A stretch of 39,344 nucleotides of DNA from Crenarchaeota archaeon 13_1_40CM_3_52_17. Its GTDB lineage: Archaea; Thermoproteota; Bathyarchaeia; 40CM-2-53-6. This document shows positions 1 to 39,344 of this stretch, one piece after another. Numbering within the stretch: the stretch's first letter is position 1; each line of letters opens with the position of its first letter. The notes under the pieces were generated by a model. The model searched no databases, was not told the origin of the DNA, and was given only the letters and a program-made list of their open reading frames with translations. The position numbers and the translations under genes were made by a program. The DNA lies in NCBI GenBank assembly GCA_001918745.1, contig MNGN01000028.1:1-39344 (forward strand), read 5' to 3'.

Positions 1-141
1 AGGTCTTTTCAGATCACAAGCCAAGTACGACTTGGGTGGATTTAGAATGGTTCGCTCGGAGAGTACAGGATTTTCAAGCTTTGAAAACAAAAAACCAACT
101 TTCGAAGACGAGAGTCATGGTTCGGTGGGAAGGTTGTCAAA
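1..141. other. left-edge segment, probably the tail of an upstream gene
   Basis: No complete gene lies here. Two forward frames are open from the window edge: one runs to a TGA at 143-145, which overlaps the TTG start at 142 in a TTGA arrangement, and the other runs to a TGA at 177-179. Either could be the C-terminus of a gene that begins outside the window. The first gives the tighter operon-like overlap; the second has a more protein-like composition (several W, R, V and L). I could not choose between them and recognise neither. Confidence 0.3.
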
Positions 142-519
142 TTGAGCAGACCCCAGTCTTTCAGTCAGGTACTTCTTGACTGTGTAGACGAGGGACTGGC
201 CGTTCTCGGAAATGAGCCTAGGCAGGCCGTCTACCAGTACCTTGCCACAATTCATTCGCTCGACCGGGAGCAGATTCCTGACAAAGTCGATGAGTTCGCA
301 AATGGGCTGAGAAAGGCGCTGGGTGGCGCATCAAGAGTGATCGAGAGACTCATCCTAAAGAAACTGTTTCAGAGGATAGGATCTACGTTCCGTGAGACGG
401 CGGAACTGGAGTTCGCAGATTATGTGCGGGACGCTAAGCGCAGGTTTGATATGACAGCAACGAAACATGGTGATCCTTTAGAGGGCCTTCGGTCAAAGAA
501 GGGTCAGGTTACCGGTTAG
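142..519 (+). CDS. NitrOD5-like domain protein
   Basis: A 125-residue protein starting at TTG. Residues 5-100 resemble the small alpha-helical domain known as NitrOD5 (Nitrosopumilus output domain 5), seen in ammonia-oxidising archaea and relatives: a 'SFSQVLLDCVDEGLAVLG' opening, then an 'RQAVYQYL' helix, an 'IPDKVDEFANGL' segment and a 'RLILKKLFQRIG' helix. The family has no established biochemical role; it is often attached to or placed near signalling proteins, so an output or adaptor role is only an inference. There are no cysteines apart from one and no membrane segment. The last 27 nt overlap the end of the convergent pth2 gene. The recognition is from memory of the family pattern, so it is moderately sure. 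Confidence 0.6.
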   Translation: MSRPQSFSQVLLDCVDEGLAVLGNEPRQAVYQYLATIHSLDREQIPDKVDEFANGLRKALGGASRVIERLILKKLFQRIGSTFRETAELEFADYVRDAKRRFDMTATKHGDPLEGLRSKKGQVTG

Positions 520-858
520 AGAGTCGAGCAGAACGGCGGGAGCCGGGCCGAGCCCCAGGCAGGTAATTGTTCCTGGTGGGACTTGTGTTAGTCCCCTATC
601 CCTGACCAAGTGGACTGGAATCCCTTTGGATCTACCCTTTCTCTCTAGCTCTAGAACACTGTCGAGGTCGGGGACTTTCAATGCGACCTTCATTTGCCCT
701 TCATCCATCCACGACTTCCACCAATCATGCAGATGGGTGCGTGCCTCTTCCGCAGCGGATACCGCAGCGTGTGCACACTGGACGGCCGCCTTTCCTCGTC
801 CCATTTCCAGATCCAATCTTACAATGAGCACCTGTTTGAAACGAAAACTCTCTGACAT
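493..858 (-). CDS. pth2: peptidyl-tRNA hydrolase 2 (Pth2)
   Basis: Releases tRNA from peptidyl-tRNAs that drop off the ribosome; this is the archaeal/eukaryotic Pth2 type, unrelated in fold to bacterial Pth. The protein shows the family pattern almost throughout: 'FKQVLIVRLDLEMGRGK' with the catalytic-region Lys and Asp, then 'AVQCAHAAV', 'QMKVALKVPD', 'LVRDRGLTQVPPGT', 'TCLGLGPAP' and the terminal 'LTGNLTLL'. At about 121 residues it has the normal length. Two in-frame ATGs exist, at 870 and 858. I chose 858 because the minus strand carries an AT-rich TATA-like box at 881-888, about 26 nt upstream, which would give a leaderless mRNA beginning at that ATG. The gene is divergent from the COG1325 gene and converges with the NitrOD5-like gene. 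Confidence 0.93.
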   Translation of the reverse strand: MSESFRFKQVLIVRLDLEMGRGKAAVQCAHAAVSAAEEARTHLHDWWKSWMDEGQMKVALKVPDLDSVLELERKGRSKGIPVHLVRDRGLTQVPPGTITCLGLGPAPAVLLDSLTGNLTLL

Positions 859-880
859 GATTGGCAACATAGGAGTGATG

Positions 881-888
881 GTATTTTA
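881..888 (-). promoter_or_regulatory. TATA-like box for pth2
   Basis: The minus strand reads TTAAAATA here, centred about 26 nt before the ATG at 858. That spacing is what an archaeal leaderless transcript needs. The same AT-rich core may also serve the divergent gene at 922, but its distance there is longer. Confidence 0.45.
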
Positions 889-921
889 ACGCGAAATGCG
901 GGAACTCTAAAGCAGACTCGA

Positions 922-1377
922 ATGGGTTCGCCGGTGCAGGCCTTTTCAGCTACGATCTCCACGATTATTCACGCAACCGAGGACCCAGCCAAAGTTGCGC
1001 AAGCTATACGAAGCCTATTACCCACCGAGACACCTGTAGACGAAAAGGTCAACAAGGCCAAGGGTCATCATGGCAATGAAATCGTGACCATGGTATTCAC
1101 GATAAGAAAGCCGAAGTTCGTGGGAGATTTTCTCCGAAGCATTTGGAACGGTCTATCCCTGTTAGATAGAACTGGGGTGTTCTCGAGCTTGAGTTCAAGA
1201 GTTGATCATTCAGGCACTCTATTCCTCCGTATTGACAAGCAAGAGGCGCTAGGGGGGAAAGTTCGACTTCAAGACACAGACCCGATCAAAATCGCAATCT
1301 CGTTCAGAACAATGTCGCCGAAGGGTTATGGGTTCGTAGACAATATTCGAAGAAAGCTAGAAGAAATTCAAGACTAG
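922..1377 (+). CDS. COG1325-type RNA-binding protein (predicted exosome-associated subunit)
   Basis: A 151-residue protein whose opening 'FSATISTIIHATEDPAKVAQAIRSLLP' and ending '...FRTMSPKGYGFVDNIRRKLEE' fit COG1325, a family of small archaeal RNA-binding proteins predicted to work with the exosome. Members fold like the RL5-type ligand-binding domain; the 'GHHGN' segment in the middle is where the family has its conserved glycine/histidine loop. The gene begins with ATG and sits just before the proteasome-exosome operon, the context from which the exosome link was first predicted. It is separated from that operon by about 210 nt, so it is probably transcribed on its own. The function in RNA decay is predicted, not shown. 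Confidence 0.75.
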   Translation: MGSPVQAFSATISTIIHATEDPAKVAQAIRSLLPTETPVDEKVNKAKGHHGNEIVTMVFTIRKPKFVGDFLRSIWNGLSLLDRTGVFSSLSSRVDHSGTLFLRIDKQEALGGKVRLQDTDPIKIAISFRTMSPKGYGFVDNIRRKLEEIQD

Positions 1378-1590
1378 AAATTGCTCTTGCATCGAGACCC
1401 ACAGCCTATTATTCTGGCCCTCAAGAATTGAGGTTGGGGAATGACGAAGCCAGTCCCAGCTTGACCAAAAGGATGATGTCCTCAGCGACGGGCCGACCCC
1501 AAAACGTAATGCAACTTCGAGACAAGGCCTCGGGAAAGGTTTTAGTACGCAGTCGCCCGGTTCACCGCAATTTCAGTTAGGTGCAATAGT

Positions 1591-2340
1591 TTGTCCATGT
1601 TTGCAGTTCCCGGAGCTTACGACCGGGCAATAACCGTATTCTCTCCGGATGGGAGACTGTTTCAAGTCGAGTACGCGAGCGAGACAGTGAAGCGAGGCGC
1701 AACGGTCCTAGGCATCGCATCACCTGAAGGAGTTGTTCTCGCCGCCGAAGAGCGAGCGGGTTCGAAGCTGCAGGATCTTTCCTTCATGTGGAAGATATTC
1801 CAGATTGATGATCATGTAGGAACCGCTGTCGCTGGTTTGAGTTGCGATGCCCATATTCTCGTCGACCAGGCGAGGATTTACGCGCAGAGTAACAGGCTGA
1901 TGTATGACGAGCCGATTGACATTGAGATTCTGACCAGGCGCATAGGCGAAATAAAGCAACTTTACACCCAGCACGCAGGAGTACGGCCGTTCGGGATTTC
2001 GATGCTCTTTGGAGGGGTTGACAAGAAGGGTAGCAGGTTATTCTGGACTGACCCAAGCGGCGCCTTCTTCGCCTATAGGGCTTGGGCAATCGGCGCGGGT
2101 GGCGATGCGGCTAATGAAATACTTGAAGCTGAGTATCGAGACAACCTGACCATGGATGAGGCTCTATTGCTGGGAATGAAGTGCATGACAAAGGTCTTGG
2201 AGGGGAAGGCTGAACCTCAGAAGATACGGGTCGCGATTATCCCGAGGGAGACGGGTAAATTCCAGAAACTCCCCGTTGAAGAGGTCGACAAGTATCTCCG
2301 AAAGCTGGATGCTGGTAAAAAGGCACCGGCTGGAAAATGA
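1591..2340 (+). CDS. psmA: proteasome alpha subunit
   Basis: Forms the outer rings and gate of the archaeal 20S proteasome, cytoplasmic protein degradation. The N-terminal gate segment is classical: 'YDRAITVFSPDGRLFQVEYA' at residues 10-29, followed by 'KRGATVLGI' and 'GVVLAAEER'. The C-terminal third shows 'FFAYRAWAIGAGGDAANEILE' in place of the usual Y-x-A-x-A-I-G-x-G motif. At 249 residues the length is standard. The start is TTG at 1591, although an ATG two codons later (1597) is equally possible. This is the first gene of the operon; the 213 nt before it hold no gene, with an AT-rich stretch near 1539-1547 that could be the promoter. Its stop overlaps the SBDS start by 4 nt (ATGA). The beta subunit is not in this window. 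Confidence 0.97.
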   Translation: MSMFAVPGAYDRAITVFSPDGRLFQVEYASETVKRGATVLGIASPEGVVLAAEERAGSKLQDLSFMWKIFQIDDHVGTAVAGLSCDAHILVDQARIYAQSNRLMYDEPIDIEILTRRIGEIKQLYTQHAGVRPFGISMLFGGVDKKGSRLFWTDPSGAFFAYRAWAIGAGGDAANEILEAEYRDNLTMDEALLLGMKCMTKVLEGKAEPQKIRVAIIPRETGKFQKLPVEEVDKYLRKLDAGKKAPAGK

Positions 2341-3026
2341 GTGACAAGTTCACAACGGCACGCCTCTCCAAAGGCCAGGACCGTTTTGAGATCTTAGTAA
2401 AACCTGAACCCGCTCTCGACTACAAGCTCGGAAAGCCCATCCCCATTTCTCAAGTACTAATGATCGAGGAAGTGTACTCGGACTCAGGCAAAGGAACGAG
2501 GGCGTCAGAAGAGAAATTGCAGAAACACTTCGGTACCATTGACCCGGTCAAAGTGGCGGAAGAAATCATGAAGTCTGGTGAGCTTCAACTCACCACAGAC
2601 CAGCGTCGCCAGTTGATTGACGACAAGAGACGCCAAATAATATCGATAATTTCACGGAATGCAATCGACCCTCGTAGTGGAGCACCCCATCCCCCTCTTA
2701 GGATCGAGCAGGCTCTAGAACAGATCAGGATCTCGATTGATCCCTACAAGAGCGCCGAAGAACAGGCAAAACAGGTCATAGAAGATCTTAGGCCGGTACT
2801 TCCCATCAAGTTGGAGCAGATGCGGATAGCCGTGAAGGTTTTTCCGGAGCACGCCGCAAGGGCTTACAACGCGTTCAAGAGCTTCGGCACGGTTACCCGT
2901 GAAGAATGGCAGACGGACGGCGCTCTAGTAGCAGTTATAGAGATGCCTGCAGGCATGTATGGCTCGTTCACGGATAGAGTCAGCAAGATGACACAGGGAA
3001 CTATTCAGATGAAGGTCCTGAACTAG
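2337..3026 (+). CDS. sdo1: ribosome maturation protein SBDS (Sdo1)
   Basis: Archaeal orthologue of the Shwachman-Bodian-Diamond protein, which in eukaryotes helps release the anti-association factor eIF6 from the large ribosomal subunit, together with an EF-2-like GTPase. At 229 residues it has the usual three domains: an N-terminal FYSH domain ('TARLSKGQDRFEILVKPEPAL', 'VYSDSGKGTRASEEKLQKHFG'), a central helical domain ('LTTDQRRQLIDDKRRQIISIISRNAIDP') and a C-terminal ferredoxin-like domain ('IAVKVFPEHAARAYNAFKSFG'). The gene overlaps psmA by 4 nt and is followed 8 nt later by rrp4, so it is co-transcribed with proteasome and exosome genes, an arrangement conserved across many archaea. Confidence 0.96.
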   Translation: MSDKFTTARLSKGQDRFEILVKPEPALDYKLGKPIPISQVLMIEEVYSDSGKGTRASEEKLQKHFGTIDPVKVAEEIMKSGELQLTTDQRRQLIDDKRRQIISIISRNAIDPRSGAPHPPLRIEQALEQIRISIDPYKSAEEQAKQVIEDLRPVLPIKLEQMRIAVKVFPEHAARAYNAFKSFGTVTREEWQTDGALVAVIEMPAGMYGSFTDRVSKMTQGTIQMKVLN

Positions 3027-3034
3027 AGGAAGAC

Positions 3035-3751
3035 ATGATGGTAATTGTAGCAGAACCGAAGCAAGTGGTGGCACCCGGTGAACTCCTTGCCGAAGGAGAC
3101 CATGTGCTCGGCGACAACTCGTTCAAGGTTGGAACTCGGATATTTTCGGCCTGCATAGGAATATTCGAGGTCGATGGCACCAGAGTCACCGTTGTCCCTC
3201 TCAAGGGCGGGTATTTTCCGCGGGTTGGAGACCTCGTCGGCGGCAGAATCGTGGATGTCGGGCTGTCAGGTTGGACCGTGGACATACGCGCTCCGTACGA
3301 GGCCATGCTTCCTGCATCCGAGACTCCAGGTCCGAGAGGACCTCGGCGAAGAGATCTTTCCGAGTCATTCGATGTCGGAGATATGGTGCTGTCTCAGGTG
3401 CTCGCGTTCGATAGGACGCGAGACCCTCTTCTCACGGTGAAGGGTCCTGGGCTGGGCAAGATCTCCAACGGGCGGGCGGTGGAGATATCCGCTGCTAAGA
3501 TACCTCGTCTGATAGGGAGGAAAGGCTCGATGATCAGTATGCTGAAGAGGGAGACAGGTTGCCAGATAACGGTGGGACAAAACGGCGTGGTTATGGTCTG
3601 GGGCAAGTCTCCCGAGAACGAAAGGGTCGCAGTAGAAGCCATATACATGGTCGAACGTGAGGCCCATACAAGAGGATTAACAGACAGGATAAGGGAAATG
3701 ATCGCAAAATCAAACGTGGTAGGAGAAGTTGCCAGAACCCAAACAGCCTGA
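3035..3751 (+). CDS. rrp4: exosome RNA-binding subunit Rrp4
   Basis: Caps the archaeal RNA exosome ring and guides RNA into it. The 238-residue protein shows the three Rrp4 parts: an N-terminal beta domain ('[20 protein letters not shown]' around residues 10-29), an S1 domain ('[25 protein letters not shown]') and a KH domain whose '[20 protein letters not shown]' (about 152-171) contains the G-x-x-G RNA-binding loop as GRKG. The start ATG at 3035 follows an AGAGGAAG Shine-Dalgarno-like run. The gene overlaps rrp41 by 23 nt, and the ring subunits Rrp41 and Rrp42 come next, giving the complete four-gene exosome set except for the Csl4 cap and DnaG, which are not here. Confidence 0.96.
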
Positions 3752-4496
3752 AAAACTGATCGACGACAAAGGCATCAGGATAGACGGTCGTCGTCTTGAT
3801 CAGCTACGGCCCATAAAACTCGAAGTAGGAATACTAGACAAGGCCGATGGTTCCGCCTACATTGAACAGGGAAAGAACAAGATTCTTGTCGGAGTCTACG
3901 GGCCAAGAGAGGCACACCCGAAACATATTGCACTTCCAGATCGTGCCGTTTTGAGATGCCGATACCGCATGGCCCCGTTCTCCGTGGATGAACGAAAGAA
4001 TCCTGCGCCCTCAAGAAGAGAGATGGAGCTGTCTAAGGTAATTCGAGAATCACTTGAGTCCGTGGTTCTGACAGATCTCTACCCTAGAACAACCATCGAC
4101 GTCTTCATCGAAGTCCTACAGTCCGACGGTGGGTCTCGTTGCGCCGGAATTACCGCAGCATCGTTGGCATTAGCCGATGCGGGAATACCGATGAGAGAGC
4201 TGGTCGCTGCATGTGCCGTCGGCAAGATTCAGGGACATATGGCACTGGACCTATCCGATGCTGAAGACAAGTACGGTGAAGCAGACCTTCCCGTAGCATG
4301 GGTACCTAACGCAAATCTAGTCACCCTCCTCCAAATGGATGGAATACTCACACCCAACGAGTTCGAAAAAGGACTCACGATGGCGCTAGACGCGTGCAAG
4401 ACCATACATGGCATGCAACAAGAGGCATTGAAGAAGAAATATCTAGTTATCAAGGAAGTCGCTGAGGAAAGGGAAGAAACCGAGGTAGTAGCCTAG
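3729..4496 (+). CDS. rrp41: exosome catalytic subunit Rrp41
   Basis: Phosphorolytic 3'-5' exoribonuclease of the RNase PH fold; it forms a hexameric ring with Rrp42. The N-terminus '[15 protein letters not shown]' and the segment '[19 protein letters not shown]' are typical. The active-site stretch '[19 protein letters not shown]' (about residues 172-190) contains Asp180 and Asp186, spaced as in characterised archaeal Rrp41 proteins where these acidic residues are essential, so this copy should be active. The arginine-rich phosphate region '[16 protein letters not shown]' is also intact. The start is TTG at 3729, inside the end of rrp4; the C-terminal Glu-rich tail is common in the family. 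It ends 1 nt into the rrp42 GTG start. Confidence 0.97.
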
Positions 4497-5314
4497 TGTC
4501 ATTCACTCCCCAACTTCCACCTGTCGCGAAGCTTGAACAAAAAACCGTCGCCGATCTTGTCGCAAACGGAAAGAGAATAGACGAACGAACCGCTGACAGC
4601 TACAGGCCATTACACATACAAGTGGGCCTGATAGAGAAAGCCAACGGCTCAGCGCAAGTACACCTCGGCAAGTCAAAAGTTCTCGTCGGGGTCAAGGTAG
4701 AAACCGGAACACCATTCCCGGACACACCGGACGAAGGAGTGCTCACGGTGAACGCCGAGCTAGGTCCGCTAGCATCTCCACTCTTCGAAACAGGACCGCC
4801 GAGTGAACAGGCCATCGAACTAGCACGCGTAATCGACAGGGGCATCAGAGAGTCGAAGGCCGTGGACATGAAATCGCTCGTCCTACTCAAAGGCAAAAAG
4901 GTCCAGGTAGTCTTCGTTGACATCTACATTCTGGATCACGACGGCAACCTAATAGACGCAGCATCCATAGGGGCTTTGGCGGCCCTTGCGAGCGCCAAAC
5001 TGTTGAAGGCAGAGCTCAAGGGCGACGAGGTCGTATACAAGCCTGGGCTTCATCCGCTGCCGCTCAACAACCATCCTGTAGCAGTCACGTTCGCCAAGGT
5101 TGGCAAGACAATCGTTGTAGATCCCGTACTCGAGGAAGAGCAAGTCATGAACGCGAGGCTGACAGTCACCATCGAGAAGAACGGCAACATTTGCGCCATG
5201 CAAAAAGGAGGCCTATCAGGCTTCACCCAAGACGAACTGAAAACGATGGTGCACTTGGCTGTACAGAAGTCGTCTGAGAATCGGGCGAAGATATTGGCAG
5301 CTGCGAAGGGCTAA
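4496..5314 (+). CDS. rrp42: exosome structural subunit Rrp42
   Basis: Second RNase PH-fold subunit of the exosome ring, itself non-catalytic but needed to build the Rrp41 site. It shows 'NGKRIDERTADSYRPLHIQ' and 'LGKSKVLVGVKVETGTPFPDTPDEG', followed by 'LVLLKGKKVQVVFVDIYILDHDGNLIDAAS', all typical of Rrp42 (272 residues, normal length). The active-site Asp pair of Rrp41 is not conserved here ('VFVDIYILDHDGN' belongs to the fold rather than to catalysis), as expected. Starts with GTG overlapping the rrp41 stop by one base, and its own stop shares one base with the eL43 start, so translation is probably coupled. Confidence 0.96.
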   Translation: MSFTPQLPPVAKLEQKTVADLVANGKRIDERTADSYRPLHIQVGLIEKANGSAQVHLGKSKVLVGVKVETGTPFPDTPDEGVLTVNAELGPLASPLFETGPPSEQAIELARVIDRGIRESKAVDMKSLVLLKGKKVQVVFVDIYILDHDGNLIDAASIGALAALASAKLLKAELKGDEVVYKPGLHPLPLNNHPVAVTFAKVGKTIVVDPVLEEEQVMNARLTVTIEKNGNICAMQKGGLSGFTQDELKTMVHLAVQKSSENRAKILAAAKG

Positions 5315-5781
5315 TGGGGAAAAAGATAGGGCTCGCAGGGGGCTTCAGCGCCCGGTACGGAACAGTCACCCGTCGACAGTACGTAGAGATAGTTACTGGA
5401 CTTAGAGGCAAGCACGAATGTCCGAGATGCATGTTTAGGACCGTCAAGAGATGGAGCGTTGGCGTTTGGCACTGCAGAAAATGCGGATACAAGTTCGCCG
5501 GAGGAGCATACACGCCACGTACAAAGCTCGGCGAGATCGCCGCAAGAGCCACCAGAGGTCTCATGAGTCCGTCGACATTGTCAACAGAGCTCGACAGCCT
5601 CCGCGCAGGCGCCAAAGTGGCAGTCACCGTCGCACCTCAGATCAAAAAGACGCGGGCCAGAAGAAAGAAGGTAGTGGCACCTGAGGCCGAAAAGAAATCC
5701 GAGGAGGCCCCGATTGAGGACCCCCAGCCAGCCTCAATTGCAGATGCTGAGGCCTCGGATCAGCACGTCGAGAATGCCTAA
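5314..5781 (+). CDS. rpl37ae: ribosomal protein eL43 (L37Ae) with long C-terminal tail
   Basis: A zinc-ribbon protein of the large ribosomal subunit. Residues 1-84 form the normal protein: 'GLAGGFSARYGTVTRRQYV', then Cys36-x2-Cys39 and Cys54-x2-Cys57 as the four zinc ligands. Family members usually end at about 70-90 residues; this one runs to 155. The extra 70 residues begin after 'RGLM', contain a short basic stretch ('KKTRARRKKV') and then an Ala/Glu/Pro-rich acidic end, so the tail is low-complexity and probably disordered. No second zinc motif is present, so it is not a fusion with RNA polymerase subunit P, whose gene often lies nearby in archaea. The last 8 nt overlap the pcc1 start. 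Confidence 0.93.
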   Translation: MGKKIGLAGGFSARYGTVTRRQYVEIVTGLRGKHECPRCMFRTVKRWSVGVWHCRKCGYKFAGGAYTPRTKLGEIAARATRGLMSPSTLSTELDSLRAGAKVAVTVAPQIKKTRARRKKVVAPEAEKKSEEAPIEDPQPASIADAEASDQHVENA

Positions 5782-6085
5782 AGAATCAGAACTCCTACTA
5801 TCCATAGATTTTTCCTCACCAAAAATTGCACGAACGATTTTCTCTTCGGTGACACCTGAGACTCAACAGACTCCAGGGTATAGATCCTTCACCAAACTAG
5901 AGGCTAACGGGCGTGCGCTAACAATGCGTATTCAGGCGCAAGATCTGGTTGCCTTGCGAGCCGCGTCCAATTCCTTCCTGCGTTTCATCGTGGCTTGTTT
6001 TAGGGCGATCGAAGTTGTTGCACCCTTTTATAGGACGCGCCAAGTTCCCGATCGCCCGGCGCGCAAACTTGAGCGAAGAAGTTGA
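5774..6085 (+). CDS. pcc1: KEOPS complex subunit Pcc1
   Basis: Pcc1 dimerises and holds Kae1 in the KEOPS complex that makes the t6A modification of tRNA. The 103-residue product has the family's simple layout: an N-terminal strand ('LLLSIDFSSPKIARTIFSSV'), a central pair of strands ('YRSFTKLEANGRALTMRIQA') and the diagnostic helix 'LVALRAASNSFLRFIVAC' (about residues 56-73). The ATG at 5774 overlaps the end of the eL43 gene by 8 nt; longer versions of the frame would run deep into that gene and are unlikely. It overlaps the prefoldin start by 17 nt. The C-terminal 20 residues are arginine-rich and not conserved in the family. Confidence 0.85.
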   Translation: MPKESELLLSIDFSSPKIARTIFSSVTPETQQTPGYRSFTKLEANGRALTMRIQAQDLVALRAASNSFLRFIVACFRAIEVVAPFYRTRQVPDRPARKLERRS

Positions 6086-6437
6086 ACTTCCACCCCAGCT
6101 GCAGGAGCAACTTGCCAGACTGCAGCAGCTTCAGCAGACACTACAGGCAGTAACCTCACAGAAGCAACAGCTTGAGATAGAGCTCTCGGAGACGGATAGG
6201 GCGCTTGCCGAGCTCGACAAGATCACTGATCAGACCTCCGTTTACAAGAGCGTTGGCAGCCTCCTATTGAAGTCCGAGAGACAGACTGTTCTTTCAGAAC
6301 TGAAGGAGAGGAAGGAATTGCTTGGAACCAGGATCACAGTTTTGGGAAGACAAGAAGAGCGAACGAAAGAGAGGATGAAAGAGCTTCAAACCAAGCTCCA
6401 AGAGAAGCTCCGACCTGCAAGCGCCGCAGCTAGCTGA
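6069..6437 (+). CDS. pfdB: prefoldin beta subunit
   Basis: Part of the archaeal prefoldin hexamer (two alpha, four beta), which hands unfolded proteins to the thermosome. About 122 residues, nearly all predicted coiled coil: an N-terminal helix rich in Gln/Leu ('LQEQLARLQQLQQTLQAV'), a central hairpin segment ('DQTSVYKSVGSLLLKSER', the usual 'VYK.VG..L.K' motif of beta prefoldins) and a second long helix with many Glu/Lys. I start it at TTG 6069, which gives 'MSEEVELPPQLQEQL'; the open frame extends further upstream but that part lies inside pcc1 and has no prefoldin character. Ten bases separate it from the DHH gene. Confidence 0.93.
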   Translation: MSEEVELPPQLQEQLARLQQLQQTLQAVTSQKQQLEIELSETDRALAELDKITDQTSVYKSVGSLLLKSERQTVLSELKERKELLGTRITVLGRQEERTKERMKELQTKLQEKLRPASAAAS

Positions 6438-6447
6438 AAGCCGGCCG

Positions 6448-7479
6448 GTGCCGACGAGTCCCGTCAAGACAAAGACGGTTTGGAAAGGATTTCTCCGGTC
6501 GCTGTCAACCTCTGCTCGCGTGGCAGACCACGTCGTCCTGTTATGTCATCAGAACGCAGACCCTGATGCAGTCTGCTCTGCTTTCGCTCTACAGGCGCTT
6601 CTGCATAAGCTTGCACCAGGAACTAAGGCAACGATATCGTGTCCTGAGGGAATCAGTGCTCCAACAAGGCAGTTAATGGAAAACCTCGGCATCTCGACAC
6701 CTGATCAGAAGATTCCGGTTGACGCTGATTTGGCCGTGCTTGTTGATACGAACTCGCTTGATCAGCTTGGAAGAGCGTCCGGCGCTCTATTGAAAATGGA
6801 ACACGGTCTGATAGTTGTCGACCATCACCATCCACACCCTGATACTGTGAAGCTCGCAAGTCAGATGATTGTCGACGAGTCGGCCGCTGCGGCCGCGGAA
6901 GTAGTCTTCCGTCTGTTCGAGGCATCTATGGAGGAACTGGAAAGAGTGGAGGCGACTGCCTTGATGGCCGCGCTTTTTGTGGAAACGAAGCATTTCCTGC
7001 TTGCTAGAGAGTCCACCTTTGAGGTTGCGGCCAAGCTTGTGAAAGCCGGGGCGGATCCGCGACGACTCTCTGGTATGCTGAGTTCGCCAATGAATCGTTC
7101 CGAGAGAGTTGCTCGCCTAAAAGCCGCAGAGCGATCGAGTGTCACCATGCTCGGGAACTGGATCATCATTACATCGCAGCTTGGTTCGTACCAGTCCTCA
7201 GCCGCGCGAGCCTTTCTGACGCTGGGCGCGCACGTAGCGTTTGTTGCCGGCGAAGTGAAGGAGAAGGTACGGGTTAACATGAGGGCAACGGAGGATTTCT
7301 ATGGAAAAACAGGCGCGCATTTGGCGAGAGATGTGGCGATTCCCTTAGGGAAGTTGTTGGGCGGAGTTGGCGGGGGGCATCCAACTGCTGCAGGACTGAC
7401 CGCCTCAGGAGCGGTGGACGAGGTCCTGACCGCATGTGTGAATCGTCTCAGAGAATTTGTCGGTTCGCTCCAGACCTAA
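6448..7479 (+). CDS. DHH-family phosphoesterase
   Basis: A 343-residue DHH/DHHA1 protein. The DHH part shows 'NADPDAVCSAFAL' (about residues 35-47, motif I), 'VLVDTNS' (motif II) and 'IVVDHHHPHPD' (motif III, the name-giving DHH). The C-terminal DHHA1 part ends with 'VGGGHPTAAGLTASG' (about 309-323), the usual nucleotide-binding GGGH loop. Relatives include RecJ-like nucleases and NrnA/GdpP-type nucleotidases; this short architecture without extra nucleic-acid domains suits a small-oligonucleotide or cyclic-dinucleotide phosphodiesterase, but the substrate cannot be read from the sequence. It is last in the exosome/prefoldin operon, which makes an RNA-end or nanoRNA substrate attractive. Starts with GTG. 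Confidence 0.88.
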   Translation: MPTSPVKTKTVWKGFLRSLSTSARVADHVVLLCHQNADPDAVCSAFALQALLHKLAPGTKATISCPEGISAPTRQLMENLGISTPDQKIPVDADLAVLVDTNSLDQLGRASGALLKMEHGLIVVDHHHPHPDTVKLASQMIVDESAAAAAEVVFRLFEASMEELERVEATALMAALFVETKHFLLARESTFEVAAKLVKAGADPRRLSGMLSSPMNRSERVARLKAAERSSVTMLGNWIIITSQLGSYQSSAARAFLTLGAHVAFVAGEVKEKVRVNMRATEDFYGKTGAHLARDVAIPLGKLLGGVGGGHPTAAGLTASGAVDEVLTACVNRLREFVGSLQT

Positions 7480-7501
7480 AATAGCGCGGATGCTCATCGT
7501 A

Positions 7502-7512
7502 CCATTATAGAG
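7502..7512 (+). promoter_or_regulatory. TATA-like box for the ECF operon
   Basis: The AT-rich run CCATTATAGAG lies about 30-38 nt before the TTG at 7540 in the 60-nt gap after the DHH gene. A Shine-Dalgarno-like TAGGAG (7531-7536) follows it. Position and composition fit an archaeal promoter with a short leader. Confidence 0.4.
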
Positions 7513-7539
7513 TACTAACTCAGGAGTGAGTAGGAGACT

Positions 7540-8406
7540 TTGGCTGGGACTCAAGAGGAAATCGTTGCCGCTCACGGCCTTGGGTTCCAATACGCCGGTT
7601 CTAATGTCAAAGCTCTAGACGATGTCAATATCGTCATTCGTCAGGGAGAGTTCCTGCTTCTGACCGGCCCTAGTGGTTGTGGAAAGACTACTCTCTGCCG
7701 GTGTCTCAACGGTCTGATTCCCAACTTCCACCCTGGGGAAATGTCGGGAGAGCTTCTTGTCGACGGGGTGAGTGTCGCTGCGGAGACGACTAGTGAGCTT
7801 TCACGCAAGGTTGGCTATGTTTTCCAGAATCCGGAGAACCAGCTCTTCGCGCTAACTGTTGAGAAAGATGTGGCTTTCGGACCCGAAAACCTGGGCTTGA
7901 CGAGAGACGAGATTAGGGATCGGGTTGACTGGGCCATGGATACTGCCGGAACGGTTGCGCTTAAGGATCTAGCGCCGTACGAGCTGTCAGGGGGTCAGCA
8001 GCAACGGGTCGCCTTGGCCGGAGTCTTGGCGATGAAACCGAGCGTGATCGTTCTAGACGAGCCAACATCGTTCTTGGACCCGCGGACCGCTGAGGAGGTT
8101 ATGGCTGCCGTTGACAGTCTCCGGAGGGAGAATGGAATTACTGTTATCGTTGTTGAGCATCGGTTGGATCTGGTGGGGAGGTATGCGGAGCGAATCGTGG
8201 TTATGGATCATGGAAAGATTGTGGCGGATGGAAAGGTCGAGGATGTCCTCGATTCCGAGTTTGACCGGCTAAGCGGGTTGGGTATCGGTCTTCCAAAAGT
8301 TAGCGTTCTCTGGTCACTGCTCAAGAGAGACGGGCTGGTCAACGAACGTCTTCCAACTCACGTCGAGTCCGCGGTCAAGATGCTGTCGGAGAGGCTTCGC
8401 GACTGA
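7540..8406 (+). CDS. ecfA1: energy-coupling factor transporter ATPase (first)
   Basis: ATP-hydrolysing subunit of an ECF-type vitamin/metal transporter. It has a complete ABC ATPase: Walker A 'GPSGCGKTT' (about residues 42-50), Q-loop 'VFQNPENQLFALTVEKDVAFG' with the ECF-typical 'NP..QLF' form, signature 'LSGGQQQR', Walker B 'VIVLDEPTS' and H-loop 'VVEHRLD'. At 288 residues the length is normal. The start is TTG at 7540 just after a TAGGAG ribosome-binding site. The second ATPase and the T subunit follow with overlaps, so this is one operon. The substrate is unknown because no S subunit is seen beside it. Confidence 0.93.
   Translation: MAGTQEEIVAAHGLGFQYAGSNVKALDDVNIVIRQGEFLLLTGPSGCGKTTLCRCLNGLIPNFHPGEMSGELLVDGVSVAAETTSELSRKVGYVFQNPENQLFALTVEKDVAFGPENLGLTRDEIRDRVDWAMDTAGTVALKDLAPYELSGGQQQRVALAGVLAMKPSVIVLDEPTSFLDPRTAEEVMAAVDSLRRENGITVIVVEHRLDLVGRYAERIVVMDHGKIVADGKVEDVLDSEFDRLSGLGIGLPKVSVLWSLLKRDGLVNERLPTHVESAVKMLSERLRD
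8388..8394 (+). promoter_or_regulatory. Shine-Dalgarno-like site before a CTG start
   Basis: GGAGAGG lies 8 nt before the CTG at 8403. It is well placed for that codon and far too distant (over 50 nt) for the GTG at 8448, so it supports the longer, CTG-started protein. Confidence 0.5.
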
Positions 8407-9245
8407 TCCTCGTCGAGAAGGTCTCCTTCACCTACCCGTCAGGTCAAGTGGCACTAAGCTCTGTCGATTTGAAGATCGACAGCGGTGACTTTCTCGCGAT
8501 CATGGGAGAGAACGGCGCGGGGAAGACAACGCTGGCGAAGCAGTTGAATGGTTTGTTGAAGCCCAGGCTAGGCAGGGTTACGGTCGATGGACACGACACT
8601 ACAAAGAAGAGTGTTGCTCAACTCTCTAGAAAGGTAGGGATTGTGTTTCAGAATCCCGATCATTTGTTATTCTCGGAAACTGTCAGGGAGGAGGTTGGGT
8701 TTGCTTTGAAGAACTTCGGCTTTGAGCCTGGCGTCGTAGTGAAACAGGTAGAGCGGACGCTTGAATCTCTTGATCTAGCTCATTACGCGGACACGTCTCC
8801 TTTCTTGTTGAGTGGCGGGGAGAGAAAGAGGGTGGCCTTGGCTGCTGTATTAGCTTGGGAGCCGGACTATCTGATCTTGGACGAGCCTACTATTGGGCAG
8901 GACTACCAGCAGAAGGAGCGCCTGCGCAACTTCATCCTCCAACTCAACTCTCAGGGGAAGGCGGTGGTGATGGTGACTCATGATGTGGAGTTTGTGGCAG
9001 AATGCAACCCAAAGGTTGTCCTGATGTCCAAAGGACAGATTGTCGCCCAGGGACGGGCGGACGAGGTCTTGTCTGATGATGGTCTGATCGAGAAAGCGTC
9101 GCTGGTTAAGCCTCAGATGGCCAAGCTGTTCAGCCAGCTAGCCGGTTTCGGTTTTCCGAGGGATGTTGTTGACGTGCACAGGGCGAAGATGCTGTTGGCG
9201 GAGAAGCTGTCGGAGGTGAGGGTTCGTGTCGCTCAGAGTTCTTAA
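8403..9245 (+). CDS. ecfA2: energy-coupling factor transporter ATPase (second), CTG start
   Basis: Partner ATPase of the ECF module. Walker A 'GENGAGKTT', Q-loop '[21 protein letters not shown]', signature 'LSGGERKR', Walker B 'YLILDEPTI' and H-loop 'VTHDVEF' are all present. The first normal start codon in the frame is GTG at 8448, but that would remove the first strand that every such ATPase has. The bases just before it encode '[15 protein letters not shown]', a perfect family N-terminus, and between the in-frame TAG at 8301 and 8448 there is no ATG, GTG or TTG. CTG at 8403, overlapping the stop of the previous gene as CTGA and preceded by GGAGAGG, is the best start. This gives 280 residues. 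Confidence 0.88.
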
Positions 9246-10002
9246 TGGGTTCAAGTTCTCAAGCCTCAAGACCCCTGTTCACCGGCTGGACCCAAGGGCA
9301 AAATTCCTACTGGTGATAGGGATCATCGTGCCCTCGCTCCTGTTCACCAACATCTACATGCTGGCGGGACTGTTGATTGTCCAGGTCCCGCTGCTCATGG
9401 TTGGCCGGGTGACCAAGAGATGGCTCCAATCTCTCAGAGCAGGCGTACTTCTTTCAGCTTTGATCTTTGTCGTGAACTTCTTTACCGGACCTTTGGTGAA
9501 CGCTGTGGCGCTGACTCTCCGATTTCTCTTGTTGATGACGACTTTCAGTTTCTTCTTCATGACCACCTCCCCCGATGATCTCGGGTTGGCGATCGACAAG
9601 GTTGGTTTTATCCGATGGCTCTCACGCCGTTGGCTGGGCTATCCAAATGCCCTATCCTTCACCTTCACGACCGCCGTGCGGCTTGTGCCCACGATGGCTG
9701 TGGACGCGCAGACAGTTGTGGATGCGCAGCGGTCAAGGGGGCTGGAGCTGGACAAGGGAAACCTGCTGAAGCGGGTCCGGAACTATATTCCGATATTGAT
9801 TCCTCTCCTCCTGATCGCAATCAGGAGAAGTCTTGAGCTGGCAGAAGCGCTTGAGGCGCGTGGGTTTCCAGGAAAAGAGGGCCGGACCTCACTGTTCGAA
9901 CTTCGATTCAAGCCAGTTGACTATCTTCTATTGGGAATATCCCTGGCAGGGATTGTCCTATCTTTCTGGGTCTTCTTCCACTACCGCGTCCCAACGATCT
10001 AG
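9226..10002 (+). CDS. ecfT: energy-coupling factor transporter transmembrane protein EcfT
   Basis: Membrane scaffold that links the two ATPases to a substrate-binding S subunit. The 258-residue protein has about five hydrophobic spans (near residues 24-62, 72-100, 178-195 and 232-252) and the conserved cytoplasmic signatures: '[12 protein letters not shown]' at the N-terminus, '[11 protein letters not shown]' (first A-R-G-type coupling motif) and '[15 protein letters not shown]' (second coupling motif with A-R-G). The GTG start overlaps ecfA2 by 20 nt. The gene ends at a long gene-free region, so the operon stops here and carries no S component; in group II ECF systems the S subunits are encoded elsewhere, which is the likely situation. 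Confidence 0.92.
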
Positions 10003-10082
10003 AGAAACCAGCCCGAGGGTAAACACCTCTCTTGCGTCACGAGATGCTCTGTGCAAGACCCCCCCTACTGGAGAGGTTTCTC
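10001..10082 (+). other. possible three-way-junction RNA or 3'UTR structure
   Basis: GAGAAACC at 10002-10009 pairs perfectly with GGTTTCTC at 10075-10082. Inside, GAGG (10015-10018) can pair with CCTC (10026-10029), and CTTG (10031-10034) with CAAG (10054-10057), the latter extended by CAC/GTG and GAG/CTC. This would be a closed three-way junction directly after the ecfT stop. No known riboswitch consensus is recognised. An 8-bp inverted repeat at this spacing can occur by chance. Confidence 0.25.
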
Positions 10083-10287
10083 ATTGTCTGGCATTGATTC
10101 CAGGCGAGTCTTGCTATTCAGGGCTTGTCTTGGGCTTGGATGCCTTAGCTGTTTTGCGCGGCGTGAAGAAGGATTTTCCACGTGTTCTAGGGACAGGGCG
10201 TCAGATTTGAGATCAGGGCTGATAATAGGCGATTTCGTGTCAGGGCGAGTTCTGGATCATGAAGGGGCGGGGCGCGGGAAAAAATGG

Positions 10288-10299
10288 CCCCCCGGGGGG
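10288..10299. repeat. perfect 12-bp palindrome C6G6
   Basis: Six C followed by six G, preceded by an A6 run and by G-rich sequence (GGGGCGGGGCGCGGG at 10264-10278). The upstream G-rich block could pair with the C run as a strong hairpin after ecfT. Confidence 0.6.
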
Positions 10300-10309
10300 T
10301 CGCAGATTA

Positions 10310-10396
10310 GTTAGCAGAAAAGAATTGTTTGAGAAAAAGAAAAGTTAGAGGAAAAACTGGTTAGAGAAAAACATATTTAGTTTTGAGGGGGAAAAG
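10310..10396. repeat. five degenerate copies of a GTTWGAGRAAAA unit
   Basis: Units begin at 10310, 10327, 10344, 10360 and 10380, spaced 16-20 nt apart, each starting GTT and continuing into an A-rich run. Read on the minus strand these are repeated runs of four to five T, each preceded by a variable spacer. They lie downstream of the HxlR gene on that strand, so a simple reading is a multi-site T-tract terminator for that transcript. Confidence 0.55.
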
Positions 10397-10467
10397 AGGA
10401 AGAGGGTGAAGCAGACAACCCAAGCTGTGAACAGGCCATGCCTTGGCATGTCCACCCGAACAAGAAA

Positions 10468-10863
10468 CTAGGTGAGTTTTCTCGGAGGCTTTCCTTGGAA
10501 CGGATTCTCCGCATGCCATCTAGCCCCAAACACGATGAGTCGAACTATCGCTGGAAGAATGTCGATACCTTTCTCAGTCATAACCCACCGAACAACGGGT
10601 CGTGGTTCAAGATTCTCCTCTACTCTTTTGATCATTCCTGTTTCTTCCAGTTCTCTTAGCCTTCTGCTGAGGATTCTTGGATTGAGCCGTGGGTTTGATC
10701 GGAGGAGACTGCTGAAACGATCGACGCGTCTCAATCCAATGTCCGCGAGGATCAGCAGTGCCCATTTGCGCCCTAGCACACCGAGATCAGGCTTAATGGG
10801 ACGAGCCGCGAAGAACTCTCTCTCTACACTCTCAATGGCGCGTCGTTGCATTGGCATGTGCAT
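10468..10863 (-). CDS. HxlR-family transcriptional regulator
   Basis: A winged-helix DNA-binding protein of 131 residues. The family pattern is clear: 'LGVLGRKWALLILADIG' (first helices), 'RFSSLLRSNPRLNPRILSRRLRELEETGMI' (helix-turn-helix with the L-x-P-R-x-L-S-x-x-L-x-E-L-E core) and the wing 'RPVVRWVMTEKGIDILP'. The cysteine often found before the first helix is missing, so a cysteine-based redox switch of the bacterial type is unlikely. The first Met of three closely spaced ones is used here. It is divergently transcribed from a SnoaL-like gene; a 13-bp palindrome lies over the shared promoter, which suggests it controls both itself and that neighbour. Confidence 0.88.
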   Translation of the reverse strand: MHMPMQRRAIESVEREFFAARPIKPDLGVLGRKWALLILADIGLRRVDRFSSLLRSNPRLNPRILSRRLRELEETGMIKRVEENLEPRPVVRWVMTEKGIDILPAIVRLIVFGARWHAENPFQGKPPRKLT

Positions 10864-10886
10864 GCTACTATCCTTCTGAGTCCCTA

Positions 10887-10899
10887 CCTATGTTATAGG
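10887..10899. promoter_or_regulatory. palindromic operator over a divergent promoter
   Basis: CCTATGTTATAGG is a perfect inverted repeat with 5-bp arms and a 3-nt centre. It contains a TATA-like TTATAG read on either strand, about 24-36 nt upstream of both divergent starts (10863 minus, 10931 plus). A dimeric HxlR protein binding here would block both promoters. Confidence 0.5.
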
Positions 10900-10930
10900 G
10901 AATGATGACTTTCTTCATCCTAGATGCGCT

Positions 10931-11362
10931 TTGCTGACGACTATAACCGATAACCTTAGACTCGCCGGGCGCGCTTGGGTGGACAGCATCAACAAGCGAT
11001 CGCGCGAAGAATTTCTAGACCTCCACAGAGAATCTGTTGTGCTCTATGACCCGACCCTCGGCTCATTCCAAGGACGATCCGCTCTAGACAAAATGTGGAA
11101 GGGCCTGTTCAGCATGTTTCCCGACTATCAGATCAGAAAGGTTCGAAGTTTTGGCCAAGACGACTGGGTATGCCTGGAAGTTGAGGAGAGCGGAACCATG
11201 AAAGGACCCATCCACGCAGGACCAAGAGAGATTCCACCAACTGGGAAGAGTTTCAAAATTCCCAGCTCGATCATAGCAAGAATCGAGCAACGTCGTATCG
11301 GAGAGGTTCGCATCTATTTTGATGTTCTCGGTCTAATGGCTCAGCTCGGCCTAGGACCCTAG
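10931..11362 (+). CDS. SnoaL-like / NTF2-fold protein
   Basis: A 143-residue protein of the SnoaL-like ester cyclase group (NTF2-like cone fold). Recognisable parts are the first helix 'AGRAWVDSINKRSREEFLDLH', the strand 'VVLYDPTLGSFQGRSALDKMW', 'MFPDYQIRKV' and 'PTGKSFKIPSSIIARIEQRRIGEVRIYFD', which correspond to the usual 'G..aHG' and 'f....gg.I.e.w...D' parts of the family. Such proteins range from polyketide cyclases to small isomerases or carriers; no specific substrate can be given. The start is TTG, and the gene is paired divergently with the HxlR regulator, which suggests that its expression responds to a small ligand. Confidence 0.7.
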   Translation: MLTTITDNLRLAGRAWVDSINKRSREEFLDLHRESVVLYDPTLGSFQGRSALDKMWKGLFSMFPDYQIRKVRSFGQDDWVCLEVEESGTMKGPIHAGPREIPPTGKSFKIPSSIIARIEQRRIGEVRIYFDVLGLMAQLGLGP

Positions 11363-11422
11363 ACACAACAATCCGGACCTCATCGCGCTCTCCAAACCTC
11401 ATCGGTCCTAAGCAGGATCTGG

Positions 11423-11458
11423 TCAGTAGTATCCATAAAATCAGTAATACTCATAAGC
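11423..11458 (+). repeat. imperfect 18-bp tandem repeat upstream of the solute-binding protein
   Basis: Two adjacent 18-bp units both begin TCAGTA and contain CATAA at the same offset; 13 of 18 positions match. They lie 31-67 nt before the TTG at 11490, where promoter elements or a regulator site would be expected; CATAAAA in the first copy could act as the TATA box. Confidence 0.4.
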
Positions 11459-11489
11459 TCATCTATTCGCTGCTAATATCGAAAAGATC

Positions 11490-13232
11490 TTGACACAACC
11501 ATCTGCTACTGCTCCGGCAAAGAAAATGCTCTCCAGGACTGTGATCTTAGCCATTGTCGTCATCGTTATTCTGGCAGTAGGCATCGGCGCTGCTGTTGTC
11601 CTACTGCGTCCCGCGCCCGCGGCCTCGATAACCCTCTGGTACAATAGCACCGGTCACTACGGGGACACAGAACCAGCGGTTGCACAGCTGATCAAGGCTC
11701 AGATTGAAGCGACTGGCAAAGTGACGGTCAATCTTCAATCAGAAGACTGGGCAAGCTACCGAGCTGATTTTGCAAAGGGCAACCTTCCTTTCTTCCTCCT
11801 CGGCTGGTACCCCGACTACTTCGACACAGATGACTACGTGTCACCCTTCTACTCAACCGCCGGCGCACAAAGCGAAGGAGCCTTCTACACTAACGCCACC
11901 ATGGACAAGTGGATCACCAATGAGACTGCGTCAGTTGACCCGACAGTGCGAGGGGCTTACTTCCAGCAACTCCAGACCCAATCTGCAAAGGATGTCCCGT
12001 ACATTCCTCTGTGGACGACAAACGCTCACGTTGTCTACGACTCTGACATCACAGGTGTGTTTCTGCATCCCGTCGTCTTCAAGTATTTCATCATGAACAA
12101 GCCTGGCTTCGACCACATCACTGTCGGAACAACCGATTCTCCCACATCCTTCGACCCGGCTCTCGCCTACGACTACTTCTCCACGAACATCATCAACCAA
12201 GTCTTCGACACGCTTCTGGTCTATGAACCGACGAACGGAACACTACTTCCAGGACTTGCTGCCCAGGTACCAACTGTCGGTAACGGCATATCCGCCGACG
12301 GCAAGACCTACACATTTCAACTACGCCCCGGATTGACCTTCACCGATGGTAGCTCGTTGAACGCTACTACGGTAAAACGTGCCATACAGCGAGTAATCAG
12401 CCTTAACTTGCAAGGCAGTGCCGAATTCCTCCTTGAGCAAGTCGCGGCGCTTGGAAAGACCCCCACCATAGACACTCCAAACTGCCCTGGTCCCTGTACT
12501 ACGATCGTATTTCACCTGCTACAGCCGGTAGGCTTGTTCAATCAGATAATGGCTTTCTCAGTCGCCGCCCCAGTGCCTTGGTGGTACAACCAGACAGGAG
12601 CACAGCAAGACGTAGTTAATGGCAACGTGAAGGTCACTGGCGATGGCCCATATTCTCTAACCTCACTCACTTCGAACCAGCAATACGTCCTCCAAAAGAA
12701 CACCAACTACTACAACCCAGGATTGTACTCGGCGTTCGGAATACCAACGATTCCCATTCTAAGCAAGATCATCATCAACCGGTACAGCGACTCCTCATCA
12801 TTGAAACTGGCGATTCAGACCCATCAGATCAACATGGCATACCGAACCTTGAACCCAACAGACCTTACTGCTTTACAGGGCTCAGCGGCTTCTCTGAATC
12901 TCAAAGTGGACATTGGAACGAGCCCCCAGATAAGATTCCTCGTGTTCAACGTCAAGACCGCACCCTTCAATGACGTAAGGGTTAGGCAGGCAATAGCGTA
13001 CGCGGTAGACAGAAGCTCGATCGTCAGCAACGTGTTCCACGGATTCGCTGTCACTCTCTACTCGATGGTGCCACCCGGATTCTTCGGCCCTGACTATTCG
13101 AGTCCCGTGTTCCAGACGGCGTACGGTTCTTCACCGGACGTTGCGAAGGCTACGAGTCTTTTCTCCGCTGCCTCTCTTGCCATTAGCCTCAGCATGTTCC
13201 AGACAGACGCGCTGGAAAGAAACTGGCTGTGA
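11490..13232 (+). CDS. ABC solute-binding protein, family 5, with rearranged domain order
   Basis: An extracytoplasmic peptide/oligosaccharide-type binding protein of 580 residues, anchored by one N-terminal membrane helix (residues 14-39), followed by a Pro/Ala linker. The domain order is odd. Residues 47-205 ('ITLWYNSTGHYGDTEPAV', 'FFLLGWYPDYFDTDDYVSPF', 'AKDVPYIPLWTT') correspond to the C-terminal part of ordinary family members. Residues 207-562 ('FDHITVGTTDSPTSFDPALA', 'DGKTYTFQLRPGLTFTDGS', 'GDGPYSLTS', 'NDVRVRQAIAYAVDRSSI', 'SSPDVAKATSLFSAA') correspond to the N-terminal and middle part. The last 18 residues are unrelated. It is thus either a circular permutation or the remnant of a protein carrying the C-terminal lobe at both ends. 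The permease and ATPase genes follow, so it is probably the binding protein for that transporter. TTG start. Confidence 0.85.
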   Translation: MTQPSATAPAKKMLSRTVILAIVVIVILAVGIGAAVVLLRPAPAASITLWYNSTGHYGDTEPAVAQLIKAQIEATGKVTVNLQSEDWASYRADFAKGNLPFFLLGWYPDYFDTDDYVSPFYSTAGAQSEGAFYTNATMDKWITNETASVDPTVRGAYFQQLQTQSAKDVPYIPLWTTNAHVVYDSDITGVFLHPVVFKYFIMNKPGFDHITVGTTDSPTSFDPALAYDYFSTNIINQVFDTLLVYEPTNGTLLPGLAAQVPTVGNGISADGKTYTFQLRPGLTFTDGSSLNATTVKRAIQRVISLNLQGSAEFLLEQVAALGKTPTIDTPNCPGPCTTIVFHLLQPVGLFNQIMAFSVAAPVPWWYNQTGAQQDVVNGNVKVTGDGPYSLTSLTSNQQYVLQKNTNYYNPGLYSAFGIPTIPILSKIIINRYSDSSSLKLAIQTHQINMAYRTLNPTDLTALQGSAASLNLKVDIGTSPQIRFLVFNVKTAPFNDVRVRQAIAYAVDRSSIVSNVFHGFAVTLYSMVPPGFFGPDYSSPVFQTAYGSSPDVAKATSLFSAASLAISLSMFQTDALERNWL

Positions 13233-13258
13233 CAGAGACCCCACCCACTCCCTCTCCC

Positions 13259-13264
13259 TTTTTT
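13259..13264 (+). terminator. T6 tract after the solute-binding protein gene
   Basis: A run of six T, after a C-rich stretch, 27 nt downstream of the stop at 13232. Archaeal intrinsic termination needs only a T tract, so part of the transcript may end here, leaving the binding protein made in excess over the permeases. Confidence 0.4.
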
Positions 13265-13299
13265 AGCATCTCACGGCAAGTTCCGCTGTAGGTGCGCTG

Positions 13300-14340
13300 A
13301 TGCCCAAACAGGGGTCCCTGCTCGCCTACACTGTCTCCCGACTCATACTCGCGCTGCCGACCCTGCTAGTCCTGCTCACGGTGCTATTTCTAGTATTGAG
13401 GATTCTCCCGGGCGATCCCATAAGCGCGCTTGAAGCAGGCAGAAGATCCACTCGGGATATAGCCGCGGACAAGGCTAGGCTTGGGCTGAACCTGCCCTGG
13501 TGGGTTCAATACCCCGTTTACCTTAGCCAGGTTTTCTCTGGAAACTTCGGCACCTCGCTCGGCCAGATATACTTGGGACAGCCGGTCCTCCAGGTGATCC
13601 TGCAAAAACTCCCTGCGACTATCGAGCTCGCAACTGGGGCCATGCTGGTCGCCACCCTCGTTGGAGTGGGGACCGGAATAATTGCGGGCTCACGACGGGA
13701 CAGGCCTCCCGACATCGTAGTCAGACTCTATGGTAGCATAATCTGGGTCATCCCCGTCTTCTGGCTGGGCCTGATGCTTCAGCTCGTCTTTGCCGTAGGA
13801 TTGCATTGGTTCCCCCCTAACCTACGATACGAGCCAGACCCAGTATTCTTCCCACCACCATCGCATCTTACAGGACTATACACCCTCGACTCCTTGCTCG
13901 AAGGCCGGATCGACAAACTCGCAATCTCCCTAGCCCATCTCGCCCTCCCCTCCCTGACTCTCGGGCTCGTGCTGAGTGGATTCTTCACTAGAACGGTCAG
14001 AGCAAACCTTCTTCGCACAATAAACTCTGACTATGTCGAGGCAGCGAGGGCTCGCGGTATCCGCGAACGATACATCGTCTATCGTTACGCATTCAGAAAC
14101 GCGTTGATCCCTGTCGTTACCATCCTCGGCCTTCAGTTTGCAATTCTCTTTGCGGGTGCAGTCCTCACCGAAAGAACGTTCTCCTGGGACGGAATGGGGA
14201 CCTTACTTCTCACGTCCATAGACAGCAGGGACTACCCGATGATTCAGGGGACCGTAATCGTATACGCGATAATCATAGTAGCCATCTCAGTCGTCATCGA
14301 CGTGATTAATGGTTTCATCGATCCGCGAGTGAGATACTAG
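13300..14340 (+). CDS. dppB: peptide-type ABC transporter permease (DppB/OppB family)
   Basis: Membrane permease of 346 residues with about six spans. The N-terminus 'LAYTVSRLILALPTLLVLLT' followed by 'FLVLRILPGDP' is the signature of the DppB half, as is 'RLGLNLPWWVQY' (usual 'LGLD.P...QY'). The ATPase-contacting EAA loop reads 'EAARARGIRERYIVYRYAFR' (about residues 247-266), and the end 'IDVINGFIDPRVRY' is standard. The ATG at 13300 follows the terminator-like T tract. The next gene starts on the base after this stop. Confidence 0.94.
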   Translation: MPKQGSLLAYTVSRLILALPTLLVLLTVLFLVLRILPGDPISALEAGRRSTRDIAADKARLGLNLPWWVQYPVYLSQVFSGNFGTSLGQIYLGQPVLQVILQKLPATIELATGAMLVATLVGVGTGIIAGSRRDRPPDIVVRLYGSIIWVIPVFWLGLMLQLVFAVGLHWFPPNLRYEPDPVFFPPPSHLTGLYTLDSLLEGRIDKLAISLAHLALPSLTLGLVLSGFFTRTVRANLLRTINSDYVEAARARGIRERYIVYRYAFRNALIPVVTILGLQFAILFAGAVLTERTFSWDGMGTLLLTSIDSRDYPMIQGTVIVYAIIIVAISVVIDVINGFIDPRVRY

Positions 14341-15264
14341 TTGGGAATCGTCAAGCCAGCGGAAGCTGAAGACACCGAGAAGCTGGTCCGGTCGAGTTCA
14401 TCCATCGGAACAATACTTAATCTGCTTCTTCAAGACAGACGCACACTTGCAGGCGTTCTGTCATGGGTAGGCATTGGAGTGCTTGTATCCTTCGTCGTCA
14501 TAGCCATCTTCGCATATCCCTTAGCACCGTATGATCCCCAGCGAATCTTCCTCACCCCTCCTAACCAGCCTCCAAGCCTTCAGCATCTAATGGGGACTGA
14601 TGATCTTGGCCGGGACCTCTTTAGCCGGATGTTGTACGGTGCTCGCACTTCGCTCGAGATAATGACAATTGGCGTCTTTCTTGCCCTCGCTATCGGTTTC
14701 CCGATCGGTCTCGTTTCTGGCTACCTAGGAGGAAAACTCGATCGGGTGCTTGTTCTAGTCATGGATTCTGTGTACGCTTTTCCAGGTCTCCTCTTGGCCG
14801 CCATGGTTGCACTCTTCCTCGGAAAAGGAGTGTTCAATGTCGGGATTGCGATCACCGTCATCTACGTACCCACATACTTCAGAGTCACAAGAAACCAGAC
14901 ACTCTCTGTCCGAGAGGAAACTTATGTAGACGCGGCTCGAGCATTGGGGGCGGGAAACTGGACGGTCATATGGTCATACATAGCGTACAACGTACTCATC
15001 TCAATACCAGTTGTATTTTCTCTTAGTGCCGCCGACGCGATACTAACCGCTGCAGGCTTGAGTTTTCTAGGGTTGGGGCTAGAACGACCGACGCCCGATT
15101 GGGGTTTGGATCTCAGTGACGCACAAAAGTTCCTTACATCGGGAGTCTGGTGGTCTTCGTTCTTCCCCGGTGTAATGATCATCATCCTCACAGTCGGTTT
15201 GAGCTTTCTGGGTGAGGGTCTCAACGACATAGTGAACCCACTTCTGCGAAAGGAGCGAGCCTAG
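14341..15264 (+). CDS. dppC: peptide-type ABC transporter permease (DppC/OppC family)
   Basis: Second permease, 307 residues. Family marks: 'PLAPYDPQRIF' after the first span, 'HLMGTDDLGRDLFSRMLYGARTSL' (about residues 80-103, the diagnostic D-x-x-G-R-D-x-x-S/R motif of DppC), the EAA loop 'DAARALGAGNWTVIWSYIAY' and the ending 'GEGLNDIVNPLLRK'. The N-terminal 30 residues are hydrophilic and cytoplasmic. The TTG start is immediately after the dppB stop with no gap, and the dppD ATG follows directly after its own stop. Confidence 0.94.
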   Translation: MGIVKPAEAEDTEKLVRSSSSIGTILNLLLQDRRTLAGVLSWVGIGVLVSFVVIAIFAYPLAPYDPQRIFLTPPNQPPSLQHLMGTDDLGRDLFSRMLYGARTSLEIMTIGVFLALAIGFPIGLVSGYLGGKLDRVLVLVMDSVYAFPGLLLAAMVALFLGKGVFNVGIAITVIYVPTYFRVTRNQTLSVREETYVDAARALGAGNWTVIWSYIAYNVLISIPVVFSLSAADAILTAAGLSFLGLGLERPTPDWGLDLSDAQKFLTSGVWWSSFFPGVMIIILTVGLSFLGEGLNDIVNPLLRKERA

Positions 15265-16221
15265 ATGGATCCCATGCTCCAGGTTCAGGATCTTTCAGTC
15301 CACTACAAAACACGCCGTGGATTTGTAAGGGCTCTCGAGGAACTCAGATTGGACGCCATACAAGGTGAAACTGTAGGAGTTGTAGGGGAAACCGGGTCCG
15401 GGAAGTCGACTTTGGGAAAGGCTATTCTCGGAATCCTACCCGCGGGAACTCAGGTAGATGGTAAGATCCTGTTTCGAGGGAGGGATCTTACTCAGCTCAG
15501 CAATCAGATGTACCGGCGACTTCGGGGGGAAGAGATTGCGCTAATCTTCCAGGATCCAATGACCCGGCTTAACCCTCTGATGACTATTATGGACCACTTC
15601 GTGGAAGAGATTCGAGACCACGAGTCTGTATCAGCCGATGAAGCTCGGAGAAGGGCAAGGGAGGCCCTCGTCTCCATGGGAATTCACGAGTCTCGAATCA
15701 AGAACTATCCTCACGAGTTTTCTGGCGGCATGCGTCAACGGATCATGATCGCGTTGGCGATAGTGCTGAAACCGTCGCTATTGATTGCAGACGAACCGAC
15801 GACCTCTCTCGATGTGATAGTCGAATCCCAAATTCTAGGAATCCTTCAAGATCTCAAAAGGGCTTACAGCATGTCTCTTCTTCTCATTACCCATAATCTT
15901 GGGATTGTTGCGGAAGTATGCGATCGCGTAGCAGTTCTTTACGCCGGAAAGCTCGTTGAACTAGGACCTGTCAGAGACATTTTCCGCAAACCACTTCATC
16001 CTTACACACAAGGACTTCTCTCGTCAATCATCCATCTGGAAACGAAGGAGTTGCACTCGATTGAGGGAAGTCCTCCCAACATGATTGCGCCACCCTCGGG
16101 GTGCCGCTTTCATCCTCGATGTCCTTATGCCCAGTCGATCTGTGTTGAGAGGCTTCCACCCCTGGTCGAGTTTGAGCCGGGCCATTTTGCCGCTTGCCAT
16201 TTCGGAGACAAATTCCTGTGA
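15265..16221 (+). CDS. dppD: peptide-type ABC transporter ATPase (DppD/OppD family)
   Basis: A 318-residue ABC ATPase. Walker A 'GETGSGKST' (about residues 41-49), Q-loop 'IFQDPMTRLNPL', signature 'FSGGMRQR', Walker B 'LLIADEPTTSLD' and H-loop 'ITHNLG' are all intact. The C-terminal oligopeptide-transporter extension is present with its cysteine pattern 'CRFHPRCPYAQSIC' plus a later Cys in 'FAACHF', which in related proteins can bind an iron-sulfur cluster. The starting ATG directly follows dppC. Confidence 0.95.
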   Translation: MDPMLQVQDLSVHYKTRRGFVRALEELRLDAIQGETVGVVGETGSGKSTLGKAILGILPAGTQVDGKILFRGRDLTQLSNQMYRRLRGEEIALIFQDPMTRLNPLMTIMDHFVEEIRDHESVSADEARRRAREALVSMGIHESRIKNYPHEFSGGMRQRIMIALAIVLKPSLLIADEPTTSLDVIVESQILGILQDLKRAYSMSLLLITHNLGIVAEVCDRVAVLYAGKLVELGPVRDIFRKPLHPYTQGLLSSIIHLETKELHSIEGSPPNMIAPPSGCRFHPRCPYAQSICVERLPPLVEFEPGHFAACHFGDKFL

Positions 16222-17525
16222 TCAGTCCTGACCGATTGGCTCAGCCGGAGCTGGGCGATGAAATTCTCAGACTTGACAATCTGAACGTCCATTTTCCAGT
16301 GAAGATGCCTTTCGTCCAGCGCCTTTTGCAAAGAGAGAAGGCTGTGGTCCACGCCGTCGACGGCGTGTCGTTTAGCATTCACTCGGGTGAAATACTGGGC
16401 CTCGTTGGCGAAAGCGGATGTGGCAAGACCACAGTGGGTAAAGCGAGCGTCAGACTGCTCAACCCAACCTCTGGCCGAATCTTCTTTGCCGGTCAGGACA
16501 TCTCCAAGATTGGAGGCCGAAGCCTCAGGACCTTGAGAAGGAAGATGCAGATCATTTTCCAAGATCCTCATGCCTCTCTTAATCCTGCGATGGCCATCGG
16601 GCGGGCCATCGGACATCCACTATGGATTCATGGCTCCGAATTTGGGATCCAGAACTTGAGCTCCACCGTGTTCAGGGAGCGAGTTCAACAGAGAGTCCTG
16701 AGCACCATGAGGGAAGTTGGGCTCACGCCCGAGGAACAACTCTATGACAAGTTTCCAGGAGACCTTAGTGGAGGCCAAAAGCAACGCGCGGTAATCGCGC
16801 GGGCGTTGATACTAGAACCGGACCTGCTGGTAGTCGATGAGGGGGTGTCCATGCTCGACATGTCAATCAGGGCAAAGGTGCTGGAGTTGATGCTTGATCT
16901 CAAGCGCCAACACGGGCTAACCTATCTTTTCATCACACATGATCTGGCCACGGCCAAGTTCATCTGCGATCGCCTCGCGATCATGTATCTAGGCCGCATT
17001 GTCGAGATTGGACCAGCGAGAGACATCTACGCTGATCCTAAGCATCCCTATACCAAGGCATTGCTCCAGGTCGTCCCTATACCCGACCCGGACAAGAGGA
17101 AGGAGAAGGTGTTGCCGCGAGGTGAAGTGCCTGATGCTGTCCATCCGCCAGCCGGATGCCGGTTTCATCCGAGATGCCCAGCTGTCCTCCCATCTTGCGG
17201 CTGGGAGGGGCGCGACTTCGTCGATTTCCTAGATGAGCACCTATCGGATCCTAAGAGAGCTGGTGATGATGAGCTCGTTTTGGGACCGATCGAGAACTGG
17301 CGGACAAACGGTCTCGTCGCCAGCTTAGAAGCTAAACCACTAAACATTGAGGAGGCTGTTGAAAGAGTCAAGGCTGTTCTCGCGGAAGCTCCTATTGCAA
17401 TGGCTCAGGCTATCGAATCCGTATCCACACATAAGAGAACTGTGATAATTCATTTCCGCCCTCCAAACGAGTTGCGCCAGACGCAGGTTGGGGATAGGAT
17501 CGTGGAGTGCCTTCTCTACCAATAG
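16218..17525 (+). CDS. dppF: peptide-type ABC transporter ATPase (DppF/OppF family)
   Basis: Second ATPase of the transporter. Walker A 'GESGCGKTT', Q-loop 'IFQDPHASLNP', signature 'LSGGQKQR', H-loop 'ITHDLA' and the C-terminal 'CRFHPRCP' motif are present. Walker B reads 'LLVVDEGVSMLD': the glutamate is retained but the proline that normally follows it is Gly. The protein carries about 100 extra residues after the cysteine motif, ending 'FRPPNELRQTQVGDRIVECLLYQ' without a recognisable domain; similar tails occur in archaeal members. I start it at GTG 16218, a 4-nt GTGA overlap with dppD; a TTG at 16194 in the same frame is the alternative. Confidence 0.92.
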   Translation: MISPDRLAQPELGDEILRLDNLNVHFPVKMPFVQRLLQREKAVVHAVDGVSFSIHSGEILGLVGESGCGKTTVGKASVRLLNPTSGRIFFAGQDISKIGGRSLRTLRRKMQIIFQDPHASLNPAMAIGRAIGHPLWIHGSEFGIQNLSSTVFRERVQQRVLSTMREVGLTPEEQLYDKFPGDLSGGQKQRAVIARALILEPDLLVVDEGVSMLDMSIRAKVLELMLDLKRQHGLTYLFITHDLATAKFICDRLAIMYLGRIVEIGPARDIYADPKHPYTKALLQVVPIPDPDKRKEKVLPRGEVPDAVHPPAGCRFHPRCPAVLPSCGWEGRDFVDFLDEHLSDPKRAGDDELVLGPIENWRTNGLVASLEAKPLNIEEAVERVKAVLAEAPIAMAQAIESVSTHKRTVIIHFRPPNELRQTQVGDRIVECLLYQ

Positions 17526-17670
17526 CTAGCGATGATCATGTGAGTGCCGCCAATGTTGCGGTAACAACTCACGAAGGAAACTGGAGATAGGTCCGAAAAC
17601 AAGCCTTCACTTCGAGGAAGCAAAGTAAAATATCGAGATCGGAGGCCTCCTTCCACTCGGTAGTTACACC

Positions 17671-18312
17671 GTGTCATCTCAATTCAGCTCCGGAGAGATC
17701 CTTTCTATCATCGTCGCCTGGATCGTGCTCTCCGTTGCAATCACCTACCAGAAGCTTGTCGGGCTTCTGACCGGAACGGGAGGTCTCGATGTTGTGACAG
17801 CCGGTTTCGTTGCCACCGCGACTGGATTTATCCTCCACGAAATGGGACACAAGTTTGTCGCTATAAGACGAGGATATCTCGCCCATTTCCGTCTCTGGAT
17901 TTGGGGACTTGTGCTCACTATATCCATCGTAACCATTTCGGGCGGAGGACTCGTCTTCGGCGCTCCCGGAGCTGTGTACATTTCCCCTTCCGCGGCAGGG
18001 TTCTACGGGTATGATTCAAGTCGAGGAAGTGGTGATCCGGAAGAGGACAACATGGTAATCTCGGCTGCGGGACCCGGCATCAACCTCGCTTTCGCCATCG
18101 GGTTCTTAGCCCTCCTGTTCTCCGTTCCACCCGGTTTCCTTTCTACAGTCGCCAGGTTCGGGTTCTTTCTTAATGCGGGACTTGGATCTTTCAACATGCT
18201 GCCAGTCCCTCCACTAGACGGCTCCAAGATATTCCGGAAAAGCATTCCAATCGCGCTTGGAATAGCGTTTCCCCTTTGGGCGATGTTCATATTCTTCAAC
18301 TTCATCATATAG
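17671..18312 (+). CDS. site-2 protease-type membrane metalloprotease (M50)
   Basis: An intramembrane zinc protease of 213 residues. The zinc-binding HExxH is 'HEMGH' at residues 56-60 inside a hydrophobic span, and the second motif 'NMLPVPPLDGSKIF' (about 183-196) supplies the third ligand Asp, as in the NPDG-type motif of the family. About five or six membrane spans are visible; there is no PDZ or CBS domain. The short form without extra domains is common in archaea and its substrate is unknown; regulated cleavage of a membrane-bound factor is the usual role. It starts with GTG, 145 nt after dppF, and is not clearly in an operon. Confidence 0.88.
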   Translation: MSSQFSSGEILSIIVAWIVLSVAITYQKLVGLLTGTGGLDVVTAGFVATATGFILHEMGHKFVAIRRGYLAHFRLWIWGLVLTISIVTISGGGLVFGAPGAVYISPSAAGFYGYDSSRGSGDPEEDNMVISAAGPGINLAFAIGFLALLFSVPPGFLSTVARFGFFLNAGLGSFNMLPVPPLDGSKIFRKSIPIALGIAFPLWAMFIFFNFII

Positions 18313-18352
18313 GAGAGAATCAGCTCTCGCTGGAAAGTCCTCTTCAGTTGGG

Positions 18353-20287
18353 TCAGGTCGTCTTTTCGGCCGTTTGAAGTCCTTCAATTGCTTGTCGGAC
18401 TTCGTCTACTGACGCGTCATCCTCAAGTGTCGAAAGATCTCCAATCTGGCCGCCGGCGGCGACGGCTTTGATGACTCGTCGCATTATCTTACCGCTCCTC
18501 GTCTTTGGGAGGGCCCGAGCGAAATAGATGGATTCGGGAATCGCGATAGGACCGATCATCTTTCTGACGTGTTGCTTCAACTCCTCAGAGAGTTGATTAG
18601 AGGGGATAGCCATTTTTCTTAACATGACAAAGGCAACGATGGTTTCGCCTTTTATCGGATCCGGTTTGCCGGCGACTGCAGCCTCGGCTACAGATGGATG
18701 ACTGACAAGCGCGTCCTCCACCTCCTTTGTTCCGAGCCGATGGCCAGCCACTTTGATCACCTCGTCCGCTCTCCCTAGTAGCCAGAAGTAGCCTTCCGCG
18801 TCTCGCATGGCATAGTCCCCTGGATAGTAGAGCGCCGGAAATCGGGTCCAGTAGACCTGACGATATCGCTCCGGGTCGTTGTAAAGGGTCATGAACATGC
18901 CAGGCCAAGGTCTCTTGATGACCAGGAATCCCTTCTCGCTAGGGGGGAGAGAATTACCCTTCTCGTCGACAACATCCGCCTCTACTCCAGGCAGCGGAAA
19001 CGTGGCAGAGCCAGCCTTCAACTGGACCAACCCTAGCCGAGGGCTCGGCGAGATCATGATTCCACCCGTTTCAGTCTGCCACCAAGTATCAACAATCGGG
19101 CATCGACCATGTCCGATCACATCGAAGTACCACTGCCAGGCAGCGGGATTGATCGGTTCGCCGACAGACCCCAATATACGCAAACTATCGAGATGATGCT
19201 GCTTGGGGAGATCGTCTCCGTAACGCATTAGTGAACGGATTGCAGTTGGTGCAGTATAGAGAATCGAAACCCTGTAACGCTCCACTATCTCCCACCATCG
19301 ATCGGGTCTCGGATAATCAAGCGCTCCCTCGTAAATCACTGAGGTGAGGCCGTGCATCAACGGAGCAAACACAACATAGGTGTGCCCCGTGACCCATCCT
19401 ATGTCTGCGGTGCACCAGTAAACATCGTCATCTTTGGCATCGAACACCCATTCCTGAGTAGCATAGGCGAATACGAGATATCCGCCCGTGCTGTGGGCAA
19501 CACCTTTCGGCTTACCCGTCGTCCCTGACGTATAGAGAATGTAGAGAAGATGAGTCGACTCAACGGGCACGGGCGCGACGTAGCTGGAGGCCTTCGCCAT
19601 TAGCTCATGCCACCAATGATCTCGACCCTCAATCATCGGCACGACATGCCCTGTCCGTCGAAAAACCACAACATGCTTCACACTGGGCGACTCTTTCACC
19701 GCGTCATCAACAACAGTCTTTAGCTCCAGGATCTTTCCTCGGCGATAGCCACCGTCAGCAGTCACGACGATTTTGGCCTGACAATCCTGGATACGTTCGG
19801 CTAGCGCCGTCGCGCTGAACCCTGAAAAGACTACCGTGAAGGGCAGTCCGAGTCTTGCACAAGCGAGCATAGCGATAGGGAACTCAGGGACCAAGGGCAT
19901 GTACATCGCCACCGTGTCGCCCTTCCGGAGACCGAAGTTCTGAAACACGCTCGCGAGCCGGTTTACCTCACGATGGAACTCTCCGTAAGTAATTGTCCGA
20001 CGCTCCCCGTTTTCACCCTCCCAGAGATATGCCGCCTTGTTCTTACGCCAAGATTTCACATGCTTGTCCACAGCGTTCTCGGACGCGTTCAGCGTTCCTC
20101 CAACAAACCATTGGGCAAAGGGCGGATCCCACAGCAGCACCTTGTTCCATTTCTCGTGCCACACAAGCTGACTGGCAATCTTGGCCCAGAAAGATTCTGG
20201 GTCTCGGAGAGAATCTCTCTGGAGGGAGAGGTACTGTTCCCTATGCTGGCTTGCCTTCTCTAGGGGTAGTCCGCCAGCGTCCGACAT
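18353..20287 (-). CDS. acs: acetyl-CoA synthetase (AMP-forming)
   Basis: Activates acetate to acetyl-CoA through acetyl-AMP. At 644 residues it is full-length. The adenylate-forming motifs are in order: phosphate loop 'YTSGTTGKPKGVAHSTGGY', 'WWQTETGG' (aromatic/Thr motif that sets acetate as substrate), 'YYPGDYAMRDAEGYFWLLGRADEV' with the hinge 'VIKVAGHRLGTKEVEDAL', and the C-terminal 'LPKTRSGKIMRR' whose Lys is the one acetylated by GNAT enzymes in other organisms to switch the enzyme off. The N-terminal 'W' rich segment ('LLWDPPFAQWFVGGTLNASENAVD') is typical of acetate and propionate enzymes. The minus-strand box TTTTTAAG at about 20312-20319 is spaced for a leaderless transcript at ATG 20287. 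Confidence 0.95.
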   Translation of the reverse strand: MSDAGGLPLEKASQHREQYLSLQRDSLRDPESFWAKIASQLVWHEKWNKVLLWDPPFAQWFVGGTLNASENAVDKHVKSWRKNKAAYLWEGENGERRTITYGEFHREVNRLASVFQNFGLRKGDTVAMYMPLVPEFPIAMLACARLGLPFTVVFSGFSATALAERIQDCQAKIVVTADGGYRRGKILELKTVVDDAVKESPSVKHVVVFRRTGHVVPMIEGRDHWWHELMAKASSYVAPVPVESTHLLYILYTSGTTGKPKGVAHSTGGYLVFAYATQEWVFDAKDDDVYWCTADIGWVTGHTYVVFAPLMHGLTSVIYEGALDYPRPDRWWEIVERYRVSILYTAPTAIRSLMRYGDDLPKQHHLDSLRILGSVGEPINPAAWQWYFDVIGHGRCPIVDTWWQTETGGIMISPSPRLGLVQLKAGSATFPLPGVEADVVDEKGNSLPPSEKGFLVIKRPWPGMFMTLYNDPERYRQVYWTRFPALYYPGDYAMRDAEGYFWLLGRADEVIKVAGHRLGTKEVEDALVSHPSVAEAAVAGKPDPIKGETIVAFVMLRKMAIPSNQLSEELKQHVRKMIGPIAIPESIYFARALPKTRSGKIMRRVIKAVAAGGQIGDLSTLEDDASVDEVRQAIEGLQTAEKTT

Positions 20288-20310
20288 TTGGAGAAGTAGA
20301 GTTCACCATA

Positions 20311-20320
20311 ACTTAAAAAC
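20311..20320 (-). promoter_or_regulatory. TATA box of acs
   Basis: The minus strand reads GTTTTTAAGT here, centred about 28 nt before the ATG at 20287; this predicts a leaderless mRNA. It lies in a 65-nt gap shared with the divergent gene at 20353. Confidence 0.5.
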
Positions 20321-20352
20321 GGGTCGCTCGGAAACTGGTCATCGACATCGTC

Positions 20353-20856
20353 TTGTCCAAGCTGATTCAATCGAAGCAGACCCGAAGCCTCGGGGAGCGC
20401 TATGAGATGCTGAGGAAAACCCTTGCTCACTACCTTCTCCTACAAGTAGGCACCTTCGTAGGCCTCGCAGGTTTTGACGCCGTCGGGCCTGCGATGAACA
20501 TGCTGACGGACATGAAGGCGAATCTCAAAGTTGAGGAAATCAAGGCGAACAACCAAGGAAATAGGGTGGAGGCTCTTTCCCAGAACCTTGCTGAAAGCAT
20601 GGGTGAAACATTTGCAAGTGACTACGATATTGAGACGGGCGATGGGTTCCGGACAGTGAAACTGGACAGGTGCGGATGCATAGAATCCGTGTTGGCACAG
20701 GCAGAGTCATACGGGCTGACAAAGCCCCAGGCAAGATCGATATTTTGCAGCACATGCATTGGCAGCTACAAGAAGGCCGCGGAAACGCTAGAGCTTGGAT
20801 TCCAAGGAAAGCTTCGTGGGGAGCACGGCTGCTCTATGAGCTTCTCCAAGAAATAG
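20353..20856 (+). CDS. cysteine-rich protein, ATC-hydrolase-like C-terminal pattern
   Basis: A 167-residue soluble protein starting at TTG. I do not recognise it with certainty. The C-terminal half has 'LDRCGCIESVL', then 'FCSTCIGSY' and finally 'GEHGCSMSFSKK'. This spacing (Cys pair, Cys-x2-Cys in front of a helix, then Gly-Cys-x-x-x-Phe at the end) is like that of the family of L-2-amino-thiazoline-4-carboxylate hydrolase-like and V4R-like proteins, some of which bind metals. The first half is helical and unremarkable. It is divergent from acs with a shared 65-nt promoter region. A metal- or cluster-binding role is inferred from the cysteines only. Confidence 0.55.
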   Translation: MSKLIQSKQTRSLGERYEMLRKTLAHYLLLQVGTFVGLAGFDAVGPAMNMLTDMKANLKVEEIKANNQGNRVEALSQNLAESMGETFASDYDIETGDGFRTVKLDRCGCIESVLAQAESYGLTKPQARSIFCSTCIGSYKKAAETLELGFQGKLRGEHGCSMSFSKK

Positions 20857-20986
20857 TCGCCCCCAACGACTAGAAATGAACGTCCAGTCCCAAGACGCTG
20901 GGAACAGGCCGAGAATTCATAATTGACTTGCTCTACCGATGCATCCTGCTAATTCCGTCGGATGTCACGGATGGTCGGACGCTTAG

Positions 20987-21814
20987 GTGAATCCGCTCTT
21001 TGCGGTACTTCTAGGATTGGTCCAGGGGGTATCAGAATGGCTGCCTATCAGCAGCAAGACCCAAGTTCTGTTTGCGTCAAGCTTTCTCTTCTCGCTCCCT
21101 CTAGCCGTGGCGTATGCGTTCGGTCTGTTCATGGAAATCGGCTCGCTAGGTTCCGCGATAACCTATTTCAGAAGAGACATCTGGTCGCTCTTCAAAGACC
21201 GAAAGCTACTCGTCTACCTGATCGCAGTAACAACTTTCACAGCAATAGTAGGGATTCCCCTCTATTATCTAACAGACAAGGTTCTGACGAGCAATCCGTA
21301 CAATGTGGGAATCCCGATGATCCTGCTTGGACTCGTTCTCATTGGAACTGGACTCTACATCAGATATTCCCGAACAAAGCCGAGGCTCGTCACAGGGCTC
21401 GAGCAGATGAAACTCAAAAACTACATCATTGTGGGAGTCGCACAAGGAATAGCGGCGTTGCCCGGTGTGAGCAGGTCGGGGATTACAGTCTCAACGATGC
21501 TTCTGATGGGTGTCAAGCCTGACCAGGCTTTCAGATTGTCATATCTAGCATACATTCCAGCTTCGCTAGGCGCCTTCTTCGTGACACTGATTCTTAGCAG
21601 ATCTCAGGTTGATGCAGCGATACAAATCGTGGAACCTACTGGCGTCTTGATCGCGATCTTGACCGCGGCGATAGTGGGGATTTTCGTAATATCCTACCTG
21701 CTGAAGTTCGCCAAAACCAGTAGAATCTACGTGATCGATTTCGCCCTCGGATCTGTTGCCCTAATCGTCGGAGTCATCGCAACAGTGCTAGCGCCCCAGG
21801 CGACTTTGCCGTAG
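20987..21814 (+). CDS. uppP: undecaprenyl-diphosphatase family protein (UppP/BacA)
   Basis: Membrane phosphatase that recycles polyprenyl diphosphate to the monophosphate lipid carrier; in archaea the carrier would be dolichyl-type, used for protein glycosylation. It has the two hallmark motifs: 'GLVQGVSEWLPISSKTQ' (about residues 10-26) with the catalytic Glu and Ser residues, and 'ALPGVSRSGITVS' (about 155-167) with the P-G-x-S-R-S-G motif. About eight hydrophobic spans and 275 residues agree with the family. Starts with GTG at 20987. It is not coupled to a neighbour. Confidence 0.93.
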   Translation: MNPLFAVLLGLVQGVSEWLPISSKTQVLFASSFLFSLPLAVAYAFGLFMEIGSLGSAITYFRRDIWSLFKDRKLLVYLIAVTTFTAIVGIPLYYLTDKVLTSNPYNVGIPMILLGLVLIGTGLYIRYSRTKPRLVTGLEQMKLKNYIIVGVAQGIAALPGVSRSGITVSTMLLMGVKPDQAFRLSYLAYIPASLGAFFVTLILSRSQVDAAIQIVEPTGVLIAILTAAIVGIFVISYLLKFAKTSRIYVIDFALGSVALIVGVIATVLAPQATLP

Positions 21815-21917
21815 CCCGGAGAGGAACGAACTTCCAAAACAACGAACTTGCTAATCTATCGTATCTTGAAGTCATGAACTGTTCGGGTCTTACTGCAGGC
21901 TCGTTACCTCGCAGGTT

Positions 21918-22388
21918 CTAGTTAGGAGTTGAAGGGACAGGTCCGTGGGAGTGGGGGTCCTCCCGGGGCTGGTTCGGTGCGTTGTTGTCGCCTTTGAACG
22001 ATTTGAACCAGACTGGGAAGAAGCTCTGAACAGCCAAGGCCAATAAGACAAGGAATAAGACCTGGATTCCCGAGAATATGTTCGTGGGTAGTCTGGAACT
22101 CGTAAACCCAAGGTCTACAGCGAACTGTGTCGCGCTCCCGATAATCTGGACAAAGCCTGCGACAGCCGTAAGAGTGAAACCCCTTCTCAACCCTGTGCCA
22201 TTCAATCCCCTAGAGAGAATGAGCGACAGAGTCGTGAGGACAAGTACCGCTCCGATAGCAATTACGTCTAGGGCTACCGCGACAGTGTCCAAGGACCCAG
22301 GCACTGAGATGTTGAACGAGGTTCCGCTCAAGAAATTGTTGTAACCCGCGACCTTACCCGTAGGACCAGCATCCAGAGGAATCGGCAA
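21918..22388 (-). CDS. hypothetical membrane protein
   Basis: No family is recognised. The product has three hydrophobic spans ('VAVALDVIAIGAVLVLTTLSLI', 'TLTAVAGFVQIIGSATQF', 'GIQVLFLVLLALAVQSFF'), an extracellular-looking Asn/Ser-rich N-terminal part and a charged, Pro/His-rich C-terminus. The frame is open up to 22535, but that extension would overlap the SWIB-like gene on the other strand and does not look protein-like; I use the TTG at 22388, giving 156 residues. The true start is unsure. Confidence 0.5.
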   Translation of the reverse strand: MPIPLDAGPTGKVAGYNNFLSGTSFNISVPGSLDTVAVALDVIAIGAVLVLTTLSLILSRGLNGTGLRRGFTLTAVAGFVQIIGSATQFAVDLGFTSSRLPTNIFSGIQVLFLVLLALAVQSFFPVWFKSFKGDNNAPNQPREDPHSHGPVPSTPN

Positions 22389-22515
22389 CTGACACCGAAA
22401 GGATGACCTGATTCGGGGGTTATCTGTAACGAGCGAGTCATGTGAAGCAGTTACAATGTAGATTTCAAAGCTCTCTTGGCGATGGTAAACATCGGAGCTT
22501 AGGATTTTAGGCCAA

Positions 22516-22523
22516 GGAGGTGA
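22516..22523 (+). promoter_or_regulatory. full-length Shine-Dalgarno sequence
   Basis: GGAGGTGA is an exact complement of the conserved 16S rRNA 3' end. The CTG at 22526 begins 5 nt after the GGAGG core, an ideal spacing; the only other candidate start, GTG at 22520, lies inside this site. Confidence 0.65.
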
Positions 22524-22525
22524 GC

Positions 22526-22696
22526 CTGACGCCAAACAAGAGAGGGTCTTTCGGTGGCTATGGGATCGAACTAGACGAACATCTCGCCACTGTACTCGGT
22601 GGGAAGGAAGGACAGAAGGTCACCCCATCCGACATGACCAAGAGACTCTGGCAATACATAAAGCGGCATAACCTCGGCAAGAAAGACGGTAACTAG
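22526..22696 (+). CDS. half-length SWIB-domain-like small protein, probable CTG start
   Basis: A 56-residue protein too short for routine gene calling. It reads as the first half of a SWIB/MDM2 domain: 'LDEHLATVLGG' matches the opening 'L..vlG' helix and 'VTPSDMTKRLWQYIKRHNL' matches the most conserved part of the SWIB fold ('..E..K.lW.YIK.nnL'). It then ends 'GKKDGN' where a complete SWIB domain would continue for another 35-40 residues; the downstream sequence in other frames does not supply the rest. A perfect GGAGGTGA ribosome-binding site precedes it. In frame, between the stop at 22508-22510 and the domain, only GTG 22520 (within the site) and CTG 22526 can start it. SWIB proteins act in chromatin and transcription in eukaryotes; the archaeal role is unknown. 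Confidence 0.7.
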   Translation: MTPNKRGSFGGYGIELDEHLATVLGGKEGQKVTPSDMTKRLWQYIKRHNLGKKDGN

Positions 22697-22726
22697 AAAC
22701 CGCCCTCTTGTCATGGCCGCCTTAAT

Positions 22727-22748
22727 TCCCAAGCCCACTTTTTTGGGA
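22727..22748 (+). terminator. hairpin with T6 run after the SWIB-like gene
   Basis: TCCCAA at 22727-22732 pairs with TTGGGA at 22743-22748, and a T6 tract (22739-22744) lies in the loop and stem. Placed 30 nt after the stop, it fits a T-tract terminator. Confidence 0.35.
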
Positions 22749-22896
22749 CCATTCCGCCTTATACGATTTCAGGACAAAGCGATTAGAACGAAGACGCCGA
22801 ACACAATTAGACCATTCAAATCTCATCCTTGTGCACTCATTCTGCCGACGCAGGTTACAGCACGTTTACACTCGCCCATTGGAAGAAGGCATAGTC

Positions 22897-23286
22897 ATGC
22901 CAGCTTCACCTACAAGGACAAAGAAGGCACTACAAGAGTTAGCTAAAGTATTCAACAAGCTAGCGTCAGAACTCACCGCAGACCTAAACGCAGCGATCAA
23001 CGAGATCGACAGCCTGAAAAGAGAAGTTCAGAGACTAAAGTCCGGTTCCGGTAAGACAAACAAGACATCAACACTCCAGAAGAAAACCACATCCTCCAAG
23101 ACAACTCACTCTCGCACGTCCAAAGGAACCCAACCAGCCACGACCCATCCGAAGGGAGAACACACAAGCCATCATGAATCAAGCCACGAAACGAAACAAT
23201 CGGACGAAACAGGTTCATTCGTCTTCCCCCATGAGCCCTTCAACCCATCCCCGCCCCCTGAGCCTACTCCTCCCGGAAACAACTAG
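22897..23286 (+). CDS. coiled-coil protein with low-complexity tail, unknown
   Basis: About 129 residues from the ATG at 22897 (a longer frame from 22831 has an unlikely Arg/His-rich start). The N-terminal 50 residues form a helix with heptad-like spacing ('ALQELAKVFNKLASELTADL', 'INEIDSLKREVQRLKSG'). The remaining 80 residues are disordered: Ser/Thr/Lys-rich, then His/Glu-rich ('HTSHHESSHETKQSDETG'), then Pro-rich to the end. No known domain. This helix-plus-tail layout is seen in small archaeal structural or nucleoid-associated proteins, but nothing proves that here. A hairpin terminator follows. Confidence 0.6.
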   Translation: MPASPTRTKKALQELAKVFNKLASELTADLNAAINEIDSLKREVQRLKSGSGKTNKTSTLQKKTTSSKTTHSRTSKGTQPATTHPKGEHTSHHESSHETKQSDETGSFVFPHEPFNPSPPPEPTPPGNN

Positions 23287-23323
23287 CTAATCCCTCCAAG
23301 TCAAGAATCAGTCCGCGACAGAG

Positions 23324-23346
23324 CGGGCAGACGAAGCCCGACTTTT
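23324..23346 (+). terminator. hairpin followed by T4
   Basis: CGGGC (23324-23328) and GCCCG (23336-23340) form a perfect 5-bp stem with a 7-nt loop, followed by AC and TTTT. It lies 38 nt after the stop of the coiled-coil gene and before the FEN1 promoter. Confidence 0.55.
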
Positions 23347-23400
23347 CGCGCCCGGTCCTTTCTCCATATTTTGAGGATACAACCCTTCGATCATTCTCTG

Positions 23401-23406
23401 TTTAAA
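23401..23406 (+). promoter_or_regulatory. TATA box of the FEN1-ligase operon
   Basis: TTTAAA about 50 nt before the TTG at 23452. Transcription would begin near 23428-23432, just before a GGAGGAGG ribosome-binding site at 23436-23443. Confidence 0.45.
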
Positions 23407-23451
23407 GAGTCCCGACCGTTTTGACTAGCGTGGTTGGAGGAGGCGGTTTTC

Positions 23452-24477
23452 TTGGGAGTGATGCTTACGCCGATTCTGAAGAGAGAGCAGACCAGCCTCA
23501 AGGCTCTCAAAGGCACATCCTTTGCTATCGACGCTAGCATTGAAATCCACCAGTTCTTGGCGCTCGTCAGAAAGCGAGATGGTAGCCTCTTCACCGACTC
23601 ACAGGGACGAGTAACCTCGCACCTTATCGGTCTGCTCACGAGAACAAGTCGGCTGATAGCAGATTTCGGCATGAAGCCAGTCTTCGTCTTCGATGGAAAA
23701 CCAAACCCGTTGAAGAGGAGAACAATCGAGATGCGGCGCGAAGCGAGAAGGAAAGCAGAAGTGGAGTACGTCGAGGCTGTTTCAAAGAAGGATTATGCGA
23801 AGGCATGGTCTAAGGCTGTCATGACCGGTCGCGTCACCAGATCAGTACTAGACGATTCGAAACGCCTTCTGACATTGATGGGCATCCCCTGGCTTGAAGC
23901 CTTGGAAGATGCGGAAGCCCAAGCCAGCTACATGGCGGCTATAGGAGACGTCTGGGCTGTCGGAAGTAAAGACTACGACTGCCTACTCTACGGCGCCCCT
24001 ATCCTTGCGCGGTACTTGACCTTGACGGGACGTGAGTGGCTTCCGGCCCAGCAACGATCACGACCGCTAATTCCAGAACTGATCAAGCTCTCTGAAAATC
24101 TGACTCTGCTAGGGATAACACGCGAACAACTGGTAGATCTTGCAATCCTCGTCGGAACAGACTTCAACCAAGGCGTGAAGGGAATAGGGCCGAAGAAGGC
24201 CCTGAAACTAGTCCACGATTACGCTTCAATAAAACAAATGCCCGAAGAGATCAGATCAAGACTGACAGAAGATCTGAACAGTGTTCGTCAGGTCTTCCTG
24301 AAGCCAAGAGTTCTCGAAAAATACGTGCTGAAAAGGTCTCCACCGGATCGCGATGGACTGGTCAAGTTCCTATCAGAGGAGCGCGGTTTCAACAAGAATA
24401 GAGTAGAACGACTGACAGAACGGCTCACGAGGAGAAGCGAGAAAGCAGACGCTGGTTTGGAGAACTGGCTCAACTAG
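23452..24477 (+). CDS. fen: flap endonuclease 1 (FEN1)
   Basis: Structure-specific 5' nuclease that removes flaps during Okazaki-fragment maturation and repair. The family begins Met-Gly-Val; TTG at 23452 gives 'MGVMLTPILKR' and sits 8 nt after GGAGGAGG (23436-23443), so I prefer it to the TTG at 23434. Metal ligands follow the family spacing: Asp27, Asp81 ('VFDGKP'), Asp153 and Glu155 ('EDAEAQASY'), Asp174 and Asp176 ('SKDYDCLLYG') and Asp237 ('GTDFNQGVKGIGPKKAL', the helix-hairpin-helix). Residue 153 is Asp where archaeal enzymes usually have Glu, a conservative change. The end 'AGLENWLN' resembles a PCNA-binding motif. The DNA ligase gene begins inside the last codons. Confidence 0.95.
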   Translation: MGVMLTPILKREQTSLKALKGTSFAIDASIEIHQFLALVRKRDGSLFTDSQGRVTSHLIGLLTRTSRLIADFGMKPVFVFDGKPNPLKRRTIEMRREARRKAEVEYVEAVSKKDYAKAWSKAVMTGRVTRSVLDDSKRLLTLMGIPWLEALEDAEAQASYMAAIGDVWAVGSKDYDCLLYGAPILARYLTLTGREWLPAQQRSRPLIPELIKLSENLTLLGITREQLVDLAILVGTDFNQGVKGIGPKKALKLVHDYASIKQMPEEIRSRLTEDLNSVRQVFLKPRVLEKYVLKRSPPDRDGLVKFLSEERGFNKNRVERLTERLTRRSEKADAGLENWLN

Positions 24478-26090
24478 AAAAACAGCCCGCCAAGTTCTCG
24501 ACTGTTGCGCAACTCTGCCGATCTCTTGAAGAGACCAGTAAGAGGAACGAGAAGATTCGGCTAATCAGCGAAGTTCTCAGAAAAATCAGGACGGAAGATG
24601 TTTCGTACGTCACGTTATTCTTGGCTGGAAAACCGTTCCCGGAAGCTGATCCTCGCGTCCTCGAAATAAGCTACTCCACGCTCTCAGCAGCAGGGAAAAC
24701 ACTGAACCAGGCACTCCTCTCAGGAAACGAAGTTTCGTTGACGATTGCTGAAGTCTTCGCTACACTAGACAGACTTGCTGAGGTCAAAGGTGACGGCTCC
24801 AAGGAGAAAAGATTGGTACTCTTGAGTTCGCTGATCAACAGGACAACGCCGCTGGAGACAGAGTATCTTAGCCGAATGTTGCTAGGGGAGATGCGAATCG
24901 GCGTAGTCGAGGGAGTCTTGTTAGACGCTATTGCCGAAGCCTCAGGAGTCTCCCGACAATTGGTAAGGCGTGCACACATGCTGCACGGAGACATCGGAGA
25001 TGTCGCGAGGATTGCTTTGACCGAGGGGGATGTCGCTCTTGAGAACGTAGGCCTGCGACTCTTTGTCCCGGTGAAACCGATGCTGGCCGAGATGGCAGAG
25101 AGCATCCCTCAAGTCCTTGCCGATCACAAGGAAGGTAGCGCATTCGAATACAAGTTCGATGGCGCGAGAATCCAGATTCATAGAAAACAAGATCGTGTCA
25201 GAATTTTCAGCCGAAGACTTACCGATGTCACCGACAGTATTCCGGAAATAGTCGATTATTCCAAGACGAGGGTGAAATCATCGGAGTTCTTGATAGAAGG
25301 AGAGGTCGTAGCTCTGGGAGAGGGCGGAAAGCCGGTTCCGTTTCAGGATCTGATGCGTAGGTTCCGCCGGGTCCATGGGATCGAGGACATGGTCGAGAAA
25401 ATCCCACTACGACTCTATCTCTTCGACGTCCTCCAATCCGGGGGAAACACCATGATCGATCTCCCCTATACGGAACGATGGAAAGTACTCTCGAGCCTTG
25501 TTCCAAACGAATCCCTAGCTCCGAGGATCGTGACCAGGGACCCCCAGGTCGTAGAGAATTTCATGCAATCGGCGCTCAAAAAAGGTCATGAAGGATTGAT
25601 GGCCAAGTCGCTCACAAGCGACTACTCTCCAGGTGCACGGGGAAAGAAGTGGTTCAAGATTAAGCCGGCTGACAGACTTGATGTAGTTATCGTGGCCGCA
25701 GACTGGGGGAGTGGGAGAAGGGTGGGTTGGCTGAGCAACTACCATCTTGCGGTCAGGGACGATGAGACTGGAGAATACTTGGTTGTTGGGAAGACGTTCA
25801 AGGGTCTGACCGACGTAGAGTTTGACATGATAACGAAGCGTCTGCAGGAGTTGAAAACCAAGGAATCTAAGTGGACGGTTCACGTGAAACCAGAGATCGT
25901 AGTCGAGGTCGCGCACAACGAGATTCAGAAGAGTCCCCGATACAAATCGGGATTTGCGCTGAGGTTTGCCCGGATCGCGAAGTTTAGAGACGACAAGACC
26001 TCCGAAGAAGCCGACACCATCCAAAAGCTACGCAAGCTATACGAGAAACAGTTCGAAAACAAAGGGCGATTGCTGAAGGAAATCCCTTGA
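24465..26090 (+). CDS. lig: ATP-dependent DNA ligase, probable CTG start
   Basis: Seals nicks in replication and repair using ATP. The nucleotidyltransferase motif is 'EYKFDGARIQIH' with the adenylated Lys, followed by 'SRRLTDVTDSIPEI', 'FLIEGEVVAL', 'LYLFDVL', 'EGLMAKSL' and 'KKWFKIKP', then the OB-fold ('TFKGLTDVEFDMI', 'RFARIAKFRDDK'). The first ordinary start in frame is TTG 24621, but this would cut off part of the N-terminal DNA-binding domain. The upstream codons encode 'KFSTVAQLCRSLEETSKRN', the standard archaeal ligase N-terminus. Between the in-frame stop at 24399 and 24621 there is no ATG, GTG or TTG; CTG at 24465, overlapping the FEN1 end by 13 nt, is the best candidate (541 residues). 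Confidence 0.92.
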   Translation: MAQLEKQPAKFSTVAQLCRSLEETSKRNEKIRLISEVLRKIRTEDVSYVTLFLAGKPFPEADPRVLEISYSTLSAAGKTLNQALLSGNEVSLTIAEVFATLDRLAEVKGDGSKEKRLVLLSSLINRTTPLETEYLSRMLLGEMRIGVVEGVLLDAIAEASGVSRQLVRRAHMLHGDIGDVARIALTEGDVALENVGLRLFVPVKPMLAEMAESIPQVLADHKEGSAFEYKFDGARIQIHRKQDRVRIFSRRLTDVTDSIPEIVDYSKTRVKSSEFLIEGEVVALGEGGKPVPFQDLMRRFRRVHGIEDMVEKIPLRLYLFDVLQSGGNTMIDLPYTERWKVLSSLVPNESLAPRIVTRDPQVVENFMQSALKKGHEGLMAKSLTSDYSPGARGKKWFKIKPADRLDVVIVAADWGSGRRVGWLSNYHLAVRDDETGEYLVVGKTFKGLTDVEFDMITKRLQELKTKESKWTVHVKPEIVVEVAHNEIQKSPRYKSGFALRFARIAKFRDDKTSEEADTIQKLRKLYEKQFENKGRLLKEIP

Positions 26091-26770
26091 AAATCGCGGT
26101 TCTTTTCAGCGGAGGCAAGGATAGCACCTACGCTACCTGGGTTGCCGAACATCAGGGCTGGGACGTGAAAGCCCTTGTGAATGTTCTGCCTAGGGGGATT
26201 GAATCCCTCATGTTCCACTTCCCTAACGCCGGTTGGACAAGAATTCAGGCTGAGGCAATGGGTCTTCCCCATCATACTATCGAAGCGGGCAAGGACGAAC
26301 TGTCGAGCCTGCAGGAAGGGCTAGACAAGTTGCGGGATACGCTTGGGATAGATGGAGTTGTTACGGGCGCCATAGCTAGCGATTATCAGAAATCTCGTAT
26401 CGACCAAATCTGTGACACATTAGGGGTCAAGAGCTTCGCTCCTCTCTGGCATAAAGATCCAAAGACACTGGTAACCGACTTGAAGGCTGCGGGATTCAAG
26501 ATCATCCTCTCTGGTGTCGGAGCTGCAGGTCTGGACAAGTCATGGCTGGGTCAGGAACTGACAGACGAGCGATGGGCTGCATTGGAGAAACTGTCCAGAA
26601 AGCATGGAATACATTTGACGGGCGAAGGAGGCGAGTACGAAACCTTCGTTCTTGATGGACCCCATTTCAATAAACGGATTAACATCGAAAAGGCTTACTA
26701 TGAGTGGGATGGACAGAGCGGCTACTTGGTTATTGAGCAAGCGTCTCTAGAGCATAAGCCGGCGAACTGA
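26087..26770 (+). CDS. dph6: Dph6-family ATP pyrophosphatase (diphthine-ammonia ligase)
   Basis: Final step of diphthamide formation on EF-2: ATP-dependent amidation of diphthine. The N-terminal PP-loop is 'VLFSGGKDSTYA' (residues 5-16), and the family's diagnostic C-terminal motif 'TGEGGEYETFVLDGP' lies at about 183-197. Also visible: 'GVVTGAIASDYQKSRID' and 'LSGVGAAGLDKSWLG'. At 227 residues it is the short archaeal form without the extra domains of the yeast enzyme. It starts with TTG overlapping the ligase stop as TTGA. Its target, EF-2 with the diphthamide histidine, is encoded at the right edge. The last 24 nt overlap the convergent amidohydrolase gene. Confidence 0.88.
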   Translation: MKIAVLFSGGKDSTYATWVAEHQGWDVKALVNVLPRGIESLMFHFPNAGWTRIQAEAMGLPHHTIEAGKDELSSLQEGLDKLRDTLGIDGVVTGAIASDYQKSRIDQICDTLGVKSFAPLWHKDPKTLVTDLKAAGFKIILSGVGAAGLDKSWLGQELTDERWAALEKLSRKHGIHLTGEGGEYETFVLDGPHFNKRINIEKAYYEWDGQSGYLVIEQASLEHKPAN

Positions 26771-28054
26771 GGCGCTGACCCCTTCCTCAATCTTCGCAGG
26801 ATCCAATCGAAGATATTTCCTATCTTTCATCAGAACCTTACCATCCACTATTGTTGTGCTGACGTTGTAGCCGCTCGCAGAATATACGAGGTCAGAAACC
26901 ACCGTCTCTTTTCCGTGTAGGGGCATCATATTGGGTTCTTTGAGATCGAGAAGAACTAGATCCGCCTGTTTGCCTTTCTCGATGCTGCCTATCTCCTTCT
27001 CTTTGCCAATCGCACGGGCTCCATCGATGGTAGCCATGTCGAGCACCCTCTGGGCGCTCGCAACTGTCGGGTCCCATCGGTGACTTTTGTGAGCTAGGGC
27101 GCAGAACTTCATCGTGTCGAACATGTCCAGGCTGTTGTTGCTCGCAGGTCCATCAGTTCCAAGTCCTACAGGCACTCCTGCTTCCCACATCTCAGGAAGT
27201 GGGGCAACGCTTCCTCCTGCCAGTTTCATGTTGGAGACGGGACAGTGCGCAACCCTGACTCCGAGCTTTCCGTACAGTTTGACTTCCGATTTTGTCAGCC
27301 AGACAGAATGTGCAGCAAGTACTCTATCGCTTAGAAAGCCGATCTTATCGAGATAATTTATTTCGCGCGATTTCTTGTCTCGTTCAAACTTCGCCTGTTC
27401 CCCCCGGGTTTCCGCGATGTGGATGTTAACCAGGACGTTTTCTTTGTCAGCCTGCTTTCGACACCAGAGAAGCGTCTCTTCGCTGCAGGTGTAGGGAGAG
27501 TGAGGACCTAGGGCAAACGAGATTCTTGGAGATTTCATCGCGCGGATATGTTGGAGCAGCTTCAGAGAGCTCATTCGCTCTCGTTCCTTGCCCTCTTGCG
27601 TAGGGGGATCAATCATTCCGTAGGAGAGTATGCTTCTTAGCCCGGCCTCCCCGGTTGCTCGGGCTACGTCTGCCATGTGGAAGTACATGTCTACGAAACA
27701 CGTGGTTCCTGTTCTCGTCATTTCCATTGCTCCAAGAAGTGCTCCGTAGTAGCACATTTCGCCCGTGAGCCGTTTCTCAAGCGGCCAGATCTTCTTCTCC
27801 AGCCACTGCTGAAGCTCGAGATCGTCCGCGTATCCCCGGAAGAGTGTCATGGAAAGATGCGTGTGAGTGTTGATCAGGCCCGGAATCAACACCTTGCCTC
27901 TACAATCGATAACTTCGTCGCTCCGGGACCCTTGAGTTATGCCCATGTCGCGAATGGTTCCATTGTCATCAATGCTAATAGAGGAGTTTCGTAGAACTTC
28001 TCGATCATGGTTCTGTGTGATGACCCAGTCGCAGCCTTTCAAGAATAGTCCCAT
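26747..28054 (-). CDS. mtaD: amidohydrolase, 5'-deoxyadenosine/MTA/SAH deaminase type
   Basis: Zinc-dependent deaminase of the amidohydrolase superfamily (435 residues). Zinc ligands are seen as 'NTHTHLSMTLFRGYADDLELQQWL' split over the family's HxH and substrate region near residues 61-85 (with the 'LFRGYADDL..W' signature of the MTA/SAH deaminases), then 'LGPHSPYTCSEE', 'NIHIAETRGE', 'LAAHSVWL' and 'GLGTDGPASNNSLDMFDTMK' with the catalytic Asp. It would convert S-adenosylhomocysteine, methylthioadenosine or 5'-deoxyadenosine to the inosine form as the first step of salvage in archaea that lack SAH hydrolase-type recycling. It starts 5 nt after the XPF nuclease gene, so the two share a transcript. 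Confidence 0.9.
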   Translation of the reverse strand: MGLFLKGCDWVITQNHDREVLRNSSISIDDNGTIRDMGITQGSRSDEVIDCRGKVLIPGLINTHTHLSMTLFRGYADDLELQQWLEKKIWPLEKRLTGEMCYYGALLGAMEMTRTGTTCFVDMYFHMADVARATGEAGLRSILSYGMIDPPTQEGKERERMSSLKLLQHIRAMKSPRISFALGPHSPYTCSEETLLWCRKQADKENVLVNIHIAETRGEQAKFERDKKSREINYLDKIGFLSDRVLAAHSVWLTKSEVKLYGKLGVRVAHCPVSNMKLAGGSVAPLPEMWEAGVPVGLGTDGPASNNSLDMFDTMKFCALAHKSHRWDPTVASAQRVLDMATIDGARAIGKEKEIGSIEKGKQADLVLLDLKEPNMMPLHGKETVVSDLVYSASGYNVSTTIVDGKVLMKDRKYLRLDPAKIEEGVSASVRRLML

Positions 28055-28059
28055 TGATT

Positions 28060-28749
28060 CTACGCCTCTGCGCGAAGCTGGGTTTGAGAGTGGACCCCTT
28101 TTGAAGGCTTGTAGGATGCATCTAGGAGCGCTCTAACGCTCAGAGCCTTGGCCTTGCCAATTCCGGCTCCGACCGCCATTTCCGTCACGGACCCGTTGAA
28201 AGTCCGTCTTAGAGTGCCAAAGTGGGATAGCAGCTGTTCTGCTGTGCGCGGTCCGATGCCGGGTACGGAACCAACGATGGATTCCTGAAGTCTCCTAATG
28301 TCTTGAGACCTCGGCTTCCGAACGACAAGAGGAGGTTGCCCGTGGCGACCCTTGAAGCGTCCACCTTTCCCGAGGGTGATCAAGAACTCAGCGGTCTCTT
28401 TTGCATCATGCGTAAAAAAACAGTGCAGGTCAAAATCCAAGACAGCTGAGATCAGGGCACCCCAAAGAGAGCGCGGGTTCCGGGACCTCTTGAGTTCATC
28501 GTCCAGGCTGCCTTCGACGACCAGAATCTTGTCTTTGTAGGACTCACCTATCCTGTAGGCCTGGTCAAATAGCCTCCCGCTGAATAATGAGGAGACGAAA
28601 TCACGTGCAGATTTTCGCTCCACAGCATATTCGCCCACCACATAATCTGCTACCTCAAGGACCCGATATTCGACAGAAGCTCCCTTTGACCGGAGCTCAT
28701 CAGGAACCCCCGACGGCTTCTCTCTTTCATCAACAGCTATTCGAACCAT
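28060..28749 (-). CDS. xpf: XPF/ERCC4-type structure-specific nuclease
   Basis: Cuts branched DNA such as flaps and replication forks. It is the short archaeal form without the helicase domain. The nuclease part shows 'IAVDEREKPSGVP', 'VADYVVGEYAVERKSARDF' (about residues 33-51, containing the catalytic E-R-K-x3-D core) and 'SLFSGRLFDQ'. The C-terminus has tandem helix-hairpin-helix elements: 'SVPGIGPRTAEQLLSHFG' and 'GAGIGKAKALSVRALLD'. I start it at the ATG at 28749 ('MVRIAVDERE'), the family's usual start; an ATG pair 11 codons upstream (28782) is also open. In TACK archaea this protein works with PCNA, but no PCNA-binding motif is obvious here. Confidence 0.92.
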   Translation of the reverse strand: MVRIAVDEREKPSGVPDELRSKGASVEYRVLEVADYVVGEYAVERKSARDFVSSLFSGRLFDQAYRIGESYKDKILVVEGSLDDELKRSRNPRSLWGALISAVLDFDLHCFFTHDAKETAEFLITLGKGGRFKGRHGQPPLVVRKPRSQDIRRLQESIVGSVPGIGPRTAEQLLSHFGTLRRTFNGSVTEMAVGAGIGKAKALSVRALLDASYKPSKGVHSQTQLRAEA

Positions 28750-28920
28750 TCTGAGTCTGAGATCTAATGATGCCGTCATCACAAAAGACTATGCAGTCGA
28801 ATCGAGACTCAGATTGTGGTGTTGACGTCATGCGATGTCGTACTTTGATTTCAAGCGAGAGAACGCTTCTCCAGAAGCAATCCTCAAAAGTAACCGTTCC
28901 CGTTTTTCGCGTCGGCCTTG

Positions 28921-29625
28921 ATGGGTATCCCGAAATCGGCCGTCGACCAGCTGCTGAAGGAAAGCGAAGACCACGCATGCCGCGAGGCACCAGAGATCTG
29001 CGTTAAGGTCATGGCTATCGCAAACCTCCCCACTCTATATGGTGACTATCAGGCAGTTGCGTTCTGGAATAATTTCGACAAGAAGGAGCATGCCGCTTTT
29101 GTCCATGGCGATATTTTCGAGAAAGAGGACGTTCCAGTAAGGTTGCACTCCGAGTGCCTTACGGGAGACGCAATCGGCTCCCTTCGTTGTGACTGCAGAG
29201 AGCAGCTTCAGGAATCCCTTATGCGAATAGGCAAGATGGAACGTGGAATCGTCCTCTATTTGAGGCAAGAAGGCCGTGGGATCGGCTTCGTCAACAAGAT
29301 CAAAGCCTACCAATTGCAGGATGCGGGTTTCGACACCGTTGAGGCGAACAAGAAGTTGGGATTCAAGCCCGACGAGCGAGACTACGACATCGCCGCCCAC
29401 ATGTTGATGTCGCTTCACGTAAGATCGGTCAAACTTCTGACGAACAATCCTGACAAATTGAAGGATCTTCAGCTTCACGGAATCAAAGTGGCCGAGAGGA
29501 TACCTGTAGTAATGCCACCTAACCAGTTCAACAAATTCTACCTTGAGACGAAAAGGAAGAAGCTGGGCCATATACTGGATATAGAACAGCGCGACGATCT
29601 AGCCTACCCTCACAGCCAGGACTGA
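28921..29625 (+). CDS. ribA: GTP cyclohydrolase II (RibA)
   Basis: First step of riboflavin synthesis from GTP, bacterial-type enzyme. Motifs: 'VPVRLHSECLTGDAIGSLRCDCREQLQ' region with the zinc-binding Cys, Cys-x-Cys (near residues 73-98), 'GIVLYLRQEGRGIG' with the catalytic Arg/Gln/Glu region, 'DERDYDIAAHML', 'VKLLTNNPDKLKDLQLHGI' and 'PNQFNKFYLETKRKKLGH'. No DHBP synthase domain is attached. Starts at ATG 28921 (a TTG is one codon upstream). The riboflavin reductase gene lies 500 nt downstream on the same strand, with a VOC gene inserted in the opposite direction between them. Confidence 0.95.
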   Translation: MGIPKSAVDQLLKESEDHACREAPEICVKVMAIANLPTLYGDYQAVAFWNNFDKKEHAAFVHGDIFEKEDVPVRLHSECLTGDAIGSLRCDCREQLQESLMRIGKMERGIVLYLRQEGRGIGFVNKIKAYQLQDAGFDTVEANKKLGFKPDERDYDIAAHMLMSLHVRSVKLLTNNPDKLKDLQLHGIKVAERIPVVMPPNQFNKFYLETKRKKLGHILDIEQRDDLAYPHSQD

Positions 29626-29627
29626 AA

Positions 29628-30113
29628 CTAGTTACTTCGGGTTCCTCGACTTCCAAGTCCCTCCTCTTCGAGTTTGATCTTGTAATTCTCGATCAACTTC
29701 CTCTGGCTCGCATCGAGCTTGCGGACCCACTCATATCTCTCGGTTATCCGGAGATAGAACCCAAACGGATCGACTATCCTGAAGTCACGACGTCCCCACT
29801 TCTTCAACTGCAATGGTTGAACGATCTTTGCGAACTTCTTTACACTCTTGTAGAATCGTTCGATCTGGTCAACTGGAATGATTATCTCTACTCCGAATCC
29901 ACATTTTGTGGTTTTCTTGAACTGTCCGAAGTACGAGTGGGAGTACACTTTCTGGCTACCACCGAAAAAGTTGATGACACTTCTCTTTCTCTTCATCACA
30001 AGATAGTCTTCGGTTCGCCATAGGAGTTTGAACCCGAGTCTTGAGTAGAACTCGATCGCTCTCTTGAAGTCCGGGACGTGAAGCTCAATATAGACATCTG
30101 TTAACATTGCCAT
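29628..30113 (-). CDS. VOC (glyoxalase/bleomycin-resistance fold) protein
   Basis: A 161-residue protein with one vicinal-oxygen-chelate domain: 'DVYIELHVPDFKRAIEFYSRLGFKLLWR' at the start, then 'GFGVEIIIPVDQIERFYKSV' and 'RRDFRIVDPFGFYLRITE' with the DP-x-G/N turn and a terminal Glu that is often a metal ligand. The expected first metal His falls at 'IELHV'. The C-terminal 30 residues are a charged helix outside the domain. Substrate unknown. The gene is inverted between ribA and the RibD-type reductase gene, and its start lies only a few bases from that of the reductase gene, so both use the same small promoter region. Confidence 0.82.
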   Translation of the reverse strand: MAMLTDVYIELHVPDFKRAIEFYSRLGFKLLWRTEDYLVMKRKRSVINFFGGSQKVYSHSYFGQFKKTTKCGFGVEIIIPVDQIERFYKSVKKFAKIVQPLQLKKWGRRDFRIVDPFGFYLRITERYEWVRKLDASQRKLIENYKIKLEEEGLGSRGTRSN

Positions 30114-30118
30114 CGACC

Positions 30119-30970
30119 ATGGTCAGAACGGTGCAATTATTTGAAGACCCGAACTTATCGGTAGACCAGCTGTCAGAATTCTACAAGGTTGAGGGCAGTC
30201 CTCACACGTACCTCATGTTTGTAACAACGATTGACGGGATTGCCGTTCCCCTCGAGTCTGGGCAACGCGGGGGATCCGAAATTGCGCTACGGCACCTGAA
30301 GGACAATCCCATAGCGGCTGGAGGGACTACCGACAATAGAGCGCTCCAGTACGGTTGGGCGACTGCCGATGCCGTCCTGGGAGGTGCGGGGATTTTGAGA
30401 GATAACCCTGCGGCCACTTGGTATCCTAGAGACAAAGACCTACAGCATCTCTTGAGCAAGGTAGACCGTAAACCGATTCGTGCAGTCATAACCGGGCGAG
30501 GGGAAGTTGATCTGAAACATCCAGTGTTCAACCCGAAGAATGGTGAGTGGGTGCCCGTCATCTTTACTACACAGAAAGGTGCAGAGAAGTTGAAGAATCA
30601 AGCAACACTGCTGGACGTCCAAGGAGACAACTCTCCTCACTCTCCTAAGCTGTACGCGATTGGAGATACAAGCGTTAACCTTGCCAAAGCCGTTGGGATT
30701 CTCAAGAGAGACTACGAGACAAAACTCCTCGACATTCAAGGAGGACCAATTCTGGCCGGACATATGGTCAAGGCGATGCTTGTAGATGAGCTCAGGCTCA
30801 CCATCTCGCCTCAGATCATAGGCGACCTTAATTCCGAGGGAAAGAGGAGACCTGGCTTTGTTGCCGGACTCCATTTGGGAATAGACGACTCACCTCTGGC
30901 AGAGCTTGAAGCAATCGGAGTCTCCGGGAGTCATATCCTCCTCAGATACTTGATGAATTACAGGAACTAG
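30119..30970 (+). CDS. RibD C-terminal-type reductase (riboflavin pathway)
   Basis: NADPH-dependent reductase of the pyrimidine intermediate in riboflavin synthesis, dihydrofolate-reductase fold. Visible marks: 'TYLMFVTTIDGIAVP' (first strand), 'LQYGWATADAVLGGAGILRDNP' (the usual 'lR...DaillG..T...D.P' segment), 'IRAVITGRGEVDLKHPVF', 'LLDIQGGPILAGHMVKAMLVDELRLTISPQIIG' (the 'EGGp.l...ll...lvDe..l...P.i.G' motif). There is no deaminase domain, as in archaeal RIB7-type enzymes. It begins at ATG 30119; a TTG at 30107 would overlap the divergent VOC gene. About 284 residues. The PTPS-like gene follows 17 nt later. Confidence 0.85.
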   Translation: MVRTVQLFEDPNLSVDQLSEFYKVEGSPHTYLMFVTTIDGIAVPLESGQRGGSEIALRHLKDNPIAAGGTTDNRALQYGWATADAVLGGAGILRDNPAATWYPRDKDLQHLLSKVDRKPIRAVITGRGEVDLKHPVFNPKNGEWVPVIFTTQKGAEKLKNQATLLDVQGDNSPHSPKLYAIGDTSVNLAKAVGILKRDYETKLLDIQGGPILAGHMVKAMLVDELRLTISPQIIGDLNSEGKRRPGFVAGLHLGIDDSPLAELEAIGVSGSHILLRYLMNYRN

Positions 30971-30987
30971 GGTGGCCAGGAGTGGAA

Positions 30988-31332
30988 ATGTTTGCGATGA
31001 GAGAGTTCCAGTTTTCATCCGCGGCCTCGCTCGATCTTGACGAGAAAGCGATGCAGGGACATAACTACGAGTTAAGGGTCGTCGTGAAAGGGACCCCGGA
31101 CGATAGAGGGGTAATTCTAGACACGCGAATTATCGAGAGAATAGTCAACCGAGAGATAATTGCGAAATTGGATAAGAAGAATCTGAATGAGATAATTCCC
31201 AACCCTACAATGGAACGTATCTCCGTATGGATCTGGAATAAGCTCAAACCGTCGGTCAAGGAACTATACGAGGTTAGAGTATGGGAGAACCGGAAGAAGG
31301 GAACGAGCGTGATTTACAGGGATTCAGGCTAG
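30988..31332 (+). CDS. 6-pyruvoyl-tetrahydropterin synthase-like protein lacking zinc ligands
   Basis: A 114-residue member of the PTPS/QueD family by overall pattern: 'FQFSSAASLDL', 'QGHNYELRVVVKG', 'LDTRIIERIVNREIIAKLDKKNLNEI', 'PTMERISVWIWNKLKP' and 'YEVRVWEN'. The key residues are changed. The first zinc His ('AAH') is Ser, the 'HGHNY' motif reads QGHNY, the catalytic Cys before it is absent and 'LDH' reads LDK. The pterin-anchoring Glu near the end ('VWEN') is kept. Classical synthase activity is therefore unlikely; a ligand-binding or different catalytic role is possible. It starts at ATG 30988 after AGGAG, not at the GTG at 30982. It is the last gene of the riboflavin cluster. Confidence 0.8.
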   Translation: MFAMREFQFSSAASLDLDEKAMQGHNYELRVVVKGTPDDRGVILDTRIIERIVNREIIAKLDKKNLNEIIPNPTMERISVWIWNKLKPSVKELYEVRVWENRKKGTSVIYRDSG

Positions 31333-31346
31333 ACAATTCTAGCCTT

Positions 31347-31820
31347 TCAATGCGTTTCTCTTTTCTTAGCTCGCAAGTATTCGGGGACGTCGAGCTCGAG
31401 GAAGACCTCGCCGATATCTCCAATGGTCTCTTTGAAGTGGTGCCTCTCGTACAGCTTCTTCGCGGAAGAAAAAATCGTCGATGTCTCGACACCAACTGCG
31501 CCCATCGCCAACGAATCTGCGATTGCCTGATCGAGAAGCAGTGTCCCTACTCTTTTGCTTCTGAATTCTGGTGAAACGTAGAACGCGGTTATGAATGAGT
31601 TCGGGCCTCCGTCGATGATATCTTCATGCATGACGTAATGGATGAAGCCACTCACTCGACTGTTAACCTCTGCAACTAGCAGTTCTCTTTTCGAAATCGC
31701 CCGGTGTATTGAGTTCAGTCGTCCCGAGTCCGGCTTCCAGTCAAACCATTCGGACAGAAGGCTGTCCACAGCATGGGCATCCGTCTGTCTGGCTCTCCTG
31801 ACCGTAAGAAAGGTGGCCAA
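31347..31820 (-). CDS. GNAT-family N-acetyltransferase
   Basis: A 157-residue acetyltransferase with the GCN5 fold: 'VRRARQTDAHAVDSLLSEWF' (N-terminal strand and helix), 'ELLVAEVNSRVSGFIHY' (strands 2-4), 'FITAFYVSPEFRSKRVGTLLLDQAI' (acetyl-CoA loop, with R-S-K-R-V-G in place of the usual Q/R-x-x-G-x-G/A) and 'VETSTIFSSAKKLYERHHFKE' (the 'n..a..lYe..GF' motif). The substrate is unknown. TTG start at 31820. It lies downstream of the DUF885 gene on the same strand with about 100 nt between them. Confidence 0.85.
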   Translation of the reverse strand: MATFLTVRRARQTDAHAVDSLLSEWFDWKPDSGRLNSIHRAISKRELLVAEVNSRVSGFIHYVMHEDIIDGGPNSFITAFYVSPEFRSKRVGTLLLDQAIADSLAMGAVGVETSTIFSSAKKLYERHHFKETIGDIGEVFLELDVPEYLRAKKRETH

Positions 31821-31927
31821 CTGCCATCATTACCCCTCCCGCATCCTCCATCATGATCGAAAACGGATAAATCATTATCGCAAGGTCCGAAATTCGTTTT
31901 CTTTCATAGGGGGCTTGTGACGACTCG

Positions 31928-33664
31928 TCAGCCTTTGTGTCGGGGCCCAATCGCTGACTCTCTTCTGATCCAGCCTTGCATCTTGTTTTCAAGAACGTCC
32001 AACGAGAGGGCACCGTCTCCGAGGAGTTCGTCGTGGAATCTGCGAATGTCGAAGCGTGGTCCCAGCGTCTTCTCCGCTCTCGACCGTAGAGCGCTGATCT
32101 TGAGCTGGCCGATTTTGTATGCTAGCGCTTGGCCTGGCCATGCAATGTATCTATCGACTTCAGACGCTATGTTGAGCTCTGAGAGGGCCGTATTCTCGAC
32201 GAAGAACTGGATGGAGCGCTCACGTGTCCAACGCTTATGGTGGATTCCTGTATCGACGACGAGGCGGGCTGCTCGCCATGCGTCGAAGCTTAGTCTCCCA
32301 AAGTCAGAAAGTGCATCTTTGTAGAATCCAACCAGTTTAGGGAGTTCCTCGGAGTAGAGACCCCAACCCTCGATGAAAGCCGTGTAACCTCCATATCGAC
32401 GAAACTTGGGCAGATCAGTCAATTCCTGCTGAATTGCGAGTTGTAAGTGATGGCCCGGCACAGCCTCATGATAGGCTAATACCTCCATCGTGTACTTGGG
32501 CCGCTGTTCAGGGCGAAATGTGTTCACGTAAAAGTAGGCTGGACGGGAGCCATCTTCGGGCGGGCGATAGTAATACGCGTCCGGGGCGGCCTCGGCTCTA
32601 AACGATTCAATTTCCCGGAAACCGTATTTCGCCTTAGGCAATCTCCCGAACAATAAGGGAAGCTTCTCGTCCATCTGTTCCAGAATTTTCTTGAAGCCAG
32701 TCAGTAGTTCGGAAGCTGTGGTGTTGTAGTATGATCTGTCCTTTCTTAGGGACGAGATGAACTCTTGGAGGGAGCCAACGAAGCCAACCCGGGATACGAT
32801 CGCACGCATTTCACTGTGTATGCGCGAGAGCTCTTTGAGTCCCAGATCGTGAATCTCGTTCGGTGAAACGTTTGTGGTAGTGTAGTGTTTAACAGTGTAG
32901 GCGTATCGTTCGGTGCCGTCGGGAAGAGACCAGATGCCCGCGTCCGCACGACATGCTGGCAGGTATTCTTCTTTGAAGAAGACGAGGAGCTTTTCAAAAG
33001 CCGGGATTACCATCTGTCGGATTGCTTCCTCAATGCTGTTCCTTGTGCGAAGCCCGTCCGCTGAACCCATTCCTGATGGAATTTTCTCAACGGCTTTGTA
33101 AAGTTCGAGCTTCTTGGGATCTTGAACAGCGTTAGCTTCCAATTGAGGAATGATCCTTTCGGCAGTCACCCGAGCGAGAACAATTCGGGCTGCTATTCCA
33201 GATCGCATACTCTGGATGACTTGGCCTACGAGCTTGGGGAAGGCTTGAAGACGGCTGGAAAAATTCTCGAAATCCAAGAGGGACCTGAATGGATGATAGG
33301 TGACTAGCTCAGGGATGTCGATCTGCAGCCCAGACTGCTGGGTCATAGGCGTCAGATAGGGACGAAACTTTGCCGCTTCTAGATTGTCTTCTAGTTCACG
33401 TTCGAAGAGTTCATAGTTCAACAGTTCTGGCTTCGCGGACGGTTTCTTGATACTCTTCAATGCGTCCAGATATTTCTTGTACTGATCGACTCGACGATGG
33501 AAAGCATCCTCCGAGCCATCCTCCAAGGATCCGTCATATCGATGATCCCCGAGATACGTTGCGCTGAGAGGATACTCTTTGAGGATAAATTCCCAATAAT
33601 CATCGTACAGATGTTTAAGCTGAGTTACGGTTTCACTAGACGAGACTGATTTCCTGCGCGGCAT
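31928..33664 (-). CDS. DUF885-family metallopeptidase-like protein
   Basis: A 578-residue soluble protein, helical throughout. The zinc site is 'YHEAVPGHHLQ' (about residues 405-415, containing the HExxH-like H-E-x-V-P-G-H-H of the family) followed by 'FIEGWGLYSEELP' with the third ligand Glu. Other family marks are 'YPLSATYLGDHRYD' at the start and 'DAYYYRPPEDGSRPAYFYVNT' before the site, and 'PGQALAYKIGQL' near the end. Proteins of this family are carboxypeptidase- or aminopeptidase-like, and peptide degradation would suit an organism with a peptide-type transporter, but the substrate cannot be deduced. There is no signal peptide, so it acts in the cytoplasm. ATG start at 33664. Confidence 0.88.
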   Translation of the reverse strand: MPRRKSVSSSETVTQLKHLYDDYWEFILKEYPLSATYLGDHRYDGSLEDGSEDAFHRRVDQYKKYLDALKSIKKPSAKPELLNYELFERELEDNLEAAKFRPYLTPMTQQSGLQIDIPELVTYHPFRSLLDFENFSSRLQAFPKLVGQVIQSMRSGIAARIVLARVTAERIIPQLEANAVQDPKKLELYKAVEKIPSGMGSADGLRTRNSIEEAIRQMVIPAFEKLLVFFKEEYLPACRADAGIWSLPDGTERYAYTVKHYTTTNVSPNEIHDLGLKELSRIHSEMRAIVSRVGFVGSLQEFISSLRKDRSYYNTTASELLTGFKKILEQMDEKLPLLFGRLPKAKYGFREIESFRAEAAPDAYYYRPPEDGSRPAYFYVNTFRPEQRPKYTMEVLAYHEAVPGHHLQLAIQQELTDLPKFRRYGGYTAFIEGWGLYSEELPKLVGFYKDALSDFGRLSFDAWRAARLVVDTGIHHKRWTRERSIQFFVENTALSELNIASEVDRYIAWPGQALAYKIGQLKISALRSRAEKTLGPRFDIRRFHDELLGDGALSLDVLENKMQGWIRRESAIGPRHKG

Positions 33665-33760
33665 ATCTCTCCGCTTGGCAACTCGGACCTTGGATTCTAT
33701 TTATGCACAGGGATCGAGGTAAGACGTTGTGAGCCCATGTCGCGAAGAAGTAGGTCCTGT

Positions 33761-34123
33761 CTACTCTTTCTTGACGTTGAGCAAGAGTCCTTGCTGTTTG
33801 AACCACGCGGAGAGTGTGTCGGTCAACTGGTCGAATTGCTTGTTGACCTTTCTCATCCCAAGGAGTCCTCCTGCAGCGCCTGAACCCACCTTGATCAATC
33901 TGAGGGTTCCGCCCTCGGTGGCCGGGTATATTTCGAACGTTACGTTGTGATGCTGAGCCATTGCACCAAGCAGAATGTTGGCTCCCTTGCTTCCCTTCTC
34001 CGCTTTTCCTTTCGTGGGACCGTCCCATTGGATTGTGAACCCGTTGGATGTGAAGGCTTGAAGGGCCAGGTTCTGAATATTCTCCACTGATCCCTTTACC
34101 GCGATGTCAGCATACTTTGCCAA
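33761..34123 (-). CDS. conserved-looking hypothetical protein
   Basis: A 120-residue protein starting at TTG; no family recognised. It alternates strands and helices ('FTIQWDGPTKGKAEKGSKGA', 'HHNVTFEIYPATEGGTLRLIKV') with a glycine-rich centre 'GSGAAGGLLGMRKVNKQFDQL' and a final helix ending 'FKQQGLLLN'. This is the layout of small alpha/beta proteins in which a Gly-rich loop is followed by an amphipathic helix. No signal peptide. Nearly 100 nt separate it from the DUF885 gene downstream, so co-transcription is only possible. Confidence 0.6.
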   Translation of the reverse strand: MAKYADIAVKGSVENIQNLALQAFTSNGFTIQWDGPTKGKAEKGSKGANILLGAMAQHHNVTFEIYPATEGGTLRLIKVGSGAAGGLLGMRKVNKQFDQLTDTLSAWFKQQGLLLNVKKE

Positions 34124-34243
34124 GATACATTCTCAACCCAATATGGAGGTCTCTTGTCACGAATAAATTCCTTGCGCTTCGGATTTGAAACTCGTAATCG
34201 CGAAGAGCGCTTCCCTTTGATTCGAGAAGACTAATTACGAGAG

Positions 34244-35824
34244 ATGGTAAGAATTAGCCTAATGGCAGGCAAAGATTTCAGTTCAGCTCTGACCTACCAC
34301 GAAGCAACAAAACACTCCGAAGTCAGCATCGGAGCGTCGGCCCACTACCTCGATTGGGACAACAAACCTGCGCAGTTCAAAGAATACAAGAATCTCGCGT
34401 CCATCGCTCTTCCACGCAACTTTCCTCGCCCTGAAAAGAACTCAATCAAGGCAATTGAGGGCGAGACGAAGGATGTAGGCGCCGAGCAGATCGACGTAGA
34501 AGTGCTCTCCGAGCTTCTCTTCTTTTCCGCGGGTCTTACACGAAAGATGAGATTTGGCAAGGAGCTCAACTACATGCGGGCGGCCTCCGCAACGGGCGCG
34601 CTCTATCCCATCGAACTCTATGTGATCTGCGGTAGAATCCACGGCTTAGAGGCAGGAGTGTATCACTTCAACCCTCTACACTTCTCGCTAGCGAAATTGC
34701 GAGAGGGAGACTATCGAGCCGCACTGGATTATGCAGGTAGCTCTGATAGCTTGTCCGCACCGCTCACCTTGGCATTCACATCATTGGCATGGAGGAACGC
34801 ATGGAAGTATGAGGCTAGATCCTATCGTCACTGGTTCTGGGACTCTGGAGTTGTCGTCGCCAACCTTCTCGCCACCTCTAACTCAGCTGGCCTTTCTACC
34901 CGCGTTGCTCTAGGCTTCGTCGATTCCGAGGTCGATCGGCTTCTGGGTTTGGAGGCAAAGAAAGAAGCAACTGTAGCCCTGGCCGTTGTCGGAGCTAGCC
35001 CTGCTGAAAGAGCTGAGTCGGGGCATAAGACGATTCCGAGTCTTGCCCTAGAGGTCAACCGACTCTCGACGGAGGAAGTCGAATATCCGATAATATGGGA
35101 GACTAACGAGGCCTCGCAATTCAAGACAAAGTCGGAGACCGAATCGTGGAGGAAGAGCCTAGGACCATCCAAACGAACAGTTCCACTAACTGCTCCAGCC
35201 TTTCCATTGCGAGAGTCGGAAGAAGCCTTGTCTCCGCGCTTAGATGAAGTGATTCTGCTTCGGGGGTCAACTCGAAAATTTGCCCGTGAACCCATCTCCT
35301 TCGATCGTCTCTCCACGATTATCCGGGCTTCTGCGAGCAAGATTCCTCTTGACTTTCTTCCGGACAACGAGACACTGATTGATTTCTACTTCATAGGTAA
35401 TGACGTCCAAGGACTCCCTCCTGGATCCTACTTTTACAATATGAACACAGAGTCCATTGAACAGTTGAAGGTTCTTAGGAACCGTTCTATGTCGGGCTAT
35501 CTTTGTCTCGGACAACAGCTCTTCAGCGATGCCAGTGTCGTATTTTTCCTGATGGCCGACCTTGACTCTGCTCTCAAATCTCTAGGCAACAGAGGCTATC
35601 GATCAGCCCAGTTTGAAGCTGGCGTGCGCGCAGGAAAGATCTACCTCTCTTCTTATGCAGTGGGAATCGGAGCATCTGGGTCAACCTTCTTTGACGACGC
35701 GGTAACACAGTTCTTCTCACCCCACGCTAACGCGAAGAGCCCCATGATCGCCGTCGGAGTGGGGGTGCCGGCCTACACCGCGCGATCAGGAAAGGTTCTT
35801 CCACAAATGACGATGAAGTCTTAG
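34244..35824 (+). CDS. SagB/ThcOx-type dehydrogenase with two nitroreductase-like domains
   Basis: A 526-residue FMN-dependent oxidoreductase. The first domain (about 75-250) shows 'LLFFSAGLTRKMRFG', 'RAASATGALYPIELYVIC' (the SagB 'R..PSaGa.yp.e.Y' motif), 'GVYHFNPLHFSLAKLREG' and 'YRHWFWDSGVVVANLLATSN'. The second domain (about 325-520) repeats the plan: 'LLRGSTRKFAREPISFDRLSTIIRAS', 'GLPPGSYFYNMNTESIEQL' and 'YRSAQFEAGVRAGKIYLSSYAVGIGASG'. SagB enzymes oxidise azolines to azoles in ribosomal peptide natural products, but here no YcaO cyclodehydratase or precursor peptide is visible nearby, so a different nitroreductase-type role is equally likely. Starts at ATG 34244 (34262 is an alternative). 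Confidence 0.87.
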   Translation: MVRISLMAGKDFSSALTYHEATKHSEVSIGASAHYLDWDNKPAQFKEYKNLASIALPRNFPRPEKNSIKAIEGETKDVGAEQIDVEVLSELLFFSAGLTRKMRFGKELNYMRAASATGALYPIELYVICGRIHGLEAGVYHFNPLHFSLAKLREGDYRAALDYAGSSDSLSAPLTLAFTSLAWRNAWKYEARSYRHWFWDSGVVVANLLATSNSAGLSTRVALGFVDSEVDRLLGLEAKKEATVALAVVGASPAERAESGHKTIPSLALEVNRLSTEEVEYPIIWETNEASQFKTKSETESWRKSLGPSKRTVPLTAPAFPLRESEEALSPRLDEVILLRGSTRKFAREPISFDRLSTIIRASASKIPLDFLPDNETLIDFYFIGNDVQGLPPGSYFYNMNTESIEQLKVLRNRSMSGYLCLGQQLFSDASVVFFLMADLDSALKSLGNRGYRSAQFEAGVRAGKIYLSSYAVGIGASGSTFFDDAVTQFFSPHANAKSPMIAVGVGVPAYTARSGKVLPQMTMKS

Positions 35825-35904
35825 GCATTCCACGGATCTGAGGCTCCAACATTGCTGAAGAGCGGTCGTGCTCCGAAAACCATTCTGTCGGTCGAGGGTT
35901 CGAG

Positions 35905-36165
35905 TTGAGCAATAACCTCTGTCCGCGGTGTCACAAGCCGATCCGAATCCCCGAGGAAGATGTGATCGTAGTCAGGACAAAGGTTGGAAAGGGCAAGACA
36001 GAGGACAGAATGGTCCACAAAGTATGCCCCTCAACCGAGCCTGTGGCTCAAGTTGGCGGTCAGCAGTATTGCACCAACTGCGGCCATGGGAAGCCGATCC
36101 ATTCACCAAAGTGCTCCTACTCAAGCTTCGATTATCATTGCGAGTGTAAGGAATTCCGCGGGTGA
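35905..36165 (+). CDS. small zinc-ribbon protein, unknown
   Basis: An 86-residue protein beginning at TTG. It has two metal-binding halves: 'LCPRCHKPI' with a later 'VHKVCPS' forms the first ribbon, and 'YCTNCGHGKP' with 'KCSYSSFDYHCECKEF' forms the second, giving eight cysteines and several histidines. The middle 'VVRTKVGKGKTEDRMVHKV' is basic. Nucleic-acid or protein binding is plausible but nothing specific is recognised. It follows the SagB-like gene by 80 nt on the same strand. Confidence 0.65.
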   Translation: MSNNLCPRCHKPIRIPEEDVIVVRTKVGKGKTEDRMVHKVCPSTEPVAQVGGQQYCTNCGHGKPIHSPKCSYSSFDYHCECKEFRG

Positions 36166-36263
36166 ATGCGAAAAACCCTCTTGACGGAAAATAGTCATGA
36201 GGATATAGAAGCACGAGATATCAAGAACCAACACTTGATTATCTGGACCTGGAGCTTCACCGG

Positions 36264-36671
36264 TTGAAGTCAATCCCTAACAAGCTTGAGCGTCTAAGAC
36301 GCGGAGTCGACTCGCTCATCTATGTGTCAGTGATCCTCGGAGGAGCTCTATTGGCACAGCTATACGCACTCATGGTCCCTTCTTGGTTGTTCTATTCGAT
36401 CTTTGCCGGTTGGATGCTCTATTTGATGGTCGCTATCGGGGTGGCAACAGGCCGGGAGAAGGCATACCCTCCAGCACTTGTTCTCTCCATTGTAACTCTG
36501 GCTGTTTCTCTTCCACAACCAGAACACTACTCTCCGGCCAGCACCGGCCTTACACTCGCATCGCTGACCTTCATTGCAGGGTCGTTGTTACAGGTTGGTG
36601 TGATACTACTGGTAACTTCTTTTCTGATTCTCAAGCGAAGGCAATCTCTCGGAGAGATTCCCGTTGGATGA
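36264..36671 (+). CDS. hypothetical four-helix membrane protein
   Basis: A 135-residue protein with four clear hydrophobic spans: 'LIYVSVILGGALLAQLYAL', 'WLFYSIFAGWMLYLMVAIGVA', 'PALVLSIVTLAVSL' and 'LTFIAGSLLQVGVILLVTSFLIL', and a basic N-terminal cytoplasmic segment ('KLERLRRG'). TTG start. No family recognised, and no charged residues lie within the spans to suggest transport. Confidence 0.6.
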   Translation: MKSIPNKLERLRRGVDSLIYVSVILGGALLAQLYALMVPSWLFYSIFAGWMLYLMVAIGVATGREKAYPPALVLSIVTLAVSLPQPEHYSPASTGLTLASLTFIAGSLLQVGVILLVTSFLILKRRQSLGEIPVG

Positions 36672-36799
36672 TAGATAGGTGATTTCACCTACAGAATCGA
36701 TAAAGGGACCATCTTTCCCCTATTATGGGGTGGAGATCTGAGATTAGGAAAGTTACTCCTCAGAAAGACCAAATAGCGACTGTTCCTTGAGGGCGGTCG

Positions 36800-37453
36800 A
36801 TGCAGCAACCAAGTTCTGGAGTCCATCCTCGTCCTCGAATCGAGACTCTCGCCGACCTGATTTTCGGGCTCTCGCTCTCAATCGGCTCAATCGCTCTAAT
36901 AGCGAATCCTCCGAAAAGCAACGCAGAGATAACAACCCACATACTCGCATTCGCGTACACGTTCTTTGTACTCATCACTGCTTGGATGATCTACACGACT
37001 TACATGTCCGTACTGCCGATCGAGACAAGAACAGTCACATTCCTCAATGTGGGACTACTATTGCTTGTCGCGATTGTTCCATATCTGCTAAACGGTGTTG
37101 AGGTGGCAAGCCCGGCCCTAAATCCGGTCGAGGTGTCCAAGATTCAGAACTTTTCTTCCCAACTCTTTGCGCTGGACCTCGGAGGAATCCTGATAATCTT
37201 GGCAACTTTCGCTCACGTTATTAGCTTGGAGGAAAAGAAGCTCGTGGCGCCTGGGCTCGTTACACTATTCCGGAACGGACGGAATCGAATGGCGATTCTC
37301 GCGCTTCTGACCTTTACTTCTGTAGCTCCCCAGTTCTGGGAGTGGACACTGCTGGGCGTCCCGATTAGGCTCTACCTCTGGTATCCACCCTTGATATCTT
37401 ACTGGGTTGGAAGAGCGGTCAGGCCGGATAGTCGTACCTACAAACTAGCCTAG
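36800..37453 (+). CDS. TMEM175 (DUF1211)-like membrane protein
   Basis: A 217-residue protein with six hydrophobic spans. The N-terminus 'RIETLADLIFGLSLSIGSIAL' (about residues 13-33) resembles the hallmark R-x-x-x-F/L-S/A-D motif that opens the first helix of TMEM175-type potassium channels, where the helix lines the pore. Spans follow at 'ITTHILAFAYTFFVLITAWMI', 'VTFLNVGLLLLVAIVPYLL', 'LFALDLGGILIILATFAHVI', 'MAILALLTFTSV' and 'WYPPLISYWVG'. Prokaryotic members carry one six-helix repeat and tetramerise, which matches the length. The remaining motifs are weak, so the family placement is likely but ion selectivity is not implied. Confidence 0.6.
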   Translation: MQQPSSGVHPRPRIETLADLIFGLSLSIGSIALIANPPKSNAEITTHILAFAYTFFVLITAWMIYTTYMSVLPIETRTVTFLNVGLLLLVAIVPYLLNGVEVASPALNPVEVSKIQNFSSQLFALDLGGILIILATFAHVISLEEKKLVAPGLVTLFRNGRNRMAILALLTFTSVAPQFWEWTLLGVPIRLYLWYPPLISYWVGRAVRPDSRTYKLA

Positions 37454-37571
37454 TAAGAACTAGAGAAATTGGTTAGACCCTATTCCAACATCTATTCGAA
37501 GATTGTCAGAGGATCTTATGAAAGCCAAGCCTTTGGTGCGGCCGCCGGGATTCGAACCCGGGTTCCCGGCT

Positions 37572-37586
37572 CTTTCCATACAGTAA
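37572..37586 (-). other. 15-nt intron at position 37/38 of tRNA-Gly
   Basis: Central helix TTCC (anticodon loop) with GGAA (intron); 5' bulge CAT cut after CA; 3' bulge AGA cut after AG. The anticodon stem is the outer helix. The inner side has no stable helix, so the motif is a relaxed one. Confidence 0.9.
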
Positions 37587-37611
37587 TGGGAAGCCGGTGT
37601 CATAGACCAGG

Positions 37612-37644
37612 CTGCCCGTCAACCCTCGCGGTTGAGCGCTGACT
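37612..37644 (-). other. 33-nt intron in the D loop of tRNA-Gly
   Basis: Splice-motif reading: central helix GTCC (exon 1) with GGGC (intron end, one G-U pair); 5' bulge AGA cut after AG; 3' bulge AGC cut after AG. An inner helix GTCA/TGAC stacks directly on the central helix. Joining gives D arm GTCCAG-CCTGG, insertion between positions 15 and 16. A CAG direct repeat at both borders makes the exact base formally ambiguous by sequence alone, but only this placement fits the splice motif. Confidence 0.85.
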
Positions 37645-37778
37645 CTGGACCACGGCCGCTGACAGGTTCCGGCAGGGCCACTCTTTCTAAGCGTTTTCTC
37701 CAATCTCTCGCTTAGACCGTTCTCGTTGGCCTACGCTAGGTTCAACTATCCGCGACTAAGTATGCGTTAACGGTCTCT

Positions 37779-37967
37779 GTGAGAACGATTGGCAAGATCA
37801 CAGCTATCGGGGGATTCTCCCTGATCGTCGCACCCGCGCTCCTGGCCATTAACGGTCTGCTCGACAACGCCAGTTTTACGACACTGTTCATCGCCGGGTT
37901 TGTGCTGATAATAGTAAGCAGCTCGAACAGGGCAAGGTCTACCCAGCAACAGAGAAAGCTAGACTAG
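37779..37967 (+). CDS. small two-helix membrane protein, unknown
   Basis: A 62-residue protein from GTG 37779. Two hydrophobic spans ('AIGGFSLIVAPALLAINGLL' and 'TTLFIAGFVLIIVSSS') are followed by a basic, glutamine-rich end ('RARSTQQQRKLD'). No family recognised; the length and the clean hydrophobic pattern are the only support. It lies between the tRNA and the EF-2 gene. Confidence 0.5.
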   Translation: MRTIGKITAIGGFSLIVAPALLAINGLLDNASFTTLFIAGFVLIIVSSSNRARSTQQQRKLD

Positions 37968-38002
37968 AGCTAGCTTCCGGCGACGCGAGAGAGGGTTGAC
38001 TG

Positions 38003-39344
38003 CTAAGCTTCCATAAAGTCGGACGCTTTCGGCGGCTCAAGTGAGAGTCCCTTTCGTTTCCGGATTCCTTCGACGACTGTTTGTAGCAGAGAGGTGGGAA
38101 CAGGTGACCAACGAGCAAATTCCAATCCCCAGAATGCTCGCCCTTGTGTTTGGCTCCTCATGACTTCGGACAGGTCGAAGCTTTCGGCAGTGGGCATCTC
38201 TCCAACCACCGAGACCAAGTGTCCCTTTTGATCAACCGAGACAATCTTTCCACGCTTCTGAGTGATCACACTTGTCACAGCACCCAAGAGTTCATTCGGA
38301 ACACGAGTAGTAATCTTCTGAACTGGCTCCAGCAACGTAGGTGCAGCTTCTAGAAAGGCTACGAACATAGCTCTACGAGTCATGGGCATTATTTGTGCTG
38401 GACCACGGTGAACAGGGTCCTCGTGAAGACTGACGTCGGTGATTTTTACTTTCAAACCTCGGATTTGCTCGTATGCAATGGGACCCTCCTTGATTCCCCA
38501 CCGGTATCCAGCGAGGACCATGTCCTTGACCTCTTGCACGTACTGAGCTCCCTTAGTAACGTCGAGAATCATATTGAAGGGCTCGTCTATGCTCCAAACT
38601 CCCTTCGCCTCTTCTGGCGCCCACCCTACTGCTCGGAGGGTCTTGGCCATCTCGGCTTTGTCCCCGTACTCGCTGATCTTGCCCTGTTTTATCAGGTCCA
38701 AGACCGCATCTTCGAGCGGTTCGACTTCGATGTAGATCTTGTTGTGCTTGTTAGGCGACTTACCTTCAACAGGGCCGGCAGTTTTTCGCACAGCCTCACG
38801 GTAAATCACGATGGGTTTGGAGGTAACAATCTCCATCCCTGTCTTAGTGATTAGAGTGTTAGCAATCTCAAGGTGCAACGTACCCATGCCCGAGATCAGA
38901 TACTCGCCAGTTTCCTCGTTAATACTGGTCACAAGGTTCGGATCTTCAAGCGAGAGCTTTCTTAGAATCTCCACCAGCTTGGGAAGATCCCTGTTGAACT
39001 TCGGCTCTACCGCTATAGTCACAACTGGCTCGGTAACGTAGTGGACAGCTTCGAAGGGGATGAACTGTTTCACAGAGGCGAGAGTTTCTCCGGCCTTCAC
39101 GTTCTCTAGCCCAAGAAGAGCAGGAATGTTACCTGCGCTAAGATGTCCAACAATCTCCCGTTGTGGCCCCATATAGATAGCCACCTGCTGAACCCTCCCC
39201 TGGGTGCGGGAGTTGATCAAATAGACCGCTTCGCCGTCCTTAACGGTACCTGAGAACAGGCGGCCCGTTGCGACAACACCCGCTTGCGGGTCCACAACGA
39301 TATTGGTGACGGACATGAGGACAGGGCCCTTGTCGTCGCATTTG
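38003..39344 (-). CDS. fusA: elongation factor 2, C-terminal part (continues beyond the right edge)
   Basis: Translocation GTPase of archaeal translation. The window holds domains II to V; the GTPase domain lies outside. Reading starts before the first internal Met, with 'KCDDKGPVL' preceding 'MSVTNIVVDPQAGVVATGRLFSG' (split here only for length; the run is continuous). Other marks: 'LISGMGTLHLEIANTLI' (domain III), 'YREAVRKTAGPVEGKSPNKHN' (domain IV) and 'LHEDPVHRGPAQIMPMTRRAMF', where the His of the 'VHRG' turn is the residue converted to diphthamide. The dph6 gene in this window supplies the last step of that change. The C-terminus 'IRKRKGLSLEPPKASDFMEA' is typical. Confidence 0.96.
   Translation of the reverse strand, partial: KCDDKGPVLMSVTNIVVDPQAGVVATGRLFSGTVKDGEAVYLINSRTQGRVQQVAIYMGPQREIVGHLSAGNIPALLGLENVKAGETLASVKQFIPFEAVHYVTEPVVTIAVEPKFNRDLPKLVEILRKLSLEDPNLVTSINEETGEYLISGMGTLHLEIANTLITKTGMEIVTSKPIVIYREAVRKTAGPVEGKSPNKHNKIYIEVEPLEDAVLDLIKQGKISEYGDKAEMAKTLRAVGWAPEEAKGVWSIDEPFNMILDVTKGAQYVQEVKDMVLAGYRWGIKEGPIAYEQIRGLKVKITDVSLHEDPVHRGPAQIMPMTRRAMFVAFLEAAPTLLEPVQKITTRVPNELLGAVTSVITQKRGKIVSVDQKGHLVSVVGEMPTAESFDLSEVMRSQTQGRAFWGLEFARWSPVPTSLLQTVVEGIRKRKGLSLEPPKASDFMEA

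Follow-up and report, generated by a model that had tools for sequence, protein, structure and literature searches.

The window, that is, the whole stretch of DNA that was analysed, was 39,344 nucleotides long and was one entire contig of a 66-contig genome. An open frame of 580 residues lay on its forward strand at positions 11490 to 13232 (stop codon included) and started with TTG at 11490, a start that was backed by a methionine at the equivalent place in the relative L008. Pfam, profile and segment searches identified its product as a circularly permuted family-5 solute-binding protein. The four genes downstream, all on the forward strand and all assigned by Pfam, encoded a DppB-type permease (13300 to 14340), a DppC-type permease (14341 to 15264), a DppD-type ATPase (15265 to 16221) and a DppF-type ATPase (16194 to 17525). 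Each ATPase carried an oligo_HPY C-terminal region, and with two Opp/Dpp permeases and two such ATPases the window gene headed a complete importer operon.

The permuted order was apparent from the profile matches. SBP_bac_5 (PF00496) was the sole Pfam match in the 580-residue protein and scored 208.9 bits against a curated cut-off of 32.4. The match fell into two pieces, of which the upstream one (DNA 11646 to 11867, residues 53–126) corresponded to model positions 293–366, and the downstream one (residues 254–562) to approximately positions 4–278 of the 368 in the model. Hence, the end of the SBP_bac_5 model preceded its start in this protein. A canonical-order profile was built from 23 collinear proteins, and its matches are given in ORF numbering, in which each number is the protein residue plus 11. 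Positions 376–525 of this profile were found at ORF residues 57–207 (130.9 bits), and positions 46–367 at ORF residues 219–572 (259.9 bits). NCBIfam models concurred on the second part; for example, NikA positions 32–289 of 501 were matched at residues 235–519. With match scores of this size, chance does not account for the inverted order.

The segment searches divided the chain into three adjoining parts without gap, overlap or repeat, in agreement with the profile. C2 (residues 47–206; 11628 to 12107) was the C-terminal part of the canonical C-lobe and ended with the canonical C-terminus. N (residues 207–464; 12108 to 12881) was the canonical N-terminal part, and C1 (residues 465–563; 12882 to 13178) was the first part of the canonical C-lobe, followed by the new C-terminus. 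The canonical order is written N-C1-C2, the order in the window C2-N-C1 (form W), and a further order described below C1-C2-N (form X). A putative membrane anchor preceded C2 (residues 1–46; 11490 to 11627), where AlphaFold2 placed a helix at residues 16–39 and where three form W relatives had a similar sequence. A short variable tail followed C1 (residues 564–580; 13179 to 13229), with 44% identity to the relative G001 over 16 aligned codons. The old C-terminus met the old N-terminus at residues ~200–209 (12087 to 12116), within the stretch FKYFIMNKPGFDHITVGTTD (residues 197–216; 12078 to 12137), which was delimited by segments, codon comparison and alignment. Both segments were thus homologous to the family, stood in reversed order and covered the canonical protein with no part duplicated. 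A doubled lobe in the present-day protein was ruled out, as the segment searches found no segment twice. Since the protein departed from the collinear N-C1-C2 order along the profile, it was classed as a circularly permuted variant of PF00496, not as a plain member. The sequence-only reading had assigned residues 47–205 to the C-terminal region of the family and residues 207–562 to its N-terminal and middle regions, with the join exactly at the boundary of these two parts, and this observation was confirmed. Aligning the two parts separately to PF00496, a check that it had proposed, gave the inverted and not the normal order. Its description of a C-terminal lobe moved to the front was correct for C2, the ~160 residues with which the canonical chain ends, but not for the whole C-lobe, which also includes C1.

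Form W recurred in the genus. The order was found in 4 of the 18 genomes of the genus, including the window's own (G000), in one open frame each. The other three proteins were 84% (G001), 58% (G016) and 55% (G006) identical to the window protein; the G001 contig is the same as the public record VBAY01000080.1. Over residues 190–222, the 33 codons around the join, the proteins of the window and G001 were identical although dS in this stretch was ~1.1. The whole-gene dN/dS was 0.057 for the window and G001, and the three pairs gave 0.057, 0.040 and 0.063, values that are rough because dS in those pairs was 1.3–3.9. The form W gene is under purifying selection, and the open frames together with these ratios ruled out a pseudogene. 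Searches with the window protein matched 29 of 41 relative genomes at E ≤ 1e-3 and, across the class, 22 of 256 genomes at E ≤ 1e-30. Eight of these 22 were the members of the genus that carried form W or X. One matching locus was fetched from each of the remaining 14, and all 14 loci were collinear; hence, neither form was encountered outside this genus, where they stand amid closely related canonical proteins. One relative, L022, was confirmed when a collection of named genomes was scanned for short peptide patterns.

The predicted structure of the window protein was obtained with AlphaFold2 from 32 natural sequences or fragments and had a pLDDT of 87.1 and a pTM of 0.83. Only residues 1–10 and 573–580 formed stretches below a pLDDT of 50. 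The input alignment consisted mostly of collinear relatives cut into fragments, and the model may recall the canonical fold. All 50 of the Foldseek matches listed were, by title, solved binding proteins of the Opp/Dpp/Nik (peptide/nickel/opine) class. Foldseek, which keeps chain order, aligned 335–448 columns with TM values of 0.42–0.56 to the target; this partial cover was as expected if only the order-preserved N-C1 part could be aligned. A Foldseek comparison with viral proteins gave nothing useful. The join region was also compared with PDB sequences, and in none of the 60 matches listed did the best stretch span both sides of the join; each such stretch lay either on the N side, in the first part of the matched chain, or on the C2 side, in its last part. 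The model of form X, made from an alignment of 4 close sequences only, reached a pLDDT of 33.9 and a pTM of 0.29 and was uninformative about that form.

The ligand site was compared with E. coli DppA, in which Asp436 and Arg383 bind the amino and carboxyl groups of the peptide (PMC12136057). Asp109 of the window protein (11814 to 11816), in the motif GWYPDY, was aligned with DppA Asp436 (precursor numbering), the residue for the peptide amine. DppA Arg383, the residue for the peptide carboxylate, fell in an unaligned stretch of the window protein, and therefore the ligand may not be a dipeptide.

Another four members of the genus (G007, G014, G011 and G004) had order X. In G009, the contig bore no more than a fragment of the binding protein, which began C1-C2 and was counted as a partial form X. 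Forms W and X had the fused C2-N join in common, with similar length and residues, and differed in the end that bore C1. The G007 gene occupied the window locus, with the same neighbours on both sides: an ABC gene (93% identity) and a CbiQ gene (97%) upstream, and an M50 gene (89%) and an acetyl-CoA synthetase gene (88% over its last 89 residues) downstream. The same flanking genes were not seen in the contig stretches examined of the other form X genomes. The permuted gene was followed by DppB, DppC, DppD and DppF in the window and in each of the seven relatives with contigs long enough to reach the permeases (three of form W and four of form X), the G006 contig ending inside DppF. A close DppD (at least 70% identity) was found in 8 of the 18 members of the genus, and these were the very genomes that carried W or X.

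The operon genes differed in their histories. Unrooted trees of C2, N, C1, DppB and DppC each contained the W/X split and those of DppD and DppF did not; in these single-gene trees the support labels may be one node off after re-rooting, and support in the C1 tree was low. The split had a support of 99–100 in the concatenated binding-protein tree and in the DppB+C tree. For DppD+DppF it was rejected (p-AU 0.007), and the window genes at 15265 to 17525 grouped with the X-type species, whereas the binding protein, DppB and DppC of the window grouped with the W-type. This pattern suggests recombination inside the window operon. Since the split is contained in the trees of the first three genes and rejected for the last two, the binding protein, DppB and DppC seem to move between operons as one cassette.

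Permuted chains were also found outside these two forms. PF00496 was present in 38 of the 41 relatives, and many open frames carried inverted pieces. Three more groups were distinguished. Wp had the order C2-N-C1, mostly in open frames of 626–1077 residues, one of which lay in the window's own genome; on visual inspection, six of seven sequences seemed to bear a membrane segment at the C-terminus, and L014, the seventh, was truncated by the end of its locus. Xd had the order C1-C2-N, with a cut ~20 residues later than that of X. In Y, the second half of the chain came first, with a cut near profile position 235. W and Wp were cut at nearly the same place (profile position ~373). In mature E. 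coli DppA numbering, the profile alignment placed the cuts at four points, namely ~207–211 (Y), ~249 (X), ~268–273 (Xd) and between 341 and 345 (W and Wp). The X and Xd cuts are presumably near the hinge between the lobes. An aspartate equivalent to Asp109 was kept in W, in X and in the three Xd members. It was not conserved in Wp and Y, for which the alignment was less sure, and these two groups may bind other ligands. A phylum-wide sample of 398 genomes, taken from a larger group, gave long unbroken matches in W order in four families in the class (f1, f12, f13 and f14) and in two outside it (f30 and f71).

In total, 84 open frames of at least 400 residues fitted the collinear-protein profile: 29 collinear, 33 W-order, 5 X, 4 Xd, 8 Y and 5 partial. 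Two second copies, L039 (of L014) and L066 (of L009), were removed, and L050, scored as Xd, was most likely a truncated Y. The corrected tally of 82 comprised 29 collinear proteins, 32 in W order (28 of them Wp and 4 W), 4 X, 3 Xd, 9 Y and 5 partial; it is biased and not a frequency, as permuted queries had been used to retrieve many of the loci and the profile itself was made from 23 of the 29 collinear proteins, and it includes weak Y members (L106 and L107) and weak or broken Wp members (L101 and L051). A plasmid search matched 2386 records; the ten listed were all from Streptomyces, and both records inspected were collinear. Whole-genome coverage of other phyla consisted of a bare tally of 14 control genomes.

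Several observations were made on individual proteins. The own-genome paralogue G000:C13:62760-64721 (L114 7734-9707) was distant, had the order C2-N-C1 and an apparent C-terminal membrane segment, and lay near M29 and M20 peptidase genes; counterparts of the window DppB to DppF were not found in the 19-kb stretch around it. The same genome held two further PF00496-like open frames, on G000:C29 (L106, 914 residues) and G000:C8 (L107, 651 residues), with weak matches and seemingly the Y cut. Open frames of ~850–1180 residues with PF00496 matches were present in many relatives. L014 (G018:C65), a W-order paralogue, was an open frame of 1077 residues with a long tail, which we take to resemble PKD or Ig-like repeats. 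In the Xd proteins L098–L100, ~90 residues lay between the anchor and C1, and a CARDB domain was found in L099, the one scanned.

The relationships of the permuted forms were evaluated with a tree of 54 proteins and 465 columns, rooted on E. coli DppA and OppA; the mixed-form alignment A4 was left out of the analyses. The permuted forms fell in four separate places. W and X together (support 100) lay close to several collinear proteins, L103 and L010 among them. The neighbour of Xd (100) was collinear L015 (100), that of Y (100) was collinear L025 (95), and Wp (100) stood separately. Backbone support was weak (60–80) at several nodes, some of the labels being perhaps one node off through re-rooting, and the long branches of Wp and Y call for caution. 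Ten constraints were subjected to a first AU test with quick searches, and four were redone with full constrained searches. The separate positions and the rejection of joint clades given below suggest at least three independent origins of permutation, and four if Wp and Y arose separately; the cut points of these two groups differ, as do those of W and X.

Taken together, the product of the window gene is very probably the subunit that binds peptides for an Opp/Dpp-type ABC importer, a membrane-anchored and circularly permuted family-5 protein in a genus of Bathyarchaeia. The old C-terminus is fused to the old N-terminus via a linker of ~10 residues, and the new ends map to the loop of the C-lobe that separates the motif AKxLLxxAG from the strand ITLWY (approximately mature DppA 341–345). 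Neither the two-lobed fold nor the Venus-flytrap cycle is expected to differ from those of canonical proteins. The protein would be secreted and tethered to the membrane, hold the peptide between its lobes and dock on DppB and DppC, and DppD and DppF would drive uptake. The tether, however, would be relocated to the C-lobe from the N-lobe. The position of the anchor, which is before N in canonical proteins, before C2 in W, before C1 in X and after C1 in Wp, would fit a role of the tether in the rotations. The rotation itself may have arisen by duplication and fusion, then trimming, in an ancestor common to W and X, because both share the fused C2-N join. An intermediate C1-C2-N-C1, trimmed at either end, would yield the two forms. 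A lobe once present at both ends, of which one copy was lost, had been offered by the sequence-only reading in place of a true permutation; given the join shared with X, it is a possible route to the permutation and not a rival to it.

An artefact of assembly, in which two tandem genes for binding proteins were collapsed or wrongly joined, is practically out of the question. The same order occurred in four species, in one open frame each, with the sequence kept across the join, and no evidence in its support was found. The earlier view that no simple assembly collapse was involved is therefore sustained by the three other species, found by the search for relatives that had been recommended. 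The relatives, two kinds of curated profile and the confident predicted structure, the last also obtained on its advice, bore out a true circular permutation. The permuted protein might instead have retained its fold but serve as a sensor or chaperone bound to the membrane, no longer as a transport receptor. The permuted paralogue in the same genome, with its peptidase neighbours and without matches to DppB to DppF in 19 kb, points that way, but the window gene heads a complete importer operon, and the W/X split is common to the binding-protein, DppB and DppC trees, as expected of physical partners. Hence, a role other than that of a transport receptor is considered improbable.

Descent of all permuted forms from one old permutation, with the collinear forms regained, is very improbable. 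It is favoured by the nearly equal cuts of W and Wp and by the retention of Wp+Y as one clade in the full AU test (p-AU 0.147). However, the same test rejected a single permuted clade, and with it one common origin (p-AU 1.6e-5), as well as WX+Wp (4.9e-5) and WX+Xd (1.4e-66); Xd+Y was rejected in the quick test only. Moreover, the rooted tree gave WX, Xd and Y collinear proteins as their closest relatives. A more serious contender, which we place somewhat below an even chance, derives W and X by two successive permutations, in which one rotated form, present in the ancestor of the genus, was duplicated in tandem and retrimmed at a new point and no intermediate with C1 at both ends existed. C1 was in no case observed at both ends of a permuted protein. 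The 54-protein tree had W paraphyletic to X (support 76), which would fit an origin of X from W, whereas in another tree each of the two forms was monophyletic with respect to the other (W 95, X 100), and W monophyly was retained in the quick AU test (p-AU 0.45). A broader scheme can be offered only tentatively and is rather doubtful: family-5 proteins would have been permuted repeatedly in Thermoproteota, which we take to be the phylum of these archaea, in four lineages with four cuts; W and X would be exchangeable cassettes of binding protein, DppB and DppC and two trimmings of one intermediate; and selection on the tether would drive the rotations. If it were true, the genus would preserve permutation by duplication in progress.

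The reading of the window gene as a permuted importer subunit gives a rare natural view of the re-cutting of a protein chain. One large and well-understood family was permuted several times, with differing cuts, beside collinear relatives and in orthologous operons. This setting allows tests of the origin of permutations, of the loops in which new ends are tolerated and of a possible control of docking by the position of the tether. Recurrence, and two forms at orthologous operons, add to the interest of an isolated protein. The finding is also a caution for the annotation of these archaea, in which a two-piece profile match may denote a rotated protein and not a broken gene.

Compared with E. 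coli DppA and OppA (cluster C, PF00496), the window protein was homologous along the chain except for the anchor and the tail, had operon partners of the DppB, DppC, DppD and DppF kind and kept the peptide-amine aspartate. It differed in the order C2-N-C1 instead of N-C1-C2, in the anchor fused to the C-lobe and in the unaligned DppA Arg383. The nearest collinear relatives were L010, L053 and L058 of Bathyarchaeia, with 30–43% identity per aligned part; unlike the window protein, they showed the canonical N-C1-C2 order in one profile match. Among the papers listed in a survey of the open-access literature, no circularly permuted family-5 binding protein was found, which is weak evidence of absence. 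That survey yielded one natural permuted ABC-importer binding protein, Tp0684 (MglB-2) of Treponema pallidum, the nearest published parallel found. Tp0684 is a circularly permuted cluster B glucose-binding protein for which the authors propose a 'cluster Bc', and they suggest that tethering may favour the permuted topology (PMC4990184). As in the window, a probably tethered binding protein of an ABC importer underwent natural circular permutation. Tp0684, however, binds sugar, belongs to cluster B (type I) and differs in fold class and in the place of its cut, and one permuted topology was reported for it; no cluster B sugar-binding domain was found in the window protein, where PF00496 was the only Pfam match. 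In contrast, the archaeal proteins described here belong to cluster C, are probably anchored and have several cut points within one family.
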